The position numbers were made by a program, and so were the translations under genes. From the NCBI RefSeq assembly GCF_008065375.1, contig NZ_VJYI01000027.1, forward strand, positions 62,001-126,000: DNA of 64,000 bases, given 5' to 3'. The notes beneath the pieces were generated by a model. The model had not been told where the DNA came from. It ran no database searches and saw only the letters and a list, made by a program, of their open reading frames with translations. This stretch comes from Nonomuraea sp. SYSU D8015 (lineage in GTDB: Bacteria; Actinomycetota; Actinomycetes; Streptosporangiales; Streptosporangiaceae). This document shows, piece after piece, positions 1 to 64,000 of the stretch (positions are counted from its first letter, which is position 1; the number at the start of each line of letters is the position of its first letter).

Positions 1-177
1 CTTCTCCACGCCGATCTCCGCTACGCGATCCAGCCACGCGCCCACGTATCTGATGCCGTGGCGCGCGCATCCCCGTACGGTCTCCTCGAAGGTCCAGCTC
101 TTCACCGTGATCTGGTTGATGCTGAGGCGGTCCGTGACCATCGGCGCGTCCTCTTCGGCGGGGGGAGGGATGTCCAT
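1..177 (-). CDS. sugar phosphate isomerase/epimerase-like protein, N-terminal part (cut by window edge)
   Basis: Reading leftward from the ATG at 177-175 gives 59 open codons with no stop before the window edge. The segment VKSWTFEETVRGCARHGIRY is typical of the first strand and helix of xylose-isomerase-like TIM barrels (sugar phosphate isomerase/epimerase, IolE, 3-dehydroshikimate dehydratase). The start overlaps the stop of the upstream Gfo/Idh gene by one base (TGATG), so the two are probably translationally coupled. The Gfo/Idh plus TIM-barrel pairing is common in cyclitol and unusual-sugar catabolism. The substrate cannot be read from this fragment. A 3-dehydroshikimate dehydratase role would suit the AroE-like gene nearby, but that is inference. 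Confidence 0.7.
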   Translation of the reverse strand, partial: MDIPPPAEEDAPMVTDRLSINQITVKSWTFEETVRGCARHGIRYVGAWLDRVAEIGVEK

Positions 178-1337
178 CACAACGCCGGAATCTCCAGGTC
201 GGGGATGTCGATCCAACGGCGCTCGTGCCACGATCGCATCGCGAGCTCGGCGAGCTGAACGCCTTTGGCCCCTTCCAGCAGGTCCCACGGGAACTCGGCG
301 TCCTCGACGACGTGGCGGAGGAACATCTCCCACTGAATGCGGAACGCGTTGCCGAACTCCTGGTTGTCCGGAACCTCCGACCAGCCGGCCCGGAAGTCGA
401 TCGGGTTGGGGATGTCAGGATTCCAGACCGGCATCGGCGTGTTGGCGCGCGACTGCACGCGGCAGTCACGCAGTCCGGCGATGGCGCTGCCCAGCGTGCC
501 GTCGAGCTGCCATTCGCCGATCTCGTCGCGGTACGGGCGGGTCACCCACGAGGTGGTGAACTGCGCCAGCACACCGTTGTCGAACTGGAACATGCCGTAC
601 GCCGCGTCCTCGGCCGTCGCCCGGTATTCGTCGCCGTTCTCGTCCCAGCGGCGGGGGATGTGGACCTGGCCGTGGCAGAGCACGGACTTGACCGGTCCGA
701 TGATGTTGTCGAGCACGTACCGCCAGTGCGGGTACATGTCCAGGATCAGGCCGCCCCCCTCCTCCGCGCGGTAGTTCCACGATGGCCGGTTGGGCTGTTG
801 CCAGTCGCCTTCGAAGACCCAGTACCCGAAGTTGAGCCGGAAACTGAGGAGGTCTCCGAAGAACCCGCCGTCGATCAGCCGCTTCAGCTTGCGGATTCCC
901 GGCAGGAACAGCTTGTCCTGGACGACTCCGTGCTTGACGCCGGCCGCGTCGGCCAGCCGGACCAGTTCGAGCGCCTCATTGAGGTTGCCCGCGGTCGGCT
1001 TCTCGCAGAAGACGTGCTTGCCGGCCGCGATGGCCGCCTTGACGGCCTCGGCGCGCAGGTCGGTGAGCTGGGCGTCGAAGTAGATCGTGTCGTTCGGATC
1101 GGCGAGGGCCTCGTCGAGGCTGGTGGTCCAGCGATCGACGCCGTAGCGGCTCGCGAGCTCCTTGAGCTTGGCGGCGTTGCGGCCGACGAGAATCGGGTCG
1201 ACGAGGAGTTTTCGTCCATCGGCGAGGGTCAGCCCGCCCTGGTCCCTGATGGCGACGATCGACCGGTCGAGGTGCTGGCGAGTCCCCATCCGACCGGTGA
1301 CGCCGTTCATGATGATGCCCACCCGGATCTGGTCCAT
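177..1337 (-). CDS. Gfo/Idh/MocA family oxidoreductase
   Basis: A 386-residue NAD(P)-dependent dehydrogenase of the glucose-fructose oxidoreductase/inositol dehydrogenase family. The N-terminal Rossmann domain starts at MDQIRVGIIMNG. The family motif EKP (residues 112-114, in FCEKPTAGNL) supplies the catalytic-site lysine, and the C-terminal alpha/beta domain follows. I chose the ATG at 1337 because the dinucleotide-binding strand begins right after it; an in-frame start 30 bases upstream would run into the palindrome at 1364. It likely oxidises a hydroxyl of a sugar, cyclitol or related ring substrate. It is last but one in the minus-strand arm, downstream of the amidohydrolase, and has its own candidate operator just upstream. 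Confidence 0.88.
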   Translation of the reverse strand: MDQIRVGIIMNGVTGRMGTRQHLDRSIVAIRDQGGLTLADGRKLLVDPILVGRNAAKLKELASRYGVDRWTTSLDEALADPNDTIYFDAQLTDLRAEAVKAAIAAGKHVFCEKPTAGNLNEALELVRLADAAGVKHGVVQDKLFLPGIRKLKRLIDGGFFGDLLSFRLNFGYWVFEGDWQQPNRPSWNYRAEEGGGLILDMYPHWRYVLDNIIGPVKSVLCHGQVHIPRRWDENGDEYRATAEDAAYGMFQFDNGVLAQFTTSWVTRPYRDEIGEWQLDGTLGSAIAGLRDCRVQSRANTPMPVWNPDIPNPIDFRAGWSEVPDNQEFGNAFRIQWEMFLRHVVEDAEFPWDLLEGAKGVQLAELAMRSWHERRWIDIPDLEIPAL

Positions 1338-1363
1338 GCTCACTCTTTTCTTGAGGAAAAACT

Positions 1364-1375
1364 GCAAGCGCTTTC
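1364..1375. promoter_or_regulatory. LacI/GalR-type operator, imperfect copy
   Basis: GCAAGCGCTTTC matches the perfect palindrome at 2461-2472 at 11 of 12 positions. Its central CG and AAGCGCTT core are typical of LacI/GalR-family operators. It overlaps the amidohydrolase stop codon and lies 27 bases upstream of the Gfo/Idh start, where it could control an internal promoter. Confidence 0.6.
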
Positions 1376-2436
1376 TATATTTGCCACGTTTCCCCTGTCA
1401 AGGCCGCCGGGCGCCGGGAGCCGGCCAGCAGCCGCCGCGCGGTGGCTCCCAGGACGGCCGCGACCTGCTCGTCGGACAGGCGTTCACCCTGAGCGGCGGC
1501 CCTGGTGACGGCCTCGACGGGATCGGCGCACCCCGTCGGGAACGGGTAGTCGCTGCCGAGCATCACCTGGCCGGCGCCGGCGAAGCCGATCAGCCACGAC
1601 AGGGCCTGAGCCGAGTGGGTCAGCGAGTCGAAGTAGAGCCGCTGCAGGCATTCGCTCGGCGCGGCCATGCCCGGCGCCCGTTCCAGGGCGGCGATCGCGT
1701 CGAAGCGCCCGGCGACGTAGGGCAGGAAGCCGCCCCCGTGTACGACGCAAAGGCGCAGCTCGGGGAAGCGCCGGAGCGTTCCGGCCAGCGCCATGGCGCC
1801 GACGGCCGCCGTCGACTGGGCGGGATTGTCCACGATGTCGGTCAGGCGGGAGAAGGCGATCCCGGCAGGTGAGGCCGGCCGCCAGGGATGGAGGAGAACA
1901 AGGGCGCCGGCGCGGCTCGCCGCGTGCCAGAACGCGTCCCAGTCGGGCTCGTGGAGGGCGGGCCCGGAGCCTCCGAGACCGATCTCGGCGCCGTGGAAAC
2001 GGCCGGTGTCCAGGCAGCGGGCCATCTCGGCGGCGGCCGAGCGCGGATCCCGCCGGTCCACCAGCGCCAGGCCGCGAAGCCGGGCGGGCGCGTGGTCGAC
2101 CAGCTCTCCGAGGGAATCGTTGACCATCTGGACGAACCGTGCGCCGTCGCGAGGGCCGAGTTCGTCAGGCGTCAGCTCCATCCACGGCGAGACGACCTGG
2201 ACGTCTACTCCCATCTCGTCCATCGCGCTCAGCCGGCGGGACGGATCGGTCAGCCGCTCGTCGATCACCGGCGTCACACGGCCGCCGATGTCGAGGTGGA
2301 TCCCGTCCCCGTCCTCCAGCAGGGCCACGCCGGGGCGATCGGCTCGCAGACGCTCGATCAGGGTGTGCGGCACCGCGTGGGCGTGCACGTCGATGACCGG
2401 GATCCTCCTGGGCCCTTCCGTTGCCATTGTCGTCAT
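1375..2436 (-). CDS. amidohydrolase family protein (ACMSD-like TIM barrel)
   Basis: A 353-residue metal-dependent hydrolase or decarboxylase of the amidohydrolase-2 group (relatives: ACMSD, gamma-resorcylate decarboxylase, PDC lactonase). The first-strand metal ligands are seen as DVHAHAV (His18, His20), a later histidine in VVHGGGFLPY, and the conserved aspartate in GSDYPF near the C-terminus. Length is usual for the family. It could open or decarboxylate a cyclic intermediate. It is transcribed divergently from the SDR gene across a 56-base gap with a palindromic operator and is followed by the Gfo/Idh gene. ATG 2436 has no clear Shine-Dalgarno; ATG 2427 is an alternative start. Confidence 0.85.
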   Translation of the reverse strand: MTTMATEGPRRIPVIDVHAHAVPHTLIERLRADRPGVALLEDGDGIHLDIGGRVTPVIDERLTDPSRRLSAMDEMGVDVQVVSPWMELTPDELGPRDGARFVQMVNDSLGELVDHAPARLRGLALVDRRDPRSAAAEMARCLDTGRFHGAEIGLGGSGPALHEPDWDAFWHAASRAGALVLLHPWRPASPAGIAFSRLTDIVDNPAQSTAAVGAMALAGTLRRFPELRLCVVHGGGFLPYVAGRFDAIAALERAPGMAAPSECLQRLYFDSLTHSAQALSWLIGFAGAGQVMLGSDYPFPTGCADPVEAVTRAAAQGERLSDEQVAAVLGATARRLLAGSRRPAALTGETWQI

Positions 2437-2460
2437 GCTGTGAGAACGTACATGGAAATT

Positions 2461-2472
2461 GAAAGCGCTTTC
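2461..2472. promoter_or_regulatory. LacI/GalR-type operator, perfect palindrome
   Basis: GAAAGCGCTTTC is a perfect 12-base palindrome in the gap between the divergent amidohydrolase (start 2436) and SDR (start 2493) genes. The only other copy noticed, at 1364-1375, is in the same gene cluster. The form is that of a LacI-family operator. No LacI-type gene is in the window, so the regulator would be encoded to the left or elsewhere. Confidence 0.7.
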
Positions 2473-2492
2473 TAGTAGAGAAGGCTGATCGG

Positions 2493-3251
2493 ATGCGCTT
2501 GCAACCCCTGCTCGACCGGGTCGTCCTCGTCACCGGGGCCGGCCGCGGGATAGGGAGATCCATCGCGAAGACCGCCGCTCGTGGCGGAGCCCACGTCGCC
2601 ATCGCGTACCACTCGAGTGAGGCCGGGGCCCGCGAGGTTTCCGAGGAGATCCAGGCCCTCGGCCGCGACGCCGACATCCACCCGTGCGACGTGTCGGACC
2701 GGGGCGAGGTGTTCGCTCTCACGGCCTGGGCCGAGAAACGCTTCGGGCGGATAGACGGCCTGGTGAACAACGCCGGCATCATGCCGGAGTCCCCGTTCCT
2801 CGAGATGTCCCCCGAGGACTGGGACCTCGTCCTGAAGACCAACCTGTCGGGCATGTTCCATGCCAGCCAGGCGGTGCTTCCCGGGATGCTGGAGCGAGGC
2901 GGAGGCGTCATCGTCAACATCGCTTCCAGGCTCGGCCTGGTCGGCTGGCCGGGGGTCGCGCACTACGCGAGCGCGAAAGCCGGAGCGATAGCGCTCGCCA
3001 AATCGATCTCGCGGGAGTTCGGGCAGCGCGGAATCCGGGCGAACGCCGTGGCACCCGGCGTCACCAACACCGCCATGGGGCGCACCGTGATGGCGGGCGA
3101 GGTCGGCCGCCAGCGTATGCGGGAGCTGCCGCTCGGCCGGTTCGGGGAGCCCGAGGAGGTGGCCGAGTGTGTGGTCTTCCTCCTCTCGGACGCCTCCAGT
3201 CTGCTTCTCGGCCAGACGCTGAATCCCAACGGCGGCGGGCTGATGCCATGA
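2493..3251 (+). CDS. SDR family NAD(P)-dependent oxidoreductase
   Basis: A 252-residue classical short-chain dehydrogenase. It shows the cofactor motif TGAGRGIG (14-21), NNAG (92-95), the catalytic Ser145, and YASAK (Tyr158, Lys162). The C-terminus LLLGQTLNPNGGG is the usual SDR end. It resembles FabG and sugar or cyclitol dehydrogenases, so it probably interconverts an alcohol and a ketone. An AGAAGG ribosome-binding site lies about ten bases before the ATG. It is the first gene of the plus-strand arm, and its stop overlaps the CoA-transferase start as ATGA, which indicates translational coupling. Confidence 0.92.
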   Translation: MRLQPLLDRVVLVTGAGRGIGRSIAKTAARGGAHVAIAYHSSEAGAREVSEEIQALGRDADIHPCDVSDRGEVFALTAWAEKRFGRIDGLVNNAGIMPESPFLEMSPEDWDLVLKTNLSGMFHASQAVLPGMLERGGGVIVNIASRLGLVGWPGVAHYASAKAGAIALAKSISREFGQRGIRANAVAPGVTNTAMGRTVMAGEVGRQRMRELPLGRFGEPEEVAECVVFLLSDASSLLLGQTLNPNGGGLMP

Positions 3252-4819
3252 CTGGCAAGCTCATCGGCGTCGAACAGGCCGTGGATCTGGTGCGCGACGG
3301 CGACGCCCTGTGGATCGGCGGGTCGGGCGCGGGCCACGGCGTCCCGCAGTCGTTCATCGACGAACTCGCCGCGAAGTTCGCCCGTTCGGCGTCGCCGCGC
3401 GATCTGACGACCGTGCGTGTCGTCGGGATCGGTGACTTCGGCGACCGGGGCTTCTCCCAGCTCGCGCTGCCGGGGCTGACCCGCCGCACCATCGGGAGCA
3501 ACATCGGCAACGAGCCGCGCCTGGGCGCGCTGGCGGCCGAAGGCGCGATCGAGTCCTACTCGTTCCCCCAGGGTGTGCTCTCGGCGTTGTGCCGCGACAT
3601 CGCGGCGGGCCGTCCGGGCCACCTCACCCATGTGGGCCTGGGCACCTACGTGGACCCACGCCAGACCGGCGGGCGCCAGAACGTGCGCACCGCCGAGGAA
3701 CTGGTCCAGGTCGTCGAGCTGGCGGGGAGGGAGTGGCTCTTCTACCCGGCGCTGCCGGTCGACGTCGCGGTGATCCGCGCGACCACCGCCGACGAGGACG
3801 GCAACCTGACGTTCGAACGCGAGCCGATTCTCGGGGACTCCCTCGCGTTGGCCATGGCCGCGCACAACAGCGGCGGCCTCGTCATCGCCCAGGTCGAGCG
3901 CCTGGCGGCGCGGGGCACGCTGCGCCCGAACGAGGTGCGGATCCCCGGCGCGATCGTCGACCACGTCTACGTCGACCAGGAGCAGAGGCAGACCTACAGC
4001 ACCGGCTACTCCCCCTTCTACTCGGGAGAACTGCGCATGCCGTCCGGCGGCGGCGTCCCGACGCCGCTGAACGTCCGCAAGGTGATCGCGCGCCGCGCCC
4101 TCCTCGAATTCCGCCCCGGCGACATCTGCAACCTGGGCTTCGGCATCTCCCAGCAGATCGGCGCCGTGGCCGCCGAGGAGGGCGTGTCGGAACGCTTGAC
4201 CCTCACGGTCGAGCAGGGGATCTTCGGGGGCATCCCCGCGCACGGCCCGGACGGCGGTGCGGGGGTGAACTACCAGGCGCGCCTGGAGCAGCCCTCGATG
4301 TTCGACTTCTACGACGGCGGTGGCCTCGACATCGCGAGTCTCTCGTTCGCGCAGGTGGACCAGCACGGGAACGTCAACGTCCACGCGTTCGACGAGCGCA
4401 TGAGAGGCCCGGGCGGATTCGTCAACATCAGCGCTCTGACCAGGCGCCTCTGCTTCGTCGGGACGTTCACGGCCGGCGGCGTGCGCGTCGCGCTGACCGA
4501 CGGGGCGCCCAAGATCGAACGCGAGGGGGTCCAGCGCAAGTTCGTCAAGGCTGTCAGAGAGATCAGCTTCAACGGCCGGATCGCGCTGAGCAAGGGGCAG
4601 GTCGTCCGGTACATCACCGAACGCGCTGTCTTCGCCCTGACAGCGGAGGGCCTGGAGTTGATCGAGATCGCCGACGGGCTGGACGTGGAAAAGGACGTGC
4701 TCGCGCACATGGAGTTCCGGCCGAAGGTCAGCGGGCGCCTGCGCCTCATGGACGCACGCCTGTTCCTCCCCGCTCGCATGGGGATCGCCGCCGACTTCAC
4801 CGCCGACGAGAGGAGCTGA
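3248..4819 (+). CDS. acyl-CoA:carboxylate CoA-transferase (YdiF/propionate CoA-transferase type)
   Basis: A 523-residue family I CoA-transferase with fused alpha and beta halves. The alpha half has GxGxGH-like glycines near residue 20 (GGSGAGHG). The beta half has the catalytic glutamate in TVEQGIFGG (Glu322), followed by GIPAHGPDGG. Family I enzymes form a glutamyl-CoA thioester to move CoA from a donor thioester to a carboxylate. The ATG overlaps the SDR stop; the frame is open far upstream, but the homologous sequence MTGKLIGVEQAVDLV starts here. In this operon it would activate a carboxylic acid intermediate for the following enoyl-CoA hydratase. Confidence 0.92.
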   Translation: MTGKLIGVEQAVDLVRDGDALWIGGSGAGHGVPQSFIDELAAKFARSASPRDLTTVRVVGIGDFGDRGFSQLALPGLTRRTIGSNIGNEPRLGALAAEGAIESYSFPQGVLSALCRDIAAGRPGHLTHVGLGTYVDPRQTGGRQNVRTAEELVQVVELAGREWLFYPALPVDVAVIRATTADEDGNLTFEREPILGDSLALAMAAHNSGGLVIAQVERLAARGTLRPNEVRIPGAIVDHVYVDQEQRQTYSTGYSPFYSGELRMPSGGGVPTPLNVRKVIARRALLEFRPGDICNLGFGISQQIGAVAAEEGVSERLTLTVEQGIFGGIPAHGPDGGAGVNYQARLEQPSMFDFYDGGGLDIASLSFAQVDQHGNVNVHAFDERMRGPGGFVNISALTRRLCFVGTFTAGGVRVALTDGAPKIEREGVQRKFVKAVREISFNGRIALSKGQVVRYITERAVFALTAEGLELIEIADGLDVEKDVLAHMEFRPKVSGRLRLMDARLFLPARMGIAADFTADERS

Positions 4820-4820
4820 C

Positions 4821-5594
4821 ATGGCCGCGCTGGTCAACGTGACATATGGGGTGTGCGCGGAGATCGAGCTGGACAACCCGCCGATGAACGTGGTCTCACA
4901 TGAGGTGACCGCGCGGCTCCGCGAGGCACTGCGCGCCGTCGAGGCCGATGAGCGCACCCGTGTCGTCGTGCTCCACGGTGCCGGTGATCGGGCGTTCTGC
5001 GCGGGATCGGACATCGCCGAGTTCGAAGACCTGCACGGCCGGGTGGCCGAGGGCAAGCTCCTGCTGGAGAAGCTGGTGTACCGGCAGGTGGCCAAGCTGC
5101 GGGTGCCGTCCATAGCGGCCATCGAGGGGTACGCCCTCGGCGGGGGCCTCGAACTCGCCCTGTGCTGCGACCTGCGGATCGCGGGGGAGCGTGCCAGACT
5201 CGGCCTGCCTGAGCTGAAGCTCGGGGTCGTCCCGGGAAGCGGCGGCACTCAACGGCTCCCGCGCATCGTCGGGCCCGCCCGCGCCAAGGAGATCATCCTG
5301 CTGGGGGAGATTCTCGACGCCGCGACCGCGCTGTCGATCGGCTTGGTCAACCGGGTGGTGCGGGCGGGCTCAGCCCTGGCCGCGGCGCGCGAGATGGCGG
5401 AGACCATCGCCGCCCGCGGGCCGGTCGCGGTACAGACCGCGAAATCACTCATCGACCAGGCGACCGAGCGGACCCTGGACGACGGGCTGGCCCTCGAACT
5501 CGACGCGTCAGAGAAGATCTTCTCCACTCAGGACGCCCTCGAAGGCGCGCGGGCCTTCCTGTCGAAGCGTCCGCCGACCTTCACCGGTCACTGA
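4821..5594 (+). CDS. enoyl-CoA hydratase/isomerase (crotonase) family protein
   Basis: A 257-residue crotonase-fold protein. The oxyanion-hole segments are AFCAGSDIAEF and ALGGGLELALCCDLRI. Both glutamates used for water addition appear kept: Glu131 in LPELKLGVVPGSGGTQRL and Glu157 in AKEIILLGE. Hydratase chemistry is therefore plausible, although ring-opening or C-C hydrolase members share the fold. It starts one base after the CoA-transferase stop, so it is in the same operon and probably acts on the CoA ester formed by its neighbour. Confidence 0.92.
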   Translation: MAALVNVTYGVCAEIELDNPPMNVVSHEVTARLREALRAVEADERTRVVVLHGAGDRAFCAGSDIAEFEDLHGRVAEGKLLLEKLVYRQVAKLRVPSIAAIEGYALGGGLELALCCDLRIAGERARLGLPELKLGVVPGSGGTQRLPRIVGPARAKEIILLGEILDAATALSIGLVNRVVRAGSALAAAREMAETIAARGPVAVQTAKSLIDQATERTLDDGLALELDASEKIFSTQDALEGARAFLSKRPPTFTGH

Positions 5595-5639
5595 CCAATG
5601 ACCTGCATGGAACCTTCGACAATCTTCAGGGGAATCGTG

Positions 5640-6488
5640 ATGCGCACAGTCGCTCTGTTCGGAAACCCGCTGCGCCGTGCCCATTCCGTCGTCATGCACA
5701 ACGCCGCATTCGCCGCCTTCGGCATCGACGCCCGCTATGAACTGCGCGAGGTGCAGGAGTCACAACTGGCCGATCAGGTGCGGCAGGCCAGGGATGAGAA
5801 GTGGCTCGGCTTTCAGGTCACCGCCCCGTACAAGCAGGCGATCATGCCCCTGCTCGACGAGGTCGAGCTCGGCGCCCGGCGGATCGGCGCCGTCAACAGC
5901 GTGGAGATCGACGCGATGGGCCGGCTGATCGGCTTCAACACCGACGTGACCGGCTTCATGACGGGAGTGCGGGCCTGCGCGGGCGAGGATCTGACCGGCG
6001 CCCGGGTCGTCGTCGCCGGCTCCGGCGGAGTGAGCCACGCCGCGACGTACGGCCTGGCCGAAGCGGGAGCCGGCTGCCTCACCGTTCTCGATCTCGATGT
6101 GGCCGACTCGCGCAGGCTCGCCGACGAGTTCAGCGCGTTCGCGCGGATCGAACCCATGGCCCTCGACGATCCTCGGGCCGGCGACCGGCTCGCCGAGGCG
6201 GATCTGTTCGTCAATGCCACGTCGGTCGGCATGCTGACCCCGGGGCCCGTGGTGGACGTCTCCCGCATCTCACCGGCGGCCGCGGTGTTCGACGTCGTGT
6301 ACATCCCCAGAGAGACCGAACTCGTGCGCCAGGCCAAGGCCCGCGGCATGCGCGCGGCAGGCGGCACCGACATGCTGGTAGCCCAGGCGGCCACGGCCTT
6401 CGTTCGCTGGACCGGCACGGACGATCCCACGAACGTCATGCGGAAAGCACTCGAACCGCTACTCCTTCGCGACGATCTCGTTCCCTGA
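5640..6488 (+). CDS. shikimate/quinate dehydrogenase-like protein (AroE family)
   Basis: A 282-residue AroE-type enzyme. The substrate-binding motif NPLRRAHS lies at residues 9-16. The catalytic lysine is in VTAPYKQAI (Lys65). The partner aspartate is in FNTDVTG (Asp102), and the NAD(P) loop is GSGGVSHA (127-134). I start at ATG 5640 because AGGGGA at 5628-5633 gives a good ribosome-binding site and homology begins at once; an ATG 42 bases upstream adds a non-conserved leader. Its place at the end of a catabolic operon suggests a degradative quinate/shikimate or related cyclitol-acid dehydrogenase rather than the housekeeping AroE. Confidence 0.88.
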   Translation: MRTVALFGNPLRRAHSVVMHNAAFAAFGIDARYELREVQESQLADQVRQARDEKWLGFQVTAPYKQAIMPLLDEVELGARRIGAVNSVEIDAMGRLIGFNTDVTGFMTGVRACAGEDLTGARVVVAGSGGVSHAATYGLAEAGAGCLTVLDLDVADSRRLADEFSAFARIEPMALDDPRAGDRLAEADLFVNATSVGMLTPGPVVDVSRISPAAAVFDVVYIPRETELVRQAKARGMRAAGGTDMLVAQAATAFVRWTGTDDPTNVMRKALEPLLLRDDLVP

Positions 6489-6491
6489 TGC

Positions 6492-6840
6492 GGGCCTCCG
6501 CCCGCCGACGGCCTCACCGGCGCCATCGTCCACGACTTCCTTCTGATCTTCCGGAGGCTGAGGCCAGTCGATGCGGAGGGGAGCCTCTGGGAGTCGCATG
6601 AGAAGCGCGCCCTCGTCGGCATGGTCGGCTGGTGCGCCGGGAGTGCGGTCACGGGGTGGTGGCTCTGGACCCACGTCTCCTATGAGAGGTGGTTCATGCT
6701 GCTCTACTGGTTGGGGTGGTTCTTCGCGATCATCTGGATTCCGGTCGGCCTGGTGTTGATCATGTTCTGTCTGGCGGCAGTTGTCGTGCCGCTGGTCACG
6801 ATCTTCGTGATCGTTCCTGCGTTCGTCGCGCGCCGCGCGA
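6492..6840 (+). pseudogene. DUF1353-like membrane-proximal protein, truncated remnant
   Basis: Open in the same frame as, and directly after, the AroE-like stop. Translation gives ADGLTGAIVHDF and then WESHEKRALVGMVGW, resembling the histidine-containing core of DUF1353 proteins. A strongly hydrophobic segment follows (two membrane spans near 6690-6830). No start codon precedes the conserved part (the first ATG is 6621), and the reading runs into the 3' end of an opposite-strand methyltransferase remnant near 6840. It looks like a 5'-truncated fragment. Family assignment is by motif memory and only moderately certain. Confidence 0.45.
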
Positions 6841-7290
6841 GTTTCCCGCCCGGCCGCAGCACCCGCCGTACCTCGCCGACCAGGGTGGTGATCTGCTGAG
6901 TGGACGGTGCCATGCACAGCAGCATGTGCGCGAACACCCCGTCCAGTGAGCTGTCCAGCCACGGCAGCGGCGTGCGTACGTCGTGCACGGATGCCCGCAC
7001 CCGGGCGCCGAGGCCCGCCTGCTCGGCGGCGGCGCGCAATTGCTCTACCGCAGGGGGCTGAAGTCCACCGACTCGACGGACGGTCCGCGCCAGGCCAGGT
7101 ACAGGGTGTCGCGGTCGTGCCCGGCGCCGAGCTCGGCCACCCGGCTCGCGCCGTGCTCGATGAAGACGCCGGCAGCGTGCACCGCCGCATCCAACGGCTG
7201 CGGCCCGTACATGCCCGGATGTGTGGTGTAGGTGGCCTGCCGGTGCCGGCGCTGCCGCTCGGCCAGCGTCTCCCCCTAATGCATCATGAT
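6841..7290 (-). pseudogene. class I SAM-dependent methyltransferase, frameshifted and truncated
   Basis: Read leftward, the strand gives THPGMYGPQPLDAA, then the SAM-binding glycine motif VAELGAGHDRDTLYLA, then an in-frame TAG near 7055 after VDFSPLR. A shift of one base in a G-run around 7056-7062 restores the frame: AVEQLRAAAEQAGL, VHDVRTPLPWLDSSLDGVFA and EVRRVLRPGG. These are motifs I to post-III of small methyltransferases. The C-terminus is lost at about 6840, where DUF1353-like sequence begins on the other strand. A TAG also sits near the expected N-terminus. It is non-functional as written. Confidence 0.7.
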
Positions 7291-7564
7291 CCACCCTGCC
7301 ACGGCGCATCGAAGCAGCAGGACCGGCGCACACGTTAGCTCCCGGCACAGGGGCGACGGGCAGCCCAGGCGCGACCAGCAGCTCCTCACCGCAGGCGTCC
7401 GCGACGATCCGATCAAGTTGACCGGGACGACAGCGGCGGTTTCGTCACGCTGCCAGAATGTTCAGTAGTCGACCTCAGTGTCGGAATGCGGTGGGTCGGA
7501 TCAGACGGGAAGGTCCTGGACGGTCGCTCGGAGAGCAGCGCTGGCGGCGCTACGCTGCTGTGTC
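7291..7564. other. intergenic, no gene recognised
   Basis: Short open frames on both strands show no family resemblance. The region probably holds the promoter of the PLP-dependent lyase that starts at 7565. Confidence 0.4.
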
Positions 7565-8557
7565 ATGCAGGACACGCGTCTCGACACCGCTCGGATCCGG
7601 GCGGCTCGCCGAGTCATCGACCCAATTTTTCTCGATACTCCGCTGTACCGCTGCCAGGCGCTGGAGCCCGACCTCGGGTGCACGGTGAGCATCAAGCTAG
7701 AAACGGCGAACCCTGTGCGCAGCTTCAAGGGGCGGGGCACCGAGTTGGTCGCGAGTCTGCTTGCCGAGAATGGATCGCGAGCCGTGGTGTGCGCCAGCGC
7801 GGGCAATCTTGGCCAAGCCCTCGCGTGGTCTGGGCGCGGCCGGCGGCTCGACGTCACCGTTGTGGCATCCCGCTTCGCGCCCGCGGCCAAGCTTGATCGC
7901 ATCCGCGCATTGGGCGCCCGCTTGGAGCTGGTGGACGGCGATTTCGACATGGCACGCGAGCGGGCAGCGGCGATCGCTCGGTACGCCGGCATCCGGCTGG
8001 TCGAAGACAGCCTGGACATCGAGACCTGCGAGGGCGCGGCTACCATCGGCTTGGAACTGGTGGACACCCTGGTGGACACCGCGCCGCCGTTTGACGCCGT
8101 CCTGATCGCTCTCGGCGGCGGGGCGATGGCCACTGGTGTGGGTCATGTGCTGAAGGCATTGGCGCCCGGCGTCGAGGTGATCTGCGTCCAGCCGCTGGGT
8201 GCACCGGCGATGACACACTCGTGGCACCAGCGGCGCGTCGTCACCACCGATTCGACCGACACCATCGCCGACGGCGTCGCCGGCCGGTGTCCCATTCCGG
8301 CCGTCCTGGACGACCTCCTCCTGGTCGTTGACGACGCCGTCCTGGTCCGGGAGACATCGATCATCGCCGGGATGCGGTTGCTCCTCCACCACGCCGGCCT
8401 CGTTGTCGAACCGTCGGCGGCGCTCGGCATCGCGGCGATCCTCGAAAACCGCGACCGCTTCGCCGGTCGGCACGTCGTCACCATCGTGTGCGGCAGCAAT
8501 GTCGACGTGGACGCCTATCACCGCTGGGTCGGTGCGGCTCCCCTCCACGGGGTTTGA
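7565..8557 (+). CDS. PLP-dependent threonine/serine dehydratase-like ammonia-lyase
   Basis: A 330-residue fold-type II PLP enzyme. The Schiff-base lysine is in VRSFKGRGTE (Lys55). The asparagine contact is in ASAGNLGQALA, and the phosphate-binding glycine loop is GGGAMATG (184-191). There is no C-terminal ACT domain, so it resembles catabolic threonine dehydratase, serine racemase or hydroxyaspartate ammonia-lyase. The ATG at 7565 is chosen because the conserved N-terminus (RIRAARRVIDPIFLDTPL) begins there; the open frame upstream is not conserved. It is an isolated gene flanked by decayed sequence. Confidence 0.85.
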   Translation: MQDTRLDTARIRAARRVIDPIFLDTPLYRCQALEPDLGCTVSIKLETANPVRSFKGRGTELVASLLAENGSRAVVCASAGNLGQALAWSGRGRRLDVTVVASRFAPAAKLDRIRALGARLELVDGDFDMARERAAAIARYAGIRLVEDSLDIETCEGAATIGLELVDTLVDTAPPFDAVLIALGGGAMATGVGHVLKALAPGVEVICVQPLGAPAMTHSWHQRRVVTTDSTDTIADGVAGRCPIPAVLDDLLLVVDDAVLVRETSIIAGMRLLLHHAGLVVEPSAALGIAAILENRDRFAGRHVVTIVCGSNVDVDAYHRWVGAAPLHGV

Positions 8558-9061
8558 CCATTGCTCATCCGGGAGGTGTGAAGTACTGCGCTCGTCGGCT
8601 GTCGAGCCGGGTGGCCACCGCGTCTGTCGCGGCATCTGCCCGTGCTTGTTCGAGTTCGATTGAGGTCTTGGCGACGAGGTACGCGGTCGGCGTTTGTCAT
8701 CGGGTGGCGGCCGAGCCGGTTGGGGGCGTTGGGGAACGGTGTAGTGGCGTGAGCTCGGCTCGGCAGACGCCGGGGATGCTGGGGGTGGCTGGTGTAGTTC
8801 CTCGTTGTCCATGTCCTCGGGGCCGGTTCACAACAGCGGGCCGAGTGTCGGCTGGTTGCGATTCCTATGCGTGCGGTGCGTCGCGGGAGTGTGCGCAGGT
8901 CGTCACGGTAGGCGGCCTGATTTCGACAGTGAGAAATTGGTTCTGGCCCACATTTCGTGATCGAGACGGCTCTACCGGACGGGGTGGTCACGATTCACCC
9001 GTTCCTCCGGGCAAGGTGGCCTGCCCGGAGGACTGAGGCGGGGGACGTCCGCAAGGGCACG
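8558..9061. other. about 500 bases without a recognisable gene
   Basis: Open frames on both strands are arginine/proline-rich shadow translations without motifs. I see no repeats or hairpins of note. Confidence 0.4.
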
Positions 9062-9661
9062 TCAGCGCGGGTTGTGGTAACGACTGAGCACTCCCATGGC
9101 GTTCAGCCGAACGACGACCTCAGTTTTGACGGGGTTGTAAGCGATTCCCAGGCTGGTGAGGATCTGGCAGGCACGGCAGTCGTGAACGCTGAGCAGGGCA
9201 AGCAGGATGTGCTCGGAGCCGACGTAGCCGTGCCCGGTCTTGTCCGCCTGTCGCCGTGCGCCCTTGGCCAGCACGAATGCGGCGTGGTCGCTGAAGGGAA
9301 CTTCTTGCGGCGCGCGGGTCGCACCTTGGGGCACGGCGGTGGCGATGGCCGATTCGACAGCCTCCACACTGCCCGCCAGGTCGTCCAGGATTTCAAAGGC
9401 CAGGCCGCCCGCCCCGTCGTCGAGGAGCCCGAGCAGCAGATGTTCGGTGCCGAGTGCGCTGTGCCTGCGCGATCGGGCATGTTCGCGTGCCAGATCGACG
9501 ACGTGGCGCGCCTGGCTACTGAACCAGTCGAAGGTGACCGCCTGCGGCTGGCTGCGATCGGCGGCTTGCTGGTCCATCTCGCGGGCGGCGTCGGTGTAGC
9601 TCTTGCCTGTGTGCGCCATACGCTCTCTGATGGCCTTCTTGCGGGCGGAGTCCTTGACCAT
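9062..9661 (-). CDS. Clp N-terminal (double Clp-N) domain protein without ATPase
   Basis: A 199-residue protein. Residues about 50-190 form two Clp-N repeats: SSQARHVVDLAREHARSR with LGTEHLLLGLLDD, then DHAAFVLAKGARRQA with YVGSEHILLALLS. This matches the N-terminal peptide- or adaptor-binding domain of ClpC. No AAA+ module follows; the gene stops at the end of Clp-N. The first 45 residues are basic and charged (KKAIRERMAHTGKSYTDAARE). ATG 9661 has GGAGAGGA nine bases upstream; a TTG nine bases earlier is possible. A role as adaptor, decoy or substrate holder for Clp is inferred from the domain alone. Confidence 0.85.
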   Translation of the reverse strand: MVKDSARKKAIRERMAHTGKSYTDAAREMDQQAADRSQPQAVTFDWFSSQARHVVDLAREHARSRRHSALGTEHLLLGLLDDGAGGLAFEILDDLAGSVEAVESAIATAVPQGATRAPQEVPFSDHAAFVLAKGARRQADKTGHGYVGSEHILLALLSVHDCRACQILTSLGIAYNPVKTEVVVRLNAMGVLSRYHNPR

Positions 9662-9924
9662 GGTCTTCAATCCTCTCCAGCGGCGTCCTACGCACTCCGC
9701 CGGGACCTGTGTCCGCTGAGGGAAGATTTCCGGTGAAGAAAAGGAACGCTGATCCGGTGGACCTTGTCCTCTTCGCCGGGTGGCGTAGGCACCTGCGGCT
9801 CGGAGCGGGCGGGACGTTCAACCGCCTCTGGTGCGGAGCCTATACGCTGTCGGCGGGTTTCGCGCGCGGCACGATCGCGGTGGGGCTCGCGCTCAGTCAT
9901 TTCCTGATCGCCTCGGATCTGGCT

Positions 9925-10413
9925 TCAGCGGGGTTGCGCCATGAGCAGGATTCGCTTGCGGAGCAAGGCTGTTCCGGCTCGCCCGAACATCTGCCGCTTG
10001 AGCATTTTGATCTTGTTGACGATGCCCTAGACCGGGCCGGAGTTCCAGGGTGTGGTGAGTCCCTGGAGAACCGCCGCGAGGTCCTGCCTGAGGCCCTTGG
10101 CGAAGGCGGATAGGCCGGGGAGGTTGTCGGCGGTGACCGTCTCAATCCATCGGGGCAGGTCCTGGCCGGTCAGCGTGGTGAGCATGGTGGCGAACGTGCG
10201 CACGTGCCCGGCGAGGGTGTCGATCTCGGGACAACGCTCGAAGATCTCCTTCAGCAGCAGGCGCTCGTCTTCGGCGAGTTGGTCGGGGTGCCGGGTTAAG
10301 CAGGCGGTGACGTGGCGCACGGTGGGTGGTTGCGGCGCGATCGGCGCAGGTGCGGGTTTGTTGCGGGCGATGTGGTCGCGGACTATGCCGTAGCTGCCGG
10401 AGAAGCCCTGCAC
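9925..10413 (-). pseudogene. ISL3-family transposase, C-terminal part with nonsense codon
   Basis: Leftward translation gives GSYGIVRDHIARNKP, a helical middle section (LTRHPDQLAEDERLLLKEI) and TTPWNSGPV. It then meets TAG at about 10027 where family members have Glu-Gly. Reading on in the same frame gives IVNKIKMLKRQMFGRAG and RKRILLMAQPR before the natural stop at 9925-9927. The N-terminal zinc-finger, HTH and most of the DDE domain are absent upstream of 10413. It is a 5'-truncated copy with a premature stop. Confidence 0.8.
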
Positions 10414-10629
10414 CGACGGAAAAGGACCTGGCCATAGGCACCTCGCCAGCGGTCGACTTCACTCGGTGGGCGGGCCGGGGGGTCGGACCGGGGCGCCCTG
10501 CCGGGACTGCTCCCGGTGGGTTTCTCTTCCCGAACGGGGCGTGCGAGTTTCCCTGTCGGCGTGCAGAAGAAACTGTCCGTAGAGCGGGCAGCGTCCACGC
10601 TGTCGCTGAAGCAGCCGCAGCCGGGGTGG

Positions 10630-10765
10630 ATCGAACGGGGGTCCCGCGTCGCCGCAGAGCTGCCCAGTAACCGGTCAGGGTCGGGTCGTCGGGTGAGGCC
10701 CAGCCCTTGACCAGCGTGTGCCGGGTGATCTTCGTCCAGGCGAATTTGAGCAGGTAGGCGCCGCT
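10630..10765 (-). pseudogene. group II intron reverse transcriptase/maturase, C-terminal fragment
   Basis: The leftward frame reads GAYLLKFAWTKITRH, then LVKGWASPDDPTLTGYWAAL and RRRGTP. This matches the segment just before the HNH end of intron-encoded proteins (WTKI.RH..VKG..SPDDP.L..YW..RR). Only about 45 residues remain. The upstream side joins the N-terminus of an IS110 transposase at about 10766 and the downstream side enters unrelated sequence. Confidence 0.65.
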
Positions 10766-10860
10766 GTGACGCGCACGCAGCACATCAATTCGGCCTTGTC
10801 GATGTCCAGCGCTGCGACGCGTTCGACGATCTCTTCGTGTTCCTTGGTCTCCTCCAGCAT
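10766..10860 (-). pseudogene. IS110-family transposase, N-terminal stub
   Basis: ATG at 10860-10858 begins MLEETKEHEEIVERVAALDI, followed by KAELMCCVRV. This is the start of IS110 DEDD transposases, in which the first catalytic aspartate lies in ALDIGK (here ALDIDK). After about 31 residues similarity stops and group II intron sequence starts in another frame. GGGAGG lies upstream as a ribosome-binding site. Confidence 0.6.
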
Positions 10861-11100
10861 GACGCACCTCCCGGCGCCGTTGCCTCGCTCCCTGCACGGT
10901 GCCCGTGAGAGCCGCTTGGGAAGAAGCGAATCTAGTCCGCGCGCTCGAAGCACAGTGAAGGGCCCATAGCGCGGCTCCCGCGTCCCACTAACCCACGGCC
11001 TCAACCGGCCAAAGAGCAACGACGTCGGCGGACAATCACCCCGATTTTCAGCCCGGAACGGGCCTCCCGCCAGGGAGAACAGAGACTAACCCTAACCCTT
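10861..11100. other. intergenic, no gene seen
   Basis: No coding sequence is recognised. A 5-bp GCCCG/CGGGC hairpin lies at 11051-11063. A CTAACCCTAACCCT stretch at 11086-11099 looks like a telomere repeat but is only two units long. Confidence 0.4.
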
Positions 11101-11139
11101 TCCGGACAGCTTCAGCCCTTAACGGGCTGTCTGTCCGGA
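11101..11139. terminator. strong nested hairpin, likely terminator of the AraC gene
   Basis: TCCGGACAG (11101-11109) pairs perfectly with CTGTCCGGA (11131-11139). Inside it CAGCCC (11113-11118) pairs with GGGCTG (11124-11129) around a five-base loop. It lies about 45 bases beyond the stop of the leftward AraC-type gene, where a terminator would be expected. No long U-tract is present, as is usual in actinomycetes. Confidence 0.6.
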
Positions 11140-11181
11140 ACCATCGAGGCACCTCACGGCTCACCGTGGAGAGGATCAAAG

Positions 11182-11916
11182 TCAACGACTGAGCAGGTAG
11201 CGCCGGGGCGTGGTGCCGACGGTGCGGCGGAAAGCGGCCAGGAAGGCGCTCGCCGTGGCGTACCCCACGTCGTGTGCTACCCGCGACACCGGCTGCCCCT
11301 CGGCCAGCAGCGGCAGGGCGGCGCGCAGCCGTACCTGCGTGCGCCAGTGGTCGAAGCTCATGCCCGTGTCGCGTACGAACAACCGCGTCAACGTCCGCCT
11401 GCTCACGCCCGCCGCGCGGGCGTGAGCCTCCAGGGTGCGCGGGTCGGCGGGATCTGCCAGCAGGGCGGCCGCCACCACCCGGACGCGCTCGTCGGTGGGC
11501 TGCGGCACGTCGATGGGCCTGGTGGGCAGCGGGCGTAGCAGGTCGGGCACCACCGCCTCGGCGCGCAGCCGCGCGCCGTCGGTGAGGTCAGTACGGGCCA
11601 GGTACCCGATCAGCTCGGCCAGCAGGCCGTCGACGCCGACCGCGGTGGGCTCGGGCCAGTCCAGTGGGCAGCGCTCCGGCGCCAGGTACAGGCTGCACAG
11701 CACCGCGTCGCGGGTCGCGCCGGTGGCGTGGGTGACACCCGCGGGCAGCCACAGCGCCCTGGTGGGCGGCAGGACCCAGTACACCTCGCCCACCTTGACG
11801 CTCAGGACGCCGTGGCGAGTCCAGGCGAGTTGGTGGTGGGTGTGGCTGTGCGGGGGGATCCACTCCCCCGAGGCCAGCGGGAAGTGGCCGACGATGATCG
11901 CACCCATGTCCTCCAT
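11182..11916 (-). CDS. AraC-family transcriptional regulator with N-terminal cupin
   Basis: A 244-residue regulator. The N-terminal cupin shows the metal-site-like HSHTHHQLAW and the strand VYWVLPPTRALWLPAGVTHA. The C-terminal AraC DNA-binding domain has two HTH motifs (SRRTLTRLFVRDTGMSFDHW and VSRVAHDVGYATASAFLAAF) and ends PRRYLLSR. The frame is open 63 codons upstream, but homology begins near MEDMGAIIVGHFPLASGEW, so ATG 11916 (or 11907) is chosen. It is divergent, with a 61-base gap, from the MFS exporter gene, a common regulator/efflux arrangement. Confidence 0.88.
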   Translation of the reverse strand: MEDMGAIIVGHFPLASGEWIPPHSHTHHQLAWTRHGVLSVKVGEVYWVLPPTRALWLPAGVTHATGATRDAVLCSLYLAPERCPLDWPEPTAVGVDGLLAELIGYLARTDLTDGARLRAEAVVPDLLRPLPTRPIDVPQPTDERVRVVAAALLADPADPRTLEAHARAAGVSRRTLTRLFVRDTGMSFDHWRTQVRLRAALPLLAEGQPVSRVAHDVGYATASAFLAAFRRTVGTTPRRYLLSR

Positions 11917-11977
11917 GCGACATACTCTGGCCTCATCGCGGATTGTGGCCAAATGCGGCAGATCATAGCGTCGTCGG

Positions 11978-13351
11978 GTGCCAATGATTGTGTTGTGTTT
12001 TGTCCAGTTCATGCTCGTGCTCGATGACACCGTCGTGAACGTTGCCCTGCCCAGCATCCGCGACGAGCTGGGCTTCAGCGCGTCCGCCTTGCCCTGGGTC
12101 GTCAACGCCTACTTCCTGGCCTTCGGCGGTTTGCTGCTGCTGTGCGGCCGGATGGCGGATCTGCTGGGCCGCCGTCGCGTCTTCCTCATCGGGGTGGCGT
12201 TGTTCGGGGTGGCCAGCCTGGCCTGCGGGCTCGCGCAGGAGCCGTGGCAGCTCGTGATCGGGCGGTTTGTGCAGGGCGCGGGTTCTGCGATGGCCAGCCC
12301 TGCCGCGATGTCGATGATCACGTTGCTGTATCCGGGGCCGGAGGAACGGGCCAAGGCGCTGGGCATCTGGAGCGGTATCGCGGCCCTGGGCGGGACCTCG
12401 GGCCTGGTGCTGTCCGGGGCGCTGACCGACCTGGTGTCCTGGCGCGGCATCTTCCTGATCAACCTGCCCATCGTCGCCGTGGCCCTGGCGTTGCTCCCGC
12501 GCCTGGTCCCCGAGTCCCGTGCCCCCGGCCGACGCCGCCTCGACGTTCCCGGCGCGGTCCTGGTCACCGGTGCTGCGGTGTCGCTGGTGTACGGGCTGCT
12601 GCGGGCCGGAGAGACCGGCTGGAGCGATCCGATCGTCATCGGGGCCGCCGTGTTCTCCGCCGCCTTGGCGGCGGCGTTCCTGGTGGCGGAGTCGCGGGCG
12701 GCGGCGCCCCTAGTGCCCGCATCGTTCCTGGCCTCGCGGACACGGGCGGTCGCCAACGGTGCGACCCTGCTGTTCTCGATGGCGATGTACGCGATGTCGT
12801 TCCTGCTGATGATCCAGATCCAGACCGTTCTGGGCTACAGCCCGCTCCTGGCCGGCATCGCCTATCTGCCCTACGGCGCCGGCATCCTGGCAGGCATGTG
12901 GCTGTCCTCCCGCATTTCGCTCAGGACCGGGACGCGCTGGGCGCTCCTGCTGGCGTTCTTGGTCAACATCGCCGGCCTGCTGCTGCTGTCCGGCGTGGCG
13001 GCGGGCGACTCCTACATCGCCCACGTACTGCCCGGGATGCTCATACTGAGTGTGGGCAACGGGCTGAGCCTGCCCGTTATGGCGGTGGCCGCGGTCGACG
13101 GCACCACCGAGGAGGACGCCGGTCTCGGCTCGGCCCTGTTCACCTCCGTTCAGCAGGTCGGCGGTGCCGTCGGTGTGGCCGCGCTGGCCATCATGGGCTA
13201 CTCAGGCGGGCTCACGGCGGGCGCGGTCTGCGTGGCGCTCGGCGCTGTGATCATCGTCGTGCTGCTGCCGTCGCGGGCCAGCCGCCCGCGGCGGACCGCT
13301 GGACATGGAGCCGATGGCCGAAGCAAGCCGGCAACCGCTCCCCGGCTCTGA
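11978..13351 (+). CDS. MFS drug efflux transporter (DHA2-like)
   Basis: A 457-residue integral membrane protein. The start of helix 1 has the antiporter pattern FMLVLDDTVVNVALPSI. Motif A is GRMADLLGRRRVFLIG, and helix 5 carries the motif C-like stretch GGTSGLVLSGALTDLVSWRG. Hydrophobic segments continue to about residue 435, consistent with 12-14 spans. The start is GTG 11978; ATG 11984 is an alternative. It probably exports a small molecule by proton antiport under control of the divergent AraC-type regulator. Confidence 0.88.
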   Translation: MPMIVLCFVQFMLVLDDTVVNVALPSIRDELGFSASALPWVVNAYFLAFGGLLLLCGRMADLLGRRRVFLIGVALFGVASLACGLAQEPWQLVIGRFVQGAGSAMASPAAMSMITLLYPGPEERAKALGIWSGIAALGGTSGLVLSGALTDLVSWRGIFLINLPIVAVALALLPRLVPESRAPGRRRLDVPGAVLVTGAAVSLVYGLLRAGETGWSDPIVIGAAVFSAALAAAFLVAESRAAAPLVPASFLASRTRAVANGATLLFSMAMYAMSFLLMIQIQTVLGYSPLLAGIAYLPYGAGILAGMWLSSRISLRTGTRWALLLAFLVNIAGLLLLSGVAAGDSYIAHVLPGMLILSVGNGLSLPVMAVAAVDGTTEEDAGLGSALFTSVQQVGGAVGVAALAIMGYSGGLTAGAVCVALGAVIIVVLLPSRASRPRRTAGHGADGRSKPATAPRL

Positions 13352-13434
13352 GCAGTCGCAGCTCCGCCTGAATCCGAAGGGACACGCCCGCTTGGAGAGA
13401 GACCCACTCGGGCGCGACCTCATCCCACTCCGAC

Positions 13435-13470
13435 CGAAGTGCCGACTTGCCACGTGGCATCGGCACTTCG
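13435..13470. terminator. near-perfect hairpin downstream of the MFS gene
   Basis: CGAAGTGCCGA (13435-13445) pairs with TCGGCACTTCG (13460-13470), and between them TGCCACGTGGCA (13448-13459) is itself a perfect palindrome. Together they form a 17-bp stem with one two-base bulge (CT, 13446-13447) and essentially no loop. It lies 84 bases after the exporter stop. It could be a terminator or a protein-binding palindrome. Confidence 0.5.
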
Positions 13471-13626
13471 CAGATTTCTGGACACCGTAGGGCGTGTACG
13501 TCCAGGATGGGAGCCGTTTCGGGGGAAGTGCCGCCTCCGCGTGTTCTCGGTACTTTCCACGCACGCATGCCTGCGGCGGCCGACAGGCCGCCATCTTCAT
13601 GAGCGTAGAAGAGAGGCCTGCACCCC

Positions 13627-13835
13627 GTGGCGCGCACTCTGGATGAAGACGAGCTGATCGAACACTGGCTGCTGATCGGCAAGGAGCCGGACCTGCTGAC
13701 CGGCCGGACCGGCCCGTCCAAGCTGGCGCTGGCGTTGTGGCTGAAGTTCTTCGCCCAGCACGGCCGCTTCCCGAGGGCCGCTCCGAACTGCCGGACGAGG
13801 CGGTCGCCTTCGTCGCCGGCCAGGTGAAGGTCGCC
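13627..13835 (+). pseudogene. Tn3-family transposase, N-terminal (DUF4158) fragment
   Basis: GTG at 13627 begins MARTLDEDELIEHW, then PSKLALALWLKFFAQHGRFP, the conserved start of Tn3-type transposases with a DUF4158 domain. A one-base shift after GRFP puts the continuation RSELPDEAVAFVAGQVKV in another frame. After about 70 residues the match ends at the repeat element that starts near 13836. It is truncated and frameshifted. Confidence 0.7.
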
Positions 13836-14040
13836 GCCGGCGTCATGATCCCCGACGGCCCCGGCTGCGGCGGCTGTCGGGGCCGTCCGCGTGATCGCGG
13901 ACGACCGGGGCGACCGCCTGGAAGGGTTCATGCCGTTGACGGATCCTGCCCGGCGCAGGGTCTGGACCACCGGCTACATGCGCAACGGACACGGCGATGA
14001 GTCCAGCGCCCGCGACGCGATGTCCGCCGCACGAGCGGCG
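13836..14040 (+). repeat. degenerate repeat, copy A (relative at 62230-62470, inverted)
   Basis: From GTCATGATCCCCGACGGCCC onward this matches the reverse complement of 62230-62470 almost base for base with scattered indels. It encodes GVMIPDGP, then VRVIADDRGDRLEGFMPLTD, then YMRNGHGDESSARDAMSAAR. The downstream parts differ. The family is not recognised. The two copies are about 48 kb apart and inverted. Confidence 0.65.
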
Positions 14041-14271
14041 ATGACGTCGGTGAAAGACATGCACCGCGCCACCACCTTCGAGGCTGCCAACCCCCACTCG
14101 ATCGCCCGCACGGAGTTCGCCACCATGGCCCAAGCCGCCGACGAGTGCATCACCAAGGTGTCCGGCATCGACACGGTCGGCTCGCAGGCGGTCCGGCGCG
14201 AGAACACCAGCCTGCTCATCCAGATGATCGCCGACCTGGAAGTCCGGCTCAGTGAGACGGCGGCCGGCTGA
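13891..14271 (+). CDS. hypothetical protein
   Basis: A 126-residue frame starting at GTG 13891 inside repeat copy A. The first 50 residues (VIADDRGDRLEGFMPLTDPA and RNGHGDESSARDAMSAARAA) are shared with the decayed 62.3-kb copy. The rest (TEFATMAQAADECITKVSGI and ENTSLLIQMIADLEVRLSE) is helical and looks coding. Copy B suggests an original start further upstream (MTDLDALRYRC), so this may be a 5'-truncated gene joined to the Tn3 fragment. Its end overlaps the convergent PPAT gene by 23 bases. Function unknown. Confidence 0.4.
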   Translation: MIADDRGDRLEGFMPLTDPARRRVWTTGYMRNGHGDESSARDAMSAARAAMTSVKDMHRATTFEAANPHSIARTEFATMAQAADECITKVSGIDTVGSQAVRRENTSLLIQMIADLEVRLSETAAG

Positions 14272-14737
14272 TCAGGGCCGTCTCCGCGGCATGGCCGCCG
14301 TCGGTCGCAGCCGCGCGGACCGCGGTCGAGGAGATCGTGGCCAGTTCGGGCCGAGCGGGCATGAATAGGGTCTTCATGCCCAGCATCTCGTTCATGGCGG
14401 CCAGCTGAAACTCGTGCACTACGTCGGTAGCGTTCCTCACGCCACGGATGATCACTGCGGCTCCGTGTTGCTGGCAGTAGGCCACTGTCAGCCCGCTCCA
14501 GGCTGCCACTGTCACGTTCTGCCAGTCCGCCGGGAGAGTGGCACGGATGTCCAGCTCGCGTTCCGCACCCGTCTTGGTGGGCCGCTTCTCATCGTTGACC
14601 GCGACCAGCACCGTTACGTGTTCGAACAAGCGCCGGGCCCGATCAACGAGATCCCGATGACCGTCAGTGAAGGGGTCGAACGTTCCGGGATAGACAGCTC
14701 GGGAGCATCCGGGATCGCCTACAGGATTGCGAAACAT
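14249..14737 (-). CDS. coaD: pantetheine-phosphate adenylyltransferase-like nucleotidyltransferase
   Basis: A 162-residue protein with the nucleotidyltransferase signature YPGTFDPFTDGH (the T/HxGH site). It also has the phosphopantetheine-side motif IIRGVRNATDVVHEFQLAAM and the C-terminal ISSTAVR. PPAT makes dephospho-CoA from 4'-phosphopantetheine and ATP. The long upstream frame is a shadow of the lectin gene; ATG 14737, or GTG two codons earlier, gives the usual family length of about 160. The context (lectin, transposon remnants) is unlike the usual rsmD-coaD locus. It may be a second copy, and the symbol is by family only. Confidence 0.82.
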   Translation of the reverse strand: MFRNPVGDPGCSRAVYPGTFDPFTDGHRDLVDRARRLFEHVTVLVAVNDEKRPTKTGAERELDIRATLPADWQNVTVAAWSGLTVAYCQQHGAAVIIRGVRNATDVVHEFQLAAMNEMLGMKTLFMPARPELATISSTAVRAAATDGGHAAETALISRPPSH

Positions 14738-15389
14738 CGACACATGGTACGTGCCGTCTGGGCGGCTCGCCGCGAGCGCCCAGGCAGTCAGCCCACCTGA
14801 GGCCCACCCGCCTACGTCGCGCCGCGGCGCCTCATGGCAACGGCCCTGACTGGTCGAGCCCCTCTTCACACGCCGAATGCTTTCGCGCCGGATCCACCAG
14901 GCGCGGCATGCTGGCGTCTGTCTGCCTGACGTGCCTGACAGACCTCCAAGCGTCTGACCGGCCACTTCGCTTGACAACCCGAGATAACCATTGCGGTGGC
15001 CAGATTCGTGAATGGTGGTGTAGGCGCTGCTGCTGCTGGTCAGCCAGTACGCGCCGCACCGGCTCGACCAGGTCGAGGTAGGGCTGAGGGTTCTCGGTGA
15101 CGGCGTCACGGCGGTCGAGGTGATCTTGCGAGTCGCTAGGAGTTTGTGCTCCTTGTCACGGCTAGAGCGGACACCTGAGTCGGCGGACTCAGGGGAGGGT
15201 GAAGTCCGGGTCGTGCCAGAACACGATCGCGATCGCGGCGGCTGTGCGGGTGTGCCTTGCGCGACTCCTGCAGGCGCCGCCTGATTGTTCTTGCTGCCAA
15301 GGGGCCACGCAACCCGCCGGGCACCTTCACAGGCAAACCCGGCGGGTGCTGGCGACGCTGGACACCGAGGAGAGAAAGCTCGACAGTGG
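14738..15389. other. 650 bases without a recognisable gene
   Basis: Between the PPAT-like gene and the lectin. Leftward frames near 14830-15130 read YLDLVEPVRRVLADQQQQR and similar, interrupted by stops. They may be a decayed gene but I cannot name a family. Confidence 0.35.
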
Positions 15390-16178
15390 TCAGCGGGTCG
15401 TTCTGGTGGACCACAGGGCGCGTTCGGTGCTCGAGTAGATGACCGCATTCCCGTCGTTCTGCATGACCAGCTGCGCGCCGGGGTTGCCGTGCGTCTTGCT
15501 GCTCCACAGGGCTTTGCCCTGGGACGAAATGACCACCAGGTTGCCGTCCAGCTGCAGGTACGTGTGAGCACCGGGGTTGTCGTGCGTCCTGCTGCTCCAC
15601 AGCGCCTTCTTCGTGGCCGTGTTGATGACCACCAAGTTGCCGTCGCCCAGCTGCACCAGCCGGTAGAGCCCGTTGGGGGACTGGCGGTAGCCATTGGCTT
15701 TCAGCCGCTCACCGGCGGCCAACACAAAGGTGCCCCGCTCCGATGACCACAGCACCTTTGCGCCATCGGACAGCACGGCGTTGCCGTCGTCTTGCATGAC
15801 CAGCCGCGCCCCGGGGTTGCTGTGTGTTCTGGTACTCCACAGGGCTTTCCCCTGGGGCGACTTGACCACCAGATTGCCGTCCCGCTGCAGCTCCGTAAAG
15901 GAACCGGGGTTGCCGTGGGTCTGCGCGTTCCACAGCGCCTTCTTCGTGGCCGTGTTGATGACCACCAAGTTGCCGTCGCCGAACTGCACCAGCCGGTAGA
16001 GCCCGTTGGAGGACTCGCGGTAGGCATTAGCCGTCAGCCGGTCACCAGGCGCGAGTACGTCATCGACCTGCGCCGCCATGACGGTGGATGCGCCGGCAAT
16101 CTGAGTAGTGGCCATCGGCAGAGCGGCCGACGCCGCGATCACCAGAGCTGCAGCGATTTTCCAGCGCTCAAAGCGCAT
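15390..16178 (-). CDS. secreted bulb-type (GNA-like) mannose-binding lectin with two tandem domains
   Basis: A 262-residue protein. Residues 1-35 form a signal peptide (basic MRFERWK, hydrophobic core, cleavage near AGAS-TVMA). Two B-lectin domains follow, about 40-150 and 151-262. Each carries repeats of the sugar-site type (Q/x)xDGNLVV: FGDGNLVVI, QRDGNLVVK and MQDDGNAVL, then LGDGNLVVI, QLDGNLVVI and MQNDGNAVI. The domains are near-copies even at DNA level. Extracellular carbohydrate binding is likely; targets are unknown. It stands alone, with the next recognisable gene in each direction on the far side of gene-free DNA. Confidence 0.92.
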   Translation of the reverse strand: MRFERWKIAAALVIAASAALPMATTQIAGASTVMAAQVDDVLAPGDRLTANAYRESSNGLYRLVQFGDGNLVVINTATKKALWNAQTHGNPGSFTELQRDGNLVVKSPQGKALWSTRTHSNPGARLVMQDDGNAVLSDGAKVLWSSERGTFVLAAGERLKANGYRQSPNGLYRLVQLGDGNLVVINTATKKALWSSRTHDNPGAHTYLQLDGNLVVISSQGKALWSSKTHGNPGAQLVMQNDGNAVIYSSTERALWSTRTTR

Positions 16179-16613
16179 ATTAGACTCCGTATCTCATCGT
16201 GTGGATTCACTATGGCCATGTTCGAGAACATGCTTGCCGTGGGTGATGTGGAAATCCTGTGCAGGCGGATGTGGGGTAGCCGAGCGCGGTATCAAGGCGA
16301 CCAGGGCTTCCGGTACCGCCATGACACGTGCGAGTCGGAGCAGGCCCCACTTGGTCTTCTCAATGAGTGCCGGCTGACGTTCCTCTAAATTCTGGGCATC
16401 ACTCGATGAATGAGATCGAGTGTGCACTGGATCTGTTCACCGAGTGCTCCTTCTGCTGACGAAGGCGGATGTCAATCAGGATGAGAGACCAGCATTTCGA
16501 TTTCCCTTTCATTCAGAGATACCTCAAGCTTGAATCGCAACAGGAGGATCTCATGTTTGACCACACGGCAGGCTATGGCCGCTGCATGGATCCAGCTATC
16601 CGGGTAACGCAAA
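16179..16613. other. intergenic, no gene recognised
   Basis: This region is less GC-rich than its neighbours. It holds the probable lectin promoter (leftward) and the 5' flank of the IS256 remnant. Short frames such as LLRLARVMAVPEALVALIP have no known relatives to me. Confidence 0.35.
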
Positions 16614-17376
16614 GTGGCTGTCGTTTCTTGGACATTGTCGTGGCGCGCCCACCTGATCATCCAGACCGCAGTCGAGGCCGAGATCGAGGCGTTTCTCGGC
16701 CGTGCCCGCTACCAGCGTGCCGCCACCATCGCCGCGGCAGACGCCGCCGCGGCGAGTAGGAGGCCGTGGTGCGGCCCGGCCAACGCAACGGCCACCGCGA
16801 CGGCCACCGCGACGGCCACCGCGACGGCCACCGCGACGGCCACCGCGACGGCCACCGCGACGGCCACCGCCTGACCACGATCAAGACCACCAGCGGCCCG
16901 ATCATCGTGGCCCCCCAAGCCGCACGGCACCACCGAGAAGTTCGCCTCCCGGCTGTTCGGCACCGGCGTCACCCATACCCACGCCCTGGAAACCCTGGTC
17001 AGCGCCTCCTTCGTACGCGGCATGTCCGTCCGCGACGCCGAAGGCACGATGGCGGACGCGCTCGGTCCCGAAGCCGCCCTGTCAAAGTCGACGGTCTCGA
17101 CCATCTGCCAGGCCATCGTCGCCGAGTACGACGCCTGGTGCCAGCGGGACCTGTCCGGCGTCGAGTTGGACTACCTGTTCCTGGACGCCTCGCACTTCAA
17201 AATCCAGACGGGTAGCGGGCCGAACCGATCCTGGCCGCCTGGGGCATCACCGACGCCTGGGACGACTTCCTCACCGACCTGGTCGCCCGCGGCCTCCAGC
17301 CGCCGCTGCTGATCATCTCCGACGGCGCGCCGGCCTGATCGGCGCCGCCGAGCAGGCCATCATGACCAGGACGCTG
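16614..17376 (+). pseudogene. IS256-family transposase, repeat-expanded and frameshifted
   Basis: Fragments in several frames reproduce IS256 order: LIIQTAVEAEIEAFLGRARYQR, then the RNG motif followed by a DGHR repeat expansion and TTIKTTSGPI. Next come TEKFASRLFGTGVTHTHALE, SFVRGMSVRDAEGTMADALG and STVSTICQAIVAEYDAW, then LSGVELDYLFLDASHFK with the catalytic aspartate context. The next part (ILAAWGI, LVARGLQPPLLIISDGAP, LIGAAEQAIMTRTL) is again frameshifted and deleted. Near 17376 the sequence switches to an ISL3 C-terminus. It is not functional. Confidence 0.8.
16789..16870 (+). repeat. 12-bp tandem repeat inside the IS256 remnant
   Basis: CGGCCACCGCGA is repeated exactly six times (16789-16860), followed by ten bases of a seventh unit. 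In the transposase frame each unit adds Asp-Gly-His-Arg, replacing what is normally a single RNGxR motif. The length is a multiple of three, so the expansion itself does not shift the frame. Confidence 0.9.
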
Positions 17377-17514
17377 TCACCGCCGGCCTCACCCTGCCCC
17401 TACAGCTCCGGTCCCGTCGAAGGCCACGTCAATCGGATCAAAACGATCAAGAGGCAGATGTACCGCCGCGCCAAGCACGATCTCCTCCGCCTTCGCGTCT
17501 TGCCGGCGGACTGA
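17377..17514 (+). pseudogene. ISL3-family transposase C-terminal fragment fused to IS256 sequence
   Basis: Frame LTLP-YSSGPVEGHVNRIK, then KRQMYRRAKHDLLRLRVLPAD and stop, is the ISL3 DDE-domain end, the same part as in the element at 9925. It follows IS256 sequence without a visible terminal inverted repeat, so the join is a recombination scar rather than a neat insertion. Confidence 0.7.
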
Positions 17515-17772
17515 TGGCCCACTCACGGAATGTGTGACTGAGCCCGAGCTCACGCGTCGTCGACAGTTCGGCGTTCCTGCCGTGCGTGACGATGCAACGG
17601 ACACTCCAGCGGGTGCTCCGGGATCTGACTGCGCGCCCGCTGGACGGGTTCCCGAAGAACCGAATGATCGCCACTGGACAGAACCTTCTTGCCTATGCGT
17701 GGAGTCGGATCGGCTCCAAGGCAGGAGCGGCCCGCTCGTGATGGCCTTTGTTGGAGCTGGCCGCCCCCATTG

Positions 17773-18474
17773 TCAGGAGCCGGAGCTGGAATAGGTCTCC
17801 TGGGTGGAGCCGCTCGCGGGGTCATCAGTGTGCTCGATGATTGGCCCAGTGGTGGGCCCGTCGGTGGGCCCAGCGGTGGGATTGCAGGCAGACACCGGGC
17901 CGCGGACGATGCTCACGCGGACGGCTGATGCGTTCTCCGGGTTGCGAGCGTCGAAAATGGCCTCAAGTACGAGGGTCTGGTCTGCCCGGATCATGGCCGG
18001 AGACAGGCTGAAGCTGGCTGGGCTATCGCCTTGAGGTGAAGTGAGCATGGGCGTCTGGTTGGGCGGAAGCTCATCTCCCCGCGGCTGTGTGCAGGTGCCC
18101 TTGCCGTCGGGAATGTAGTCGATGACCGCAGGAATCCCGGCGTCGATGAGCCTGCGCTGAAGTCCCTTGGCGTCCACGAACTCCTTGATCGTGACTTCGA
18201 CTGTGCCGTCGCCTCGCTGATCCACTGCGTAGGCGGGTGAGCTGGTCATTGATGCCACCGCGACGGCGGTTGCCAGCGTGGCCGCCCCGGCCGCGATTGC
18301 GCCGATCCAGAGGCCGGACCGTCGGCGCGATCGGGTCCGCCCTGCGACGGTTGACTGGGAGGTTTTTGTTACGAGCATTGCGCGGGCTTTCCTCCGTGTG
18401 TCATCGGCCAGAGGGGGAGTGTCCGCGCCGAGCCGGGAAAGTAGATCCATCTCATCCATGTCACTGACCTTCAT
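17773..18474 (-). CDS. membrane-anchored partner of ECF sigma factor (anti-sigma-like, CU044_5270-type)
   Basis: A 233-residue protein from ATG 18474. A short cytoplasmic N-terminus (MDLLSRLGADTPPLADDTRR) is followed by an arginine-rich stretch and one membrane span (WIGAIAAGAATLATAVAVAS, about residues 56-76). An extracytoplasmic domain follows with two cysteines (CTQPRGDELPP, CNPTAGPT). The last 35 residues are rich in Thr, Gly, Pro and Ser. Its start overlaps the sigma factor stop by 14 bases, so the two are translationally coupled. By position and topology it probably restrains the sigma factor or is its signal partner; no zinc anti-sigma motif is visible. Confidence 0.75.
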   Translation of the reverse strand: MKVSDMDEMDLLSRLGADTPPLADDTRRKARAMLVTKTSQSTVAGRTRSRRRSGLWIGAIAAGAATLATAVAVASMTSSPAYAVDQRGDGTVEVTIKEFVDAKGLQRRLIDAGIPAVIDYIPDGKGTCTQPRGDELPPNQTPMLTSPQGDSPASFSLSPAMIRADQTLVLEAIFDARNPENASAVRVSIVRGPVSACNPTAGPTDGPTTGPIIEHTDDPASGSTQETYSSSGS

Positions 18475-19060
18475 CAGAAGAGAGCGGATTATTGATTGAC
18501 GTACGCATCCTGGTCCGAACGCGGTGGATCCGTGAGCGTACTGTGCCCACGGGAATGTCCAGGGCGTCGGCGATTTGCTCATAGCTCAGGTCGGCCCAGG
18601 CGAAGAGCAGCAAGGCGTCGCGATCACCGACCGGCTGTTTCACGAGTATGTCCATGACCAGCTTCGCTGCGGCGCTGGCGTCCACCCGTGCGTCGACCCG
18701 GTCGGCAGATGAGGATTCGTGCGGAACAGTGGCCGCCTGGGCGAGGACTTCCAGGCGTCTCACCTCGGCCCGCCGGTGATTGTGGAGCAGATTCGTCGCA
18801 ATACCGAGGAGCCATGGCGCTGCGCCGGCAGTGCTTTTGCCGGGGTCGAATCGATGGCGTTCCTCGAAGGCTGTGAGGAAAGTTGCCGACAGCAGATCAT
18901 CGGCATCTGTGACGCCAATTCTGCGGGCAAGGTACCTATGCACTCGGTCGGCGTGGCGGTCGAAGATCTGGGCGAACGCCTCGGGTCTTCCACGTGATCG
19001 CTCGATGATGGCCGCGTCGCTCGCCTCGGCACTGGACGGGCGCTGGTCGATGCTGTCCAT
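18461..19060 (-). CDS. RNA polymerase ECF-type sigma factor
   Basis: A 199-residue group IV sigma-70 factor. Region 2 (FAQIFDRHADRVHRYLARRI, with DADDLLSATFLTAFE for promoter melting) is followed by a linker. Region 4 is DRDALLLFAWADLSYEQIAD, then LDIPVGTVRSRIHRVRTRM, the -35-binding HTH. ATG 19060 is chosen; the upstream open frame is not sigma-like. It is co-transcribed with the membrane partner by a 14-base overlap, as expected for an envelope- or stress-responsive pair. Confidence 0.92.
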   Translation of the reverse strand: MDSIDQRPSSAEASDAAIIERSRGRPEAFAQIFDRHADRVHRYLARRIGVTDADDLLSATFLTAFEERHRFDPGKSTAGAAPWLLGIATNLLHNHRRAEVRRLEVLAQAATVPHESSSADRVDARVDASAAAKLVMDILVKQPVGDRDALLLFAWADLSYEQIADALDIPVGTVRSRIHRVRTRMRTSINNPLSSDEGQ

Positions 19061-19444
19061 TGTCACAACCCTTATTGGTGTCTCGATACCGATCCGGTTC
19101 ACGCCAGATCGAAAATATTCAGGCGGTGTGCAGGCCGGGCAGGCGGCGAATCCATTCACGGGGTCGTTGAGCTGGGGTCGTGCCGCGCCGACCAGGCGGC
19201 CCCGCTCGCGGCACCTGCGGACGATCTCCGCGCAGGCGCCGGCCAGGGCAACGTGGACAGCGGAGCGGGCCGCGCCGGGCTCCCTAGGGCTGGCCCGCCA
19301 CCGAGCATGAGGGCATGACGCCTCGTCAAGGATTTTGATCGGGAAATACCCGGTGATTTCAAGCTCGAGAGGTGGGATCCCAGAGCCGCCGGTGGAATCA
19401 ACCAGGCGACCACAACGCGGAGGCAAGCCGGGATCAATGATGCT
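19061..19444. other. intergenic, no gene recognised
   Basis: Lies between two leftward genes and probably contains the sigma factor promoter. The leftward open frame through it has a Cys-rich stretch (FAACPACTPP) but no family match I can name. Confidence 0.35.
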
Positions 19445-19828
19445 TCAGCGGCCCGCGACCGTCTCCAGGGCCACCTTGGCCTGCTGCAACGCGCGGGTGG
19501 CGTCGACGCCGAGCTGCCGCGCCTGGACAGCGAACGCCTGCGCCGCCTCGGCCAGGCGCTGCTCGGCGTCCACGGCGGGGGCGGAATCGGAAGCCTCGCA
19601 GACGTAGGTGCCGTGCCGCCCGCGGGTCTCGATGACGCCGTCACGCTCGAGCTCGCGGAAGGCGCGCGCGACCGTCGCTGTGGCCAGGCCCAGGTCTCGG
19701 GCGAGCTGCCGGATGCTGGGCAGGCGGGTCAGCGGCGGCAGCACGCCGGTGGCGGCCATAGTGGCGATCTGCGCCCGCAGCTGCTCGTACGGAGGGAGCG
19801 GTGAGGCGGGGTCGAGATGGAGGATCAT
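19445..19828 (-). CDS. GntR-family regulator, YtrA subfamily
   Basis: A 127-residue regulator. An N-terminal winged helix (LPPYEQLRAQIATMAATGVL, RLPSIRQLARDLGLATATVA, then RELERDGVIETRGRHGTYV) is followed by a short helical dimerisation tail of about 50 residues, as in YtrA-type GntR proteins. ATG 19828 overlaps the stop of the upstream membrane protein gene as ATGA. YtrA-type regulators usually repress their own operon with a membrane or ABC protein, and a matching inverted repeat lies in front of this operon. Confidence 0.9.
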   Translation of the reverse strand: MILHLDPASPLPPYEQLRAQIATMAATGVLPPLTRLPSIRQLARDLGLATATVARAFRELERDGVIETRGRHGTYVCEASDSAPAVDAEQRLAEAAQAFAVQARQLGVDATRALQQAKVALETVAGR

Positions 19829-20724
19829 GTCGCCGTCCGGTCGGCTGTGTCCGTCCGCGGGCCTGCCTCGCTGGACGTATGGCGCCTGACCAGCCACAGG
19901 CGAGGATGCCCGACGCGCCGCCAGCTCAGGGGGGCGCACACGAATACGCACGCCATCCCGGCCCACGGCAGGATGACCCGCAGGACCTGACCCTCGATGC
20001 CGCCCCCAATGGAGAAGAGCTCGTATCCGAGAAACAGGAACATCATGCCGAGGCCGGCTCCGGTCATCCGGTGGATCGTGGTGGAGCGCAGGGCGTCGTC
20101 AAGCATCATCTGCGACTCGGATCCCACGGGCTGGCGCCGGTGCACGATGAACCAGAGCGATGCCTCCATCGTCACCAGCACGGCCGCCGCCGTCACCGAC
20201 GGTGCGGGCCCGAACCCGAGCCCGGCGCGGATGTGGCCGGCGAGGAACCAGTGCCCGATCACGCCCACGGCGATCGTGGCCAGGCCGACGACGCGGATGA
20301 GGATCAGCGTCGGGCGCCCGATGTAGTCGGCCACCCGTCTGGGCACGAGGGCGGCGGCCTTCTGGGTGCGTGGACGGGTCCAGGTCACCTCGGCCAGGAC
20401 CGCCCCGAGCAGGTACCCCACCAGCCAAGATGGCTGGCCCAGCAGGTCGAACGGGAAGGGCGGGGACGGCTGGGTGTAGACCAGCGCCCAGACGATGCTC
20501 GTCGTGCCTCCCGCGAGGAGAGGGATGATGAACCCGACGGTGCGCAGGCACCGGCTGCGGTAGAGGTAACGGCTGGCCTGGTCCCAGTCGAGGTCGGTGG
20601 TGCGCAGGCCATGGCCGACGGCCCACTCGATCACTTCGGGGCGGCGCTGAGGGCGGAAGGCCCGGTACAGCAGCAGTCCCACGATGGCCACGTAGAACGC
20701 AATCACCAGACTCCAGCCGACCAT
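19825..20724 (-). CDS. polytopic membrane protein of unknown function, co-operonic with GntR regulator
   Basis: A 299-residue protein with about seven hydrophobic segments: VIAFYVAIVGLLLY, VGFIIPLLAGGTTSIVWALV, WLVGYLLGAVLAEV, VGLATIAVGVIGHWFLAG, SVTAAAVLVTMEASLWFIV, MMFLFLGYELFSIGG and LPWAGMACVFVCAPLSW. No transporter signature is recognised. A soluble segment near residues 30-55 (RPEVIEWAVGHGLRTTDLDW) links spans 1 and 2. It is first in a two-gene operon with the YtrA-type regulator, so expression is probably ligand-controlled. Confidence 0.75.
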   Translation of the reverse strand: MVGWSLVIAFYVAIVGLLLYRAFRPQRRPEVIEWAVGHGLRTTDLDWDQASRYLYRSRCLRTVGFIIPLLAGGTTSIVWALVYTQPSPPFPFDLLGQPSWLVGYLLGAVLAEVTWTRPRTQKAAALVPRRVADYIGRPTLILIRVVGLATIAVGVIGHWFLAGHIRAGLGFGPAPSVTAAAVLVTMEASLWFIVHRRQPVGSESQMMLDDALRSTTIHRMTGAGLGMMFLFLGYELFSIGGGIEGQVLRVILPWAGMACVFVCAPLSWRRVGHPRLWLVRRHTSSEAGPRTDTADRTAT

Positions 20725-20736
20725 GGCCCATCCTTA

Positions 20737-20764
20737 TGTACTAATGATGCAGCACATTAGCACA
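20737..20764. promoter_or_regulatory. inverted-repeat operator for the GntR/YtrA regulator
   Basis: Left arm TGTACTAATG (20737-20746) and right arm CATTAGCACA (20755-20764) are inverted copies at 9 of 10 positions with an 8-base spacer. The outer TGT/ACA and inner CTA/TAG trinucleotides resemble known YtrA-subfamily sites. It lies 13-40 bases upstream of the membrane protein start, over the expected promoter. Confidence 0.7.
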
Positions 20765-20774
20765 CAACCCTGGA

Positions 20775-21040
20775 AACCCGGGGCGTCGGGACGGTGACTT
20801 CGATGTTGCGTTCTAGACAGCGCCAAGCGCGCCATCGCCGCCGCGAAGCCGTACTCCGCCGCGTAGTGCCGGGCCCGGGCCACCAGCCGGGGAGCCGCTT
20901 GTGAAAGCCGCCGGGGTGGCCGATCAGGATCGGTGGGTCCGGTGCGATCCCGGCGTCCACAGGACGCTGGGGATCTCGCCGAGGGTGAGTTCACGTTCGA
21001 GGACGCCGTCGTCGAGGCCCTGTTCGGAAGTGAATCGCAT
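20775..21040 (-). pseudogene. alpha/beta hydrolase (dienelactone-hydrolase-like), frameshifted and truncated
   Basis: ATG 21040 starts MRFTSEQGLDDGVLERELTL, then GEIPSVLWTPGSHRT. A frameshift follows; the next frame gives PPILIGHPGGFHK (oxyanion and HPGG motif) and the one after gives RLVARARHYAAEYGFAAAMA. The nucleophile elbow and C-terminal half are missing. GAAAGG precedes the ATG. It is a decayed gene that lies upstream of the GntR operon. Confidence 0.6.
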
Positions 21041-21423
21041 GGTCGTGCCTTTCGGGAGTGCTCTTGTACGGCGCTCCCGGACGACCTATCGCCCGACCGT
21101 GACCCCGGAGTGGAGCACCCATGTCGATACTGCGTTCACGGGTACCACCTCCTCGCTCTCTGGCACGGCCTCCGGAAAACTAGCGTGGTCGCCGTGGTCC
21201 GCCAACGGATTTTCGCGGAGGCTCCGTGGTCGGATGCCACGGAGCCACTCGCCTAAAGGCCAAGGCGGTGTAGTTAGGGCTTCGGGCCTGTGTGGTCAGG
21301 GTGTGGTGCAGACCGGGGCGTAGGAAGCGGAGCCCTCAGGTCAAGACTCTTGTCTAGAAAACCAGGTCAGCCCTCGACGTGGCGTCGGTCGGCGTGCCTC
21401 CACCTCCAGAGACGCAGAACCGG
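21041..21423. other. intergenic, no gene recognised
   Basis: No family-like frame is visible on either strand. Confidence 0.35.
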
Positions 21424-21775
21424 ACTGCTCGGCACCACCAGCTACAGCACGAGCCAGATGACCTTCGACCTGCGCCGCCTGCTACTCAACGGGCTGATCC
21501 GCCCGTTGCCCCGCTCCAACCGCTACGTCCTGACCGAGGACGGTGTGCGCATCGCCGTCTTCTACACCAAGATCTACAACCGGCTACTCGTCCGCTCACC
21601 GCGGCCGGATCAACCTCAAGCGCCACCCGAACTCGGAGCAGCGCTCAAGACCATCACCCAGCATGTCGATGACTACGCCGACTACGCCGCCCGAGATCGA
21701 CTGAGCTCACGAGCAGACGATCAGCCGCTACGTCACGCCTTCGCCGTCCGTCCTGCTGGGCGGAGGGAAGATTGA
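21424..21775 (+). pseudogene. winged-helix-like C-terminal fragment of an actinobacterial hypothetical (element-associated) protein
   Basis: The frame reads YSTSQMTFDLRRLLLNGLIR, then RSNRYVLTEDGVRIAVFYTK and IYNRLL. This matches a conserved actinobacterial C-terminal module (QMTYDLRRLRLHGLI..., TDxG...ALFxT) often found as loose fragments next to IS elements. No start codon belongs to the conserved part. After RLL the frame appears to shift, ending at 21775. Confidence 0.5.
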
Positions 21776-21777
21776 GG

Positions 21778-22113
21778 TTAGAGGGCAACGGTCCACGCAC
21801 GAACGACATGGCAGCCATTTGGCTGTCCCCAGACCGCAGAAGTTGGCCCCGGCCTCTGATTTGTCCCTTTGTACACCACGGGGCCATCGATGTTTCTCGT
21901 GTATGGCCAGTGTGCTGAGTTGCATTCGACCCGTACGTGATAGCTGCCGAATCCCTCAAAGCAGCGGGCATATCCCATGTTGGCTTCCGTATCGGGCTCC
22001 GCCTCGCAATTCCATACTTCAGCCTGAGCAGTTGGGACCCCTAGCACGGATGTGAGGCAGAGGATCGCGCCAAGCATTGACATGATGATCATTGCCTTTT
22101 TGAAAAGATTCAT
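21778..22113 (-). CDS. small secreted protein, unknown function
   Basis: A 111-residue protein with a clear signal peptide: MNLFKKAM, then the hydrophobic core IIMSMLGAILCLTSVLGV, with cleavage near AQA-EVW (residue 31). The mature part of about 80 residues has four cysteines (NCEAEP, ARCFEG, VECNS, NGCHVV), consistent with two disulfides. It is rich in aromatic residues and lower in GC than its neighbours. The stop lies directly against the preceding rightward fragment. No family recognised. Confidence 0.7.
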   Translation of the reverse strand: MNLFKKAMIIMSMLGAILCLTSVLGVPTAQAEVWNCEAEPDTEANMGYARCFEGFGSYHVRVECNSAHWPYTRNIDGPVVYKGTNQRPGPTSAVWGQPNGCHVVRAWTVAL

Positions 22114-22379
22114 ATCTTTCTCACCTCGTGGTTCGTGGGCATGAAGTCACCGCGGTCGGTCCAGCCTGCTCATTCAGTTCTGGGGCGCGCCTTTTAATTG
22201 AATAGGGAAACATGGCCTGTGGCTATCCGGGCCGCGTGCAAAGATTGCGCTTTTCGGATAGAGGGTGCCCTCACCCGCCGCCCTTACGGGGTGGGGATGG
22301 TCGGCGACGCCGTGCTCAGCCGGCGCATGGCGCATCCTGGCCGCCAGGCCGCCGCACTCACCGCCCGGGTCGACGTAGG
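22114..22379. other. intergenic, no gene recognised
   Basis: Promoter region of the small secreted protein (leftward). The rightward frame from 22198 has no known motif until about 22440. Confidence 0.3.
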
Positions 22380-22578
22380 GGTACAGGCCGTACATCGCCT
22401 GGCCGTCGAAGGAGCAGGGGCGGCTGCGCATGGAGAATCGGCACTGGCGCGGGACAAGGCGCGGGCGGAGAAGAAGCTGGCGCAGACCGAGGCCGCCCTG
22501 GACATCATGGGAAAGGTTTCGCTCTTGGAAATGATCTTCGCGCGCCAGGGACGGCGGCTAGGGCCTCGGCGGGCGTGA
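22380..22578 (+). pseudogene. transposase-type helper fragment (coiled-coil tail)
   Basis: The frame ALARDKARAEKKLAQTEAAL-DIMGKVSLLEMIF is typical of the coiled-coil tail of small IS3-type or related element proteins (ARAEKAEAALEIMGKVHALLE). Only the tail remains, without an HTH. Identification is tentative. Confidence 0.4.
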
Positions 22579-22774
22579 GCAGATCGAGCAGGCTGGTCAG
22601 CGGCTCGATGACGGTGATGTGTTCCAGGCGGCGGTCGAGCATGTCGGTTGGAGGGATGATGGCACGCCAAGGCGTCCCTGTTCTTGGTCGACTGGCGTGG
22701 ACACGCAGTGATCATGAGGGGGCGCCGTTTGTCATCTGCAGCCCTGATTGCGCGGCGAGGCAAGGCGTGAGGCC

Positions 22775-23722
22775 TCACCGTGACCCGTACAGGGTGCTGG
22801 AGGGCGATCGGCCATATGTCTGCCTGTAGAGCATGGCGAAGCGGCCCAGATGCGTGAAACCCCAACGCATGGCCACTTCCGTGACGGTGGTCCGAGCGCC
22901 TGTCTGGGCGATGCGTACCAGGTCGGCATGGGCATGCGCCAGTCGTACCTGGCGCAGGTAGGCAAGAGGCGTAGTTTGCAGGTGATTGCGAAAAACGTGT
23001 TGCAGGGTGCGGACGCTGACCCTGGCCGCGGCGGCGATGTCTCGCAGGGAGATGCATTCATCCGCGTGTTCCTCACAGTAGATCTGCGCTCGCCGTAAGG
23101 CAGCTGGACCGAACGCGGCGTCAGGCTCGCCGAGGATGGGCGAGTAGTCGTGCGGCTGCGAGTCCAGAAGGGTGTGCAGCAAAAATTGCTCGAAGTGATG
23201 CCCGGCCAGGGGCGAGGCCATGAAGGGTAGCCTGCCGTCCGCGCTCACCAGCGACAACATGGTGAGGACCCCGCTGAAAGCACTGTCACAGTTAATAGCC
23301 GGCCGGAAGCGGGGGGCTTGCTTCGGAGGATCGCCCAGATAGTCGGCGAGTGTCCGCTCGACCAGCGTCGAGGGAACCTGGATGATCAACAGCTCGTGGT
23401 CGACGCTCCACCACATGTCGGATCTTTCTTGGGGGCCCACGATGACCGACGGGGCGTCGATATATTCGCCTTCGACTTTCACCTTTCCCGCGCCTCTCAG
23501 CGGAAGGTAGATCTTGTAGAAGTCAGGGGTCTCCGGGACGACGACTCGGATCTCGGCTCCGTACGACAGGATGCGCACGCCGATTTTGCCCTCGTACAAC
23601 TCCTTGTAGAAGCCTCCTGCCGGATGTTCTTTGATGACCTCGACGCTGTGCGGCCATGAGGTGCGCGACACGAAGTCTCGTATTTTTTGGAAATCGCCCA
23701 TAAAATGACCTTGGGACGTCAT
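22775..23722 (-). CDS. AraC-family transcriptional regulator
   Basis: A 315-residue regulator. The N-terminal ligand-binding domain (about 1-195, AraC-binding-like, with YKIYLPLRGAGKVKVEGEYI) is followed by a C-terminal DNA-binding domain. The two HTH motifs are ISLRDIAAAARVSVRTLQHV and VTEVAMRWGFTHLGRFAMLY, with the typical ending YRQTYGRSPSSTL. AAGGGG precedes ATG 23722 with good spacing; ATG 23701 is also possible. It sits alone between fragments, so its target is not evident. Confidence 0.9.
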   Translation of the reverse strand: MTSQGHFMGDFQKIRDFVSRTSWPHSVEVIKEHPAGGFYKELYEGKIGVRILSYGAEIRVVVPETPDFYKIYLPLRGAGKVKVEGEYIDAPSVIVGPQERSDMWWSVDHELLIIQVPSTLVERTLADYLGDPPKQAPRFRPAINCDSAFSGVLTMLSLVSADGRLPFMASPLAGHHFEQFLLHTLLDSQPHDYSPILGEPDAAFGPAALRRAQIYCEEHADECISLRDIAAAARVSVRTLQHVFRNHLQTTPLAYLRQVRLAHAHADLVRIAQTGARTTVTEVAMRWGFTHLGRFAMLYRQTYGRSPSSTLYGSR

Positions 23723-23839
23723 GGCACTGATCCCCTTGAACTTTCATCGACAGAAGTGTATGAATGCGACGGCCCGGATTCGGACGTTTCGTAAAAGTTG
23801 TAGAGAATCCTGCGCTGCCCTGGGATAGAGAGCTGCAGG

Positions 23840-24125
23840 CCTGGGTTGTCAAGCCGGCTTGGTGGAAACCACCGGCTGGCCGCAGATCGTCGCGCTGCAC
23901 GACCTGCTGCAGCGTCGTGACGCCCTCGCCGGTGGTGGTGCTGAACCGGGCGGTTGCGGTCGGCATGGCGAGCGGTCCGGAGGCAGGGCTAGTGCTGCTC
24001 GACGAGTTGGCCCGGCGATGGGGCGCTCGATCGCTACCGCCCGTCCCACTGCGCCCGGGGCGGCCTGCTGGAGCGACTCGGACGCCCGACGGAGGTGGTG
24101 GTCGGCAACGAGCCGCCCTCCTGCG
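23840..24125 (+). pseudogene. DUF6596-type RNA polymerase sigma factor, C-terminal remnant
   Basis: Pieces in alternating frames give TGWPQIVALHDLLQR, TPSPVVVLNRAVAVGMASGP, EAGLVLLDELA, LDRYRPSHCARGGLLERLGR and PTE. These follow the order of the helical C-terminal domain of long ECF sigma factors with DUF6596. Sigma regions 2 and 4 are absent upstream. At least two frameshifts are needed. Confidence 0.65.
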
Positions 24126-24263
24126 GCGGCAGCTCACAGCGGCTCAATACCCGTCCCTCCGACGGTAGGCGGTAACCCCGGCCGTGCACTCGCCCAGCTT
24201 TCGACGTGAAAGTTTTGTTGCGTGGGTCGCCGACTCGACAGGCATGCGCCGCCCCGCTGTTGC

Positions 24264-24312
24264 GTCCCCCTGAACTGACGTAGCCGAACTGGGTACGTCA
24301 GTTCAGGGGGAC
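24264..24312. repeat. perfect 19-bp inverted repeat with 11-base loop
   Basis: The arm GTCCCCCTGAACTGACGTA (24264-24282) and its exact reverse complement (24294-24312) flank an 11-base loop. It lies between a decayed sigma factor and the serine hydrolase gene and is not next to an intact stop codon. It could be a terminator, a pair of facing element ends, or a protein-binding site. Confidence 0.85.
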
Positions 24313-24673
24313 GATGACAGGTGATTCTGTCCGCTTGGACCGACGCAGATTGCGGTTCCGAGCAGCACTTGATGGTGTGGGAGCTGAGAGGGCGTTGTTC
24401 GCGAATCCAGCGCAACCCGCGATGCGATCAATCGCGCGTACCCGGCACGCTGATACTCCTGCGCGACATGACCTCGGTCCAGCATGTCGGCCCACTCCGG
24501 CAGGGTGATGAGACCGCCGCTGCCATGAAGATTCCCATCCTTCGCTGTCGAAGCCGACCGCGAGGGGCTGCAGGTGATCGGCGCGGATCTGGAAGGGCCC
24601 AACGGCACCGCGGCTCCTCCGGCGGCGGTGGCCCGATTGGCTGAGCAAGTGGGTGTTCCGCTCGGTCGCGGCG
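24313..24673. other. intergenic with a short coding-like remnant
   Basis: A rightward frame from about 24540 reads AVEADREGLQVIGADLEGPN, then AAVARLAEQVGVPLGRGV, ending at a stop near 24703. It looks like the C-terminal tail of a larger protein, but I cannot identify the family. Confidence 0.3.
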
Positions 24674-25759
24674 TCACAATGCGCGCAGGAGACCCAGCGT
24701 GATCTTGCCGTTGATGTCCTCGAGGTTCCATTTCCCCGCCTGATATGCCTGGTTGCTGATCCAGAACACCATCACGCCCGTGTCGAGGAACCGGGCGAAC
24801 TCACCGAAGGACCAGTCGTTGCCGCCGTCGTGTTCGACGACCCGGCCGTGCTCGGTGCGCGGAAACACGCCCCAGCCATAGCCGTAGTACGCCTTCGCCT
24901 TTTGATCGATGAGCACCTGCGCGGTGAACATTTCCGCCTTGGCTCGGCGGGACAAGATCCTTTCTCCCTCCAGAGCCCGGTGCCAGCGGTACATGTCGCG
25001 GGCGGTGGAGAGCATGCCGCCGTTACCCCGCAGGTACCAGTGGGGGCCATCGGCTGCCCAAAGATGCTCGGTGGGCTTCCCTCGTTTCTTGCCGTGCTTG
25101 TCGTATTCGATCGCGACCTGGCCTGCCGCCCAGCGGGGCAGCACGTATCCCGTGCTGGTCATGCCGACGGGGGCGAAGAGGTGCTCTGCCAGGAAGCGTT
25201 CGTACGAGCTGCCGGATACGCGCTCGATGAGGACGGCCAGCAGGCTGTAGCCCACATTGGAGTAGTGGAACCGGGCTCCCGGTGCTGACCGCAGCGGGGA
25301 CGCCAGGGCGCGTCGCGTCATGGTGTCGCGGGAGACGGGGGCGTAGTCGTCGCCGAGGTCACGCAGTCCGGAGGTGTGGGTCAGCAGATGGCGCACGGTG
25401 ATCAGACGCTTGTCGGCCGGTACCGGACCGAGGTGGACAGCGATCCGGTCGGTGGTACGCAGCTTGCCCATCATCTGGAGCTTCATGATCCCGGCAGCGG
25501 TGAACTGCTTGGTCATCGACATGATGTCGTAGGCCGTATCACATCGAGCCGGGGTCCTGGTCTCGCGGTCGGCCAGGCCGAATCCGGCGCAGTGCACGAG
25601 CTTGCCATGGCGGGCCACCGCCACCGTGCCGCCGGTCCCGGGCGGCAACGTTCGATCAAGAAATGACTCGATCCGTGGATGGACCGGAGCAGAGGACAAC
25701 AGAACGCCGGCCAGAGCGGCGTGGAACCAGGTGGAGATCACGCCTTCGACGCTGGCCAA
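24674..25759 (-). CDS. serine hydrolase, beta-lactamase/class C type
   Basis: A 361-residue penicillin-binding-protein-like hydrolase. The nucleophile motif is SMTK (Ser81, Lys84). The YxN motif is YSN (166-168), and the third motif is HDGGNDW near residue 314. The N-terminus (TWFHAALAGVLLSS) may be a signal or anchor. The start appears to be TTG 25759 and is uncertain; a GTG six codons in is possible. These enzymes act as esterases, D-aminopeptidases or DD-peptidases. No neighbour gives a clue. Confidence 0.85.
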   Translation of the reverse strand: MASVEGVISTWFHAALAGVLLSSAPVHPRIESFLDRTLPPGTGGTVAVARHGKLVHCAGFGLADRETRTPARCDTAYDIMSMTKQFTAAGIMKLQMMGKLRTTDRIAVHLGPVPADKRLITVRHLLTHTSGLRDLGDDYAPVSRDTMTRRALASPLRSAPGARFHYSNVGYSLLAVLIERVSGSSYERFLAEHLFAPVGMTSTGYVLPRWAAGQVAIEYDKHGKKRGKPTEHLWAADGPHWYLRGNGGMLSTARDMYRWHRALEGERILSRRAKAEMFTAQVLIDQKAKAYYGYGWGVFPRTEHGRVVEHDGGNDWSFGEFARFLDTGVMVFWISNQAYQAGKWNLEDINGKITLGLLRAL

Positions 25760-25834
25760 TCCGCCGGCCCGTACTCAAGGAATGTGCTGTTCCGACTTGT
25801 GCGGATTTGTGCGACTCCGCTGTACTGCCTGGTT

Positions 25835-26326
25835 ATGAGCACCAGATCAGACGAGCAGTCAGGATGTCCCGATCCAACTGCCGCACACACCGACGCCGAG
25901 TTCGTGGCCGCACTGCAACGACTCAAAGCGTGGTCCGGGCGCAGCTACCGCGACATTCAGTCCCAGGCGCAACGGGCCGGCCACCACCTGCCGTACTCGA
26001 CTGCGGCCGGGATGCTCAAGCGCGAGACGCTGCCCCGCGGGGAGGTGGTTACGGCGTTCGTCCTCGGCTGTGGACTTGACGAGCAGGCGGCCGCGGCGTG
26101 GGGCGCTGTCCGCAAGCGACTGGACATGGGAGTGCCACCCGGACCGGGACCGAAACTAGAACCAGATTCCGCTCGACCCCTACCGCGACGCCGCTGGCGG
26201 GCAGCCGCCGTCGCGGCGGTAGCCACGACGGCAGCTGCTCTGGTGCTCGCCGCCAACGTCGACCAGGCCGAAGAAGAGGTTGTCCTGTCAGACGCTCCGG
26301 CGCAGCACGGGCAGGCGCTCGACTGA
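25835..26326 (+). CDS. HTH (XRE-like) protein with C-terminal membrane span
   Basis: A 163-residue protein from ATG 25835. The N-terminal HTH domain (AEFVAALQRLKAWSGRSYRD, then LPYSTAAGMLKRETLPRGEV) resembles actinobacterial XRE-type domains. It is followed by a basic linker and one predicted span (WRAAAVAAVATTAAALVLAA). A membrane-tethered DNA-binding protein is suggested. The open frame upstream of 25835 overlaps the serine hydrolase 5' region and is not conserved. Confidence 0.75.
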   Translation: MSTRSDEQSGCPDPTAAHTDAEFVAALQRLKAWSGRSYRDIQSQAQRAGHHLPYSTAAGMLKRETLPRGEVVTAFVLGCGLDEQAAAAWGAVRKRLDMGVPPGPGPKLEPDSARPLPRRRWRAAAVAAVATTAAALVLAANVDQAEEEVVLSDAPAQHGQALD

Positions 26327-26354
26327 GGGCTGCGCGCGGGAGGCACCCAGGCGG

Positions 26355-26821
26355 TCAAGATGGGGAGGTTCTGTGGTGAACCACCTCGCCACTCACAATG
26401 CGATCCAACACCTCGTCCACCTGTTCCCAGGGCACCCCTGCGAGATGCTCGCGCGTCGGTGAGCGTGGGCCACCGCTCGCCCATGTGCGAGGCGGGAGGC
26501 GCCTTGCGAACGCCCTCACGGATGCGGGCCTCGACTTCCTCTGGGCTGTTCGGCATGGCGTCTGCTTCGGCGTCACGTCCCCTTCAGCTCGGGCCTGGTA
26601 CCACTGCGCCGAGTCGAGGGTCGGAGTGGAGGCGACGGTTTCGCGGATGGCGGCGCTGTCCAGGCGGCCGCCCACGGTCACGTCCTTGAGGTCCTTGACC
26701 GTGTCGCGGCGGGACGCCTCCACCCGACCTCGTCGGCGAGCTCGATCAGGTCCGCCTTCTTCAGCTTCAGGCCGTCGAGGTAGTCGGCGGCCGGAGATAT
26801 GAAGGGGCTCGGAGACTGCAT
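26355..26821 (-). pseudogene. hypothetical protein with SAP-like N-terminus, multiply frameshifted
   Basis: ATG 26821 gives YLDGLKLKKADLIELADEVG, a SAP/Rho-N-like helix pair. A one-base shift then gives VKDLKDVTVGGRLDSAAIRE and ASTPTLDSAQWYQARAEGDV. A further shift gives EVEARIREGVRKAPPASHMG, and the last returns to EHLAGVPWEQVDEVLDRIVS. At least three indels are required for a continuous product of about 150 residues. The reading is coherent enough to call a decayed gene, not noise. Confidence 0.55.
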
Positions 26822-26938
26822 TGACGCCAGGCCACCGTAACACCGGGGGTCTTCCTGGTCTTCCTGACAGCGCGGTGTATCAGGGCGTCGGTTGAACCGC
26901 CGCCCTGGTCATCGCCGTCGCGCCTGATTCTGCTGCGA

Positions 26939-27230
26939 TCAGGGACGCTGGCCGGGCTGGTTCACGATCGTGGCTTCCAGCTGCGCGGTCAGGCTCACCG
27001 TGCCGGCCTTGAAGGTCTCGTCATCGCCATCGGCCCACTGGTACGTCCGGTCCTCCCGCCGCGTCGAGTTGGTGCCCAGATACCGGAAGGTTTGCGGGTC
27101 CAGGACGAGCGATTGCCGTGCCCCGTCGTCGTTGAGGCTGAACGCCACGCCTCGTCGTCCGTCAGCGATGGCACGTTCTGTGTCACCGTGACGCCCTTGA
27201 CCGCAGGAAGCAGCTCCTGTGGCGCGCCGC
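26939..27230 (-). pseudogene. CU044_5270-type protein, C-terminal fragment
   Basis: Leftward: ELLPAVKGVTVTQNVPSLTD, a frameshift, then GRRGVAFSLNDDGARQSLVL, DPQTFRYLGTNST and a C-terminal VSLTAQLEATIVNQP. The pattern (gene product evaluated by 'GVTVT...RRGVAFxLxDDG...LVLDPxTxxxLG') is that of the extracytoplasmic part of CU044_5270 proteins, the likely class of the sigma partner at 17773. The N-terminal half is replaced by alpha/beta hydrolase sequence. Confidence 0.6.
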
Positions 27231-27234
27231 CAGG

Positions 27235-27410
27235 CCCCGGCGCCCGGTTGACCGCGTACACCTCGAAGTGCCGCCCGAGCGGGCCCAATGCCTTGAGCCC
27301 CGAGCGCAGCACCCAACCCGTGGGGTTGGCATGCTCCGGCGCGAACCACCGCAGCGCCACCAGTGGCTTTCCCGCGCCCATCGTGTAGTACGGCAGCCCG
27401 TGCGTCAGCG
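27235..27410 (-). pseudogene. alpha/beta hydrolase N-terminal fragment
   Basis: In the same open frame as its neighbours: LTHGLPYYTMGAGKPLVALR, then WFAPEHANPTGW and LGRHFEVYAVNRAPG, matching the first strands and the early loop of an alpha/beta hydrolase. The sequence joins directly to AraC HTH sequence on one side and CU044_5270-type sequence on the other. Confidence 0.5.
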
Positions 27411-27456
27411 CGCCCTCAGCACCGGCCCTCTCCCGCAGCCCATCCTGCCCGTTCCC

Positions 27457-27900
27457 GTAACGGCCGGGAGCCGTGCCGAACTCCCGCTTGAACGCCCTGG
27501 CGAACGCGAACTCCGAGGCGTAGCCGGTCGGCTCGGCCACCGATCGCAGCGGCAGGTCAGAGTCGTGCAGGAGCGCGGCGGCGATCATCCGCTACCACGT
27601 CAGGTACGCCGGCGGCGGCGACCCGATGGTCGTGGCGAACCGTTGCGCGAACGCCGTGCGCGACAGCCCGGCTCGGGCGGCCAGCGACTGGACCGTCCAC
27701 GGGTGGGCCGGGTCGCGATGGACGGCCCGCAGCGCCTCCATGATCCGCGGATCGCACAGGGCCGCCGCCCAGCCGGTGGCCTCGTGGCCGGGGCGGGCGG
27801 TGTACCAGGCCCGCAGGACGTACAGGAGCAGGACGTCGAGCAGCGCGACTTCGGTGCCGTTGAGGCCGGCGGTCGTCGACCGGCTCGCTCAGCCTCATCA
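27457..27900 (-). pseudogene. AraC-family regulator (cupin-6 type), nonsense-interrupted and 5'-truncated
   Basis: Leftward translation: LNGTEVALLDVLLLYVLRAW, CDPRIMEALRAVHRDPAHPW, TVQSLAARAGLSRTAFAQRF and PPPAYLTW, then TAG (27594-27592). The same frame continues RMIAAALLHDSDLPLRSVAE and TGYASEFAFARAFKREFGTA-PGRY. The stop lies between the two HTH motifs where family members read WRM. The N-terminal cupin is missing. Confidence 0.75.
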
Positions 27901-27954
27901 CGAGCCCGATCGGCCCACCCTACGGCTGGCCGATCGGGCCCCGGCGCGCAATGA

Positions 27955-28641
27955 TTAGGACAGCACCGTCTCGGTCCACCAGTCGTTCCACTGTTTGCTC
28001 AGTTCCGCGTGGCGGCTCTCGTTGACCTCATACAGGCTGAGGACGGCCATGGACGCACCGCTGTCAGGATTGTGGCTTAGGACCAGGAGCCCGTCGTTCC
28101 AGCCGTCAATGGTCAGCCCGAGCTGGTGTTCCGAGCGGTACCAGACCTCGCCGGTCGCGGTCTCGCCCGGGAGCTCCAGCTGGTACCGCTGGCCGGGGGA
28201 CAGCTGCGCTGTGTCCAGTGCCGTCAGCGGTGATGTCTTGCCCGTGCCTGACAGGAAGACGGTCCGGCGGGCGTCGACCGGGTGCCGCTCGACCGTGAAC
28301 TTGAGCTGGTGCAGGAAGGTGATCCAGCCTTCGGTGATGTCGTCGTAGTACTTGGCCCAGTCGGGATCGTCGCCGGGTGCTGCGCGGGTGAGTGTGACTC
28401 GGGTGCCGTTCTCGACCGGTTCGAGTTCGACTCGGTCGCCGCCGTTCAGATTGATCACGCGATCGTCGGCGGTCACGTCGGTGAAGTAGATGAGCTCGAT
28501 CTCCTTGTCCAGGCTGCCGTCCGGGCCACCGTCGAACTCCCAGCCGTGCCAGTGCCGGATCTTGTCCTTGTTCCGGAAGGCATCCCAGACCGTACTGGGC
28601 GGTGCGGCCACGGTGACCTGGATCCGTGGGGGGTCAGTCAT
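27955..28641 (-). CDS. SRPBCC (START-like/AHSA1) domain protein
   Basis: A 228-residue protein opening with IQVTVAAPPSTVWDAFRNKD-KIRHWHGWEFDG, the classic AHSA1/SRPBCC start, and ITEGWITFLHQLKFTVERH, the helix that closes the first hydrophobic pocket. A second half (about 145-228) repeats the topology more loosely. It lies 11 bases downstream of an ArsR-type regulator, the usual ArsR-SRPBCC pair found in many actinomycetes. It probably binds a hydrophobic ligand. Confidence 0.85.
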   Translation of the reverse strand: MTDPPRIQVTVAAPPSTVWDAFRNKDKIRHWHGWEFDGGPDGSLDKEIELIYFTDVTADDRVINLNGGDRVELEPVENGTRVTLTRAAPGDDPDWAKYYDDITEGWITFLHQLKFTVERHPVDARRTVFLSGTGKTSPLTALDTAQLSPGQRYQLELPGETATGEVWYRSEHQLGLTIDGWNDGLLVLSHNPDSGASMAVLSLYEVNESRHAELSKQWNDWWTETVLS

Positions 28642-28652
28642 TGCTGTCTCCT

Positions 28653-29213
28653 TCAGTGTGGCTTGCGCGGTGCCGGGTGGGCGCCCGCGACTAGTCGGTA
28701 CGGGCGGCCGCCGGGGGAGTCGAACGCCTCCACTGTCCGGCGGACGGCCGCGGTCAGGGCGTCGGCGAACCGGTGCAGGTCGCCGGGCTCGGCGAACCGG
28801 ACCTCGGCCTCGATGGTGAACGTCAGCAGCCGTTGCCCGGCCTCGTCGGCTTTGGCCTGCATCCGCGCGACCTCGCGCACGGTCCCGGCGGCCACCTCGA
28901 CCAGGTGCTCGGCCGAGTACTGATCCTGAATGCCATCAAAGGCGCGACCCATCACCCCCGGATCGACTACCAACGTGGTGTCGATGGCCCGCAGTACCCG
29001 CTCGGTGAACCCACGCCGCTGCCGCTCCTCGACCAGCTCGACCAGCCCGGCCTTCTCCAGTTCCTTCAGGTGGTAGTGCACCCGCTGCCGGGGCAGGTCG
29101 AGTTCCTTGGCCAACCGGCTCGCCGACGATGGCTCGCGCAGCAACTCGAGCAGCCGCCGCCGGATCGGCGACAGCGCCACCCGGACCTGGTCGGGTTCCC
29201 CGAGGTATCTCAT
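28653..29213 (-). CDS. ArsR-family winged-helix regulator
   Basis: A 186-residue protein. The N-terminal winged helix is VRVALSPIRRRLLELLREPS, then ASRLAKELDLPRQRVHYHLK and ELEKAGLVELVEERQRRGF. The C-terminal 100 residues (TIEAEVRFAEPGDLHRFADA) form a ligand or dimer domain seen in ArsR proteins paired with SRPBCC genes. It lacks the metal-binding cysteines of ArsR/SmtB. It is first gene of a two-gene operon with an inverted repeat just upstream, suggesting autorepression. Confidence 0.9.
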   Translation of the reverse strand: MRYLGEPDQVRVALSPIRRRLLELLREPSSASRLAKELDLPRQRVHYHLKELEKAGLVELVEERQRRGFTERVLRAIDTTLVVDPGVMGRAFDGIQDQYSAEHLVEVAAGTVREVARMQAKADEAGQRLLTFTIEAEVRFAEPGDLHRFADALTAAVRRTVEAFDSPGGRPYRLVAGAHPAPRKPH

Positions 29214-29229
29214 GGCCAGCAGCCTGTCA

Positions 29230-29251
29230 TTGGACAGAATAATCTGTCAAA
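29230..29251. promoter_or_regulatory. inverted-repeat operator upstream of the ArsR/SRPBCC operon
   Basis: TTGGACAGA (29230-29238) and TCTGTCAAA (29243-29251) are inverted at 8 of 9 positions around ATAA. On the minus strand the site contains a TTGACA -35-like hexamer (29250-29245). It lies 17-38 bases upstream of the ArsR-type start. Confidence 0.6.
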
Positions 29252-29639
29252 TGGTGGGGAGAGCCCTTCTCGTAGCTTCCAGTGCAGGACCAGCGACTAC
29301 CCAGGTTGGCTGGATGTTGAGGCAGTGATGAGCGGTGTCCGTAGGGAACCCCAACGGGCACCGCCGCCGGTGGTGTGGGGCTCGAAAAATCAGCTCGGCT
29401 ATGCGACCTGCGAGTACTCATCGATCAGGCCCCCGAGGATCGCCCGCCGCTCGACCCGTGCCGCAGGCTTCGTGGTGCATCGCCGGAACTGGGGTGAGGA
29501 CCGGGTCTGCGCGGTCACCGGCGGGAGGCTGCCGGCCCCGCCGCCGGTCGGCTTTTCGATCAACATGAATCACACTCTGGTCGGTCGGGGCAGCCGGAAC
29601 GCATCTCACGGGGGAGGGCGCGGCTCGCTCAGCAACTCC
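29252..29639. other. no intact gene; flank of IS701 remnant
   Basis: A rightward open frame runs through but shows no motif before about 29640. It may contain degraded transposase sequence. Confidence 0.3.
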
Positions 29640-29840
29640 TCCGACGTGGCCTTCTACCTGTGTCACACCCCGCGGCCCGTCTCATTACAACACTTGGTCC
29701 AGGTGGCCGGAGCTCGCTGGACGATCGAGGAATGCTTCCAAACCGGCAAGAACGAGGCCGCCTTCGACCACTACCAGGTCCGGCTCTATCCCGCCTGGTA
29801 CCGATACATCACCCCGGCCATGCTCGCCCTGGCGGACGGA
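29640..29840 (+). pseudogene. IS701-family transposase, C-terminal fragment
   Basis: The frame reads DVAFYLCHTPRPVSLQHLVQ, VAGARWTIEECFQTGKNEAA, then FDHYQVRLYPAWYRYITPAM. This is the C-terminal catalytic section of IS701/IS4-group transposases, with the conserved glutamate in RWTIEECFQ. The N-terminal DDE parts are absent and the 3' end abuts an unrelated leftward gene at about 29843. Confidence 0.75.
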
Positions 29841-29842
29841 GG

Positions 29843-30595
29843 CCAGTTGGACGGCCGGCTCATCACTTGCGGTTTCGATACGGAACCCATCGTCCAGCGC
29901 GATCGAGCCGACGATGTCCGCACGAGTAGCATCCAGGGCTGACCCCGTGGCGGCGGACAGGACAGATCGGGTAAGCAGCAGGCTGCCACCGATCCGCGCT
30001 TGGACGAGGTGGAGCGATCCTTGAGCGCCCTGAAAACTGGCGTCCTCCACCCGTGACGTGACCTCCGATCGCCGAGCGATCCGCCAACAGAGCTATCCCC
30101 TTCGCAGCGGACAACTGGACACCCCGGCAATACAGGTCACCGCCAATCGTCGCTCGCAGTAGGTCGAGGGCCGCGCCTTCGCCGGGGTGCGCTATCTCGA
30201 CACGGTCGAGCACCAGGTCGTCCTCGATGCGCAGCGCCCGAGCGCTGAGCCTTGGTGCCCGCAACCCGGCGAGGGACAGCCGCGGAAACTGAGCCCGATC
30301 CAGAACAATCGGATGCTCGACCGTGCAGTCGACCAGTTCGACGGGCATCACCGCCTTGACATCGGCCAGTCCATGGGCCCGTCGATCACGGCGCCACGTA
30401 TCCGCAGCCCGCGTGGTGCCCAGGCCTCCAGACCGCGACCAGTATCAGTTCCCGCAACATGGATGCCCGGATGGTGGGGTCCGTCTCCCTGCGAACGTCG
30501 AATTCCTCACCGTTCGCCAGTGCGGCAGCCACCCGATGCTCCAGGGCATGTGACTCATTCACACCGGCAGAGCCTAGTATTTGCGCTTCTCTCAA
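29843..30595 (-). pseudogene. membrane-associated oxidoreductase-type (pentapeptide-like) protein, frameshifted, 3' lost
   Basis: Leftward frames give SHALEHRVAAALANGEEFDV and TDPTIRASMLRELIL, a shift, then GLRIRGAVIDGPMD, a shift, then MMPVELVDCTVEHPIVLDRA, LSLAGLRAPRLSARALRIED and ALDLLRATIGGDLYCRGVQL. After another shift come QGSLHLVQARIGGSLLL and DIVGSIALDDGFRIETA. The repeating 'GxLxLxxxxI' strands match the actinobacterial pentapeptide-like family annotated as membrane-associated oxidoreductase. At least three indels are needed, and the gene stops where the IS701 fragment begins. Confidence 0.65.
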
Positions 30596-30999
30596 CGTGG
30601 AGCCCGAATTGGAGAAGTTTGGTCGTGTTTGGCGAAACCGCCGTCATCACCGATCAGCACGGCGTCGGCCTCCCCAGGTGCTCGACGAGGTCTTCCGAGG
30701 AAGTGGCTGGAGTAGTAGGCCCCTTCTGCTCCCCTGATCATCCTGACCGACGGGGCGGGATCGGCTGGTCGGGGCAGCCCTGCCGACGCGGTCCGGATAG
30801 AGCCCGGCTTACCCGTACCTACCCGCGAGAGCCGCGATCGAGGCGCCCTGTTCCTGGACGCAGACCGTGCAGTTTCAAGCCGGGCGCCGGTCAGCGCGGG
30901 CGGCTGGCCGACTGGGCGGTGACGGGTGCCTGCTTGGGTAGCGGGACGGTGTGCCGACCGTGTCCGTCGCCGTCACGCCCGAGCGCGCCGGCGTGGCGG
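30596..30999. other. intergenic, no gene recognised
   Basis: Both strands lack recognisable motifs. Confidence 0.35.
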
Positions 31000-32617
31000 T
31001 CATTGGCGATCGTCGTGACTGATCGCGTACGCCACCGCGGTGTGGAGATCGAGTTCTGCTCCGCGCCGGAAGGCGATGGTGAAGGCTCGTTGTCCGAGCG
31101 CCTGACGGGCTCCGCTCTCGCAGTCTTGGTGGGAGTGGGTGTGGTAGGGCAGCCAGGTCGGGGAGAAGCCGATCTCGTGCCACAGCCTGTCAGCGGCGCC
31201 GAGCAGGCGGGCGGCGCGGTGATGGGCGTGGCGTGCCTGTGCGGTCCAGGCGAGCACTTCCAGCGCTTTGGCCAGGCCCCAGTGGTCGTTGATGGCGATC
31301 CACGGCTCGGCTGACTGCTGGACCAGTTTCTCGGCCTGCTGCCAGTGGCCGCCTTTCCAGGCCACGATGCCGATGAGGAACTGCGCGTAGGCGCCGAACA
31401 GGGACGCGCCGTGGACGTCGCACAACGCCAGCAGCTCGCGGCCGAGTTCTGCGGCGGTGTTGGGATCACCGGCGGCGCAGGACGTTGCGGCCAGGTAGAG
31501 GTTGAAGGCGACGGCATCGAGGTCGCCCTCCTGCCGCTGGCATGTGCGCGCCGCTTGCATTAGGGCCAGCCCTCGCCCGGTGTGGCCGCTCGACAGTTCG
31601 GCGATGCCGCCCGTCATGACCGCGAACGTCCGCCCCTTGTCGTCGGCGAGCTGCTCGGCCAGGGAGCGGCACTGCTGCAGCCGCGGGATGGCGGCGGCCA
31701 GATCGTGCTGGTAAAGCGCGAGCACGGCGTCGATCCACAGCGCGGTGATGCGTGCCGGGGTGGGCGCCGGTGCCAGGTCGAGGCCGCGCCCGAGCCATTG
31801 CCGGCCCTCGCTCAACGCCCCGGCCAGCAGCCAGAAGGCGCCCGGCTGGGCAGCGATGTGCAATCCGGTGCCGGCCGTGGCCGGCGTGTGGTAGCAGTTG
31901 CTGGGAGGTCAGCTGCTGCTGCCCGTAGGCGCGAAGGGTGTCCAGCATGCGGTAGCGCATGCCGGTCGCGGACGGCTGGGCGGTCACGATGGAGTGGTCG
32001 ACCAGGGCGGCGATAAGGTCGACGATGTCGTCGACGGCGAGGCCGTCGCCGGAGCAGACCTCCTCGGCGGTGGCAAGGTCGACGCCGCCGGGGAAGATCG
32101 AAAGGCGTCTCCAGAGCCGTTGCTCGGCAGGCGAGCACAGGCGATGGCTCCACTCGATGGTGGCGCTCAGACGGTGGTACGGCAGCGCCGCGCAGGCCGG
32201 CGGGTTGTGGCCGAGAAAGGGAGCGTCGTCATCCAGCTGGCGCTGGAGTTGCTCGATGGAGCAGGCGTGCAGCCGGGCCGCGGCTAGCTCGATGGCCAGC
32301 GGAATGCCGTCGAGCCGCCGGCAGATGCGGGCGAGCACGGGAGCGGTGGTGGCATCGACTGTCAAGCCGGGCTGAGAGCCTGCGGCCCGGTCGATCAGCA
32401 GCCGTACCGCGTCACTGCGGGCGATCTCGCGTTGTGGCGCATGCTGGTCAGCCAGCGGCAGCGGTCCGATGGCCAGCAGTTGCTCGCCGGTGACGCCCAG
32501 GCGGTGGCGGCTGGTGGCCAGGATGCGCAGGCGTGGAGCGGTGCGCAGCAGCTCCTCGGTCAGCTGCGCGCATCCCTGCGTCAGGTGCTCGTAGCCGTCC
32601 AGGACCAGCAGCGGGCG
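31000..32617 (-). pseudogene. LuxR/AfsR-type NB-ARC ATPase with TPR-like tail, 5'-truncated and frameshifted
   Basis: The first frame begins at Walker B (PLLVLDGYEHL), then ILATSRHRLGVTGEQLLAIG, LARICRRLDGIPLAIELAAA, a winged-helix part (IEWSHRLCSPAEQRLWRRLS) and LIAALVDHSIVTAQ. A frameshift near 31880 leads to AFWLLAGALSEGRQWLGRGL and helical repeats to HTAVAYAISHDDR at 31000. Walker A and everything before are missing, replaced at about 32617 by the tail of an NmrA-like gene. The C-terminal LuxR HTH is also absent. It cannot be a working regulator. Confidence 0.75.
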
Positions 32618-33266
32618 TGCTCGCGTACCCACTGCTCGAACGTGCGCGGCCGGCGGCCGGTGAGTTCCCGCACCGCCGGCGAGACCGTGTACGCCTGCGG
32701 CGGCGGGTGGCCCTGCCAGGAAGCCAGCAACTCGATCAGCTCCTTCGGCGTAACCCGCCTCCGCCGGCGACGAGCACCGCGGCCACCGCCGCGCCCACGT
32801 CGGCCTCGTGGATCACGGCCATCGGGACGTCGCCGAACGGCTCCGGCACCCGCCCCTCGGCGCGGAGGGCCGGCGCCCAGCCCAGCGTGTTGCTCATGAA
32901 AGTCGACCGGCTCGATCCGCGTCCACTCGACGTCGCCGTGCTCGAAGGCCTCCTCCACCGGGCCGGGCGCCCCGTTCGACATCAGGGTCACCCGCCGCGC
33001 CCCGGCCTCGGCCGCCATCGCGGCCAGTTCGGGGCCGGTGGGCAGCGTGGCGTGGTCGTCGCCGCCCACGGTCAGCAGGTGTGCGCCGACCACGCCGCGC
33101 AGCGCGGCCCGTACGCGGCCGGGGTCGGTCAGGTCTCCTGCTCGGGGCAGGCCGGCCCGGGGCGGGGTCGCGGGTCAGGGCCCGCACCGGCCGGCCAAGA
33201 GGCAGCAACTCACGTACGACCTGGCGGCCGGCCTTGCAGGTCGCTCCGGTTCACCAGGAACGTCAT
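32618..33266 (-). pseudogene. NAD(P)H-binding NmrA-like protein, frameshifted
   Basis: ATG 33266 gives MTFLVN. An extra C near 33250 breaks the Rossmann motif, which in the next frame reads NGATCKAGRQVVRELLPLGR. Further shifts expose RVRAALRGVVGAHLLTVGG, ARRVTLMSNGAPGPVEEAFE, VEWTRIEPVDF, and finally VTPKELIELLASWQGHPPPQ with RRPRTFEQWVREHA, the usual C-terminus. Nearly the full gene of about 270 codons is present but with at least three indels. Confidence 0.7.
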
Positions 33267-33353
33267 GGCCCCCACACGCTGGGGCGGGCCGCGGCCCGGC
33301 GCCTCGCTCCCATGGTCCGCGACCGTTGCCGGGCCTTCGCCCTAGGACCCGGG

Positions 33354-33758
33354 TCAGGCGGTGCCGTGGGGGTTGTCGATGACATAACGCCACCGGCCGT
33401 CGGCGCCGCGCCGGACGACGTCGGTGGCGGTGCCGCTGAGGTCGACGGCGCTGCCGTCGCGGGCGGTGCCGCGCATCGACCAGTCCACGATGAGCAGCGC
33501 GATGTCGCCGGCGACGTAGACGTGGCGGGGACTGGCCTGGATGGGAAGCCCGAAGCTCTGCAGGTGACGGTTGGCGGCGAGCCGATCGGGGCCGGTGACG
33601 GGGCAACCGGGGACCGGCACCAGCACGGCGTCGTCCTCGTAGGCGTGGTCGAGGGCCTGGGAGTCGCCGGAGGTCATGGCGGCGACGAAGCGTGAGGCGG
33701 GGCTGTCGGGGTCGCCGGCGAGGATCACGTGCGGTTGCGGGGTGTCATGAGTGTTCAT
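33354..33758 (-). CDS. SnoaL-like/NTF2-superfamily protein
   Basis: A 134-residue protein with the NTF2-like order: helix SPASRFVAAMTSGDSQALDH, AYEDDAVLVPVPGCPVTG, DRLAANRHLQSFG, then strands HVYVAGDIALLIVDWSMRG, LSGTATDVVRRGADGRWRYV and IDNPHG. These small alpha+beta barrels act as isomerases, cyclases or simple ligand binders, and the function is not readable here. The start lies 174 bases from the rightward DUF6493 gene, giving a divergent arrangement. Confidence 0.85.
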   Translation of the reverse strand: MNTHDTPQPHVILAGDPDSPASRFVAAMTSGDSQALDHAYEDDAVLVPVPGCPVTGPDRLAANRHLQSFGLPIQASPRHVYVAGDIALLIVDWSMRGTARDGSAVDLSGTATDVVRRGADGRWRYVIDNPHGTA

Positions 33759-33932
33759 GACAAAATGATCATATCACATTCAGGGCCGCAGCCGGGGGCG
33801 CGGGGCGTCGCCGGACAGTCACGCGGCCTTCGCCGGATGGGTCACAGGGTCGTCGCCGGACGGTCCGCGGGATTGTCGTGGACGCCCGCTAACGTCCTGA
33901 TCATGGTGAGCCGAACCGCAGGGAGCGCCCGC

Positions 33933-36900
33933 GTGAGCGCATGGGACGACCTGCTCACACACGTCCGGGCCGGCGACGTGGCCGGCACGACCCGCCTGGT
34001 CGCGGAACTGGACGCGGCCGGTCGCAGGACGATCGCGGCCGAGCTGCCGCGCTACCTGGCCGCCCACGGGCCCGACCGGGTCGGCTGGTGGGAATGGGAC
34101 CGGCGGCTGTCGCCCCTGCTGGTGGCGGGCGCCGGCTGCCTGAGCGGCGCCGCGGCCGTCACCGCGTGGCTGCTGCGCCGCGAGTTCCGGCGCCGCGGGG
34201 GATATGGCGACGTGCCCCACCTGCTCCGGTTGCTGCGCCTGCGGCCCGCCGCCTGGCAGGCCGACCTGGCGTTGCGCCTGGCCGCGCGGCTGCGCCACAC
34301 CGACCGGTGGCCGTGGGCGGTGACCGCGGCGCTCGTGCGCGAGAACGGCGTCGAGCCGCCGGGCGGAGATCCGTTCATGACGGGCTGGCTGCGGCAGCTC
34401 GTCCCCGGCACGGCCGCCGGTGACCCGCTGCTGGCCGCGTACGGGCCGCGCCTGTTCGAGATCGACGCGCTGGCCCTGATGGACGTCAGGCGCGTGGTGG
34501 AGAGCGTCGTCCGGCTGGTCGCCGACGGGCTGCTCGAACGCGCGGGCGTGATCGACGGGCTCATCGGGCGGCTGCTGCGCGACGGGCCCGCCGCGCCCGC
34601 CCCGCTGGCGGTCCTGCACGACCGGCTCGACCTCGATCTGGACGAGGCGGCCGGGCATGCCCGCGACTACGCCAGGCTGCTGCCTGCCGGTCCCGTCGCG
34701 GTGGCCGACATGGCGCTGGCGCAGCTGCGGCGGCTGGAGGAGGCCGGGCGGCTGGAGGAGGAGCTGTTCGCCGAGGCGCTGGAGGCGCTGGCGTTCCGCC
34801 CGGAGAAGAAGCTGCTGCGCGCCGTCCTGTCCTGGGCCGCCGACGCCGTGCTCCGCGCCCCGCACCCCATCCCCGCCCTCGTCCCGGCGCGCCCCGACGA
34901 ACTCCCCGAACCGACCGCCGCCCTGGCGGGACGTGACGAAGACCCCGAAGCGACCACCGCCCCGACCGGGCGTGAGGGAGCTCCCGGCCAGGCCGGCATC
35001 CCCGCCCTCGACCCGACCAGCCCCGGGCCGGTCGCCGGGGCCGGCCCGGCGGGACGTGACGGAGAGCCGGGACGGGTCGCCGGGAGCGGCTCGGCCCGAG
35101 GTGGCGGAGACCCAGGACTTGCCGCTGGGAGCGATCCGGCCGGGCATGGCGGAGCGCTTGCGCCGACCGCAGGGGGCGGCACGGAGGGCCATGGCACAGG
35201 TTCCGGCCGGGCCGACATCCCGGCGCTCGACCCGACCAGTCCCGGGCAGATCGCCGGGATCGGCCCGACGAGCCGTGACAGGGAGCCCGGACGGGCTGCC
35301 GGGAGCGGAGACCCAGGACGGCAGCCAGCCGCCATCCCGGCCCTCGACCCGACAGGTCCCGGGCAGATCGCCGGGGGTGGAGCGGCGGGGCGTGGCGGGG
35401 GGCCGGGGCGGGTGGACACGGTGTTGCGGGCGATGGCGATGATCTTCCGGCAGGACACGCTGGCGTTGCAGGAGCGGGCCGCAGCGCTGGCGGTCACGCT
35501 GGCCCCGCAGGCCGGTGCCGACGGGCGGGAGGCGGTCCGGGACTCGGCGGCCGTCCTGCCCGACGAGCTGCGTGAGAAGATCGCCGCCGCGTACGGGGGC
35601 GCCATCGATGAGGAGGCGGCGACCGTCACGCCGCTGGCCGAGGCCGGGGACGGCCGGCGGATGCCGCCGCACTTCGCTTCGCCGGGCGAGCTCGCACACG
35701 CGCTCGCCACCTTCGTCTGGCCGCCGGACGTGTACGACTTCGAACGCCTCCTCGCCGACCTGGCCGACTGGTCGCACCGCGACCCCGAGGCGCTGCGCGC
35801 CGCGTTACACCCGTGGTGGCACCCGTTCGACCCACGCGCGTTCGGCCGCTACGGGCACATGACCTTCGACACCGTGGTCGAAGCACTGCGCCGCGCCTTC
35901 CTGGCGTTCGCCTCCCCGCAGGACAGCAGGGCCCTGTCCCGGACATCGCCGCACCACCACGACGCTTGGACGGCGACCGCGGGCACGATCGATCGGCTCT
36001 ACCTGCGCCGCGCCCAAGAGTTCACGGCGCGCTTCGAGGACGGCGGCGCCTACCCCGTCGTGCTGGCCACCCCCACGGCGGGCACCGGCCACCTCGAGCC
36101 CGGCGTGCTGCTCGACCGCCTCGAACGCCTGGAGGCGGCCGGCGTCGCGGCGCTGCCCGCCGACCTGACGCAGGCCCTGCTCCGGCTGCCGCGTGAGATC
36201 CCCGCCGCCGACGCCGCCCGCGCCGGCCGCCTCACCTCCGACGCGGGCCGGGCCTGCGCCGCCTGGATGGCCGCCGGCCGGCCCGCCGACCCGCGGGTGA
36301 CGGTCCGCCTCGGCAAGGAGTACCGGCACGGCTGCTCGTGGCCGGTGCTGCAGGCCACCGTCACCCTGCCCGACGCGCCCGACGCGCCCGACGCGATCGG
36401 CGCCATCGGGGAGCTGCTGGAGCCGCGGTGGGGCCACCTGTCCACGCCGTCGTGGTGGCCGGCCGCCATGCCGTCACACCGTGACGTCGTGGCCGCCCAC
36501 CTGGCCGACCGCCTGTTCTCCACGATGGAGACCGGCGGCGGCGAGGCCCGTGTGCTGGCGAGCCTGGCCCATGGCGACGGCCCGACCGGCCCCGGCATGG
36601 CCTACGCGCTGGCCTGCGGCATGGGCCACCCCCATGCGGCCGACCGGGCGGCCGCCGCCGAGGCCCTGCTGACCCTCGCCACCCGCGGCGAGGTGCCCGT
36701 GGCCGAGCTGGGGGAGGCCGTCGTGTGCCTGGCCGAGGCCGGCTTCCTCAAGCTCAACCGGATGGTTGCGGTCCTCGACGACGCCACGCAGGCGGGCGCG
36801 CACGAGGCGGTATGGGCGTTGATCGTACGGGTGCTGCCCGGGTTGCTGCCCAAGGCCGGCGAGCGGCCGCGCGCCGGGCTGGCCGACCTGCTGGCCGCCG

Positions 36901-37028
36901 GCGCCAGAGCGGCCAGGATCGCCGGGGCCCGCGCCGACCTGCCGGAAGTGGCCGAGATCGCGGCCCGCAAGGGATCCAGCAGGCTCGTGCAGGAGGCACG
37001 ACGGCTGCGGCAGCTCGTGGCCCGGTGA
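33933..37028 (+). CDS. DUF6493 family protein
   Basis: A 1031-residue protein from GTG 33933, with AGGGAG nine bases upstream; ATG 33903 is an alternative. The N-terminal region (AWDDLLTHVRAGDVAGTTRL and RVGWWEWDRRLSPLLVAGAG) and the C-terminal helical region (from about residue 495) match DUF6493 proteins of actinomycetes. Residues about 312-492 form a low-complexity Gly/Pro/Arg linker with three copies of IPALDPTSPGQIAG-like sequence. DUF6493 genes often sit beside SWIM zinc-finger and MoxR/VWA genes; none is here. Function unknown; HEAT-like helical scaffolding is a guess. Confidence 0.8.
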   Translation: MSAWDDLLTHVRAGDVAGTTRLVAELDAAGRRTIAAELPRYLAAHGPDRVGWWEWDRRLSPLLVAGAGCLSGAAAVTAWLLRREFRRRGGYGDVPHLLRLLRLRPAAWQADLALRLAARLRHTDRWPWAVTAALVRENGVEPPGGDPFMTGWLRQLVPGTAAGDPLLAAYGPRLFEIDALALMDVRRVVESVVRLVADGLLERAGVIDGLIGRLLRDGPAAPAPLAVLHDRLDLDLDEAAGHARDYARLLPAGPVAVADMALAQLRRLEEAGRLEEELFAEALEALAFRPEKKLLRAVLSWAADAVLRAPHPIPALVPARPDELPEPTAALAGRDEDPEATTAPTGREGAPGQAGIPALDPTSPGPVAGAGPAGRDGEPGRVAGSGSARGGGDPGLAAGSDPAGHGGALAPTAGGGTEGHGTGSGRADIPALDPTSPGQIAGIGPTSRDREPGRAAGSGDPGRQPAAIPALDPTGPGQIAGGGAAGRGGGPGRVDTVLRAMAMIFRQDTLALQERAAALAVTLAPQAGADGREAVRDSAAVLPDELREKIAAAYGGAIDEEAATVTPLAEAGDGRRMPPHFASPGELAHALATFVWPPDVYDFERLLADLADWSHRDPEALRAALHPWWHPFDPRAFGRYGHMTFDTVVEALRRAFLAFASPQDSRALSRTSPHHHDAWTATAGTIDRLYLRRAQEFTARFEDGGAYPVVLATPTAGTGHLEPGVLLDRLERLEAAGVAALPADLTQALLRLPREIPAADAARAGRLTSDAGRACAAWMAAGRPADPRVTVRLGKEYRHGCSWPVLQATVTLPDAPDAPDAIGAIGELLEPRWGHLSTPSWWPAAMPSHRDVVAAHLADRLFSTMETGGGEARVLASLAHGDGPTGPGMAYALACGMGHPHAADRAAAAEALLTLATRGEVPVAELGEAVVCLAEAGFLKLNRMVAVLDDATQAGAHEAVWALIVRVLPGLLPKAGERPRAGLADLLAAGARAARIAGARADLPEVAEIAARKGSSRLVQEARRLRQLVAR

Positions 37029-37038
37029 ACGGCGGAGG

Positions 37039-37698
37039 TCAGTCAGGGCGGGCAGAGGGACGGACGAGGCCGGTCTCGTAGGCCAGGATGGCGAGCTGGG
37101 TCCGGTCCCGCAGCCCCAGCTTGTTGATCATGTTGGTGATGTGCGTCTTGACGGTGTGCGGGCTGATGTACAGGCGGCGGGCGATGTCGGTGTTGGAGTG
37201 GCCGGCGGCGACCAGGCGGATGACCTCGTGTTCGCGCGGGGTCAGGCCGGGCAGGCTGGTCCGCGCCGGGGGCGGCTGGTGGGCGAACTGCTCGATCACG
37301 CGGCGGGTGACGCCGGGGGAGAGCAGCGCGTCGCCGGCCGCGACCGTTCTGACCGCCTCGCGCAGCTCGTCGGCCCCCACGTCCTTGGTGAGGAAGCCGC
37401 CCGCGCCGATGCGCAGGGCACGGAAGACGTGCTCGTCGGTGTCGAACGTGGTCACGATGATCACGCGGGTGGCGGGATGGTCGGCCAGGATGCGTTCGGT
37501 GGCGGTCAGGCCGTCGAGACCGGGCATGTGGATGTCCATCAGCACGACGTCCGGGCGGACCTGGCGGGCGGCGCGCACGGCCTCGTCGCCGGTGGCGGCC
37601 TCGGCGGTGACCCTGATGTCACGGGCCCGGCCGAGCAGGCTGCGGAACCCTGCGCGGACGAGATCCTGATCGTCGGCGATCAGGACGGTGATGGTCAT
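37039..37698 (-). CDS. NarL/FixJ-family response regulator
   Basis: A 219-residue two-component regulator. The receiver domain (1-120) has ADDQ (acidic pair), phospho-acceptor Asp55 in VVLMDIHMPG, and the signalling Thr/Lys in TTFD and LTKDVG. The C-terminal LuxR HTH is LTPREHEVIRLVAAGHSNTD, then IARRLYISPHTVKTHITNMI. Its start overlaps the kinase stop as ATGA, so the pair is translationally coupled. The rightward DUF6493 gene ends 10 bases from its stop (convergent). Confidence 0.95.
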   Translation of the reverse strand: MTITVLIADDQDLVRAGFRSLLGRARDIRVTAEAATGDEAVRAARQVRPDVVLMDIHMPGLDGLTATERILADHPATRVIIVTTFDTDEHVFRALRIGAGGFLTKDVGADELREAVRTVAAGDALLSPGVTRRVIEQFAHQPPPARTSLPGLTPREHEVIRLVAAGHSNTDIARRLYISPHTVKTHITNMINKLGLRDRTQLAILAYETGLVRPSARPD

Positions 37699-38948
37699 GG
37701 CGCGGACCGGGCCGCCGGACCGCCGGAGGCGGACGGTTGGGTGGATCGCGGCGGCGCATCCGCGTGCGGCTGTCCAGCGGCCGCCGACGGCCGATTGGCA
37801 TGCTGCCTTCCAGCGGCCGCCGACGGCGGATCGGCATGCGGCCGTCCGGCGGCTCCCGATGGCCGATCGGCATGCGGCCGTCCGGCGGCTCCCGATGGCC
37901 GATCAGAGCGTTGCGCCGCCGGGCCGGTGAAGGGGATGACGGCCTCGACGGCGAAGCCCCGCCCGGCCGGGCCCGCCGTCAGGGCGCCGCCCAGGGAGGC
38001 GACGCGCTCGCGCATGCCCGCGATGCCATGGCCGGGACCATCGCCGCACGTCGCACGGCCGGTGAGCCGGTCGCCCCCGGTGGTGTGACGGCCGCTGTCG
38101 TCGCAGGCGTGGTCGCCGCCGGCAGAGCCGCCGACGGCGCGGTCCTCGTGCACATGGACGTGGCCGCCGGGGCGGTCGTCGCCTGCGGGGGCGCCGCTGT
38201 CCGTACAGCCGTGACCGGATTGGCCGTCGTCAGTGACGGTGAGGCGCATTTCGGCGGGCCGGTAGTGAAGGATCACCTCGGCGGAGCGGGCCTGGCCGTG
38301 TTTGACGGTGTTGGTCAGGGCCTCCTGCACCACGCGGTAGATCGTCCAGGACACCGGATCCGGCACGGCGGCAGGCGGGCGGCCGGTCCGGTGGAGCGTC
38401 ACCCGCAGGCCGGAGGCGCGTACCTGATCGAGGAGCGCCGCCAGGCGGCCGTCGGGATCGCCGTCGTAGCGCAGGGCCCCGATCAGGGAGCGCAGTTCGG
38501 CCACGGCCTCGCCGCGCACCCGCTGAGCCGTACGCAGCGCCTGCCTGGCTTCGGCGGGAGCGTCGTCGAAGGCGTCCTCGGCGACCGTGAGCTGCACACC
38601 GAGAACGGCGAGAGTGTGGGCGATGACGTCGTGCACCTCCCGGGCCAGGGCCACCCGTTCGGCGGCGCGGCGGCGGGCGGAGCTCTCCTGCCGGAGGCGG
38701 GCATGGGCGCGGTAGGCGAGGGCGCCGGCCAGCAGGAGGCCCAGCCACAGCGCCTCCCCGGCCGGCAGGCGTGCCCCGAGAGCCGAGCCGGTGACGAGGC
38801 AGAGCACCCCGACGCCGACCGCCCAGGCGAGGCGCCCGCGCAGCGCCGCGCGGGCGTAGGCGGCGCTGGCCGGCCACACCCAGCCGGGCCCCATCCCGGC
38901 CGCACCGAGACCGATCAGGACGAACGCGCTCGCGACCAGCGCGGCCAC
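37695..38948 (-). CDS. NarL-type sensor histidine kinase with repeat-expanded C-terminus (possible 5' frameshift)
   Basis: A 417-residue kinase. Membrane segments lie in residues 1-80. The H-box is LAREVHDVIAHTLAVLGVQL (His106), the N-box is VVQEALTNTVKHG, and the G-box is GHGIAGMRERVASLGG. Two oddities: about 60 residues rich in His, Asp and Gly are inserted between DDG and the G-box, and the tail holds 12-residue repeats. A further membrane span (SALATALAVVAFPALTGG) is encoded upstream in another frame from ATG 39117, so the native gene may run to 39117 with an indel near 38960. It is coupled to the response regulator. Confidence 0.85.
   Translation of the reverse strand: MAALVASAFVLIGLGAAGMGPGWVWPASAAYARAALRGRLAWAVGVGVLCLVTGSALGARLPAGEALWLGLLLAGALAYRAHARLRQESSARRRAAERVALAREVHDVIAHTLAVLGVQLTVAEDAFDDAPAEARQALRTAQRVRGEAVAELRSLIGALRYDGDPDGRLAALLDQVRASGLRVTLHRTGRPPAAVPDPVSWTIYRVVQEALTNTVKHGQARSAEVILHYRPAEMRLTVTDDGQSGHGCTDSGAPAGDDRPGGHVHVHEDRAVGGSAGGDHACDDSGRHTTGGDRLTGRATCGDGPGHGIAGMRERVASLGGALTAGPAGRGFAVEAVIPFTGPAAQRSDRPSGAAGRPHADRPSGAAGRPHADPPSAAAGRQHANRPSAAAGQPHADAPPRSTQPSASGGPAARSAP
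37766..37909. repeat. four tandem 36-bp units in the kinase 3' end
   Basis: Units start at 37766, 37802, 37838 and 37874 (the last is slightly divergent at its end). Units 3 and 4 are nearly identical, while units 1 and 2 share a variant core (CCGCCGACGG for CTCCCGATGG). Each encodes RPHADRPSGAAG-type 12-mers in the minus frame. The period is a multiple of three, keeping the kinase open. Confidence 0.9.
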
Positions 38949-39250
38949 GGGGCCGGCGGCGCCCGGCCAGGTGCAGGCCCGCCAGGCACACCGCGGCCGG
39001 GACGGTCCCGCCCCAGGACAGCGGGCCGCCGGTCAGGGCGGGGAAGGCGACGACGGCGAGCGCGGTGGCCAGAGCCGAACCCGCCTCGAGCGCCGCCGCC
39101 GGATGCCGTCGGATCACCTGAAGAACGGTAGCGAGCGGCCGCCGGACGGAGAATACGCGAAAGGATGAGATGCCACGCCGCCGGCGTAGCCGCGGAATGG
39201 TCCTGTGCTCCGATGCCGCCGGTCAGGGCGTGCGCCTAGCGTCGGCGGCC

Positions 39251-40357
39251 ATGAGAATCCTCATCGTCCTGGCTCTGGTGGCCGGCCTGAGCGCCGCCCC
39301 GGAGCCTTCAGCAAGCGCGCCGCTGGAGGCGATCACGCGTGAGGGCGCGCCCGCGGCCGTCATGGCGGTACGGGAAGACGGCCGGGTGGAGCGGGCCGCG
39401 GCCGGCGTCGCCGACCGGCGCACCGGCCGCCCGGCGAAGGCATCGGATCGATACCGGGTGGCGAGCATCACCAAGACGTTCACGGCCGTGGTGGTGCTGC
39501 AGCTGGTCGCCGAGCGCCGGGTGGCGCTGGAGGACCCGATCGGCCGGTGGCTGCCCGGCGTGCCGAACGGCGGGGCGATCACGGTACGCGACCTGCTCCG
39601 GCACACCAGCGGCCTGCCGGACTTCTACGCCGCCCTGGGGCTGCGGACCTCGCAGGACTGGCAGCGCCACCGCCTGGACCGGCTGCCGGACGAGCGCAGG
39701 CTGGCGCTGGCGTTCGCCCAGCCCGGTGGGCCGCCCGGCGCCGGGCGGGCGACGTACTCGAACACCAATTACGTGGTCCTCGGCAAGCTGATCGAGCGGG
39801 TCACCGGGGAGACGTACGAGCAGCAGGTGGCTCGCCGCCTGATCCGGCCTCTGGGCCTGTCCGGCACCTCCTACGGCGACGGCCGGGCCCGCGTCCGCGG
39901 CCCGCATCTGCGCGGCTACATGCCCGGCGACCTGCCGGGCAGACCCGACGCCGACTACGACCGGCTCGTGGACTTCACCGAGCAGACGATCAACCAGAGC
40001 GGAGCGGCCGGCTCGATGGTGTCCACAGTGTCCGATCTGACCGCGTTGTACCGAGCGTTGTTCACCGGCCGGCTGCTTCCGGCGACGTTGATGCGGGAGA
40101 TGACGGCGTCGGTCCCGGCCGCCGACATGCCGATGCCGTGGGTGAAGGGGATCGGCCTGGGGGTGCACCGTTACGACCTCGGCTGCGGCCCGGTGTACGG
40201 GCATGTCGGCGGCGTGCGCGGATACACGGGGATGGTCGTCAGCACGCCGGACGGGCGGCGGCAGGCGGCCATCGCGGTCACCCTGAACCCCAACCCGGCC
40301 ACGGTCGTCCCGGCCGCGATCACCGCGCTGACCGCCGCCGTCTGCGGCGACCGGTGA
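39251..40357 (+). CDS. serine hydrolase, beta-lactamase/D-Ala-D-Ala carboxypeptidase type
   Basis: A 368-residue secreted enzyme. The signal peptide is MRILIVLALVAGLSAAPEPS. Active-site motifs are SITK (Ser72, Lys75), YSN (169-171, in RATYSNTNYVVL) and HVGG near residue 318 in place of KTG/HxG. ATG 39251 starts the signal peptide exactly, although the frame is open to 39170. The best-known relatives are the Streptomyces R61 DD-peptidase and related esterases. It is divergent from the two-component system, which could regulate it. Confidence 0.88.
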   Translation: MRILIVLALVAGLSAAPEPSASAPLEAITREGAPAAVMAVREDGRVERAAAGVADRRTGRPAKASDRYRVASITKTFTAVVVLQLVAERRVALEDPIGRWLPGVPNGGAITVRDLLRHTSGLPDFYAALGLRTSQDWQRHRLDRLPDERRLALAFAQPGGPPGAGRATYSNTNYVVLGKLIERVTGETYEQQVARRLIRPLGLSGTSYGDGRARVRGPHLRGYMPGDLPGRPDADYDRLVDFTEQTINQSGAAGSMVSTVSDLTALYRALFTGRLLPATLMREMTASVPAADMPMPWVKGIGLGVHRYDLGCGPVYGHVGGVRGYTGMVVSTPDGRRQAAIAVTLNPNPATVVPAAITALTAAVCGDR

Positions 40358-40915
40358 ACCCTCGCCCGTCACGGCCGGGGCGGGCGAGCGGTCCGGATCC
40401 ACAGGCCGGTCAGGTGGCACTTCGGGTCTTGCCGGAGCGGACGGCACGTCCAGGCATCCGTTTGATCCGGTTGACGCCGTGCCGAGCCCGCATTTCACAT
40501 GATCGTCTCTCCTGCGCCTCTTGTGTGATCGCTGTGGAGGTCACTGGGAGATCGTTCTTGGTGGCGGGACCCCATGAAATGAAACAAAAGGGGCGGCATG
40601 GAGGCGATCACGGCCGAGCATCGCGGCGGTGGCCGCATCCGTTACCGCAGGTCGCGATCGGCGATGTCACAGACAATAGGGCGTTATCTGTAGCGGGCGT
40701 CATATCCTTCTGCGGCACATCGTCCAAAGGCTCAGGTCGAGAATCACGGCGTCGTCGGGCGGCGCGGCGCCCGCGATCGCGCCCAACTCGTCGTCATCGC
40801 CTACCAAGCCGGCCTACGCAGCCCCACCTGGCATTGTGACGAGACCGCACCATGGCGTAGCGGTAGTCGACGCGCCAACGGCACGGGACGCCTGGATCGC
40901 CGCGGCGGCCCGTGG
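40358..40915. other. about 560 bases without a recognisable gene
   Basis: No family-like frame or strong hairpin is seen. A frame near 40770 reads AQLVVIAYQAGLRSPTWHCD without a known match. Confidence 0.35.
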
Positions 40916-41809
40916 TTACAGCGCTGCGGTGCCGAGGTCGCGGACCACCCGGGCCAGAGCGCAGATCGGCTCGGTCTCGGCATCGCTCCGCCATACCAGG
41001 CCCCATTTCAGGCAGGGCGCGTCGCGCAGAGGCAGGTAGAGGACTCCTGGGCGGGCGTAGTAGCGGGCGGCGTGCGCGCCTAGGTGGTGAACGGCCTCGC
41101 CGGAGCCGACGATGGTGAGGATATCGTCCATCTCCCGCACGGCCGGGCCCCGCTCGATGGGGCGGCCGCTGGGGGTCTCGAAGGGGACGAAGGCGTCTTC
41201 CCAGTAGTCGGGCAGGGCCGTGGAGGGTCGCAGGACGCCGAAATCACCCAGGGCTTCGAGCGAGACGGACCCTCGGTCGGCCAGCTCGTGGCCGGGCGCC
41301 GCGAGCAGCACCCTGGGCTCGGTGAAGACGGCCGGCCCGACGGTGAGGTCGGGCTCCTCCACCGGGAGCCAGGAGACCAGGACGTCCACCTCGCCGTCGC
41401 GTAGTGGGGCGAACGGGTCGATGAACGGGTTGTGCCGGATGCGCAGCCCCCAGCTCGGGTGGCGGGCGCGGAACTCTTCCCAGTAGGGGCGCAGGTCGTA
41501 GGCGTTGCCTGGCAGCATGCCGACGCGCAGCACCTCGGTCTTGCCCTGGGCGGCCAGCCGGGCCCGCTCCATGCTCTCGCGCAGGCCCCGGTGGACGAGG
41601 CGCAGGTCGCCGTACAGCCGCTCGCCGATCGAGGTGAGCCGGACGCTGCGGCTGGTGCGCTCGAACAGCTTGGCGCCGACCTCGCGCTCCTGCTTCCTGA
41701 TGGCCTGGCTGATGCGGGCGGGGCTCACGTGCAGGCGTTCGGCGGTCCTGGTGAAGTGCAGCTCTTCCGCGAGCGTCAAGAAGATCTCGATGTCACGTAA
41801 CTCCACCAC
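40916..41809 (-). CDS. LysR-family transcriptional regulator
   Basis: A 297-residue regulator. The N-terminal winged HTH is MVELRDIEIFLTLAEELHFT, then RTAERLHVSPARISQAIRKQ and EREVGAKLFERTSRSVRLT. The effector domain is VLRVGMLPGNAYDLRPYWEE and onward. Length is usual. Such regulators usually control the divergent neighbour; here that is the VOC-family gene 178 bases away. Confidence 0.93.
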   Translation of the reverse strand: MVELRDIEIFLTLAEELHFTRTAERLHVSPARISQAIRKQEREVGAKLFERTSRSVRLTSIGERLYGDLRLVHRGLRESMERARLAAQGKTEVLRVGMLPGNAYDLRPYWEEFRARHPSWGLRIRHNPFIDPFAPLRDGEVDVLVSWLPVEEPDLTVGPAVFTEPRVLLAAPGHELADRGSVSLEALGDFGVLRPSTALPDYWEDAFVPFETPSGRPIERGPAVREMDDILTIVGSGEAVHHLGAHAARYYARPGVLYLPLRDAPCLKWGLVWRSDAETEPICALARVVRDLGTAAL

Positions 41810-41987
41810 GTCCCCCGATCGTGAACCCCAGTGTTAATCGACGTTGCGGAGGCGGCCGTTGTTCCTGGCCTGCTCCGCCCGGCATGCTCGACTCGTCGCG
41901 GCCGACCGCGGCGAACGGGCACAGACCAGGAAGTGTGGCATGTATCGACCGACACCCTTGAGCGAGAGGCGGGGCGGCGCCGGCGGC

Positions 41988-42371
41988 ATGAACGTCACGG
42001 AATCGGCGCTGTGGTTCACCGTGGAGGATCTGGCCGCCTCCGTCCGGTTCTTCACCTCGCACCTGCGCTTCCGCGAGGCGGTCGTCGGCGACGGGTTCAC
42101 CTGCCTGACACGCGACGACGCGGCCGTCGACATCGTCCTGCAGCAGCGCGACGCCGGACGTCCGCCCCGGCCGTCTGCCGGACGCCCCGGCGTCATCGTC
42201 TCCTTCACGGTGACCGGCATCGTCGCTGAGCACGAACGGCTGCGTCGCGAGGACGCCCCGATCACCACGCCGCTGCGCGAAGCGCCGTGGGGGGAGTGGC
42301 AACTGCGGCTGACCGACCCCAACGGCATCGTCGTGCAACTCGTCGAATGGGTCCCGCCTGCCGGGTTCTGA
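41988..42371 (+). CDS. VOC-superfamily (glyoxalase/bleomycin resistance-like) protein
   Basis: A 127-residue protein with the betaalphabetabetabeta pattern: ALWFTVEDLAASVRFFTSHL, FRFREAVV-like strand, AVDIVLQQRD, VSFTVTGIVAEHERLRREDA and C-terminal LTDPNGIVVQLVEWVPP with the usual Asp-Pro-Asn-Gly turn. ATG 41988 begins the conserved fold; ATG 41940 would add 16 residues. It could bind or modify a small toxic molecule. Its divergence from a LysR-type gene suggests inducible control. Confidence 0.85.
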   Translation: MNVTESALWFTVEDLAASVRFFTSHLRFREAVVGDGFTCLTRDDAAVDIVLQQRDAGRPPRPSAGRPGVIVSFTVTGIVAEHERLRREDAPITTPLREAPWGEWQLRLTDPNGIVVQLVEWVPPAGF

Positions 42372-42463
42372 CCCCCACTCCGCCTTTCCCGCGCGCCCAC
42401 ACGTCCGGTGGAGTACAGCGTGCGCATGAGGCGAACAACGTACGTACCTGAAGAAGGCTTTGC

Positions 42464-42875
42464 ATGAACATCAGCAGTTCGCGTCGCCGGCTGATCCTGA
42501 TCGTCCTGTGTCTCAGCACGCTGGTGCTGCCTGTCGGACCGCTTCGGCCGCCGTCGCGTCGTGGTCATCGGGCCGGCGCTGTTCGGCGCTGCCTGGCTCG
42601 CGGCCGCCCACGCCGCCGATCCCGTCCAGCTCGCCGCCGCCCGCGTGGCGATGGGTGTCGGCGGCGCCCTCATCATGCCCAGCGCGCTGTCCATCCTGAT
42701 CACCGTGTTCGACGAGCGGGAGCACCGCAAGGCGCTGACCGCGTGGAGCGCCGTCGCCATGGTCGGCCTGGTCGGCGGTCCAGTCCTGCGCGGCGGCAAG
42801 GAGGCCGGGGCGCCGGGTCCGGCGGGCCCCACCGGCGCGACGACGCGCGAGCTCGCGACGCCCACCCACTCCTGA
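42464..42875 (+). pseudogene. MFS transporter with large internal deletion
   Basis: ATG 42464 starts SSRRRLILIVLCLSTLVLPV, the first helix of a DHA2-like MFS protein. After a shift the sequence jumps to VVIGPALFGAAWLAAAHAAD and LAAARVAMGVGGALIMPSAL, with FDEREHRKALTAWSAVAMVG (helices 3-5), and then ends in a non-conserved tail. Helix 2, motif A and everything after helix 5 are missing. It cannot be a functional carrier. Confidence 0.75.
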
Positions 42876-42917
42876 CCTGACCCTTACCCCTATCGACACC
42901 GTACTGAGGAGAGATTC

Positions 42918-44375
42918 ATGACCACGGAACTGAGCTGGAACGCCGAGGGCTCCTGGACCGCGCAGGGCGACTGGGGCCTGCGCGACTCGGCCGGCCGCCG
43001 CTTCGAGCGCGAGCACTGGCAGGCCCGGCTCGACGAGCTGCGCGCCGCGCACCACGTCCCGGGCGCCGCGCTGGCCGTGCTGACCGACGGCCGGGTGCAC
43101 GAGCTGACCAGCGGCGTGCTGCACCGCGGCACCGGTGTGGAGGTGACGACGGACTCGGTGTTCCTGTCCGGCTCGATCGCCAAGGTCTACACCGCCACGC
43201 TCGTCATGCGGCTGATCGACGAGGGCCGGCTGGGCCTGGACACGCGGGTGGCCGACGTGCTGCCCGAGTTCGCCACCCCGGACCCCCGGTCAACCGCCGA
43301 GATCACCGTCCGGCACCTGCTGTCCCACACCGGCGGCGTCACCAACGACTTCAACCACGACAGCGGTCGCGGCGACGACTGTCTCGCCTTGTATGTCCAG
43401 GCCGCCAGGGACGTGCCGCTGGACTGCCCGCCCGGCACCGCGATCTCCTACGGCGGGCTCGGCTACGTGGTGCTCGGCCGGCTCATCGAGGTGCTCACCG
43501 GCCGGACCTGGGACCAGGCGCTCAAGGACCTGCTGTTCACCCCGCTCGGCCTGGAGCGTTCGATGACGCTGCCGGAGGAGGCGCTGCGCTTCCGGACGGC
43601 GATGAGCCACCTGGGGGAGCCCGGCGCCGACCCCGACCCGGCGCCGGTCTGGGACCTGATGCCGCGCTCGGCCGGCCCGGCCGGCCGCGTCATCGTCTCC
43701 GCCGGCGACATGGCCCGCTTCGCCAAGCTGCACCTCGACGGTGGCCTCGCCCCCGACGGCACCCGCGTGCTGTCGGCGGAGGCGGTCGCCGCGATGCAGC
43801 GCCGCGAGGTCGACGTGCCCGACAAGTGGACGGTCTCCGCCGACGGCTGGGGCCTCGGCTGGACCCTCTACGACTGGGCCGGCATCCCCGGCTACGGCCA
43901 CGACGGCGCCGCCATCGGCCAGTACGCCTACCTGCGGGTCGTCCCGCACGCCGGGCTCGTCCTCGTCCTGATGACCAACGGCGGCAGTGCCCGCCTGCTC
44001 TACGCCGACCTGTTCCGCGAGTTGCTCGCCGAGCTGGCCGGGGTCACCATGCCCGCCCCGTTCGGGCCGCCGGCGCAGCCGCCCGCCGTCGACCTCGCCC
44101 CGCTGCTCGGCACCTACCGGCGCGAAGGCGTGGTCATCACGGTCAGCAGGGGCGTGGACGGCGGCGCGCACATGCGGTACGAGTTCATCGATGGCATGAA
44201 GGACATGTCCCCGCCCTTGGACATGGACCTCACCCCAGTGACCCCGACCGTGTTCGCCGCCTCCGGCGCGGGCCCCTCCTTCAGCGAGGACTACATGCCC
44301 GTCGTCTTCTCCACCCTGTCCGACGGGACCGCCTGCGTATACGTCGGCATGCGCGCCACCCCCAAGATCACCTGA
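42918..44375 (+). CDS. serine hydrolase (beta-lactamase family) with altered second motif
   Basis: A 485-residue cytosolic-looking protein (no signal peptide). The nucleophile motif is SIAK (Ser86, Lys89), and the third motif is GHDGAAIGQYA. The second motif is YGG (178-180) instead of YxN, so the asparagine is missing. The C-terminal 110 residues (LLGTYRREGVVITVSRGVDG) form a beta domain like those of esterase EstB/DAP relatives. AGGAGAG gives a good ribosome-binding site. It lies just after the MFS remnant and converges on the WYL regulator gene. Confidence 0.87.
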   Translation: MTTELSWNAEGSWTAQGDWGLRDSAGRRFEREHWQARLDELRAAHHVPGAALAVLTDGRVHELTSGVLHRGTGVEVTTDSVFLSGSIAKVYTATLVMRLIDEGRLGLDTRVADVLPEFATPDPRSTAEITVRHLLSHTGGVTNDFNHDSGRGDDCLALYVQAARDVPLDCPPGTAISYGGLGYVVLGRLIEVLTGRTWDQALKDLLFTPLGLERSMTLPEEALRFRTAMSHLGEPGADPDPAPVWDLMPRSAGPAGRVIVSAGDMARFAKLHLDGGLAPDGTRVLSAEAVAAMQRREVDVPDKWTVSADGWGLGWTLYDWAGIPGYGHDGAAIGQYAYLRVVPHAGLVLVLMTNGGSARLLYADLFRELLAELAGVTMPAPFGPPAQPPAVDLAPLLGTYRREGVVITVSRGVDGGAHMRYEFIDGMKDMSPPLDMDLTPVTPTVFAASGAGPSFSEDYMPVVFSTLSDGTACVYVGMRATPKIT

Positions 44376-44438
44376 TGTCGGCGCGGAGGCGTACGACCTG
44401 GTCGGGGAAGCCGCACGGCGACTGAGATGAGGGGCATC

Positions 44439-45455
44439 TCAGTCGCCCGCCGCCGGCTCGCCGGCGGTCTTCTCGGACGCCGCGCCGTCCGTCGGCGGCC
44501 CCGCCGCCCGGGCCGCTCGGCCGGCCAGCTCGCGCAGGTACGCCACCAGCTCCGGCGGCTCGTGCACCTCGAACTCGCAGCCGAGCGACAGCAGCCGCCA
44601 CGCCGTCCACTCCAGGGTGTCGGTGTGGCCGTTCAGCCGGCAGCTGCCCGCGTCGATGGGCTGCAGGTCGCCGGGAGAGTCGCCGACCCGCCCGGCCACC
44701 CGCTCGATCGGCGCGTGCAGGGTCGCCACCGTCCGGTAGACCGGAGCCAGTTCCAGCAGCTTGCCGGTCACATACGCGGCCGCGTCCGCCGCGGGCAGCT
44801 GCCGCGGCGCGGTACGCACGGCGATGCACGTCAGTTCCCCGATCCGGTCCACCCGGAAGATCCGCCAGTCGTCCCGGTCGTTGTCGTAGCCGACCAGGTA
44901 CCAGCGCCGCCCCGCCGAGACCAGCCGGTACGGCTCCACCCGGCGCTCGCCGGTCACCCCGTCGTGCCGGCGGTACGACAAGCGCAGCCGCTCCCGGTTG
45001 GCGATGGCCGAGGCCAGCGTGGCCAGCCGCTCCGGGTCGACTGCGGGCTGCTCCCAGGTCAGCAGCGGCTCGGTGGCCGCGCCGAGCGCGCCGACCCGGT
45101 GCCGCAGCTTGGCGGGCAGCACCTGCTCCAGCTTGGCCAGCGCCCGTACCGACGCCTCCTCGATGCCGGCCACCGCGTGCCCGGCCGCGGTGCGCAGCCC
45201 CACCGCGATCGCCACCGCCTCCTCCTCATCCAGCAGCAGCGGCGGCATCGCCTTGCCGGCGGCCAGCCGGTACCCGCCGACCGCGCCCATCGTGGCGTTC
45301 ACCGGGTAGCCCAGTTCGCGGAGCCGGTCCACGTCTCGGCGGATGGTGCGCAGGCTCACGCCCAGCCGCGCGGCCAGCTCGCTGCCCGGCCACTCGCGGG
45401 GGGTCTGCAGCAACGACAGCAGGCTCAGCAGCCGGCCTGAGGTATCTGAAGACAT
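44439..45455 (-). CDS. HTH/WYL-domain transcriptional regulator (pair 1)
   Basis: A 338-residue DeoR-like regulator. The N-terminal HTH (RLLSLLSLLQTPREWPGSEL and AARLGVSLRTIRRDVDRLRE-LGYPV) is followed by the wing GGYRLAAG. The WYL domain (about 150-260) contains the motif RRWYLVGYDNDRDDWRIFRV-DRI, and the C-terminal WCX segment ends near residue 320. It is divergent from an epoxide hydrolase gene 62 bases away. An almost mirror-image pair lies at 52173-54345. Confidence 0.92.
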   Translation of the reverse strand: MSSDTSGRLLSLLSLLQTPREWPGSELAARLGVSLRTIRRDVDRLRELGYPVNATMGAVGGYRLAAGKAMPPLLLDEEEAVAIAVGLRTAAGHAVAGIEEASVRALAKLEQVLPAKLRHRVGALGAATEPLLTWEQPAVDPERLATLASAIANRERLRLSYRRHDGVTGERRVEPYRLVSAGRRWYLVGYDNDRDDWRIFRVDRIGELTCIAVRTAPRQLPAADAAAYVTGKLLELAPVYRTVATLHAPIERVAGRVGDSPGDLQPIDAGSCRLNGHTDTLEWTAWRLLSLGCEFEVHEPPELVAYLRELAGRAARAAGPPTDGAASEKTAGEPAAGD

Positions 45456-45494
45456 GAATCAAGAATGCCAGCCATATGTGCCAGAACCTGACCT

Positions 45495-45516
45495 ACATGA
45501 ATCCTAGGGTGATTCA
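45495..45516. promoter_or_regulatory. candidate WYL operator in the epoxide hydrolase/WYL gap (pair 1)
   Basis: TGAATC (45498-45503) and GATTCA (45511-45516) form an inverted repeat with a 7-base spacer directly before the hydrolase start. The longer half-site ACATGAATC also occurs at 45452-45460 over the regulator start, giving three half-sites in the 62-base gap. Confidence 0.5.
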
Positions 45517-45517
45517 C

Positions 45518-46654
45518 ATGACGCCATTCCGGATCGACATCCCGCAAGCCGACCTCGACGACCTGCGCGACAGGCTGACCCGTACCCGCTGGCCCCGGCA
45601 ACTGCCCGGCGACGACTGGAGCCGCGGGGTGCCGGTGGACTACCTGCGGGACCTGGTCGACCACTGGGCGGGCGGATACGACTGGCGCGTCCACGAGGCG
45701 CGGCTGAACCAGTTCCCCCAGTTCATCACCGGCATCGACGGGCTGGACGTGCACTTCCTGCATGTACGCTCCCCGGAGCCGGACGCGCTGCCGCTGATCC
45801 TCACGCACGGCTGGCCCAACTCGTTCGTAGAGTTCGCCGATCTGATCGGCCCGCTGACCGATCCTCGCGCGCACGGGGCCGACCCGGCGCACGCCTTCCA
45901 CGTCGTGGTGCCGTCGGTGCCGGGCTTCGGCTTCTCCCAGGCCCCGCCGCGAACCGGGTTCACGGTCGAGCGGGTGGCCCGGATGTGGGCCGAGCTGATG
46001 GCCCGCCTCGGCTACGACCGGTACGGCACCCAGGGCGGCGACCTGGGCGCCTACATCGCGCCGGCGGTGGCCGCGGCGGACCCGGAGCACGTCGTCGGCG
46101 TGCACATCGACGGCGGGTTCGGCTTCCCGACCGAGGCCGACGTGCCGGACATGAACGACGCCGAGCGGGCCGAATGGCAGATGATGCAACAGTGGATGAG
46201 CGGCGGCGTGGACCATCACGCGCTGCTGCGGGCCGCGCCGCAGACCTTCGCCTACGCCTGGAACGACTCCCCGGTCGGGCTGCTGGCCTGGCTGATCCAG
46301 AAGTTCAAGGAGTTCAGCATCACGGTGGACACTCCTGAGCAGGCCATCGACCGGGACCTGATGCTGACCAACGCCTCGCTGTACTGGTTCACCGGCACGT
46401 CAGGGTCGTCCTCGTGGCCGATGTACGAGCGCGTGACCCTGGCCGAGGACGGCGCTTTCGCCTGGCCGAAGGGGCAGAACCGGGTGCCGTCCGGCGTGTA
46501 TGGGGGCGGCTCCGCTCTGATGCGCCGCCTCGCCGAGCGGGACAACAAGATCGTTCACTGGCCGGAGGGGAATCCCGGCGGCCACTTCGTGGCGATGGAG
46601 GTGCCGCAGGACCACGCGGCCGACATCCGGGCGTTCTTCGGCGCGTTGCGGTGA
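45518..46654 (+). CDS. epoxide hydrolase family protein (pair 1)
   Basis: A 378-residue alpha/beta hydrolase with an N-terminal EHN cap segment (FRIDIPQADLDDLRDRLTRT-RWP). The oxyanion motif is HGWP (98-101). The nucleophile Asp175 is in GTQGGDLGAYIAP, and a late histidine is in GGHFVAMEVP. It hydrolyses epoxides or related esters; the substrate is unknown. ATG 45518 begins the EHN domain, and two in-frame ATGs further upstream are less likely. The last codon overlaps a small downstream fragment (GTGA). Expression is probably under the divergent WYL regulator. Confidence 0.92.
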   Translation: MTPFRIDIPQADLDDLRDRLTRTRWPRQLPGDDWSRGVPVDYLRDLVDHWAGGYDWRVHEARLNQFPQFITGIDGLDVHFLHVRSPEPDALPLILTHGWPNSFVEFADLIGPLTDPRAHGADPAHAFHVVVPSVPGFGFSQAPPRTGFTVERVARMWAELMARLGYDRYGTQGGDLGAYIAPAVAAADPEHVVGVHIDGGFGFPTEADVPDMNDAERAEWQMMQQWMSGGVDHHALLRAAPQTFAYAWNDSPVGLLAWLIQKFKEFSITVDTPEQAIDRDLMLTNASLYWFTGTSGSSSWPMYERVTLAEDGAFAWPKGQNRVPSGVYGGGSALMRRLAERDNKIVHWPEGNPGGHFVAMEVPQDHAADIRAFFGALR

Positions 46655-46734
46655 CGAACCTGACGTGGGCACAGGTGTGCGCCCGGCACCTGGAGCGGCA
46701 CGCGCTCCACGGCGCTAGCGACCAAGAGAGCTGA
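46651..46734 (+). pseudogene. winged-helix DNA-glycosylase-like (AlkZ/YcaQ) N-terminal stub
   Basis: GTG 46651 overlaps the hydrolase stop and reads MTNLTWAQVCARHLERHALH-GASDQES then stop. LTWAQVxARRLxRHxL is the start of actinobacterial winged-helix proteins of the AlkZ/YcaQ type. Only 27 codons remain. Confidence 0.5.
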
Positions 46735-46952
46735 CCGTCCGCAGCCGCGCCCAGGTCGGCACCCAGTGGCGTACGGCACCGGGTGCCGGCCCGGTCCCCC
46801 GCCTGACCGACCTGCCCGCTGGTCGTCTGGGCGGGGCTGAGAGGAACGCCGTCCTGTTCGGCACCCCGCTGCCTGCCGTCCACGACCTGACCGGCCTGAC
46901 ACCGCGCACCTTCCGCGACTGGGCGGCCGAGGACCTCGACGCCTTCAGGTGA
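46735..46952 (+). pseudogene. NmrA-like/NAD(P)H-binding protein, C-terminal fragment
   Basis: The final frame reads AVLFGTPLPAVHDLTGLTPR, then TFRDWAAEDLDAFR and stop. The TPRTFxDWxxExxxxF ending is that of NmrA-type proteins. It has no start and follows the AlkZ stub directly, so two unrelated fragments are joined here. Confidence 0.5.
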
Positions 46953-46973
46953 GCAGCCCCTAATGAGAGGTGG

Positions 46974-47843
46974 TCAGCGGGCGAGCAGGGCGCGCAGGGC
47001 CTTGGCGATGTCGGCCGGGGCCTCCTCGGCCATGAAGTGGCCGCAGGTGACGGTCTCGTGCCGCAGGTCGGGCGCCCAGGCCCGCCACAACGCCGCCGCG
47101 TCGTACCCGAGTGCGGCGCCCCAGTCCTGCTGCAGCACGGTCACCGGCATCCGCAGAAGGTTGCCGGCCTCCCGGTCCGCCAGGTCGTGCTCGACGTCGA
47201 TGCCGGCGGAGGCGCGGTAGTCGGCGACGATCGAGGGGATCGCCTGCCGGCACGCCTCCAGGTAGGCGGCGCGGACGTCGTCCGGGATCGCCTGCGGGTC
47301 GCCGGTCCACAGGTCGAGGAAATGGCCGAAGAACGCGTCCGCGCTGGCGGCGATCATGCGCTCGGGCAGGCCGGGCGGCTGCGCCATCAGGTACAGGTGG
47401 AAGCCGACGGCCGCGCCCGCGCCCCGCAGCACGTCCCACATGTCCACGGTCGGCAGCACGTCCAGGCAGGCCAGATGGGAGATCGCCGCCGGGTGGTCGA
47501 GCCCGGCGCGGAAGGCGACCAGGGCGCCGCGGTCGTGCCCGGCCAGCGCGAACCGCTCGAACCCGAGCTCACGGGCCAGCCTCACCACGTCGGCGGCCAT
47601 GGTGCGCTTGGCATAGGTGCCGGGGCCGGCCTCGGCGGGCTTGTCGCTGGCGCCGTACCCGCGCAGGTCGGGGCAGACCACGGTGTGGTCGGCGGCCAGG
47701 TCGGCGGCGACGTGCCGCCACATCAGGTGGGTCTGAGGAAAACCGTGCAGCAGGACGATCGGGCTGCCCGAGCCCGCGACGGCCACGTTGAGCGACACAC
47801 CGTCGGCGACGGGGACGCGCCGGTAGTCGAACCCGGTGATCAT
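46974..47843 (-). CDS. alpha/beta-fold hydrolase (haloacetate dehalogenase/epoxide hydrolase type)
   Basis: A 289-residue enzyme. It shows oxyanion motif HGFPQTHLMW, PDLRGYGASDKP, nucleophile Asp104 in AGHDRGALVA and histidine in TCGHFMAEEAP. The HDRG elbow and length match fluoroacetate dehalogenases and soluble epoxide hydrolases. The halide-pocket His-Trp pair of dehalogenases is not evident (LYLMAQPP instead), so dehalogenation is uncertain. GAGGAGCGG precedes ATG 47843. It is divergent from the SARP regulator 101 bases away, which might control it. Confidence 0.9.
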   Translation of the reverse strand: MITGFDYRRVPVADGVSLNVAVAGSGSPIVLLHGFPQTHLMWRHVAADLAADHTVVCPDLRGYGASDKPAEAGPGTYAKRTMAADVVRLARELGFERFALAGHDRGALVAFRAGLDHPAAISHLACLDVLPTVDMWDVLRGAGAAVGFHLYLMAQPPGLPERMIAASADAFFGHFLDLWTGDPQAIPDDVRAAYLEACRQAIPSIVADYRASAGIDVEHDLADREAGNLLRMPVTVLQQDWGAALGYDAAALWRAWAPDLRHETVTCGHFMAEEAPADIAKALRALLAR

Positions 47844-47944
47844 GATTTCCGCTCCTCTTGCGATGACTGATCCGGTCGGCTCCAGCGTGCCGGGCGCGAA
47901 TGAGCATCCGATCAGCGCGCTACCGTGGCTGGCGGGGGAGGGTG

Positions 47945-50050
47945 ATGTCGGCGGTGCGGGTCGGGTTCGGGGTGCTGGGGCCGGTGACGGCCTGGGACGG
48001 GGCCGGGGGCGTGATCGACGTGAAGGGTCCGCGGCATCGGGCGGTGCTGGCCCGGCTGATCGTCGCCAGACGCCGGGTCGTGCCCGTCTCCCACCTGGTC
48101 GCCGACCTGTGGGAGGACGACCCGCCGGAGGGTGCGGTGGGCGCGGTGCGTACGTTCGTCGCGGCGCTGCGCCGCGCGCTGGAGCCCGACCGGCCACCCC
48201 GGACCGCGCCACGGTTGCTGGTCACCGAAGGGCCCGGGTACGCGTTGCGCCCCGCCCCCGACGCGGTGGACGCCTGGCGCTTCGAGCAGGCGGTCACCGC
48301 GGCGCTTCCACCCGAGGAGGTCGCCGAGCGGCTGGAGGAGGCACTGGGCTGGTGGCGCGGGCCCGCGTACGCCGACTTCGCCGACCAGGCGTGGGCGCGG
48401 GCGGAGCGGTCCCGGCTGGCCGAGCTGCGGCTGCGCGCCGTCGAACGGCAGGCCGAGGCGCGGCTGGCGACGGGGCTGGCGGCCGAGGCGGTGCCGGATC
48501 TGGACGCGCACGTGGCCGAGCACCCGTGGCGGGAGGACGCGTGGCGGCTGCTGGCCCTGGCGCTGTACCGTACCGGCCGCCAGGGCGACGCCCTCGCGGT
48601 GCTGCGCCGGGCGCGCGCCCTGCTGGTGGAGCATCTGGGCGTGGACCCGGGGCCGCGCCTGCGCGCTCTGGAGGCCGACATCCTGCGCCACGCGCCCCAT
48701 CTGGACCCGGCGCCGGACACGGCGGGGTCGGTGTGGGCGCAGGCGGCGGCCGCCTACGACCGCAGCGTGCCGTCGGGCGCCCGGGCGCGGCTGGAGTCCA
48801 CGATGAGCCTGATGCGCGACCTGGCCGTCACCGGCGGAGCCGGGCTGGTGGCGGCGCGCCGGCACCGCGTGGCGGCGATCGCGGCGGCGGAGGAGCTGGG
48901 CGATGTGGAGCTGACCGCGCGGGTGATCGGCTCGTACGACGTGCCGGCGATCTGGACCCGTTCGGACGACCCGGCGCAGGCGGCCCAGGTCGTCGCGGCG
49001 GCCGGAGGTGCCCTGGCCGCCTTCCCGCCCACCGCCCCTGAGGCGACGCGAGCCCGCCTGCTGGCCACGATCGCCCTGGAATCACGGAGCGGAGTCCCCG
49101 TGGTAGGCGGTGGTGCGGCGGAACGGCGTACAGGTGTCCTGGGGTCCCGTGGTGACACCGGACGATCAGAGGGCGCGCCGGCCGGTGTCACCGATCGCGG
49201 CACGCGTGGGGCCGAGGCGGCCCGGCAGGCGGAGGAGATCGCTCGGCGGCTGGACGATCCGGCGCTGCTGGCGTTCGCGCTCAACGGCGTGTTCATGCAG
49301 AGCTTCCACCGTACGGGCCTGGCCGGCCGCCGCGACGAGATCGGCGCCGAGCTGGTGGCGCTGTCGGCCCGGCACGGAATGGACACCTACGAGGTCCTCG
49401 GCCACCTCATCCGGCTGCAGGCCCGCTGCGCCCTCGGCGACTTCGCCGGCGCCGACCGGCACGCGGCCGCCGCGGAAGGGCTGGCGGAGCGGCATGAGCG
49501 GCCGCTGGTGGGGGTGTTCACCGGCTGGTACCGGGCACTGCGGCTGGACGCGGCCGGCCACGCGACTCCGGACGAGGCCGAAACCGCTTACCGCGACGCC
49601 GCCGCCCGCCTGGACGGCGCCGGCATGCCGGGACTGGAGCGCGGGCTGCTGCCGCTGGCCGTGCTGTGCATGCGGGTGCGGCGCGGCCTGCCCGTGGACG
49701 CCTCGTGGCTCGACGACCGCCGGCGCCGGCCTCCCCACCGGACGACGGGCGAGACGGACTGGGGACCGTACGAGCCGTGGGTCCGCCCCCTCCTGCTGGC
49801 GGCGGGCGGCCACCCCGAGGAGGCGGCCGCGGCGCTGCGCGAGGTCCCTGACCCGCCGGGTGACCTGCTGATGGAGGCGATGTGGTGCCTGGTGGCCAGG
49901 GCCGCCGTGGCCATCGGCGACCGTGAGGCGATGCGGCGCGCCCGCGACGCCCTCGCCCCCGCGGCCGGGGAGCTGGCGGGAGCGGGCAGCGGCCTGCTCT
50001 CCCTGGGCCCGGTCTCGGACCACCTCGCCGCCCTCCAGGATCCCGGCTGA
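47945..50050 (+). CDS. SARP/BTAD-family transcriptional regulator with long C-terminal helical region
   Basis: A 701-residue protein from ATG 47945, with GGGGGAGGG immediately upstream. An OmpR-type winged helix (VRVGFGVLGPVTAWDGAGGV, then KGPRHRAVLARLIVARRRVV, ADLWEDDPPEGAVGAVRTFV) is followed by the bacterial transcriptional activator domain (about 95-245). The remaining 450 residues are TPR-like helices, with a degenerate spot near 385-420. No NB-ARC motor is seen. SARPs usually activate antibiotic clusters; no biosynthetic cluster is visible here. Confidence 0.88.
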   Translation: MSAVRVGFGVLGPVTAWDGAGGVIDVKGPRHRAVLARLIVARRRVVPVSHLVADLWEDDPPEGAVGAVRTFVAALRRALEPDRPPRTAPRLLVTEGPGYALRPAPDAVDAWRFEQAVTAALPPEEVAERLEEALGWWRGPAYADFADQAWARAERSRLAELRLRAVERQAEARLATGLAAEAVPDLDAHVAEHPWREDAWRLLALALYRTGRQGDALAVLRRARALLVEHLGVDPGPRLRALEADILRHAPHLDPAPDTAGSVWAQAAAAYDRSVPSGARARLESTMSLMRDLAVTGGAGLVAARRHRVAAIAAAEELGDVELTARVIGSYDVPAIWTRSDDPAQAAQVVAAAGGALAAFPPTAPEATRARLLATIALESRSGVPVVGGGAAERRTGVLGSRGDTGRSEGAPAGVTDRGTRGAEAARQAEEIARRLDDPALLAFALNGVFMQSFHRTGLAGRRDEIGAELVALSARHGMDTYEVLGHLIRLQARCALGDFAGADRHAAAAEGLAERHERPLVGVFTGWYRALRLDAAGHATPDEAETAYRDAAARLDGAGMPGLERGLLPLAVLCMRVRRGLPVDASWLDDRRRRPPHRTTGETDWGPYEPWVRPLLLAAGGHPEEAAAALREVPDPPGDLLMEAMWCLVARAAVAIGDREAMRRARDALAPAAGELAGAGSGLLSLGPVSDHLAALQDPG

Positions 50051-50055
50051 GGACG

Positions 50056-50223
50056 TCAGCGGATGGCGATCAGGCCTCTCTGGTAGGCGCGGAAGAGCGG
50101 CCGCGGCACCAGCAGTTCGCGCCCGTTCACGGTGATCGGCACCAGGTCGGGGACGGCTGCCTTCCACTGGCTGCGGCGGTGGCGGGTGTTGCTGCGGGAG
50201 GTCTTGCGCTTGGGTACGGCCAC
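50056..50223 (-). CDS. rpmF: 50S ribosomal protein L32, zinc-independent paralogue
   Basis: A 55-residue protein from GTG 50223: [20 protein letters not shown], then [33 protein letters not shown]. The L32 N-terminus is typical, but the zinc-binding cysteines of ordinary L32 are absent (no Cys at all). It is the last gene of a four-gene cluster of ribosomal paralogues, starting two bases after rpsN stops. It converges on the SARP gene, whose stop is 5 bases away. Confidence 0.9.
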
Positions 50224-50225
50224 GA

Positions 50226-50525
50226 TCACCAGCTCGCCTTCGTCACACCGGGCAGCTCGCCCCGGTGTGCCATCTCGCGGAAGCGCACCCTCGACAGCCC
50301 GAACTTGCTCAGGTGCCCGCGGGGGCGGCCGTCGATGGAGTCGCGGTTGCGGACGCGGGTGGCGCTGGCGTCGCGCGGCTGGCGGTTAAGCTCGCGTACG
50401 GCCTGCTCCCGCTCCTGCGGCGTGCCGGTGCGGATGATCTCCTTCAGCTCGGCCCGCCGCGCCGCGTGACGCTCCACGACGGCCTTGCGGCGCTCATTGG
50501 CCACGATCTTGCTCTTCTTGGCCAT
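50226..50525 (-). CDS. rpsN: 30S ribosomal protein S14, zinc-independent (long) paralogue
   Basis: A 99-residue protein: [20 protein letters not shown], ... [49 protein letters not shown]. This is the long S14 form in which the CxxC zinc pair is lost. Its ATG shares a base with the rpmB stop. Under zinc limitation such paralogues replace zinc-containing copies and free bound zinc. Confidence 0.95.
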
Positions 50526-50761
50526 CAGATCTTCTCTCCTCGCGCCCGGATGCGGGCGACGGCCTGCTCGATGCCGATCTTGTCGACGGTCTTGATCGCC
50601 CGGGCGCTGAGCGTCAGCCGGACGAAGCGCCCCTCGCTGGGCAGCCAGTAGCGGCGGCTCTGGATGTTGGGGTTCCACCGCCGGCGGGTGCGCCGGTGGG
50701 AGTGGGAGACGTTGTTGCCGAAGACCGGCTTGACGCCGGTGAGCTGGCAGTGGGCGGACAT
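50525..50761 (-). CDS. rpmB: 50S ribosomal protein L28, zinc-independent paralogue
   Basis: A 78-residue L28: [40 protein letters not shown], then [20 protein letters not shown]. Only one cysteine (Cys5) remains, so the four-cysteine zinc site is absent. It is second in the cluster after rpmG, 9 bases downstream. Confidence 0.95.
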
Positions 50762-50770
50762 CGGTTCCTC

Positions 50771-50935
50771 TCATCGTTCCTCGCGGAACGGCACGTGCCG
50801 CCGCGCGATCGGGTCGTACTTGCGCAGCGTCAGCCGGTCGGGGTCGTTGCGCCGGTTCTTCGTGGTGACGTACGTGTAGCCGGTCCCCGCGGTCGAGCGG
50901 AGCTTGATCACCGGGCGTAGGTCGTTTCTCGCCAA
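50771..50935 (-). CDS. rpmG: 50S ribosomal protein L33, zinc-independent paralogue
   Basis: A 54-residue L33: [53 protein letters not shown]. No cysteine is present, so it is the zinc-free form. The start is TTG 50935, supported by GGAAGGAA seven bases upstream; no ATG or GTG is suitably placed. First gene of the cluster, 32 bases from a Zur-like box shared with the divergent CobW-like gene. Confidence 0.93.
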
Positions 50936-50967
50936 TGCGGTTCCTTCCGGGTCGCCAATCTGTGCCA

Positions 50968-50988
50968 TGATAACGACAACGATTTTCA
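50968..50988. promoter_or_regulatory. Zur-like box between the ribosomal paralogues and the CobW-like gene
   Basis: A 21-base imperfect palindrome with arms TGATAA (50968-50973) and TTTTCA (50983-50988). Its form and AT-richness in a GC-rich background resemble Zur/Fur-type sites of actinobacteria, and the flanking genes are typical members of Zur regulons. Zinc-bound Zur would repress both directions. Confidence 0.7.
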
Positions 50989-51008
50989 TTTTGGCAACTG
51001 GAGGTTCG

Positions 51009-52148
51009 GTGCCCACTCCCGTCGTCCTCGTCGCGGGCCTGCACGGCCCGGCACGCACGGCCACCGTCGAGCGGCTGCTGGCCGACCACCCCGGCTCGGT
51101 CGCCGTCCACCACGACCTCACCCGGGTCGCCGGCGGCCTGGTCCGGCGAACCGTGCGCGACCGGGCCGGCGTCAGGGACGAGACGGAGGTGCGGCTCGCG
51201 CACGGCTGCGTGACCTGCACCGTGCGCGAGGACCTCATCCCGCAGCTGATCAGGCTGGCGCCCGCCGCCACGCTGCTGATCGCCGACCTGTGGGATTCGG
51301 TGGAGCCGCGCTCGGTGGCCGAGGCCGTCGACTGCCCGGAGGCTCACGACGTGCTGCGGCTCACCGGCGTGCTCACCGCGCTGGACGCCGCCGCCATGCC
51401 CGATGACCTGACGTGCGGGGAGCGGCTGGCCGAGGTCGGCAAGATGGCGGCCGCAGGCGACCAGCGCTATCTGGCGGAGGTCATGGCCCGGCAGATCGAG
51501 TACCCGACCGCTCTGGTGCTGCACGGCGGCGACGAGGGCGACCGGGAGCTGTCGCGCGCCGTGCTGTCCCACCTGGCCCCCGTCACGCCGGTCCACCTGG
51601 TCACCGGCCTGCCCTCCGTCACCGGGCCGGCCGTGTGCGCCGCTGAGCTGGCCGAACGCGTCGAACCCGGCACCGCCCGGCTGCCGTGCGACGCCCAGAC
51701 CGACGAGATCGTCACCATGGTCTGGCGCGAACGCCGGCCGCTGCACCCGGGCCGGCTGTTCGAGGCCGTGGACGAGCTGGTCACCGAGTCGGTGCGCTCG
51801 CGCGGCCGCTTCTGGCTGGCCACCCGGCCCGACCGGATGCTGGCCTGGGACGCCGTGGCCGGGATCGTCTCGGTCGAGGACGCCGGACCCTGGCTGGCCG
51901 CGCTGCCCGGCGCCGCCTGGGACCTGATTTCGCCCGCGCGTCGCCTGGCCGCCTCCCTGGACTGGGACCCCGAGTGCGGCGACCGCGTGCAGCACCTCGT
52001 CTTCACCGGCCCCGACCTCGACACCGGCCGCTTGCGCGCCCTGCTGGACTCGTGCCTGCTCACCGAGCGCGAGCAGCGTGAGCAGCGCGACGGCCGGCGT
52101 CTCGACGACCCGTTCGGCCCGATCCTCGACCTGAAGGAGATCGCCTGA
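51009..52148 (+). CDS. CobW/COG0523-like protein with degenerate P-loop (zinc-stress associated)
   Basis: A 379-residue protein from GTG 51009 (GGAGG five bases upstream). The family motif [11 protein letters not shown] (a Cys-x-x-Cys version of the metal-binding CxCC) is clear, followed by [19 protein letters not shown] and a C-terminal CobW domain ([20 protein letters not shown]). The Walker A position reads [19 protein letters not shown], with no GK[ST], so classic GTP binding is doubtful. It probably acts in zinc delivery or sparing together with the divergent ribosomal paralogues. Mycobacteria have a comparable CobW-rpmB arrangement under Zur. Confidence 0.85.
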
Positions 52149-52172
52149 CCGGGGCCGGAAAGGGAAGAGCCG

Positions 52173-53276
52173 TCACTTGAGCCCGGAGAAGAAGCCCCGC
52201 AGGTCGGCGGCCAGCACCTCGGGCGCCTCCATGGCGGGGAAGTGCCTGCCGCGCTCGTACTCCGTCCAATGCGTGCCGGCGGGCGGGTCGAGCAGCTTGC
52301 GGACCGTGGCGTCGGCGCCGAACACCGCGAACGCCTGCGGCACAGCCGGCGGCGCGCCCCAGTCGGAGGAGTGCGCCTGCTCGTACAGGAAACGCGCGGC
52401 TGAGATCCCCGAGCCGGTGAACCAGTACAGGCTGACGATCGTCAGCAGCTGATCCCGGTCGTAGGGCAGGTCGGTCCACTCCTCGAACTTCTCCGCGATC
52501 CAGCCGAGCTGCCCGGCCGGGGAGTCGTTGAGCAGGTATCCGATGGTCTGCGGCCGGCTGTTCTGGATCGCCAGGTAGCCGCCGCCCTCCTGGCGGAACT
52601 GCGCCATCCGCTCCAGCGCCAGCTGGTCCACGGGGTTATCCGGGTCCAGCCGCTCGGCCATCCCGGGCAGGAACGTGGCGGTGTTCGCCGCCGTGAACGG
52701 GTCGGTCACCACGTGGAGCCCGGCCACGTGCTCGCCGTCGAGCCCGGCCACCGCGCCGGACACGCCCGCGCCGACGTCGCCGCCGTGCACGCCGTAGCGG
52801 TCGTACCCGAGACGGCGCATCAGCTCGACCCAGGCCCGCGCGGTGCGGCCCATCGCCCACCCGGCCTCGCCAACCGGGGTGGAGAAGCCGAAGCCGGGCA
52901 GCGACGGCACCACCAGGTGGAAGTCCTGCCGCAAGTGTCCGATCAGGGTGGTGAACTCGGCGAACGCACTCGGGAACCCGTGGGTGAGCAGCAGCGGCAG
53001 GGCGTCGGGGTTGCCGGAGCGGACGTGCAGGAAGTGGATCGGCTGCCCGTCGATCTCGGTGACGAACTGCGGGAACTCGTTCAGCCGCGCCTCGGCGGCG
53101 CGCCAGTCGAAACCATCAGCCCAGTACGCGGCCAGCTCCTTCAGGAACTCCAGCGGCACGCCGCGGCTCCAGCCCGAGCCGGGCAGCTCGTCGGGCCAGC
53201 GCGTCCTGGCCAGCCGGTCGGCCAGGTCGTCGACGTCGGACTGCGGGATGGCGATGCTGAACGGCCGGATCTCCAT
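52173..53276 (-). CDS. epoxide hydrolase family protein (pair 2)
   Basis: A 367-residue alpha/beta hydrolase, clearly related to the pair 1 enzyme. EHN segment: IRPFSIAIPQSDVDDLADRL-ARTRWP. The oxyanion motif is HGFP (Trp replaced by Phe), nucleophile Asp167 is in GVHGGDVGAGVSG, and a late histidine is in GRHFPAMEAP. ATG 53276 is chosen because the EHN domain begins there. It is divergent from a WYL regulator 85 bases away. Confidence 0.92.
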   Translation of the reverse strand: MEIRPFSIAIPQSDVDDLADRLARTRWPDELPGSGWSRGVPLEFLKELAAYWADGFDWRAAEARLNEFPQFVTEIDGQPIHFLHVRSGNPDALPLLLTHGFPSAFAEFTTLIGHLRQDFHLVVPSLPGFGFSTPVGEAGWAMGRTARAWVELMRRLGYDRYGVHGGDVGAGVSGAVAGLDGEHVAGLHVVTDPFTAANTATFLPGMAERLDPDNPVDQLALERMAQFRQEGGGYLAIQNSRPQTIGYLLNDSPAGQLGWIAEKFEEWTDLPYDRDQLLTIVSLYWFTGSGISAARFLYEQAHSSDWGAPPAVPQAFAVFGADATVRKLLDPPAGTHWTEYERGRHFPAMEAPEVLAADLRGFFSGLK

Positions 53277-53318
53277 CGGAATTCTCCTTCGCATCGGGAT
53301 ACCCCGACGCTACGGGCC

Positions 53319-53343
53319 ATTCAGGAACGGCTCTTTCCGGAAT
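53319..53343. promoter_or_regulatory. candidate WYL operator in the epoxide hydrolase/WYL gap (pair 2)
   Basis: ATTCAGGAA (53319-53327) and TTCCGGAAT (53335-53343) are inverted at 8 of 9 positions with a 7-base spacer, the same spacer as in pair 1. The site lies just upstream of the regulator gene. Confidence 0.5.
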
Positions 53344-53361
53344 CGGGAGCACACTTGAAGA

Positions 53362-54345
53362 ATGTTGGAGACCTCGGCCCGCCTGCTGAAACTGCTGTCC
53401 CTGCTCCAAGCCCGCCGCGACTGGACGGGCGACGAGTTGGCCGCCCGCCTGGAGGTGACCACGCGCACCATCGGCAACGACATGGAACGGCTGCGCGCCC
53501 TCGGCTACCCGGTGCAGGCCACCCCAGGAGCGGCCGGCGGCTACCGGCTCGGCGCCGGCGCGCACCTGCCGCCGCTGCTGCTCGACGACGAGGAGGCCGT
53601 CGCCATCGCCGTGAGCCTGCGCACCGCCGCCGGCGGCACCGTGGCCGGGATCGAGGAGACCTCCGCCCGCGCGCTGGTCAAGCTGCAGCAGGTGCTGCCG
53701 TCCCGGCTGCGCCGCCGCGTGGACGCGCTGCAGGCGTACACGGTGCCGGCGCCCTGGTCGGGGCCGAGCGTCGACGCCGGCGTCCTGACCACGATCGCGA
53801 CCGCCTGCCGTGATCAGGAGCGGCTCCGCTTCGACTACCGCGACCACGACGGCGGGCACAGTCTTCGCGTGGCCGAGCCGCACCGCCTCGTCCACACCGG
53901 CCGCCGCTGGTACCTGCTGGCGTGGGACCTCGACCGCGACGGCTGGCGCACCTTCCGCGTCGACCGCATCCGGCCCCGCACCCCGGCCGGTCCCCGCTTC
54001 ACCCCGCGCCCGCTGCCCGAGGGCGGCGACGTCGCCCGGCACGTCGCCCGCGGCGTCGGCACCGCGACCTGGCGCTACCGCGCACGTGTGACCGTCCACG
54101 CGCCCGCCGAGCGGGTGGCGGCGAAGCTGCCGGTGCCGGCCGAGATCCGGCCGCTGGGCGAGGACCGGTGCGTCTTCGAGCCCGGCTCGGACGATCCCCT
54201 GATGCTGGCGAGCTACCTGGCCATGCTCGGCGAGGACTTCACAGTCGAGGGCTCACCCGAGCTGATCGCGGAGCTGCGGAGGCTCGCCCAGCGCTTCCTG
54301 CGTGCCACCGGCGACGGGCCCGCCGTCAGTGATCCTCCTCGGTGA
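53362..54345 (+). CDS. HTH/WYL-domain transcriptional regulator (pair 2)
   Basis: A 327-residue regulator closely similar to the pair 1 WYL protein. HTH: RLLKLLSLLQARRDWTGDEL and AARLEVTTRTIGNDMERLRA-LGYPV. Wing: GGYRLGAG. WYL motif: RRWYLLAWDLDRDGWRTFRV-DRI. C-terminal WCX segment: HAPAERVAAKLPVPAEIRPL. It probably controls the divergent epoxide hydrolase. Its 3' end overlaps the convergent HxlR gene by 20 bases. Confidence 0.93.
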   Translation: MLETSARLLKLLSLLQARRDWTGDELAARLEVTTRTIGNDMERLRALGYPVQATPGAAGGYRLGAGAHLPPLLLDDEEAVAIAVSLRTAAGGTVAGIEETSARALVKLQQVLPSRLRRRVDALQAYTVPAPWSGPSVDAGVLTTIATACRDQERLRFDYRDHDGGHSLRVAEPHRLVHTGRRWYLLAWDLDRDGWRTFRVDRIRPRTPAGPRFTPRPLPEGGDVARHVARGVGTATWRYRARVTVHAPAERVAAKLPVPAEIRPLGEDRCVFEPGSDDPLMLASYLAMLGEDFTVEGSPELIAELRRLAQRFLRATGDGPAVSDPPR

Positions 54346-54706
54346 GCGGATGCTCCTCGCCCCACACGAGCATGGCGTAGAGGATGCCGCTGAGGCTCTG
54401 ACCCTGTTCGGTGAGCTCGTAGACGACCCGGGGCGGCACCTCCGCGTGCACCGTACGGGTGAGGATCCTCTGATGCTCCAGGGCACGCAGCCGGTCGGTG
54501 AGCGTCTTGGCGCTGGGCTCGCCCAGGGCGGACCGCAGCTCCCCGAACCGCTTGGGGCCGGTCAGCAGCTCCCGGATGATCAGCGTCGTCCATTTGCCGT
54601 CGAGCACCTTCAGCGTCCGCTCGACACCGCACCCCCGCGGGCACGCCGTCTTCAGCCGGGAGACGAGGTCCACCCCATTGGTTTCCACACGGAAACAATA
54701 TTTCAT
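54326..54706 (-). CDS. HxlR-family transcriptional regulator
   Basis: A 126-residue winged-helix protein: CGVERTLKVLDGKWTTLIIR, ELLTGPKRFGELRSALGEPS, AKTLTDRLRALEHQRILTRT and a wing VPPRVVYELTEQGQSL. The cysteine in CPRGCGVE lies where redox-sensing HxlR/YodB members carry one. ATG 54706 is preferred; ATG 54748 would add 14 residues and overlap the divergent gene start. Divergent with a 40-base gap from an NmrA-like gene, a frequent pairing. Confidence 0.92.
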   Translation of the reverse strand: MKYCFRVETNGVDLVSRLKTACPRGCGVERTLKVLDGKWTTLIIRELLTGPKRFGELRSALGEPSAKTLTDRLRALEHQRILTRTVHAEVPPRVVYELTEQGQSLSGILYAMLVWGEEHPLTEEDH

Positions 54707-54746
54707 CCTAGGTACTACTTCATATGGGAAACTAATGTGCCGGTCC

Positions 54747-55616
54747 ATGAGCAGATCAACCGTCGTCGTCCATGGAGCGACCGGCACCCAGGGCAGCCCT
54801 GTCGTCCGCCGTCTCCTCGCCGCGGGCCATCGCGTCCGGGCCGTCGTCCGCAGCGCCTCCGCGCCGGGCCTGCCCGCCGGCGCCGAACCGGTCGTCGCCG
54901 ACCTGTCCGTTCCCGCCTCCCTCACCGACGCCTACGCCGGGGCCGACGCGGTCGTCGTGCAACTGCCGCTGGCGTTCGCCGCCGACTCGGCGGTGCCGCA
55001 GGCCGAGGCGGTGCTCGGCGCGCTGAAGGGCGCGGGGGTGCCGCGGGCGGTCTTCAACACTGGAGGCCCGCCCGTCGCCGAGCCCATAGGGGTGCCCTTC
55101 GTGGACGCCCGGGTGCTGCTGGCAGCCGAGCTGCCGGGCGTCGTCGACGTCGCCGCGGTGGTCGGGCCGGCGCGCACGTACATGGAGAACCTGGCCGCCC
55201 CCTGGTCGCTGCCGCTGGTGGCCGGGGGGGAGATCGCCTACCCGCTGGCCGCCGAGCTGCCGGTGCCGTGGCTCGCGCTCGACGACCTGGCCGCCGCCAT
55301 CGCCGAGCTCGTCACCGACCCCGCCCCGCCGCCGCTGCGCATCGTGGCCGGCCCCCAGGCGCTGACCGGTGACCAGGCCGCCGCGGAGCTCGCCGCCGCG
55401 CTGCGGCGCGACCTGCGGTGGCGGACCGTCGAGCCGGGGGAGTACGAGCGCATGCTGGCCCCGCACCTCGGGCCCGAAGCCGCCGCGGGGATCGCCGCCG
55501 CCTACACCCCGCCCCCGCCTGGCACGCCGCCGCCTCCGGCCCCGGACCCGGCGCTGATCAGGACGGGGACGACGAGCCTGCGCGAGTGGGCCACGCGGCA
55601 GGACTGGCGCTGCTGA
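54747..55616 (+). CDS. NmrA-like NAD(P)H-binding protein
   Basis: A 289-residue atypical SDR. The nucleotide motif STVVVHGATGTQGSPVVRRL begins the protein. Strands VRAVVRS and ADAVVVQLPLAFA follow, and the C-terminal region has a Pro-rich stretch (about 252-270) before LREWATRQDW. The catalytic Tyr-x3-Lys of oxidoreductases is not evident. Members act as quinone or NADPH sensors or reductases (QorB/azoreductase-like), and HxlR/YodB-type regulators often control them. Confidence 0.88.
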   Translation: MSRSTVVVHGATGTQGSPVVRRLLAAGHRVRAVVRSASAPGLPAGAEPVVADLSVPASLTDAYAGADAVVVQLPLAFAADSAVPQAEAVLGALKGAGVPRAVFNTGGPPVAEPIGVPFVDARVLLAAELPGVVDVAAVVGPARTYMENLAAPWSLPLVAGGEIAYPLAAELPVPWLALDDLAAAIAELVTDPAPPPLRIVAGPQALTGDQAAAELAAALRRDLRWRTVEPGEYERMLAPHLGPEAAAGIAAAYTPPPPGTPPPPAPDPALIRTGTTSLREWATRQDWRC

Positions 55617-55631
55617 CCACGGCGGTGCGCC

Positions 55632-56357
55632 TCACCAGCCGGCGGCCCGCGCGAGGGGCGTGTCATCGCCCGGCGCCAGCGGCTTGGCCAGCACGATCGG
55701 CATCTGCGCCATGAACCGCGGCTCGGCGCCCAGGTGCTCTTGAGCGGCGTGCACGGTGAACGGATGCAGCACGTACGCGTCCCCCGGCCGTCCCGTCGCC
55801 AGCGCCACGGGACGGTCACGGCCCGTCTCGTCGAAGAGCGGCCCGGACTTCATGGGGTCGATCACCTGCTCGTCCAGCACCGCGGCCAGGTCACGCTGGG
55901 ACCCGGCGCGCACCCGGGTGGGCGCGTCGTCGGGGCCGACCTCGGAGAAGAGCACCAGCAGCAGCAAGGTGCCCGGCCGTCCGCTCACCCCCCACGTGCC
56001 GTCGGGCCGCTGGGTGTTGTGGTCGACGTGCCAGCCCCGGTCGTCGGCGGGCGGCACCCGCGGGAACCGGATGGGGATGTTGCCGACGCTGCCGCGCGGC
56101 GCCCATCCGCCCGGGCCGGCGACGGCGTCCAGCGCCGCGTGCAGCTTCGGGCTGGCCATGATCTGCCCGAACGGCCCCTGCCCGGTCAGGTCCGCCGCCC
56201 ACACCACCGGCTGCGTCCACCCGGAGGGATCGTCCGGTGACAGGCCGATCTGCCGCCACAGCAGCGCTCTGGCCGCATCCCCGACCTCGCGCGGCACCAC
56301 CGCCTCCACCTTGGCGAATCCGTCGGCGATGAACCGGTCGACGTCGATCATGTTCAT
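55632..56357 (-). CDS. phytanoyl-CoA dioxygenase (PhyH)-like 2-oxoglutarate/Fe(II) oxygenase
   Basis: A 241-residue double-stranded beta-helix protein. The iron ligands appear as HVDH (His-x-Asp) after DDRGW and a distal histidine in VLHPFTVHAAQEHLG. The 2-oxoglutarate side is in the GRPGDAYVLHPF strand, with LLLVLFSEVGPDDAPTRV between. ATG 56357 begins MNMIDVDRFIADGFAKVEAV, the usual PhyH start. It is divergent from a shortened TetR gene. Substrate unknown. Confidence 0.85.
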   Translation of the reverse strand: MNMIDVDRFIADGFAKVEAVVPREVGDAARALLWRQIGLSPDDPSGWTQPVVWAADLTGQGPFGQIMASPKLHAALDAVAGPGGWAPRGSVGNIPIRFPRVPPADDRGWHVDHNTQRPDGTWGVSGRPGTLLLLVLFSEVGPDDAPTRVRAGSQRDLAAVLDEQVIDPMKSGPLFDETGRDRPVALATGRPGDAYVLHPFTVHAAQEHLGAEPRFMAQMPIVLAKPLAPGDDTPLARAAGW

Positions 56358-56419
56358 GCTCGGCACGATACCGACGCCGTCCACCGATTTTCCGGTGGCA
56401 GCCGCCACCCATCGAACTC

Positions 56420-56716
56420 ATGCCAGTTCCCAACGGCTCGACCATCGACCCCGGCCGCACCCGGGCCGCCATCCTGACGGCGGCCACCGGTTTGCTGTAC
56501 GAGCGCGGACTCGACGGCATCGGCGTGGCCGAGCTGTGCACCCGCCTGGGCGTGTCCAAGGAGACGCTCTACCGGCACTTCGGCACCAAGGACGGCCTCG
56601 TCCAGGCCGTGCTGGAAGCCCGCAGCGACCGCGTGGCCGCCCGTCAGGACCTGGCGGCGGCCGGCGAGCACGCCCGCCAGGCGGCCCTCTCTCTGCTGTC
56701 GGCCGCCGCCGGCTGA
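56420..56716 (+). pseudogene. TetR-family regulator reduced to its DNA-binding domain
   Basis: A 98-residue frame: TRAAILTAATGLLYERGLDG, then IGVAELCTRLGVSKETLYRH and FGTKDGLVQAVLEARSDRV. The HTH is intact, but the frame stops where the ligand-binding domain (another 90-100 residues) should begin. It is either a truncated gene or a DNA-binding-only repressor. It is divergent from the PhyH gene by 62 bases. Confidence 0.65.
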
Positions 56717-56719
56717 AAG

Positions 56720-56878
56720 TCAGCCGCCGATCTCCTCGGCGGGCGGAGCGGCGATCACATGCCCGCCGCCCCATTCCCGGATGCGGACGCCGAGCTCCAT
56801 GGACAGACCTTCCACCGGCTCGGGGACGACGCTGCCCATCAGCCCGGACGTCTGGGTGCGGCACCCCTGACGCCTCAT
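56720..56878 (-). CDS. short unidentified frame (52 codons)
   Basis: ATG 56878 to TGA: MRRQGCRTQTSG, then GSVVPEPVEGLSMELGVRIR-EWGGGHVIAAPP. The last half looks coding but I do not recognise it. It may be the tail of a lost gene between the TetR stub and the MOSC gene. Confidence 0.25.
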   Translation of the reverse strand: MRRQGCRTQTSGLMGSVVPEPVEGLSMELGVRIREWGGGHVIAAPPAEEIGG

Positions 56879-56904
56879 CCGGCCCCGATCGGCCCCGGGG
56901 GAGG

Positions 56905-57447
56905 TCAGACCCGGTCGAGGGGGCGGTGCGGCCCGGCCGGGAGCTCGACCTTGATCACGTCGCCGGGGCGCACGACGCCACCGGTCCTGACGACGCTCAT
57001 GACGCCGGCCTTGCGCACCACGTTGCCCTCCGCGTCGCGGCCGACGACCTGCTTGAGCAGGCCGTTCTGGAAGTTGTCGATCTGCAGGCAAGGATTGCGC
57101 ACCCCGGTCAGCTCCACCACGGCCTCCTCGCCGATGCGCAGCAGGGTGCCGACTGGCAGGCCCAGCAGATCGAGGCCCTTGGTCGTGATGTTCTCGCCGA
57201 GCTCACCCGGCTTCACCGTGAAACCCGCCTCGCCGACCTCGGCGAAAAGCTCCTCGTGAATGAGGTGCACCTGGCGGAGGTTCGGCTGGGTGGGATCCTG
57301 GGCGACCCGGGAGCGGTGCTTGACCGTCACGCCCGCGTGCACGTCCCCCTCCACGCCGAGCCCGGCGAGCAGGGTGATGCTCACCCGGTTCGGCTTGGTG
57401 AAGGAGTACTCGCCGTTGCTGCTGACCGCCGTAACCGTCCCGCTCAT
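56905..57447 (-). CDS. MOSC domain protein
   Basis: A 180-residue beta-barrel protein from ATG 57447. Its markers are GVEGDVHAGV near residue 31-40, QVHLIHEELFAE, GELGENITTKGLDL, and the conserved cysteine in LTGVRNPCLQIDNF (Cys120). That cysteine is the proposed sulfur/Mo-cofactor contact of MOSC domains. The stand-alone form resembles YiiM/YuaD, linked to handling of N-hydroxylated compounds or sulfur transfer. The long upstream frame is not part of the gene. Confidence 0.9.
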   Translation of the reverse strand: MSGTVTAVSSNGEYSFTKPNRVSITLLAGLGVEGDVHAGVTVKHRSRVAQDPTQPNLRQVHLIHEELFAEVGEAGFTVKPGELGENITTKGLDLLGLPVGTLLRIGEEAVVELTGVRNPCLQIDNFQNGLLKQVVGRDAEGNVVRKAGVMSVVRTGGVVRPGDVIKVELPAGPHRPLDRV

Positions 57448-57622
57448 CCCGTTCAACCCTTCTATATGGCATTGCCGCACCCGCGACCCTAACGCAGGCC
57501 GCCTCTGGGGAGCCGATGGGGAGAGCCTGGGATCGCGTGCGCCGGCACCGGGCGGCTGCAGCGCGGCCAGCCGCGCCCCCACCTGCTTCATCAGCCCGCC
57601 GTATCGCTCGTCATAGGCCGGA

Positions 57623-57958
57623 TCACGGCCTGCTCGGCCGGGTGGCCGGCGTTGGCGGCGGGATGCCACCCCTGGTGGAGCCGGAGCCGATCCACACCAG
57701 CAGCCCGTGCTGCCGCCCGCGCATGTGCGGCAGGATCGCCCGGTTGAGCCGCTGCGTGCCGAGCATGTCCAGCTCGACGGTCCGCAGGTCGACGTCGTGT
57801 TCCTCGGCGTACGCCGCGGCTTCCGCCACGCGCCCGGCGTTGCGGCCCGTGGTGGCGCGCGTCGCCGCGTACACGGTGTGACCTGCACGCGCCAGGGCGC
57901 GCGCGGACAGCGCGCCGAACCCCGAACTGGCGCCGGTGATGAGGATGGTCTTGCTCAT
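57623..57958 (-). pseudogene. SDR oxidoreductase with internal deletion
   Basis: ATG 57958 gives MSKTILITGASSGFGALSAR-ALARAGHTVYAATR and reaches VDLRTVELD. It then jumps to MLGTQRLNRAILPHMRGRQH-GLLVWIGS, omitting about 50 residues including the NNAG motif. It ends before the catalytic Tyr-x3-Lys. Only the cofactor loop remains, so it is not an active dehydrogenase. Confidence 0.75.
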
Positions 57959-58037
57959 GAGGCACTCCCGGGCATGGGACTGCCGCCGTCCTGCGTCGAG
58001 GACGGAACCCGGTGGCTTGCTGGAAGACGAAGAGGCG

Positions 58038-59048
58038 CTACTCGAAGGTGATGACGCGGCGACCGCCGCCGGTCCCGCCGCCCATGGCCTCCAGCGTCGC
58101 CGAGGCCTGGTCGAGGGTGATCGGCGTGATCGCGGGCAGGATGCGGTGCTGTGCGGAGAAGGCGAGCGTGTCACGCAGATCGTGCGGCGAGCCGGACGGC
58201 GAGGCCATCACCCGCAGGCGGTTGAGCACCATCGGCTGGGCCTGCAGCGTGAGCGGCGTGTTGTCGTAGCCGCAGAGCACCAGCGTGCCGTCCGGGGCCA
58301 GCCCGGTGAGGACGGCGGAGGCGGCCTCGTTGGACGGGGCGGCGTTCAGGATGACGTTCGCGCCGCCGTCCCACGCCCTGAGAGCGGCGGCGGGGTCGGT
58401 GTCGCGACTGGCCACGAACAGCTCCGCGCCGAGCTCCTTGGCACCCGCCTCGCCGTCGGCCGACCGGCCGATGACCGCGACCCGCGCGCCCATGGCCAGG
58501 GCGTAGCGGATGGCGAGCGCGCCGATGCCGCCGCTGCCGATGATCGCCACCCGGGAGCCCGGGGCGGCCCCGGCCCGCCGCAGGGCGTTGAACGCGGTCA
58601 GGCCCGCACACATCAGCGGCGCCGCGGCCACCGGGTCGAGCCCGGCCGGCAGCGGGGTCACGTATCCGCCCTTGAACAGGCCGTACTCGGCGTAGCCGCC
58701 GTCGGCGACGATGCCGGTGATGCGCTTGGACGGGCAGAGAATCTGATCGCCGGACACGCAGTAGCCGCAGTGGCCGCACGAGTCGTACAGGAACTGGGCC
58801 CCGACCAAGTCGCCCACGGACAGGCCCGGCACGCCGCTGCCGAGCACGGCGACCGTGCCGGTGATCTCATGGCCCGGAACGATCGGGAAACGGGCGAACG
58901 GGTAGTGGCCGCGCACCAGGTTCAGATCCGTGAAGCACACCCCGCAAGCGGTGATCTTCACCAGGACCTCGCCCGGGCCCGGCTCCGGGACCTCGCGATC
59001 CATCAGGGACAGCGGGGCGTTCACCCCGGTGGCGAGTGCTGCACGCAT
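58038..59048 (-). CDS. zinc-dependent alcohol dehydrogenase (MDR superfamily)
   Basis: A 336-residue enzyme. Catalytic zinc ligands are Cys35 and Cys38 region in ACGVCFTDL, with GHEITG. The structural zinc loop is CGHCGYCVSGDQILC (four cysteines). The NAD(P) loop is GSGGIGALAIRYALAMGA. It resembles AdhP-type propanol-preferring dehydrogenases. It lies 110 bases downstream of the XRE-type regulator gene on the same strand, so it may be controlled by it. Confidence 0.93.
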   Translation of the reverse strand: MRAALATGVNAPLSLMDREVPEPGPGEVLVKITACGVCFTDLNLVRGHYPFARFPIVPGHEITGTVAVLGSGVPGLSVGDLVGAQFLYDSCGHCGYCVSGDQILCPSKRITGIVADGGYAEYGLFKGGYVTPLPAGLDPVAAAPLMCAGLTAFNALRRAGAAPGSRVAIIGSGGIGALAIRYALAMGARVAVIGRSADGEAGAKELGAELFVASRDTDPAAALRAWDGGANVILNAAPSNEAASAVLTGLAPDGTLVLCGYDNTPLTLQAQPMVLNRLRVMASPSGSPHDLRDTLAFSAQHRILPAITPITLDQASATLEAMGGGTGGGRRVITFE

Positions 59049-59158
59049 GACGGTTCCCCTCCTCTGCGGAACTCGGGCGGAGACGTCTCCGTCAGGGAGG
59101 ACGCCCCCGCACCGCCTCCCCTAGAGTGCCCCGGACCGGGCCGCGCATCCTGGGGTGC

Positions 59159-60028
59159 TCAACCCCAGGATCGGAGCAGCCCGAACGCCGGGCCCGGCGA
59201 GTCGCGCCAGACCTCGGCCGGGTCGAGGGCGTGCAACGCCGGCACGACCTCTGGGTCGTCCGGCACGAACCAGAGCAGCCGCTGCTCGGTGTCGGCGGTC
59301 ACGATGCTGTTGCAGGTGACCTTGAGGATGCCGAGGGCCGGATTGACGATCCGCTTGTACTCCTCGTGGCGCACTTTCACCTCCCGCTCCCGCCACAGCT
59401 CGGCGAACTCGGCGCCGGCGGACAGCAGATGGCGGACGAGCGCGGCACCGGCCCGGTCGCCGGGGCCGCGGCGGGCGACCGCGGCACGCAGGTCGGAGAC
59501 GAGCAGCCGGGAGTGGTAGTCGTGGTCGTCCGGCGGGTAGAGGTCGCGGGTGGCCGGGACGGTGAACCAGTGGTAGAGGAAGCTCGCCCGGATCCCGGTC
59601 AGCCCCGCCTGCGGCCCCACCAGGACCTGCGCGGCATGGTTCTGCACCACCACCTCGTGCATGTCGGTGACCACCATGGCGGGGGTGTCCTGCAGGCGCT
59701 CCATCAGCTGGCGAAGCGCGGACTGCATCTGGAGCGGCTCCGCGCCGAACGGCGCCGGGTGCCCCGCCAGGTGGAACACGTGGTCGATCTCGTCGGCGTT
59801 CAGGCGCAGGGCGCGGGACAGCGCGTGCAGGACCGGCTCCGACGGGCACTGCCCGCGGCCCTGCTCCAGCTCGGTGTAGTAGTCGGCGGACATGCTGGCC
59901 AGCTGCGCCACCTCGTCCCGGCGCAGGCCGGGCACGCGCCGCCTGGCCCCGGGCGGCAGGCCGACGGCCTCCGGGCTCAGCCGGTCCCTGCGCGACTTCA
60001 GGAACCACCCAAGCTCACCCAGGTCCAC
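59159..60028 (-). CDS. XRE-family regulator with MmyB-like ligand-binding domain
   Basis: A 289-residue protein. The N-terminal HTH (LGWFLKSRRDRLSPEAVGLP, RRRVPGLRRDEVAQLASMSA, DYYTELEQGRGQCPSEPVLH) is followed by the conserved ALRLNADEIDHVFHLAG. A C-terminal MmyB-type PAS-like domain (AMVVTDMHEVVVQNHAAQVL to LLWFVPDDPE) completes it. This architecture is abundant in actinomycetes and often regulates a neighbouring dehydrogenase gene, here probably the downstream alcohol dehydrogenase. Confidence 0.93.
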   Translation of the reverse strand: MDLGELGWFLKSRRDRLSPEAVGLPPGARRRVPGLRRDEVAQLASMSADYYTELEQGRGQCPSEPVLHALSRALRLNADEIDHVFHLAGHPAPFGAEPLQMQSALRQLMERLQDTPAMVVTDMHEVVVQNHAAQVLVGPQAGLTGIRASFLYHWFTVPATRDLYPPDDHDYHSRLLVSDLRAAVARRGPGDRAGAALVRHLLSAGAEFAELWREREVKVRHEEYKRIVNPALGILKVTCNSIVTADTEQRLLWFVPDDPEVVPALHALDPAEVWRDSPGPAFGLLRSWG

Positions 60029-60131
60029 CGCGTCCTCCCGCTGCTCCTCGTTCCCCTGCCGACTCTAGAGCGGTCCCGGCCGGCGCGCTCCACCCCGCGA
60101 CGCCGCCGATGGCGTGCGGCGCGGCCGGGGG

Positions 60132-60884
60132 TCACGAACCCCGGCGGGGGAAGGCTCCGCGAGCGGCGAGCTCCACCGTCACCAGGATCGCCACGGCCTC
60201 GGCCGCCAGCAGCGCCACCAGCACCACGAGCTGCACGATCCCAGCCTCGATCGGGCTGGACCCGCCGATCAGCATGCCCACGAACGCCCCGGGCAGCGTG
60301 ACCAGCCCCACCGTCCTGGTCTGGTCCAGCGCGGGCACCAGCGCCTGGGCGGCCGCGGGACGGCAGATCTCCAGCGCGGCGTCGCGCGGGCTGAACCCCA
60401 GCGCGAGAGCCGCCTCCACCTCTCCCTTGCGCTGGGCGAGCTCGTCCAGCGCCCGCCGGCCGGCCAGCGTCGTCGCCGTCAGGCATCCGCCCAGCAGGAT
60501 CCCGGCGACCGGGATGACGACGATGCCGTCCGTGGAGATCGCTCCGCTCGCCAGCAGGATGGCCAGCACGGGTGCGGTGCCCGCCGCGATCGGCACCCCG
60601 GCCCACCACAGCGCCCGGCCGCCTGCGATGCGGCGGCCTGCGGTGAAGGTGGCGACGCCGTACATGAGCAGGATGAAGGCCGCGCTCGCCGCGGAATGGG
60701 CGACGACCGAGGCGATCACGACGGAGACCACCGCTAGCTGCAGGGCCGCCCTCAGGCACGCCGTCACCACGGCCTGGCCGTGACCCAGCCGCCCCGCCCA
60801 GGCCACCAGCGCGCCGAGCGCGGCCAACAGGAGCAGCACGATCGGCAGCCACGCGGTGAGGGAGATCAATGAGGAGGTACGCAC
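60132..60884 (-). CDS. FetB/UPF0014-type ABC transporter permease
   Basis: A 250-residue membrane protein with about seven spans, including LTAWLPIVLLLLAALGALVA, LQLAVVSVVIASVVAHSA and VIPVAGILLGGCLTATTLAG. The cytoplasmic helix ELAQRKGEVEAALALGFSPR and DQTRTVGLVTLPGAFVGMLI are family hallmarks. E. coli FetB pairs with ATPase FetA in metal efflux or oxidative stress. No ATPase gene adjoins it here. Confidence 0.88.
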   Translation of the reverse strand: MRTSSLISLTAWLPIVLLLLAALGALVAWAGRLGHGQAVVTACLRAALQLAVVSVVIASVVAHSAASAAFILLMYGVATFTAGRRIAGGRALWWAGVPIAAGTAPVLAILLASGAISTDGIVVIPVAGILLGGCLTATTLAGRRALDELAQRKGEVEAALALGFSPRDAALEICRPAAAQALVPALDQTRTVGLVTLPGAFVGMLIGGSSPIEAGIVQLVVLVALLAAEAVAILVTVELAARGAFPRRGS

Positions 60885-60950
60885 GCCAAGCAGTTTCCCG
60901 CGCCCGTGCAGCGGCCGCGCGCCGGGGCGGGCGGCGTCACCCGACCCTAC

Positions 60951-60995
60951 CTTCAGGGCGACTGAAGCCTCGGCTAGGCTTCAGACATCCTGAAG
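60951..60995. promoter_or_regulatory. tandem inverted-repeat operator upstream of two small membrane protein genes
   Basis: CTTCAG-N5-CTGAAG occurs twice: at 60951-60967 and at 60979-60995, 28 bases apart. The two inner half-sites also form a perfect 8-bp palindrome (60962-60969 with 60977-60984). The array ends 20 bases before the GTG at 61016, over the expected promoter. Confidence 0.65.
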
Positions 60996-61015
60996 GTTGA
61001 AAGGGAGGGCAAGAA

Positions 61016-61501
61016 GTGCTGGAACATGTCCTGCTGTCGATACACGTCCTGGCCAGCATCGTTTTCGTGGGGGGCTCGGCCGTCGCGACGAGCCTGTTCC
61101 CCCGGTACGCGCCGGTCGCCATCGCCGCCGTTCCGGCCGGCGCGGCGGCGGGCCTTCCACCGGACCACGGCGAGCGCAACCGGGGTGTGGCGGTCGCGCT
61201 GCACCGCATCACCCGCGGGTACGCCGTCTTCGGCCTCGTCGTGCCCCTCGCCGGCATCGTGCTCGCCGGCGTCCAGGGCCGCATGGGGGAGATCTGGATC
61301 ACCATTTCCATGATTCTCACCGCCGGGGCGGGAGTGCTGCTCGCCACGCGGATCTACCCGCTCCAGCGCGACGCGCTCAGCGACCCCGACGACGGCCGGC
61401 GGCTGCGCAAGCTTTCCATGCTCGCCGGCTTCTACAACCTGACCTGGGCGGTCGTGGTCGTCATGATGATCGTCCGGCCCGGCTCGGGCGCGGGGGAGTG
61501 A
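61016..61501 (+). CDS. small membrane protein, four predicted spans
   Basis: A 161-residue protein from GTG 61016 (GGGAGGG upstream). Spans are near LLSIHVLASIVFVGGSAVAT, GYAVFGLVVPLAGIVLAGVQ, IWITISMILTAGAGVLLA and YNLTWAVVVVMMIV. A short loop (DHGERNRGVAVALHRIT) separates spans 1 and 2. It resembles DUF2269-like actinobacterial proteins without clear function. It is followed after 5 bases by a DUF3817-like gene, and the tandem operator lies directly upstream. Confidence 0.7.
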   Translation: MLEHVLLSIHVLASIVFVGGSAVATSLFPRYAPVAIAAVPAGAAAGLPPDHGERNRGVAVALHRITRGYAVFGLVVPLAGIVLAGVQGRMGEIWITISMILTAGAGVLLATRIYPLQRDALSDPDDGRRLRKLSMLAGFYNLTWAVVVVMMIVRPGSGAGE

Positions 61502-61506
61502 TCGAC

Positions 61507-61761
61507 ATGCGGCTCTTGCGCATCGCGGCCGCCGTCGAGGCCGCGTCCCTGATGGTGCTGCTCGCCAATCTGCTCACCGTTCACGCCAAGGCCATCACGA
61601 CCGTTGTCGGCCCGCTGCACGGCACCGCGTATCTCGTCGTCATCGTGGCCGCCTCGCTCGCCCCAGCCGCCGCCGCCTCGGGAGCCCGCCCGCAGGCGTT
61701 CATCCCTGGGATCGGCGGGCTGCTCGCCGTACGGGCCCTGGCGGCGGTGAGGGAGGGATGA
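61507..61761 (+). CDS. DUF3817-like small membrane protein
   Basis: An 84-residue protein: MRLLRIAAAVEAASLMVLLA, NLLTVHAK, then VVGPLHGTAYLVVIVAASLA and GIGGLLAVRALAAVREG. The arrangement of three spans with GPLHGxxY is that of DUF3817 integral membrane proteins. ATG 61507 or an overlapping GTG at 61498 could start it. Its stop overlaps the next fragment's ATG (ATGA). It is co-transcribed with the preceding membrane protein. Confidence 0.8.
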   Translation: MRLLRIAAAVEAASLMVLLANLLTVHAKAITTVVGPLHGTAYLVVIVAASLAPAAAASGARPQAFIPGIGGLLAVRALAAVREG

Positions 61762-61955
61762 TGGGCGCGTACCGGGACCTGGCCGTTCCCCTGGACCCGG
61801 CTCACGCTCAACGCGACGCGCTTCGCCAAGGGATCGAGAAGCCGGCGATCTTCAACCACAGCAGGCGCAGCTACCTCTACGGGCGCTTCCTCGGCGAGCA
61901 ACAGGGCCTGGGCCGGGCCGCGACTACTACGACGAACTCCTGTTACTCGGCTGAG
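61758..61955 (+). pseudogene. HD-domain protein, N-terminal fragment
   Basis: ATG 61758 reads DLAVPLDPAHAQRDALRQGI, then EKPAIFNHSRRSYLYGRFLG-EQQGLG. FNHSxRxYLxG is the start of cyanamide-hydratase-like HD proteins. After a one-base shift come DYYDELLLLG and a stop, where the metal-binding HD motif should follow. Truncated after about 60 residues. Confidence 0.6.
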
Positions 61956-61959
61956 GTCC

Positions 61960-62160
61960 TGGGGTGCCAGCTAGAAACGTGTCATGAGCCCAAACGGCGG
62001 CGTTGCCGGCCCGCGTGGTGCACGGGCTCGCCATGGCTTCGGCGACCTCAGTGTCGCTGACGGTGATCACCTGGTCGAGAAGCGCCCGGTTAATGGAGAA
62101 ACGGCAGCGGCGCCGGGCTGGTGTGGGTGAGCCCATCCGCGATCGTGGCCGGCGTCTGCT
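61960..62160 (-). pseudogene. possible PLP-dependent ammonia-lyase fragment
   Basis: Leftward frame: RFSINRALLDQVITVSDTEV-AEAMASP, which recalls the segment before the C-terminal strand of threonine dehydratase-like enzymes (INRELLDEVVTVSDAEI). No PLP-site residues are present. Tentative. Confidence 0.35.
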
Positions 62161-62229
62161 CACGCCGCGGCCTTCGCCCAGCGACAGCGCGGTGTCTGCC
62201 CCCGTTCTCCGGCTCCACGCCGATCACTC

Positions 62230-62542
62230 GCACGTTCGGGCTGAGGGCCTTGCCGCTCGTGCGGCGGACATCGCGTCGCGGGGGCTGAACTCATCGCCGT
62301 GTCCGTGGCGCATGTAGCGGGTGACCCAGACCCGGTCCCGGCGCCGGGCAGGGTCGGTCGACGGCATGAACCTTTTCCAGGCGGTCGCCCCGGTTGGCCG
62401 CGATCACGCGGACGACACGGACGGCCCGCCGCAGCCGGGGGCCGTCGGGGATCATCACGCCGGCGGGAACTTCGCCAGGCGGCGTCGTCCAGTGCGGAGC
62501 CGGCGTACTGCAGCGGTAGCGAAGGGCGTCGAGGTCGGTCAT
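62230..62542 (-). repeat. degenerate repeat, copy B (relative at 13836-14040, inverted), decayed gene
   Basis: Leftward from ATG 62542: MTDLDALRYRCSTPA, then AGVMIPDGPRLRRAVRVVRV-IAANRGDRLE, a shift, DRVWVTRYMRHGHGDE and SPRDAMSAARAA. The central 190 bases match copy A closely. This copy retains what looks like the original N-terminus but has at least two frameshifts. Family unknown. Confidence 0.6.
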
Positions 62543-62739
62543 GTGTGAGTTTCAGCGGTAAGTGGCCGCGAGCCTTCAGAGATATCTGGCCGATCCACCA
62601 GGACCAGGGCAGGGGGTTCGACCCACGACATGCTGTGGACATACCACTGCTATACCGCCGGTCTTTAGCATCCTTCGCGGTGCTCTGATCACAGGCGGAG
62701 CACCGCGAAGTTCTCGTTAACTGACAAGGATCGAATTTC
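62543..62739. other. intergenic, promoter region of the secreted protein
   Basis: Contains a sequence at 62550-62592 that recurs in diverged form at 63239-63280. Otherwise no gene is seen. Confidence 0.4.
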
Positions 62740-63201
62740 ATGCGGAAGCTCTCCCCCTCGAAGATGCTCGCCACTGTTGTCGGGGTCTCTGCGGCCTTCG
62801 CCGTACTGACGCCGGCCACGACCGCCACGGCCTCCACCACCACCGCCTCCTCGAGCGTCTCGTCCGCCGGTTGCAAGGACAAGTGGAGCAAGCTGAGCAC
62901 GAAGGACGGCTTCGTCAGCTACGTCCTGAAGCTCTGTAGCAACGGCTACGGCGAGGCGCGCGGCAGCGTGACGGACACCAAGAACGACGCCTGGACGACC
63001 GTGGTCGAGGTCTCCTTCAAGAAGAGCAACGGCAACGAAATTTACGGCGGGTACAAGGAGGCCGGCCGGAACAGCGGCCACAAGAGCTTCAAATGGTCCA
63101 GGACCCTCACCAACCTCGACCGGATTACGATCAGGGCCAAGCGCTGCCTCCCGAGCACGATCGTGTGCAACAACACCAAGACCTACACGCTCTACCCCTG
63201 A
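62740..63201 (+). CDS. small secreted protein, unknown function
   Basis: A 153-residue protein with a signal peptide (MRKLSPSKMLATVVGVSAAF-AVLTPATTATAS, cleavage near residue 32). A Ser/Thr-rich stretch follows, then a mature domain of about 110 residues rich in Lys, Ser and Thr with four cysteines (SAGCKDKW, LKLCSNG, AKRCLPS, IVCNNT). Codon use is less GC-biased than in neighbours. I recognise no family. An ACAAGGA ribosome-binding site precedes the ATG. Confidence 0.75.
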   Translation: MRKLSPSKMLATVVGVSAAFAVLTPATTATASTTTASSSVSSAGCKDKWSKLSTKDGFVSYVLKLCSNGYGEARGSVTDTKNDAWTTVVEVSFKKSNGNEIYGGYKEAGRNSGHKSFKWSRTLTNLDRITIRAKRCLPSTIVCNNTKTYTLYP

Positions 63202-63316
63202 TCTGAGGCGTGGCAGTCGGGTCGCCAACGGTTGTCGGTTTCGGTGAGAAATGGCCGAGACCTTCGGAGCTATCGGGCCGCGCGTACCTTCGTGCAGCCG
63301 AGTAGCCGCCGCGACC

Positions 63317-63345
63317 GCCGCAGTAAATACCGGATTTACTGCGGC
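63317..63345. promoter_or_regulatory. perfect 12-bp inverted repeat before the right-edge gene
   Basis: Arms GCCGCAGTAAAT (63317-63328) and its exact complement (63334-63345) flank ACCGG. It lies 20 bases upstream of ATG 63365. Being AT-rich and symmetric, it suits an operator, though a hairpin near the ribosome-binding site is equally possible. Confidence 0.65.
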
Positions 63346-63364
63346 AGACAGAAAGCTGATCGCC

Positions 63365-63873
63365 ATGCGTGATGACGCAGCTCCGATCGTCGGCGACGAC
63401 GGGTGGGCGCCCAACGAGTTCATCGACGCCTGCTTCGCCTCCGGCCGCACCCGCGCGGCCGCCGGGCTGGAGGCGATGGCGACCGGCGACTCGACAAGAC
63501 GCTGATCGCCGCGATCGGCCTGCGGCTGGCCGGCGAGGACGCCGAAGCCGAACTGCGCCGGCTCACCGGCAGGCAGGTCCCGGCCCCGGCCGTGGGCAAG
63601 GTGCAGGCCCGGCACCTGGCCGGGCACGTCAAGGCGGCGCCGCTGCATCTGCGCGCCGCCGAGACCATCGCCATGCAGGCGGGCGTCGATCTGCTGACCA
63701 CCGAGCGACCCTGGGAGAACGAGCCAGCCCGGGTCCTGCTCGGCGCCTCCGACGCGGTCGAGGCAGCCGACACCTGCGCCATCCGCACCGCCGACGCCAA
63801 CGGCTGCGGCGAGGAGACCTGGCGCGTGCAACGCTGGTGCGGCGAACCCGACGGCGCCCTCCCGCAGGTGTGA
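63365..63873 (+). pseudogene. hypothetical protein with one frameshift
   Basis: ATG 63365 gives MRDDAAPIVGDDGWAPNEFI-DACFASGRTRAAAGLEAM. A missing base near 63495 leads to an early stop at 63505, while the next frame continues DKTLIAAIGLRLAGEDAEAE, LRRLTGRQVPAP, AETIAMQAGVDLLTTERPWE, and ends GEPDGALPQV at 63873. Together they make about 168 residues. Unknown family. Its stop lies 2 bases before the next ATG, so it was probably co-transcribed with it. Confidence 0.5.
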
Positions 63874-63875
63874 CC

Positions 63876-64000
63876 ATGAGCCAACCCGCGCCCGCGCCGA
63901 CCGGCAGCGCCGCCGTCATCCCGCTGCGCACAGACCGGCCGGCCACAGACGCCGAAGCCGTGGAGGCCTGCCTCCGCTCGGCCGGGATCGCCGCCTCCTC
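63876..64000 (+). CDS. possible tyrosine recombinase/integrase, N-terminal part (cut by window edge)
   Basis: ATG 63876 begins MSQPAPAPTGSAAVIPLRTD, then ATDAEAVEACLRSAGIAAS, and runs off the window. A segment like DAEAVxAxLRSAGIxxS resembles the start of the SAM-like core-binding domain of actinobacterial integrases, but only 41 residues are seen. It follows the frameshifted hypothetical gene by two bases. Confidence 0.4.
   Translation, partial: MSQPAPAPTGSAAVIPLRTDRPATDAEAVEACLRSAGIAAS

Follow-up and report, generated by a model that had tools for sequence, protein, structure and literature searches.

The DNA analysed here (the window) is a stretch of 64,000 nucleotides from Nonomuraea sp. 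SYSU D8015 (assembly GCF_008065375.1, contig NZ_VJYI01000027.1, positions 62,001-126,000, forward strand), to which all coordinates are relative. Genes were called from open reading frames and Pfam matches, the proteins were scored against NCBIfam profiles, and the nearest solved structures were found by sequence search. The original prediction of a seven-gene catabolic locus was borne out by the ORFs and Pfam: six of the genes are complete in the window, the seventh, encoding a TIM-barrel protein, is represented by its first 141 bases, and all are placed as claimed (Table 1). The 3' part of the TIM-barrel gene lies upstream of the window on the same contig (G000:C25:61323-62000, in contig coordinates). 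The genes are also as tightly packed as described, with 56 bases between the two arms and right-arm spacings of -4, 1 and 3 bases, the CoA-transferase gene starting 4 bases before the SDR gene ends; this arrangement is not due to chance. The conserved part of the AroE-like protein begins at MRTVALFG, 14 codons past the first ATG. No Rfam match was found in the window at gathering scores.

Table 1 Features of the locus in window coordinates.
Feature	Position	Strand	Details
TIM-barrel gene (TIM), 5' end (AP_endonuc_2/xylose-isomerase-like)	1..141	-	PF01261, 130 bits; 272 aa whole
Gfo/Idh/MocA dehydrogenase (Gfo), 386 aa	177..1337	-	PF22725, PF02894, PF01408
Putative LacI-type operator site 2, CTGCAAGCGCTTTCTA	1362..1377		24 bases before Gfo start; overlaps AH1 stop codon
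Amidohydrolase AH1 (Amidohydro_2), ACMSD-like, 353 aa	1375..2436	-	PF04909, 112 bits
Putative LacI-type operator site 1, TTGAAAGCGCTTTCTA	2459..2474		In the 56-base divergent promoter common to both arms
SDR dehydrogenase (SDR), FabG-like, 252 aa	2493..3251	+	YxxxK and NNAG kept
Family I CoA-transferase, fused YdiF/FadX type, 523 aa	3248..4819	+	PF01144, 124 bits
Enoyl-CoA hydratase (crotonase), 257 aa	4821..5594	+	Pfam, NCBIfam, residues
AroE-like dehydrogenase	5598..6488	+	296 aa from first ATG

The full unit comprises about 14 genes, with seven just outside the window: four genes for an NMT1-type ABC importer with its binding protein, a second amidohydrolase (AH2) and two LacI-type regulators (LacI1 and LacI2).

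Conservation and co-inheritance of the two arms

The region is visible whole in 10 loci, from the genome of the window, eight others of its order and Georgenia. These loci were retrieved using right-arm proteins (CoA-transferase and AroE-like), so the independent fact is the presence of the left arm. The SDR, CoA-transferase, enoyl-CoA hydratase, AroE-like, Gfo and LacI2 genes are kept in all 10; in the left arm Gfo is thus always present, TIM is found in nine (absent at G249) and AH1 in eight (absent at G249 and G258). At G258 the six-gene set is intact although the importer block stands on the other side, and the same shift is seen at G283, a locus cut by a contig end. The pairwise distances of the six proteins correlate at 0.91-0.98, and in G272, from another genus, all six are nearest to those of the window's own genus, which together indicate that the unit moved whole.

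The promoter carries a putative palindromic LacI-type operator with a central CG. The putative operator of the arms recurs in the divergent region and directly before Gfo in 10/10 loci, and exact matches to its consensus occur only twice in the 12.4-Mb genome, both at the cluster. A second putative operator pair lies between an importer gene and LacI1 in each of the eight loci where this interval is in view; the further putative operator sequence for LacI1/LacI2, alongside TTGAAAGCGCTTTCTA, is AGGCAAACGTATGCCT. Judging from these sequences, the LacI proteins would bind the operators.

That the arms are unrelated neighbours is scarcely credible. Their divergent transcription, and the relatives of the CoA-transferase and of Gfo with TIM that occur elsewhere without the other arm, are what such a reading has in its favour; it is contradicted by the locus comparison, with Gfo beside the right arm in 10/10 loci, by the common operator sites and by the co-inheritance seen in the protein-distance correlation. 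The two arms are one system, as had been predicted, and the importer and enzyme set of about 14 genes, under two dedicated regulators, passes between genomes as one unit.

Proteins of the locus and their relatives

The nearest solved structure to Gfo is 3oqb (E 3e-161), named only 'Oxidoreductase', and the EKP and DxxxH motifs are kept. PmdC and the dihydrodiol dehydrogenases are much more distant from Gfo than are 3oqb and the Gfo proteins linked to DUF993 (about 54-62%). Assignment as IolG (71.3 bits versus an NCBIfam equivalog cut-off of 355) or as levoglucosan dehydrogenase (64.3 versus 650) was rejected, as was the myo-inositol (Iol) pathway, the 14 cluster proteins including no ThDP enzyme family (IolD) by Pfam. 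TIM is nearest to 7vpf (E 1e-83), then 3qc0 and 3ju2, the last of which (SMc04130) led to no function.

A DUF993 gene lies inside the cluster, between TIM and Gfo, in 6/10 loci; the copy in the genome of the window is elsewhere, on contig C1. All eight cluster genomes searched carry DUF993 (the sole copy is in the cluster in two, and the other six have a copy elsewhere), which means little because the family is common in the order (149/200 genomes). Comparison of DUF993 with the DHDPS/N-acetylneuraminate lyase superfamily gave an hhalign probability of 65% (E 6e-5), with the Lys and GDD aligned. The solved DUF993 protein 4dnh, which we take to be SMc04132, is named 'Uncharacterized protein', and a full-text literature search returned no paper naming DUF993 or its accession. 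No function for SMc04133 was gained from the accessible part of PMC12542648.

Gene sets with Gfo and DUF993 recur beside carbohydrate-type genes, as in S. meliloti (Gfo, DUF993, mandelate racemase, TIM) and on pAO1 (Gfo, DUF993, GMC oxidoreductase, aldehyde dehydrogenase and glycerate kinase, with no TIM). By sequence, the Gfo-TIM part of the cluster resembles this widespread Gfo-DUF993-TIM module: Gfo is 62% identical to its counterpart on contig C1 and 59.5% to that on S. meliloti pSymB, and TIM is 50% identical to that on C1. By contrast, the sets on C1, pSymB and Paenarthrobacter pAO1 include no CoA-transferase, enoyl-CoA hydratase, AroE-like enzyme or amidohydrolase pair in the stretches covered. 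pAO1 reportedly carries an oxidative xylose pathway; the accessible portions of PMC10494377 and PMC6214936 held nothing useful on its Gfo-DUF993 set.

AH1 resembles ACMSD in overall sequence (E 3e-35) and keeps the metal ligands HxH, H, H and D (HAH 18-20, H183, H233 and D296 in the alignment). However, Arg47 of the human enzyme, which serves in substrate binding, aligns to Pro, and no NCBIfam model was matched; AH1 was therefore rejected as an ACMSD. AH2 is nearest to the uncharacterised 3ij6, then to the gamma-resorcylate and 5-carboxyvanillate decarboxylases. Among seven regions holding AH2 relatives, five contain a gene for an FAD monooxygenase, 4-hydroxybenzoate monooxygenase or protocatechuate dioxygenase, one has no such oxygenase gene and one has no annotation.

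In the right arm, enzymes for the predicted CoA activation and beta-oxidation-like steps are indeed present by family (CoA-transferase, enoyl-CoA hydratase and SDR). The CoA-transferase matches YdiF (2ahu, E 4e-145) and keeps the Glu of the YdiF 'TVE' stretch; it does not reach the NCBIfam FadX equivalog cut-off (389.6 of 750). E111 and E131 of the hydratase correspond in position to the two catalytic Glu residues of the canonical enzyme and are 20 residues apart, the spacing of the rat hydratase.

The AroE-like protein keeps the active-site K, N, D and Q, and the motifs P[YH]K and NTD are retained in the 11 cluster orthologues; we take the catalytic Lys and Asp to be K65 and D102 of E. coli AroE. 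AroE enzymes bind the carboxylate through an SxS (or SxT) motif near the N terminus. The first Ser of this motif is absent in 11/11 orthologues (A, L, T, R, R, R, R, Q, Q, R, R); it is present in the other AroE of the same genome (an ORF in L177) and in 5/5 other AroE sequences aligned. Assignment as a shikimate or quinate dehydrogenase was rejected, since the scores lie below every matched NCBIfam cut-off (at best 208.5 bits versus 252; TIGR00507, 186 versus 200.2; the NAD quinate/shikimate model, 151.7 versus 515). The dehydroquinate dehydratase and protocatechuate dioxygenase families have no member among the 14 cluster proteins (Pfam). A quinate or shikimate role is weakened by the lost Ser and these missing genes and, with the scores, they count against the 'quinate-like' substrate suggested originally. 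5-Ketofructose reductase (7cok; Tatumella KFR) has an AroE fold acting on a sugar, with SxS likewise absent and the catalytic Lys and NTD kept; the residues at the SxS site differ, being N-x-T in that enzyme and A/L/T/R/Q-x-S in the cluster proteins. An AroE-like relative in Paracoccus lies near a gene of the DHDPS family and genes for an aldehyde dehydrogenase and FAH, and one in Streptomyces adjoins a polyketide synthase and DAHP synthase.

Places outside the cluster that hold a CoA-transferase relative (n=46) were checked with four AroE-type queries. An AroE-like gene is nearby in seven, all among 12 proteobacterial plasmid regions, which were chosen from among the top matches and are not a random sample. 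It is near none of the 34 actinobacterial places (21 from the order, 13 from the class), of which 24 were covered with 1.5-kb flanks only and 10 with long flanks, two on short contigs. CoA-transferase relatives in G227, G120, G169 and seven genomes of the class are without AroE-like genes, and G120 and G169 pair the CoA-transferase with DUF993.

Clusters with both genes are found in Burkholderiales and Rhizobium, namely in Caballeronia NK8, P. caribensis (plasmids 1 and 2), Paraburkholderia PGU19 and PREW-6R, and Rhizobium WL3, and in truncated form in C. zhejiangensis. Their CoA-transferases are 48-54% identical to that of the window, the enoyl-CoA hydratase 51% in NK8 and the AroE-like proteins 27-35% (three compared), with Val for the first Ser of SxS in 7/7. 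P. caribensis plasmid 2 groups MaoC, CoA-transferase, AroE-like, DUF993 and TIM; the other clusters have FAH, and mostly also an unassigned protein of 217-246 aa, in place of the amidohydrolases of the Nonomuraea-type cluster. No Gfo was seen in these clusters save one weak match (50 bits) in PREW-6R, which carries CoA-transferase, FAH, AroE-like, MaoC, TIM and CoA-transferase.

A possible catabolic route and its alternatives

The gene set looks like an uncharacterised catabolic route for a sugar-like compound, and parts of both arms have relatives in gene sets for sugars or sugar acids. What was observed is which genes are present, that they are conserved and inherited together, that they share operator sequences and that key residues are kept; from this we infer the substrate class, each reaction and the reaction order. 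The chances are about even that the unit is a single LacI-controlled regulon catabolising a small polyol of the sugar or cyclitol kind, or a conjugate of one. Counting against this reading, TIM is absent from one locus and AH1 from two, an AroE-like gene is near the CoA-transferase relative at seven of the 46 places outside the cluster, the lyase role of DUF993 depends on the 65% hhalign match, one AroE-like relative adjoins a polyketide synthase and a DAHP synthase, and no curated NCBIfam equivalog places any window protein at a pathway step. The compound would be imported by the NMT1-type ABC importer, and AH2, adjacent to the importer, probably acts on it first. The Gfo and AroE-like enzymes would oxidise secondary hydroxyls with NAD(P), and the resulting ketone may be isomerised, dehydrated or hydrolysed by the metal-dependent TIM barrel and AH1. 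DUF993 would cleave the carbon chain as a Schiff-base-type lyase. The short hydroxy or unsaturated acid produced would receive CoA from the YdiF-type CoA-transferase. Hydration by the enoyl-CoA hydratase and oxidation by the SDR would then give a 3-ketoacyl-CoA that could undergo ordinary thiolysis.

Catabolism of an aromatic or heteroaromatic acid seems unlikely. AH1 and AH2 would then act as decarboxylase or meta-cleavage hydrolase and Gfo as semialdehyde or dihydrodiol dehydrogenase, leaving the right arm to finish an aliphatic acid. The oxygenase genes in five of the seven AH2-relative regions favour this reading, as do the importer type and the nearness of AH1 to ACMSD and of AH2, after 3ij6, to the two decarboxylases. 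However, no ring-hydroxylating or ring-cleaving oxygenase was found among the 14 genes (Pfam), AH1 lacks Arg47, Gfo has far nearer relatives than PmdC or the dihydrodiol dehydrogenases, and the regulators are of the LacI type. It is decidedly unlikely that the substrate is hydroaromatic (quinate, shikimate or a related cyclitol acid), with the AroE-like enzyme oxidising a cyclohexane carboxylate ahead of CoA activation and beta-oxidation-type ring opening: although its nearest solved relatives are shikimate and quinate/shikimate dehydrogenases, its catalytic residues are kept, and a CoA-transferase and crotonase in one operon suit alicyclic acid breakdown, the altered SxS site, the sub-threshold scores and the missing pathway genes all argue against it.

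Biosynthesis of an aminocyclitol-like or other secondary metabolite, in place of degradation, is highly improbable. AroE-like, SDR and Gfo enzymes are known from cyclitol biosynthesis too, which counts for it together with the Streptomyces neighbourhood; the importer-type transporter with its binding protein, the LacI regulators, and the CoA-transferase with a canonical enoyl-CoA hydratase point the other way, and the PKS, NRPS and sugar-phosphate cyclase families are not represented among the 14 genes (Pfam).

The prediction that no standard pathway combines these gene families agrees with full-text literature searches, in which none was described; among titles and the opening lines of abstracts, no such pathway was found for ydiF/ydiB with CoA-transferase and shikimate. 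In the accessible part of PMC6365646, the deoxyribonate pathway of Klebsiella michiganensis is proposed to process a sugar acid in the form of CoA thioesters; a beta-hydroxyacyl-CoA dehydrogenase and a CoA-transferase would take part, as in the route suggested here. That pathway differs in using a CoA-synthetase, thiolase and glycerate kinase, and that part of the paper mentions neither a Gfo or TIM protein nor an amidohydrolase or AroE-like enzyme.

Going further than the polyol regulon itself, we tentatively suggest a new CoA-dependent polyol route that varies across actinobacteria and Burkholderiales, with roles for DUF993 and for the 'shikimate dehydrogenases' linked to CoA-transferases. 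Gfo and the AroE-like enzyme without its carboxylate site would perform sugar-type oxidations, followed by a metal-dependent rearrangement or ring opening and C-C cleavage by DUF993, and the CoA-transferase, hydratase and SDR would form the lower part. The near-unique operators offer a direct handle, as the compound that releases LacI1 or LacI2 is likely to be the substrate or an intermediate. If the route is right, 'shikimate dehydrogenase' genes beside CoA-transferases would be polyol-catabolic, and DUF993, a very common uncharacterised family, would gain a testable role.

Extent and conservation of the gene cluster

The original prediction described a catabolic locus of seven genes in two arms. 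Open reading frames and Pfam matches agreed with its gene calls; six of the genes are complete in the window, and a seventh only begins there. The seven genes stood but their extent did not, as the full unit has 14 genes, all covered by the Pfam scan, and reaches upstream beyond the window. The divergent arms are separated by 56 bases, and the genome comprises 12.43 Mb in 71 contigs.

Features of the cluster, in order, and of related places (window positions unless a contig, C, or stretch, L, is named; L009 lies upstream of the window on the same contig)
Feature	Strand	Position
AH2 (amidohydrolase), permease, ATPase, permease, NMT1-family binding protein	all -	L009
Palindrome pair		L009 10895-11038
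LacI1, LacI2 (LacI-family regulators)	+	
Left arm: TIM (AP_endonuc_2 TIM barrel), Gfo (Gfo/Idh/MocA dehydrogenase), AH1 (amidohydrolase)	-	
Operator before Gfo		1362-1377
Operator in divergent promoter		2459-2474
Right arm: SDR, CoA-T (CoA-transferase), ECH (enoyl-CoA hydratase), AroE-like (shikimate-dehydrogenase fold)	+	
PLP-dependent threonine/serine dehydratase-like gene		7478-8557
Single-mismatch operator match, own genome		G000:C7:133173-133188 (L198)
TIM-DUF993-Gfo module, own contig C1		L010 7740-11975
Conserved 217-246 residue protein		L159 6346-7083; L175 7783-8433
Paracoccus denitrificans plasmid region		L188 4472-8941
Streptomyces sp. NBC_00335 plasmid region		L189 7977-10304

The dehydratase-like gene (PF00291, 238 bits) lies some 1 kb beyond the downstream end of the cluster.

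A search of 297 genomes of the order with the CoA-T protein gave 29 genomes with a match at E ≤ 1e-60, eight of them (own included) at least 75% identical. Georgenia subflava, Actinomadura rubrisoli and A. macra were added through an AroE-like search of named genomes, and Actinomadura sp. KC216 and G293 were counted as one locus. All ten loci showing both arms have SDR, CoA-T, ECH, AroE-like, Gfo and LacI2; nine have TIM (missing from G249) and eight have AH1 (missing from G249 and G258). The loci were selected by right-arm proteins, and the left arm and LacI2 form the independent part of this conservation; the constant company of Gfo and LacI2 upholds the prediction that the two arms are one system. 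In longer stretches, 10 of 11 loci have AH2 together with some or all of the importer; for Georgenia, neither lies in the 20.8 kb covered. The importer block lies on the opposite side of the right arm in G258 and G283, yet still accompanies it. The G283 locus, cut by a contig end, starts within CoA-T, of which a part is visible, and continues with ECH, AroE-like, AH2, the importer and LacI1.

Pairwise distances among Gfo, SDR, CoA-T, ECH, AroE-like and LacI2 correlate at 0.91-0.98 for all pairs (ten loci), as vertical descent in related genomes would also yield; genus discordance is therefore the stronger argument. G272 belongs to a different genus (g18, shared with G293, G199 and G226), yet for each of the six genes the window's own genus is closest, and Georgenia is a member of a different taxonomic order from Actinomadura and Nonomuraea. 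For these two reasons the simple reading is that the cluster was transferred between genomes as a unit.

Putative operators and control

The divergent promoter contains a LacI-type palindrome of 16 bases, YTGNAAGCGCTTTCTA, and a second copy of this type stands 24 bases before the Gfo start. A 14-base version of the palindrome gives four strand-matches in the window (two sites, both strands) versus 0.11 expected from shuffles. The consensus has exactly two exact matches in the whole own genome, both at the cluster; the sole single-mismatch match, on contig C7, is flanked by a TIM-barrel gene, with a LacI gene beyond, and a sugar-type ABC binding protein (named by eye). A consensus-fitting copy stands immediately before Gfo in all ten loci. 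In the divergent region the own genome and G258 carry an exact copy, and the remaining eight loci one that departs from TTGAAAGCGCTTTCTA by 2-4 changes. Georgenia, A. macra, G199 and G226 also have variants ahead of LacI2, suggesting that LacI2 regulates itself.

The interval from the binding-protein gene to LacI1 holds a different palindrome pair, AGGCAAACGTATGCCT and AGGCAAACGTTGTCCT-like, in 8/8 loci with a view of this region. The spacing is 126-128 bases in seven (128 in the own genome) and 105 in G249, and the pair is possibly a DNA-looping operator pair. Its first site has no other match in the own genome with up to one mismatch allowed. From the distribution of the two predicted operator types we infer that both arms are probably under the control of LacI2, and the importer and AH2 under that of LacI1.

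Enzyme families and related neighbourhoods

ECH has the canonical Glu pair, SDR the canonical motif, and CoA-T is of the YdiF type. Gfo retains the Lys and Asp/His motifs; its closest solved relative, 3oqb, is labelled merely 'Oxidoreductase'. In alignments of TIM with its closest solved structures (7vpf, 3qc0, 3ju2), Gln replaces a His common to 7vpf and 3qc0. The metal site of AH1 is ACMSD-like, but Pro occupies the position of ACMSD Arg47; AH2, like 3ij6, has Tyr at the first His of HxH.

The AroE-like protein retains Lys, Asn, Asp and Gln, whereas the first Ser of the SxS carboxylate motif is gone in all 11 cluster orthologues. Val stands there in 7/7 CoA-T-linked AroE-like proteins from Burkholderiales and Rhizobium; Ser is retained in six further AroE proteins, one of them the second AroE of the own genome. 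With SxS lost and the catalytic residues kept, the protein is thus likely a dehydrogenase with an accessory role, acting on a substrate that may lack shikimate's carboxylate. 5-Ketofructose reductase likewise lacks SxS, and PMC7954740 describes such an enzyme as a relative of shikimate dehydrogenases; according to that paper a different putative shikimate dehydrogenase was inactive on 5-ketofructose, so the fold by itself predicts nothing.

On the Paracoccus plasmid, an annotated shikimate dehydrogenase without either Ser (V-x-A) lies between aldehyde dehydrogenase and FAH, adjoining a DHDPS-family gene; the set is probably for sugar-acid catabolism and the name misleading. On the Streptomyces plasmid, another AroE-like gene without SxS (V-x-A) has genes for a DAHP synthase and a type I polyketide synthase beside it, and here the subfamily may serve biosynthesis.

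CoA-T and AroE-like also occur together in Caballeronia NK8, Rhizobium WL3 and three Paraburkholderia plasmids with FAH, in a truncated C. zhejiangensis locus, and with DUF993 and TIM on P. caribensis plasmid 2. These make up 7 of 12 plasmid CoA-T regions, the 12 being the best of the listed matches; none of 34 other actinobacterial CoA-T places has an AroE-like gene. The 217-246 residue protein, without a Pfam match, accompanies CoA-T, AroE-like, FAH and MaoC on Caballeronia, Paraburkholderia and Rhizobium plasmids.

DUF993, an uncharacterised family of suggested Schiff-base lyases, lies between TIM and Gfo in six of the ten loci (G293, G199, G226, Georgenia, A. rubrisoli, A. macra). It is present in 8/8 cluster genomes searched, which on its own means little, the base rate in the order being 75% (149 of 200 genomes). 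G226 and G293 have their sole copy inside the cluster and G199 one inside and one outside; in the own genome, G249, G272, G258 and G283 it lies outside. The sole copy found in the own genome, 88% identical to its N. gerenzanensis counterpart, is in the C1 module, with paralogues of TIM (50%) and Gfo (62%); by eye, a divergent phytanoyl-CoA dioxygenase-like gene and an AraC-type regulator adjoin. Plasmid Gfo-DUF993 pairs keep three kinds of company: TIM plus enolase or mandelate-racemase genes; TIM plus a tripartite transporter; and, where TIM is missing, GMC oxidoreductase, glycerate kinase and aldehyde dehydrogenase. In G120 and G169 CoA-T is paired with SDR and DUF993, and near this set in G169 are genes that by eye are of the GMC, aldehyde dehydrogenase and glycerate kinase types.

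Proposed pathway

Our preferred reading is the breakdown of a polyol that resembles a sugar or cyclitol, every reaction of which we infer. After uptake, AH2 would act first, Gfo and AroE-like would oxidise, TIM and AH1 would perform a metal-dependent rearrangement or hydrolysis, and DUF993 would cleave; a short acid would then undergo CoA activation, hydration and 3-hydroxyacyl-CoA oxidation. The Klebsiella deoxyribonate pathway proposed in PMC6365646 offers a precedent for handling a sugar acid in CoA-thioester form; it is equally plausible that CoA-T does no more than recycle CoA from a cleavage product. An aromatic substrate is unlikely, although the AH2-relative regions, aromatic in context in five of seven, raise its standing and lower that of a new CoA-dependent polyol route (sugar-type oxidations, DUF993 cleavage, CoA-T lower part), which we propose only tentatively.

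Full-text searches, with most subscription journals outside their coverage, returned no paper for the family combination, the DUF993 name or the DUF993 family accessions. We regard the cluster as belonging to a known kind, the LacI-controlled carbohydrate-type regulon, rather than to a new category.
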